Shown here piece by piece: positions 1 to 7,224 of a DNA stretch of 7,224 nucleotides (within the stretch, counting starts at the first letter, position 1; each line of letters begins with the position of its first letter). The stretch comes from Accumulibacter sp. Its GTDB lineage: Bacteria > Pseudomonadota > Gammaproteobacteria > Burkholderiales > Rhodocyclaceae. The translations under genes and the position numbers were made by a program. The notes under the pieces were generated by a model. The model searched no databases. It saw only the letters and a list, made by a program, of their open reading frames with translations, and was not told the origin of the DNA. The stretch spans positions 1-7,224 of the forward strand of contig JAISNE010000262.1 in NCBI GenBank assembly GCA_031276375.1, in the 5' to 3' direction.

Positions 1-296
1 TGTAGCGGGTCATGTTCCCCGAAGAATGGAATCTAAAAGTACCCTGGGCTTTTTGGAACAAAATATTTTTTATAACAATATGGCTTGATATAACATGCAA
101 TCCCGCCAACATTTTGTTCAACCCTGTTCCATTGGGAGCGGATGACGCTTGACCTTTCGCCTGCCAGGCGCCTTCCCGTCTCGCCGCGGTTTTTTCGCTT
201 TTCCCCTCAATACACCTCAACCGACATCATCCTGGTAGGCAGTCACCTTGAATTTGACACAATCGTTGGGAAGAATTATCGGATGACCCGAAACGT

Positions 297-307
297 CCCC
301 CCCCCCC
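297..307. repeat. Homopolymer run of 11 C
   Basis: Eleven consecutive C residues lie just left of the palindromic repeat at 309-380. Such runs are prone to slippage and to sequencing error. It is not inside a supported gene, so a phase-variation role has no support here. Confidence 0.8.
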
Positions 308-308
308 T

Positions 309-380
309 CGTCATTCCCGCGCAGGCGGGAATCCAGTATTTCGCGCCTTTTCTGGATTCTAAGCTTGCGCGGGAATGACG
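309..380. repeat. dRS3-like nested palindromic repeat
   Basis: The outer arms CGTCATTCCCGCGC (309-322) and GCGCGGGAATGACG (367-380) are perfect 14-bp inverted repeats. A second pair, GAATCCAG (329-336) and CTGGATTC (352-359), is nested inside. The left half also contains its own hairpin, ATTCCC-N8-GGGAAT at 313-332, which is exactly the pattern used to define dRS3 repeats of Neisseria. Similar intergenic elements occur in other Proteobacteria. I infer a small non-autonomous repeat of the REP/dRS3 kind. It could fold as a long stem in RNA and so affect the 3' end of transcripts, but there is no adjacent T run on the minus strand. Confidence 0.75.
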
Positions 381-481
381 GGTCTTTTGACCGCCTCGTC
401 TCAAAAAAAAGCGAGAGGAGGCACGAAAGCACGGGCTGATACCAGGTTGCGCTCAATGGCCCGTCAATATTCCAGAGCACA

Positions 482-578
482 GAGGACGGAAGACAGAGAA
501 CAGTCAATTACCGGCGCTACGCGCCGCAAGAATTACTGTCTTCTGTCATCTGTCTTCTGTCCTCTGATCAGAAGACAG
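482..578. repeat. Inverted element of TGTCNTC heptamers
   Basis: Four tandem heptamers (TGTCTTC, TGTCATC, TGTCTTC, TGTCCTC) occupy 537-564. On the other side, three complementary-orientation heptamers (GAGGACG, GAAGACA, GAGAACA) occupy 482-502. Between them lies a short hairpin, GGCGC-TAC-GCGCC (513-525), flanked by imperfect arms around CAGTCAATT and AATTACTG. A further perfect 10-bp hairpin pairs CTGTCTTCTG (550-559) with CAGAAGACAG (569-578), followed after 12 nt by an 8-T run. The whole could fold into a cruciform. I recognise the style as intergenic repeat DNA but cannot name a family. Confidence 0.6.
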
Positions 579-674
579 AAAATTCAGTCATTTTTTTTCG
601 TATCACGATGGTTTGGCGGCAACCTGGTATGAAAACCTGCCCATCGAGTCCTTGCTTTCCAGCGTGACTGACTG

Positions 675-1160
675 CTAGATGTGGTACGCCCAGCGTTTTC
701 CAAAATAACCCAGGACGCCGCCGATCGAGGCGCATGCGGCGGCGCCTTCCCATGAAGCCGAGACCAGAACCGCGATCGCCGCCCCGGCCATCGCTCCGCA
801 CACCACGCGTATCCAGGGGCCGGAACGGGCGTATTCCGGCTCTTCTTCCGTCACCAGGATGATGCCGAGGAAGACGCCGAATACGAAGAGCGCGAGAAAC
901 AAACGGATCAATACCGCCATCAGTGGAAAGAAGCTCTCCGGGGATTCCGTCCCCGGCGCTTCTCGCGCGCCTTCGGCCACGCCGACAAGCATTTCGGGAA
1001 CGGAGTTCACCAGGGCGAACACGAGGCCGCAGGCCAGGACGAGACGAATCTGGCTTCCGGTGATCCACGCCAACAGTTTCCCCCAGACGCTGCCTGGCCG
1101 CGGCGGGCGTGAGCCGTAGCGTTTTTGCGCGCGCCTGGACAGAGGGCCTCGATGCGCCAT
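675..1160 (-). CDS. Small membrane protein of unknown function
   Basis: This encodes a 161-residue protein that I do not recognise. The N-terminus (about 1-35) is basic and probably cytosolic. Hydrophobic segments follow at about 38-60, 77-103 and 117-152, the last long enough for two helices, so three or four membrane spans are likely. An acidic loop lies around 61-76, and an EEEPEY stretch follows the second span. The ATG is 7 bp after the permease stop, which suggests it is the last gene of the operon, although its ribosome binding site is weak and a later start is possible. GC-rich codon use like its neighbours and the clear hydrophobic pattern support a real gene. Function cannot be assigned; a link to envelope lipid transport rests on position only. 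Confidence 0.6.
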   Translation of the reverse strand: MAHRGPLSRRAQKRYGSRPPRPGSVWGKLLAWITGSQIRLVLACGLVFALVNSVPEMLVGVAEGAREAPGTESPESFFPLMAVLIRLFLALFVFGVFLGIILVTEEEPEYARSGPWIRVVCGAMAGAAIAVLVSASWEGAAACASIGGVLGYFGKRWAYHI

Positions 1161-1167
1161 CGCGGAG

Positions 1168-1920
1168 TCAATATCTCAGCTTGTAGCCGCTGCGCAGCAG
1201 CCTCAGCGCGCCGACGCCGACCGCCAGGAAGGCGGCGGCCGAAACGGCCAGGCTGATGAACGGCGAGACGTCGGAAACGCCGAAAAACCCGTAGCGGAGG
1301 CCGTCGATCAGGTAAAAGAAGGGGTTCAGATGCGACGCTTTCTGCCAGAAGGGCGGCAGCGAATGGATGGAATAGAAGACGCCGGAGAGCATGGTCAGCG
1401 GCAGGATCAGGAAATTCTGGAAGGCGGACAACTGGTCGAACTTGTCGGCCCAGACGCCGGCGATCAGGCCGAGCGATCCCATGATCGCTCCTCCGGCCAG
1501 CGCGAAGGCGAAAATCCACCACGGCGCGACGAATTGCAGCGGCGCGAAGCACGCGGTGACCGCCAGCACGCCCAGGCCGACCATCGCGCCGCGCAGCACC
1601 GCCGCGCCGACGTAGGCCAGGAAGAACTCGCCATACGAGATCGGCGGCAGGAGCACGAAAATGATGCTGCCGGTCACCTTGGCCTGGATCAGGCTGGACG
1701 AGCTGTTGGCGAAGGCGTTTTGCAATACCGACATCATGACCAGTCCGGGCACCAGAAAGGCCGTGTAGCGCAGGTTGTTGATCTCGATCCGGTTTTCCAG
1801 CACGTGCGCGAAAATCAGCAGGTAGAGCAGCGCCGTCAGCACCGGCGCCGCGACGGTCTGGAAAGCCACTTTCCAGAAACGCAGCACTTCCTTGTACAGC
1901 AGGGTGCGGAAACCGCTCAT
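1168..1920 (-). CDS. yadH: ABC-2 type transporter permease, YadH-like
   Basis: A 250-residue inner-membrane permease, the partner of the ATPase encoded just upstream. Six hydrophobic segments lie at about 20-40, 54-74, 98-125, 133-155, 165-185 and 222-242, as in ABC-2 permeases. The C-terminal family signature is present around 189-217 (PPFWQKASHLNP followed by GLRYGFFGVSD), closely matching E. coli YadH as I remember it. The ATG overlaps the ATPase stop (ATGA) and has a good GGAGG seven bases upstream; the frame stays open further upstream, but that stretch lies within the ATPase gene. The family exports drugs, polysaccharides or lipids; the YadGH substrate is unknown. Placement behind the mla genes suggests an envelope role, which is inference. 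Confidence 0.9.
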   Translation of the reverse strand: MSGFRTLLYKEVLRFWKVAFQTVAAPVLTALLYLLIFAHVLENRIEINNLRYTAFLVPGLVMMSVLQNAFANSSSSLIQAKVTGSIIFVLLPPISYGEFFLAYVGAAVLRGAMVGLGVLAVTACFAPLQFVAPWWIFAFALAGGAIMGSLGLIAGVWADKFDQLSAFQNFLILPLTMLSGVFYSIHSLPPFWQKASHLNPFFYLIDGLRYGFFGVSDVSPFISLAVSAAAFLAVGVGALRLLRSGYKLRY

Positions 1921-2858
1921 CGCGCGGCCTCCGGCCTTGCGGCGTCTTGCCCGCTCATGACCTCGATGAACACGTCTTCCAGATCGGTGGTGTTCATGCG
2001 CATGTCCCGGATCGGGCATCCCGCCTGGCGGATGGCGGCAAGCAGCGGTTCGACTTCCTCCACGCCGCCCAGCAGGACGTTCAGATAGCCCTCGCTGAAC
2101 GAGGCCCGCCGCGTCACCGCTTCGGGAAGCCTGTCCGCGGCTTCGACCCGCAAACTCAATTTGTGCACGGAAAAACGTTCCAGCAGGTGGCGCGTCGAGT
2201 CGAGCGCGACGACTCGGCCCTGTTTGAGCATGGCGATCCGCGCGCAGAGAGCTTCGGCTTCTTCGAGATAATGCGTGGTGAGAATGACCGTGTGCCCCTC
2301 GCCGTTCAGCCGCCGCACGAATTGCCACAAGCCCTGGCGCAATTCCACGTCGACGCCCGCCGTCGGCTCGTCCAGCACGATGACCGGCGGCCGGTGCACC
2401 AGGGCTTGGGCTACCAGCACGCGCCGCTTCATGCCGCCGGACAGATGGCGCATGTTGGTCTCCGCCTTGGCCGTCAGGTCGAGATTTTCGAGGATCTCGT
2501 CGATCCAGTCGTCGTTCCCGCGCAGGCCGAAATAGCCGGACTGGATGCGCAATGTCTCGCGCACGGTGAAAAACGGGTCGAACACCAGTTCCTGCGGAAC
2601 GACGCCCAGTTGCCGCCGCGCCTGACGGTAATCGTCCTGCACGTCGAAGCCCTTGACGCTCACCTTGCCGGAATCGGGACGCGTCAGACCCGCCAGGCAG
2701 GATATCAAGGTCGTTTTTCCAGCGCCGTTGGGGCCGAGCAGGCCGAAGAATTCACCGGCGCCGATTTCGAGGCAAACGCCGTCCAGCGCCTGAACGCGGC
2801 CAAAACGTTTGCTTACTCGCTGGATCGAGACGGCCGCGTTCATCGCCGTGGACGGCAT
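1917..2858 (-). CDS. yadG: ABC transporter ATP-binding protein, YadG-like
   Basis: A 313-residue cytosolic ATPase that would power the ABC-2 permease encoded after it. The nucleotide-binding domain is complete: Walker A GPNGAGKT (42-49), Q-loop at Gln89 (VVPQE), signature LSGGM (139-143), Walker B VIVLDEP (159-165), D-loop AGVD and H-loop His196 (TTH). The DEPTAGVDVELR and TTHYLEEAE segments closely match E. coli YadG. A C-terminal extension of about 90 residues ends in the LEDVFIEVM motif usual for ABC-2 ATPases. The gene starts 15 bp after mlaB. The ribosome binding site is weak, and Met6 (at 2843) is an equally plausible start because the similarity to YadG begins there. Confidence 0.93.
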   Translation of the reverse strand: MPSTAMNAAVSIQRVSKRFGRVQALDGVCLEIGAGEFFGLLGPNGAGKTTLISCLAGLTRPDSGKVSVKGFDVQDDYRQARRQLGVVPQELVFDPFFTVRETLRIQSGYFGLRGNDDWIDEILENLDLTAKAETNMRHLSGGMKRRVLVAQALVHRPPVIVLDEPTAGVDVELRQGLWQFVRRLNGEGHTVILTTHYLEEAEALCARIAMLKQGRVVALDSTRHLLERFSVHKLSLRVEAADRLPEAVTRRASFSEGYLNVLLGGVEEVEPLLAAIRQAGCPIRDMRMNTTDLEDVFIEVMSGQDAARPEAAR

Positions 2859-2873
2859 CGCATCGCCCGCCGC

Positions 2874-3164
2874 TCAGGCCAGCGGAAGCGATCCGGCCAC
2901 GCCGTGCACGCTGGCGAGATTGAGCAGGCTGGCCGGGGGATCGATGACGCGCAAGGCTATTCCGCGCGTCGCGGCGGCGCGCCGCCAGCCGAAGAGCACG
3001 GCCAGCGCCGAGGAATCGACCTCGCGCACCGGCGCCAGATCGAGCGTCACGTCCCTGGCCGTTTCCGCGCCCAAAAGGCCGCGCCCCGCTTCAAACAGCG
3101 CGCGCGCATTGGCGATGACCATGGGCCGGGTCACCCGGTAGGTATTTCCGTCCTTGTCGATCAT
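2874..3164 (-). CDS. mlaB: MlaB, STAS-domain subunit of the Mla transporter
   Basis: A 96-residue STAS-domain protein. In E. coli, MlaB binds the ATPase MlaF on the cytoplasmic face and is needed for assembly and activity of the MlaFEDB complex. The fold is suggested by beta strands around VTLDLAPV and IALRVID, and by the conserved loop before helix 2, VDSSALAVLF (about 48-57), whose serines occupy the position of the STAS phosphorylation or contact site. No other domain fits in this length. The ATG overlaps the mlaC stop (ATGA), indicating translational coupling, and a GGGA stretch lies just upstream. Sequence similarity within this family is low, so the assignment relies on the motif plus its position after mlaC. 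Confidence 0.88.
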   Translation of the reverse strand: MIDKDGNTYRVTRPMVIANARALFEAGRGLLGAETARDVTLDLAPVREVDSSALAVLFGWRRAAATRGIALRVIDPPASLLNLASVHGVAGSLPLA

Positions 3165-3793
3165 TTCTTCCCGGCTTCGAGCTGCCTGTTCTTGTCGGAC
3201 AACATCTTGATGAGACCGTCGACGCCGTTGGCGCGCACTTCCTGGGTAAAGGTATCGCGGTAGTTGGTCACCAGACTGACGCCGGCCACGATCACGTCAT
3301 AAACCCGCCATCCCTCCGGCGTTTTCCCGAGGGAATAATCGAGCTGGATCGGCTTGCCGCCCGGTTGCAGGATTTCCGTCCTGACAAGCACGTCCGCGTC
3401 GCCGTCCGGCAGCTTGGTCGGTTTGTAACGCGCGCTCTGATCCTTGTACCCGGTCAGCGCGTTCGAATAGGTGCGCACCAGCAGCGTCTTGAACTCTTCG
3501 GCCAGCCGCTTCTTCTGCTCGGGACCGGCCTTGTTCCATTCCTTCCCCATCGCCAGCGCCGTCATGCGCTGGAAGTTGAAATACGGCAACACCTTGGCGT
3601 CGACCAGTTCGACCGCCTTGCGCGCATCGCCGCCCTGGATGTCCTTGTCCTGGCGGACGATGGACAGGACATCCTCGGTGACGCGCCGGATCAGCGCGTC
3701 GGGAGAATCCTCTTCCGCCGATGCGGACGAGGCGGACGAAGCAAACGAAAGGGACAGGGCCAGCCCCAGCAGCAGCGAAAAAAACCATTTCAT
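3161..3793 (-). CDS. mlaC: MlaC, periplasmic phospholipid carrier
   Basis: A 210-residue soluble carrier that shuttles phospholipids across the periplasm between the MlaA and MlaFEDB complexes (Ttg2D/MlaC family). Residues 1-26 form a Sec signal peptide: Lys2, a hydrophobic core LLLGLALSLSF, and a signal peptidase I site ASA|EED. Family motifs follow: VLPYFNFQRMTALAMG (68-83), the helix FKTLLVRTYSNAL (101-113) and the conserved C-terminal GWRVYDVIVAGVSLVTNYRDTF region (161-182). There is no cysteine. A strong GAGG Shine-Dalgarno lies 9 nt before the ATG. The first 36 codons belong to the 784-bp tandem duplication, and a diverged copy of them begins the chimeric mlaA upstream. The rest of the gene is single copy and intact. 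Confidence 0.95.
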   Translation of the reverse strand: MKWFFSLLLGLALSLSFASSASSASAEEDSPDALIRRVTEDVLSIVRQDKDIQGGDARKAVELVDAKVLPYFNFQRMTALAMGKEWNKAGPEQKKRLAEEFKTLLVRTYSNALTGYKDQSARYKPTKLPDGDADVLVRTEILQPGGKPIQLDYSLGKTPEGWRVYDVIVAGVSLVTNYRDTFTQEVRANGVDGLIKMLSDKNRQLEAGKK

Positions 3794-4468
3794 GATCGAT
3801 TACCTCGAAAAACGCTCATTCCTCCTCGCCATCCCCGTCATCGTCGAGCGGCGGCGGATTCCCGTCGTATATGGCGTTGCGCCGCATCTGAAAATATGCG
3901 TCGCGGATATAACGGTATTTGTCGAACGCCGCGGCCTCGACGACCTTGTCGGCCGACAGCAGGCTGGCGCGCAGATCGATGAAACGCACGCCGGCCAGGG
4001 TGTTGCGCGCGCGCGCGTCGTGCGGGAAGCGGAGCGGGTCGAGCGCGGCGTCGGCGGCGAAACCGAGGGTGTCGCGCGCGTTCCTGGGGCCAAGGATCGG
4101 CCAGTACAGGTACGGCCCCTCGCCAACCCCCCATCTGCCCAGCGTCTGCCCGAAATCCTCGGCGTGTTTTTCCAGCCCGAGATCGCTGGCCACGTCGATC
4201 AGTCCGGCGATCCCCACCGTCGTGTTGACCAGCACGCGCCCGACGTCCGAAGCCCCTTCGGTGATCTTCCCCTGCAGCAGATTGTTGGCCGCGATCCACG
4301 GATCGGCGATATTGCCGAAGAAATTCCCGATGCCCGTCCGCACCGGTCCGGGGACGACCTCGTCATACCCCTGGGCGACCGGCTTGACCACCGCGTCGAT
4401 GCCCTCGTTGACCGAGAACATGGTCCGGTTGAACCCCTCGAAGGGATCTCTGGAATGACCCGCCGTCG
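3685..4468. repeat. Tandem duplication, copy 1 (784 bp)
   Basis: First unit of a head-to-tail direct repeat with a period of exactly 784 bp. It covers the first 36 codons of intact mlaC, the 22-bp spacer and the MlaA part of the chimeric gene. Hand alignment against 4469-5252 gives about 21 substitutions and no indel (about 97% identity); 20 are transitions and one is a transversion. Identity stops abruptly at both ends. Confidence 0.95.
3803..3806 (-). promoter_or_regulatory. Ribosome binding site of mlaC
   Basis: On the minus strand GAGG (continuing as GAGGTAAT) lies 9 nt before the mlaC ATG, inside the 22-bp mlaA-mlaC spacer. This supports the chosen start and explains how the duplicated copy can be translated. 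Confidence 0.75.
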
Positions 4469-4577
4469 GCCGGATCAGCGCGTCGGGAGAATCCCCTTCC
4501 GCCGATACGGACGAAGCGGACGAAACAAACGAAAGGGACAGGGTCAGTCCCAGCAGCAGCGAAAAAAACCATTTCAT
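3816..4577 (-). CDS. Chimeric MlaA with MlaC signal peptide (duplicate)
   Basis: A 253-residue in-frame fusion made by the tandem duplication. Residues 1-36 copy the MlaC N-terminus: signal peptide with Lys2, core LLLGLTLSLSF, and a signal peptidase I site VSA|EGD after residue 26. From Thr38 onward it is MlaA, with DPFEGFNRTMFSVNEGID (44-61), the GVGEGPYLYWPILGP block (149-163) and the acidic tail. It lacks the lipobox and contains no cysteine, so it should be exported but not lipidated. Compared with the native MlaA it has seven substitutions (native numbering A42T, V114A, F161L, T175P, V178A, V185A, P198S) and no stop. It is 22 bp downstream of native mlaA and uses a copied mlaC ribosome binding site. 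It may be a functional paralogue, a dosage copy or a relic still open; a genome-assembly error is less likely given the divergence. Confidence 0.85.
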   Translation of the reverse strand: MKWFFSLLLGLTLSLSFVSSASSVSAEGDSPDALIRPTAGHSRDPFEGFNRTMFSVNEGIDAVVKPVAQGYDEVVPGPVRTGIGNFFGNIADPWIAANNLLQGKITEGASDVGRVLVNTTVGIAGLIDVASDLGLEKHAEDFGQTLGRWGVGEGPYLYWPILGPRNARDTLGFAADAALDPLRFPHDARARNTLAGVRFIDLRASLLSADKVVEAAAFDKYRYIRDAYFQMRRNAIYDGNPPPLDDDGDGEEE

Positions 4578-5252
4578 GATCGATTACCTCGAAAAACGCT
4601 CATTCCTCTTCGCCATCCCCGTCATCGTCGAGCGGCGGCGGATTCCCGTCGTATATGGCGTTGCGCCGCATCTGAAAATATGCGTCGCGGATATAGCGGT
4701 ATTTGTCGAACGCCGCGGCCTCGACGACCTTGTCGGCCGGCAGCAGGCTGGCGCGCAGATCGATGAAACGCACGCCGACCAGGGTGTTGCGCGCGCGCAC
4801 ATCGTGCGTGAAGCGGAGCGGGTCGAGCGCGGCGTCGGCGGCGAAACCGAAGGTGTCGCGCGCGTTCCTGGGGCCAAGGATCGGCCAGTACAGGTACGGC
4901 CCCTCGCCGACCCCCCATCTGCCCAGCGTCTGCCCGAAATCCTCGGCGTGCTTTTCCAGCCCGAGATCGCTGGCCACGTCGATCAGTCCGACGATTCCCA
5001 CCGTCGTGTTGACCAGCACGCGCCCGACGTCCGAAGCCCCTTCGGTGATCTTCCCCTGCAGCAGATTGTTGGCCGCGATCCACGGATCGGCGATGTTGCC
5101 GAAGAAATTCCCGATGCCCGTCCGCACCGGTCCGGGGACGACCTCGTCATACCCCTGGGCGACCGGCTTGACCACCGCGTCGATGCCCTCGTTGACCGAG
5201 AACATGGCCCGGTTGAACCCCTCGAAGGGGTCTCTGGAATGACCCGCCGTCG
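4469..5252. repeat. Tandem duplication, copy 2 (784 bp)
   Basis: Second unit, directly abutting the first with no intervening base. It contains the MlaC-derived start of the chimeric gene, a spacer identical to that of copy 1, and native mlaA from about codon 28 to its stop. Differences are denser in the 109-bp mlaC-derived part (6) than in the mlaA part (15 in about 650 bp), and none falls in the 22-bp spacer. Confidence 0.95.
4587..4590 (-). promoter_or_regulatory. Duplicated ribosome binding site of chimeric mlaA
   Basis: The GAGG of the mlaC ribosome binding site is repeated exactly 784 bp away, 9 nt before the ATG of the chimera. The spacer copies are identical, so translation initiation of the fusion should resemble that of mlaC. 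Confidence 0.7.
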
Positions 5253-5331
5253 ACGCGCACCCCGTCGCGCCCAACGCCGCGGCAACGACGGCGAAAGCGG
5301 CGACACCACGACCCGCCATGCGATTCTTCAC
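4600..5331 (-). CDS. mlaA: MlaA (VacJ), outer-membrane phospholipid lipoprotein
   Basis: A 243-residue lipoprotein. MlaA sits in the outer membrane, in E. coli bound to porins, and passes misplaced outer-leaflet phospholipids to MlaC. The N-terminus is basic and hydrophobic and ends in a lipobox-like ATG|C at Cys25, so lipidation by signal peptidase II is expected. VacJ family blocks follow: DPFEGFNRAMFSVNEGID (34-51), NNLLQGKITEGASDVGRVLVN (88-108) and GVGEGPYLYWPILGP (139-153). The tail (about 235-243) is strongly acidic. Translation probably starts at GTG 5331, because AAAGGA lies 6 nt upstream; the ATG four codons later has no such site. The gene begins 15 bp after mlaD. Its last 216 or so codons are in the tandem duplication. 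Confidence 0.95.
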   Translation of the reverse strand: MKNRMAGRGVAAFAVVAAALGATGCASTAGHSRDPFEGFNRAMFSVNEGIDAVVKPVAQGYDEVVPGPVRTGIGNFFGNIADPWIAANNLLQGKITEGASDVGRVLVNTTVGIVGLIDVASDLGLEKHAEDFGQTLGRWGVGEGPYLYWPILGPRNARDTFGFAADAALDPLRFTHDVRARNTLVGVRFIDLRASLLPADKVVEAAAFDKYRYIRDAYFQMRRNAIYDGNPPPLDDDGDGEEE

Positions 5332-5337
5332 CCGCTG

Positions 5338-5343
5338 TCCTTT
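5338..5343 (-). promoter_or_regulatory. Ribosome binding site deciding the GTG start of mlaA
   Basis: AAAGGA on the minus strand lies 6 nt before GTG at 5331-5329, in the 15-bp mlaD-mlaA gap. This spacing favours the GTG over the ATG at 5319-5317. Confidence 0.65.
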
Positions 5344-5346
5344 CGC

Positions 5347-5817
5347 TCACTTGCTGTCAGCCGTCTCGGACGCCTTGCTGAACATGAACTGGCTGATCAA
5401 CTTTTCCAACACCACCGCCGACTGGGTCTTGGCGACCACATCGCCGGGGTTCAACATTTTCTCGTCGCCGCCGGCGTCGAGGCCGATGTACTGTTCCCCG
5501 AGCAGGCCCGCCGTCAGGATCGACGCGAACGTATCCCTGGGAAAATGGTAGCGACCATCAATGGTCATCGTCACCACGGCTTCATAAGTCTGCGCGTCGA
5601 AACTGATTTCCGCCACCCTGCCGACCACGACACCCGCGCTTTTCACCGGGCCGCGCACCTTCAGGCCGCCGATGTTATCAAACTTCGCGGTCAGCCGGTA
5701 CGTTTCGGCAAAATTGGCCGACGAGACGTTCCCCACGCGCAACGCCAGGAACAGCACGGCGGCAAAGCCGATGGCCACGAAAAAACCCACCCACAGATCA
5801 AGCAGCTTGCGATTCAT
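5347..5817 (-). CDS. mlaD: MlaD, MCE-domain substrate-binding protein
   Basis: A 156-residue protein anchored in the inner membrane. MlaD forms a hexameric ring on the periplasmic face of MlaE and exchanges phospholipid with MlaC. One N-terminal transmembrane helix (about 8-27, WVGFFVAIGFAAVLFLALRV) is not followed by a cleavage site. It leads into the MCE domain (about 38-120) with the typical YRLTAKFDNIGGLKVRGPVKSAGV and LGEQYIGLDAGG segments. The length matches usual proteobacterial MlaD. The start ATG overlaps the mlaE stop by one base (TGATG) and has GGGGG five bases upstream, so translation is coupled. The frame stays open further upstream within mlaE, but that extension lies over another gene and is rejected. 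Confidence 0.95.
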   Translation of the reverse strand: MNRKLLDLWVGFFVAIGFAAVLFLALRVGNVSSANFAETYRLTAKFDNIGGLKVRGPVKSAGVVVGRVAEISFDAQTYEAVVTMTIDGRYHFPRDTFASILTAGLLGEQYIGLDAGGDEKMLNPGDVVAKTQSAVVLEKLISQFMFSKASETADSK

Positions 5818-6623
5818 CAAATCCCCCGGAACATGAACGAGGTCAACACCAGATCGAGCGCCAGGATCGCCAGCGCCGAGTACACCACCGTCCGCTTGAT
5901 CGAACTCGAAACGCCCTCGGCCGTCGGAACGGCGTCGTAACCCTCGAAAACCGCGATCAGCGAAACCGCGGCGCCAAAGACAAAACTCTTGACGATGCCG
6001 TTCCACACGTCCAGATGGAAGTCCACCGACCCCTGCATCTGCGACCAGAACGCGCCTTCGTCGACGCCGATCAGCACCACCCCGACGAGATAGCCGCCGA
6101 ACACCCCGACGGCCGAGAACAGCGCCGCCAGGAGCGGCATCGAAATGACTCCGCCCCAGAAGCGCGGCGCCACCACGCGGGCGATCGGGTTGACCGCCAT
6201 CATGTCCATCGCCGTCAACTGCTCGGTCGCCTTCATCAGCCCGATTTCGGCGGTGATCGACGAACCCGCGCGCGAAGCGAAAAGCAGCGCCGACACCACC
6301 GGGCCAAGCTCGCGGGTCAGCGACAGCGCCACCAGCACCCCCAGCGCCTCGGACGAGCCGTAGCGCTGCAAGGTCTCGTAGCCCTGCATGCCCAGCACCA
6401 TGCCGATGAACAGGCCGGAAACGAGGATGATCAGCAGCGACTGGAAGCCGGAAAAATAGACCTCGCGGATCGTCAGATGCAGACGGCGGAACGACTGGCC
6501 CGAGTAGACCAGGATCATCATGAAGAAACGGGCCGCGAAGCCGAGCGTCTGCAAGGCATCGTTCATGCGGTGGCCGGCGCCGCGGATCAGTCCGGTCAGC
6601 AAGGCAAGCGCGCCGTCACGCAC
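5817..6623 (-). CDS. mlaE: MlaE, inner-membrane permease of the Mla transporter
   Basis: A 268-residue permease of the MlaE/YrbE family, forming the dimeric membrane core of MlaFEDB. An N-terminal amphipathic segment (about 20-50) precedes about five membrane spans (about 58-78, 94-116, 150-182, 206-226 and 246-266). The family core is very clear: FIGMVLGMQGY (72-82), ALSLTRELGPVVSALLFASR (99-118) followed by AGSSITAEIGLMKATEQL, and GYDAVPTAEGV (228-238). The start is GTG at 6623, overlapping mlaF by 8 bp; comparison with the E. coli protein as I remember it supports this N-terminal length. The ATG at codon 20 is the alternative. No good ribosome binding site is close, so translational coupling to mlaF is likely. 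Confidence 0.95.
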   Translation of the reverse strand: MRDGALALLTGLIRGAGHRMNDALQTLGFAARFFMMILVYSGQSFRRLHLTIREVYFSGFQSLLIILVSGLFIGMVLGMQGYETLQRYGSSEALGVLVALSLTRELGPVVSALLFASRAGSSITAEIGLMKATEQLTAMDMMAVNPIARVVAPRFWGGVISMPLLAALFSAVGVFGGYLVGVVLIGVDEGAFWSQMQGSVDFHLDVWNGIVKSFVFGAAVSLIAVFEGYDAVPTAEGVSSSIKRTVVYSALAILALDLVLTSFMFRGI

Positions 6624-7224
6624 GGAAGGCCCCGCGCATCAACTCCTCCGCGAACGGAGGCGCCGGATAATGGAAAGGCACCGGGCCGTCGGCCTCGCCG
6701 AAAACGAACTGATGCACGAAAGGATCGGTCGAGGCGCGGATTTCATCGGGCGTTCCCCGCGCCACGATCTGCCCGTCGGAAACGAAGTAGACGTAATCGA
6801 CGATCAACAGCGCCTCCTGCACGTCGTGGGTCACCAGCAGCGTCGTCGCGCCGAGCGCGTCGTTCAGCCGGCGGATCAACTGCCCGATCACCCCCATCGA
6901 AATCGGATCGAGCCCGGCAAACGGCTCGTCGTACATGATCAGCATCGGATCGAGCGCGATCGCCCGCGCCAGCGCCACGCGCCGCGCCATTCCGCCGGAC
7001 AGCTCGGAAGGCATCAAGCGATGCGCGCCGCGCAAGCCGACGGCATCGAGCTTCATCAGCACCATATCCTGGATGAGTTCCTCGGGCAGATCCGTATGCT
7101 CGCGCATCAGGTAAGCCACGTTGTCGAAAACCGAAATATCCGTAAACAGCGCGCCGAACTGGAACAGCATGCCCATGCGCCGGCGCATCGCGTAAAGCTC
7201 GCCGTGCGTCATCCGCGGCACCGA
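6616..7224 (-). CDS. mlaF: MlaF, ATPase of the Mla transporter (5' end cut off)
   Basis: The C-terminal 202 residues of the ATPase that drives MlaFEDB. The gene runs off the right edge, so the Walker A motif and roughly 65-70 N-terminal residues are not visible. Visible motifs, counted from GTG codon 7221, are the Q-loop LFQFGALF (Gln21), signature LSGGM (74-78), Walker B LIMYDEP (94-100), D-loop GLDP (103-106) and H-loop VTHD (130-133). The family-specific tail GEADGPVPFHYP (about 175-186) is present; in E. coli the MlaF tail contacts MlaB. The blocks MLFQFGALFTDISVFDNVAY and MKLDAVGLRGAHRLMPSELS are near-identical to E. coli MlaF as I remember it. The first visible GTG or ATG is an internal codon, not a start. 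Confidence 0.95.
   Translation of the reverse strand, partial: SVPRMTHGELYAMRRRMGMLFQFGALFTDISVFDNVAYLMREHTDLPEELIQDMVLMKLDAVGLRGAHRLMPSELSGGMARRVALARAIALDPMLIMYDEPFAGLDPISMGVIGQLIRRLNDALGATTLLVTHDVQEALLIVDYVYFVSDGQIVARGTPDEIRASTDPFVHQFVFGEADGPVPFHYPAPPFAEELMRGAFRA

Follow-up and report, generated by a model that had tools for sequence, protein, structure and literature searches.

In the window analysed here, a stretch of 7,224 nucleotides from an Accumulibacter sp. genome, two abutting 784-bp direct repeats straddle the boundary between mlaA and mlaC, and across the joint between them the leader of MlaC is read in frame into the mature part of MlaA, giving a chimeric gene of 253 codons that lies between its two parents. 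We favour, at somewhat better than even confidence, the reading that the repeat is a real and recent duplication, that the product of its in-frame chimera would leave the cytoplasm through Sec and remain unanchored after signal peptidase I had cleaved it, and that this product represents a nascent, mostly superfluous paralogue under relaxed constraint, seen on one contig.

The repeats belong to a minus-strand operon whose genes, as identified from open reading frames and Pfam matches, follow the order mlaF-E-D-A-chimera-C-B, after which an ABC-2 export pair adjoins (Table 1). Both parents are open, as a sequence-only reading of this DNA had already held; the parent mlaA begins with GTG and has an ATG four codons further in. 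The MlaA genes found in the source genome comprise the parent and the chimera only, a third match being the mlaC leader. Further along the window, downstream of the ABC-2 exporter pair, lies an open frame of 161 residues (675-1160, minus strand) whose Pfam matches are weak and below the cut-off, the best being a glycine zipper; short inverted and tandem repeats of CAGAAGACAGA-like units occupy positions 480-580 (arms 480-503 and 543-566, 88% complementary), and beside them lies a second inverted pair, with arms at 309-326 and 363-380.

Table 1. Features of the window, with positions counted from its first nucleotide
Feature	Positions	Strand	Basis
mlaF-like ABC ATPase	6616..7224	-	Pfam; truncated by window end
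mlaE	5817..6623	-	Pfam
mlaD	5347..5817	-	Pfam
Parent mlaA, lipobox-type cysteine at residue 25	4600..5331	-	ORF, Pfam, Cys scan
GAGG, ribosome-binding-like stretch of the chimera	4587..4590	-	sequence, judged by eye; identical to that of mlaC at 3803-3806
Chimeric gene, MlaC leader (36 codons) + mature MlaA, 253 aa, cysteine-free	3816..4577	-	ORF, Pfam MlaA 250.8 bits
mlaC, intact, 210 aa	3161..3793	-	ORF, Pfam
mlaB-like STAS gene	2874..3164	-	Pfam
Repeat copy 1: mlaC start (leader), 22-nt gap, chimeric mlaA mature part	3685..4468	.	direct-repeat comparison
Repeat copy 2: chimera leader, 22-nt gap, parent mlaA mature part	4469..5252	.	direct-repeat comparison
Novel junction between copies	4468..4469	.	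repeat comparison, sequence around joint
GACGCGC, mlaC-side breakpoint	3680..3686	.	plus-strand sequence
GACGCGC, mlaA-side breakpoint	5252..5258	.	plus-strand sequence

The repeats claimed in the sequence-only reading were recovered exactly, with a start-to-start spacing of 784, and a 784-bp repeat of 97% identity is beyond chance. Each copy holds the first 36 leader codons of mlaC plus one base, the 22-nt gap and mature mlaA. The copies differ by 21 mismatches (2.7%), 20 of them transitions, without a single indel; six fall in the leader (four replacements), 15 in mature MlaA (seven replacements, the number given earlier, to which the four in the mlaC-derived leader are to be added) and none in the gap. 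A length of 784 leaves a remainder of one when divided by three, yet the frames of mlaC and mlaA meet at the joint, where 36 MlaC codons lead through a proline codon into mature MlaA with no internal stop, so that the long open frame announced from the sequence is indeed there, running from an ATG through 253 codons without stop or indel. Partial tandem duplication can make chimeric genes by placing a copy head to tail, with intact parents and a new gene at the joint; the window resembles such cases in its abutting direct repeats, in the frame that stays open across the joint and in its undamaged parents, and it differs in that, within one operon, a lipoprotein leader has given way to what is predicted to be a plain export leader.

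What the chimera has taken from MlaC (PF05494) is the leader, the start codon and the 22 nt upstream, which are identical before both genes; the MlaC domain itself is wholly absent. The two leaders share 32 of 36 residues. Judged by eye, that of the chimera reads MK...LLLGLTLSLSF...SSVSA before E27, with a charged start, a hydrophobic stretch and a V-S-A end. Signal peptidase I cleavage follows the (-3,-1) rule, which this V-S-A would suit. A cut after residue 26 would leave a mature start eight residues longer than that of the parent. The only cysteine of the parent is residue 25, whose TGC surroundings resemble a lipobox, whereas the 253 residues of the chimera contain none, and with it the lipobox of an MlaA/VacJ lipoprotein is missing; without a cysteine the chimera therefore cannot carry the MlaA lipid anchor. 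No homologue that could be scored lacks a cysteine of this type: its column is occupied by Cys in 38 of 38 relatives (alignment A1); of the 120 homologues listed, out of 6759 in all, 114 have a Cys no more than 20 residues ahead of the DPxExFN motif (the parent, P0001, being among the 114, and the remaining six starting past the motif, where they cannot be scored); and the same holds for all 39 loci scored out of 116, among which some genomes are represented twice.

In its full domain, its conserved columns and its acidic tail the chimera resembles an MlaA/VacJ outer-membrane lipoprotein (PF04333; 8i8r_D, 5nuo_D, 5nuq_G), and it is set apart by its MlaC-derived leader, its longer mature start and its absent lipobox. 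Its Pfam MlaA score is 250.8 bits against 251.1 for the parent (cut-off 25), and it aligns with the solved MlaA chain 8i8r_D at 113.7 bits. It keeps 79 of the 81 columns invariant in the 38 relatives (chimera not counted), the two departures being the lipobox Cys and residue 42, where the relatives have P and the parent, too, has S. None of the seven replaced sites lies at an invariant column, while P208S strikes a nearly invariant one (35 of 38 relatives). The C-terminal acidic tail, LDDDGDGEEE, is identical to that of the parent. T52 is the residue found in the solved chains 8i8r_D and 5nuo_D, so that the changes of the chimera are not obviously damaging. An AlphaFold model of the chimera built on the 40-row alignment A1 was discarded (mean pLDDT 50.6, pTM 0.29).

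The divergence between the mature parts of chimera and parent (dN 0.0145, dS 0.052) gives a ratio of 0.28, which, in view of the transition excess, does not fall clearly short of the 1 expected under neutrality: the 7 replacements against 8 silent changes depart from neutrality with p 0.019 when no transition bias is assumed and with p 0.107 when only transitions are allowed. The three closest other pairs of the genus have ratios of 0.02, 0.05 and 0.09, so that replacements make up a larger share in the chimera than in any of them, and Fisher tests of their replacements and silent changes against the 7:8 of the chimera return p 0.002, 0.05 and 0.18, respectively, one of them clear. For the nearest relatives (L004, L006, L113) the pairwise ratios span 0.155-0.302, a range that includes the 0.28 of chimera and parent, and the chimera-free pairs with usable dS (341 of 406) have a median of 0.13 and a maximum of 0.32. 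The ratio by itself decides nothing, and more can be read from the direction of the replacements. At residues 52, 171, 188 and 208 the majority of 28 relatives (A in 24, F in 21, V in 24 and P in 22) has the parent residue, four times out of four; at the other three sites the relatives give no direction. Over the differing residues 27 of the 28 relatives, which are not independent of one another, agree with the parent more than with the chimera, L023 being the exception. In the leader, the MlaC of L113 has the T of the chimera at residue 12, where the MlaC of the window has A, and therefore not every change need lie on the chimera. A maximum-likelihood tree assigns the parent a branch of about zero and the chimera one of 0.022 (DNA) or 0.038 (protein); the zero is probably a boundary estimate, and it is discounted because the relatives split at the synonymous differences. 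On balance, the lopsided replacements would suit a real paralogue under weaker constraint more than two strain alleles, although the small numbers prove neither selection nor function. The claim that tandem duplication had produced a new gene with a new targeting signal is upheld as far as the MlaC leader, the gene's own ATG and the duplicated GAGG go, and is open to doubt where a working gene is meant, given the missing cysteine, the preference for the parent at four of the seven replaced sites, which are those that could be resolved, and a dN/dS not clearly below 1.

An assembly artefact, with two strain variants placed head to tail or a library molecule that was itself chimeric, is the strongest of the rival explanations, and we consider it unlikely. 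The source genome is fragmentary (2.3 Mb in 451 contigs, 75% complete), and among 90% clusters the contig of the window is the only one listed for the MlaA pair (P0001, 2 members, 1 contig) and for MlaC (P0121, 1 member, 1 contig), no second assembly of the same species having been seen in the collections searched. Strain variants can show 2.7% divergence, which places the two copies within their range. However, the two sides have just 7 nt in common at the breakpoints, in our view too few for assembly by overlap; the joint is, as it happens, in frame; and the replacements are skewed towards the chimera, as would not be expected of two working alleles. Moreover, the longest run identical between the copies is 112 nt, so that a k above 112, if used in this assembly, would have kept them apart.

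A shade less probable, in our estimation, is that selection maintains the chimera as a second form, either an unanchored MlaA working with MlaC in the periplasm or one that amphipathic helices of its own hold in the outer membrane. The open frame, the invariant columns and acidic tail that it retains, and a dN/dS that also fits ordinary constraint on the chimera would all suit such a form, as would the published passages according to which E. coli MlaA sits within the bilayer (PMC10719372) and lies deep in it in simulations, the simulated form being triacylated (PMC7139219). Against this, the mature part would stay stop-free after 15 random changes with a probability of 0.69-0.79 anyway, the resolved changes strike sites where relatives favour the parent residue, and the form is shared by none of the 27 other genomes of the genus.

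The history of the joint bears on the same question. The word GACGCGC occurs at both breakpoints, and at least 7 nt in common within 8 nt on either side are found in 1.7% of about 20,000 random place pairs (window 1200-7200), a coincidence that was sought post hoc. A clean join at GACGCGC would yield a 788-bp unit, out of frame and with a stop after 72 codons; the joint as observed is 4 nt shorter and open, which speaks for the selected form. Two histories would account for this: a joint that was blunt at the outset and had one chance in three of falling in frame, or a later small loss that opened the frame. The fullest version of the latter, namely that the duplication closed out of frame at GACGCGC (788 bp) and a 4-nt loss then opened the frame, yielding a soluble second MlaA, kept by selection, which encounters MlaC off the outer membrane, so that a lipoprotein has become a periplasmic protein within its own operon, strikes us as a long shot. 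That the duplication matters for expression only, through the spacing or dosage of mlaC and the downstream genes, with an irrelevant and quickly degraded chimeric protein, accords with the upstream context common to mlaC and the chimera and is very improbable, no sequence feature singling it out.

Searches for other cases bore out the statement that no Mla operon with two such MlaA forms was known, in that none of those made in genomes, proteins and literature returned one. The related genomes in which an mlaA frame with an MlaC-like leader was to be sought gave none among 27 in the genus: a single MlaA match, starting at chimera residue 36-41, is present in 26, and one (59% complete) has no match. 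Across the order, 187 of 199 other genomes have an MlaA match, and among the matches listed none starts at residue 1 save that of the window itself. Four listed matches that start before residue 30 (G129, G078, G203, G024) were rejected as chimeras, all four having a lipobox-type cysteine and lipoprotein-type leaders. By a count made by eye, two matches appear in 16 rows, of which one or more (G029 among them) reflect a gene split between contigs; in some genomes (e.g., G063, G185, G202) the two lie on separate contigs, and therefore MlaA paralogues per se are not peculiar to the window. A search of 5.8 billion proteins with the junction (residues 1-58), which reaches only sequences with common short exact words, scored 17 candidates and matched only MlaC on the window's own contig. 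In a tblastn search L034, matched over query residues 1-244, gave the appearance of another chimera; it proved to be an ordinary operon in which MlaA has the usual lipoprotein leader and direct repeats of 40 nt or longer are absent. The nearest named records, among the best 80 of 193 loci (from which the records of the window's own genome are possibly excluded), are Accumulibacter sp. MAGs (L033-L036, 78-80% identity) and a betaproteobacterium (L087, 79%). In Accumulibacter sp. isolate Po218_bin15 (L036:5449-6126, and likewise L007 of G020, which probably represents one and the same genome) an extra open frame lies between mlaA and mlaC, the boundary at which the window's duplication sits, and Pfam gives no match for it at E values up to 1. 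Among the listed titles and opening lines of abstracts on the lipobox, lipidation, duplication, fusion and second copies of MlaA/VacJ/MlaC, and on fusion by tandem duplication in general, none describes a second, unanchored MlaA, and the literature on termite gut and Accumulibacter yielded no such case.

Returning to the reading that we prefer, a recent duplication with an unanchored and dispensable product, the parent MlaA is predicted to reach the outer membrane as lipoproteins do. In E. coli, MlaA sits next to porins as a channel in the membrane, and its acidic tail helix recruits MlaC (PMC10719372). The chimera would presumably be translated along with the operon; its MlaC leader is predicted to send it out via Sec, and after cleavage by signal peptidase I the product would be released unanchored, bypassing the Lol lipoprotein route. 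By analogy with E. coli, the retained acidic tail could still let it bind MlaC in the periplasm, while it would probably get to the outer membrane poorly. It may thus be regarded as a nascent, largely superfluous copy drifting under relaxed constraint, and it is likely a young gene without a settled use. The passages and titles of the MlaA literature that we surveyed contain no test of the need of MlaA for its lipid anchor. If the duplication is real, the window would offer a natural test of that need, and it would show a lipoprotein caught in the course of re-targeting by a leader swap inside its own operon, with both parents still adjoining.
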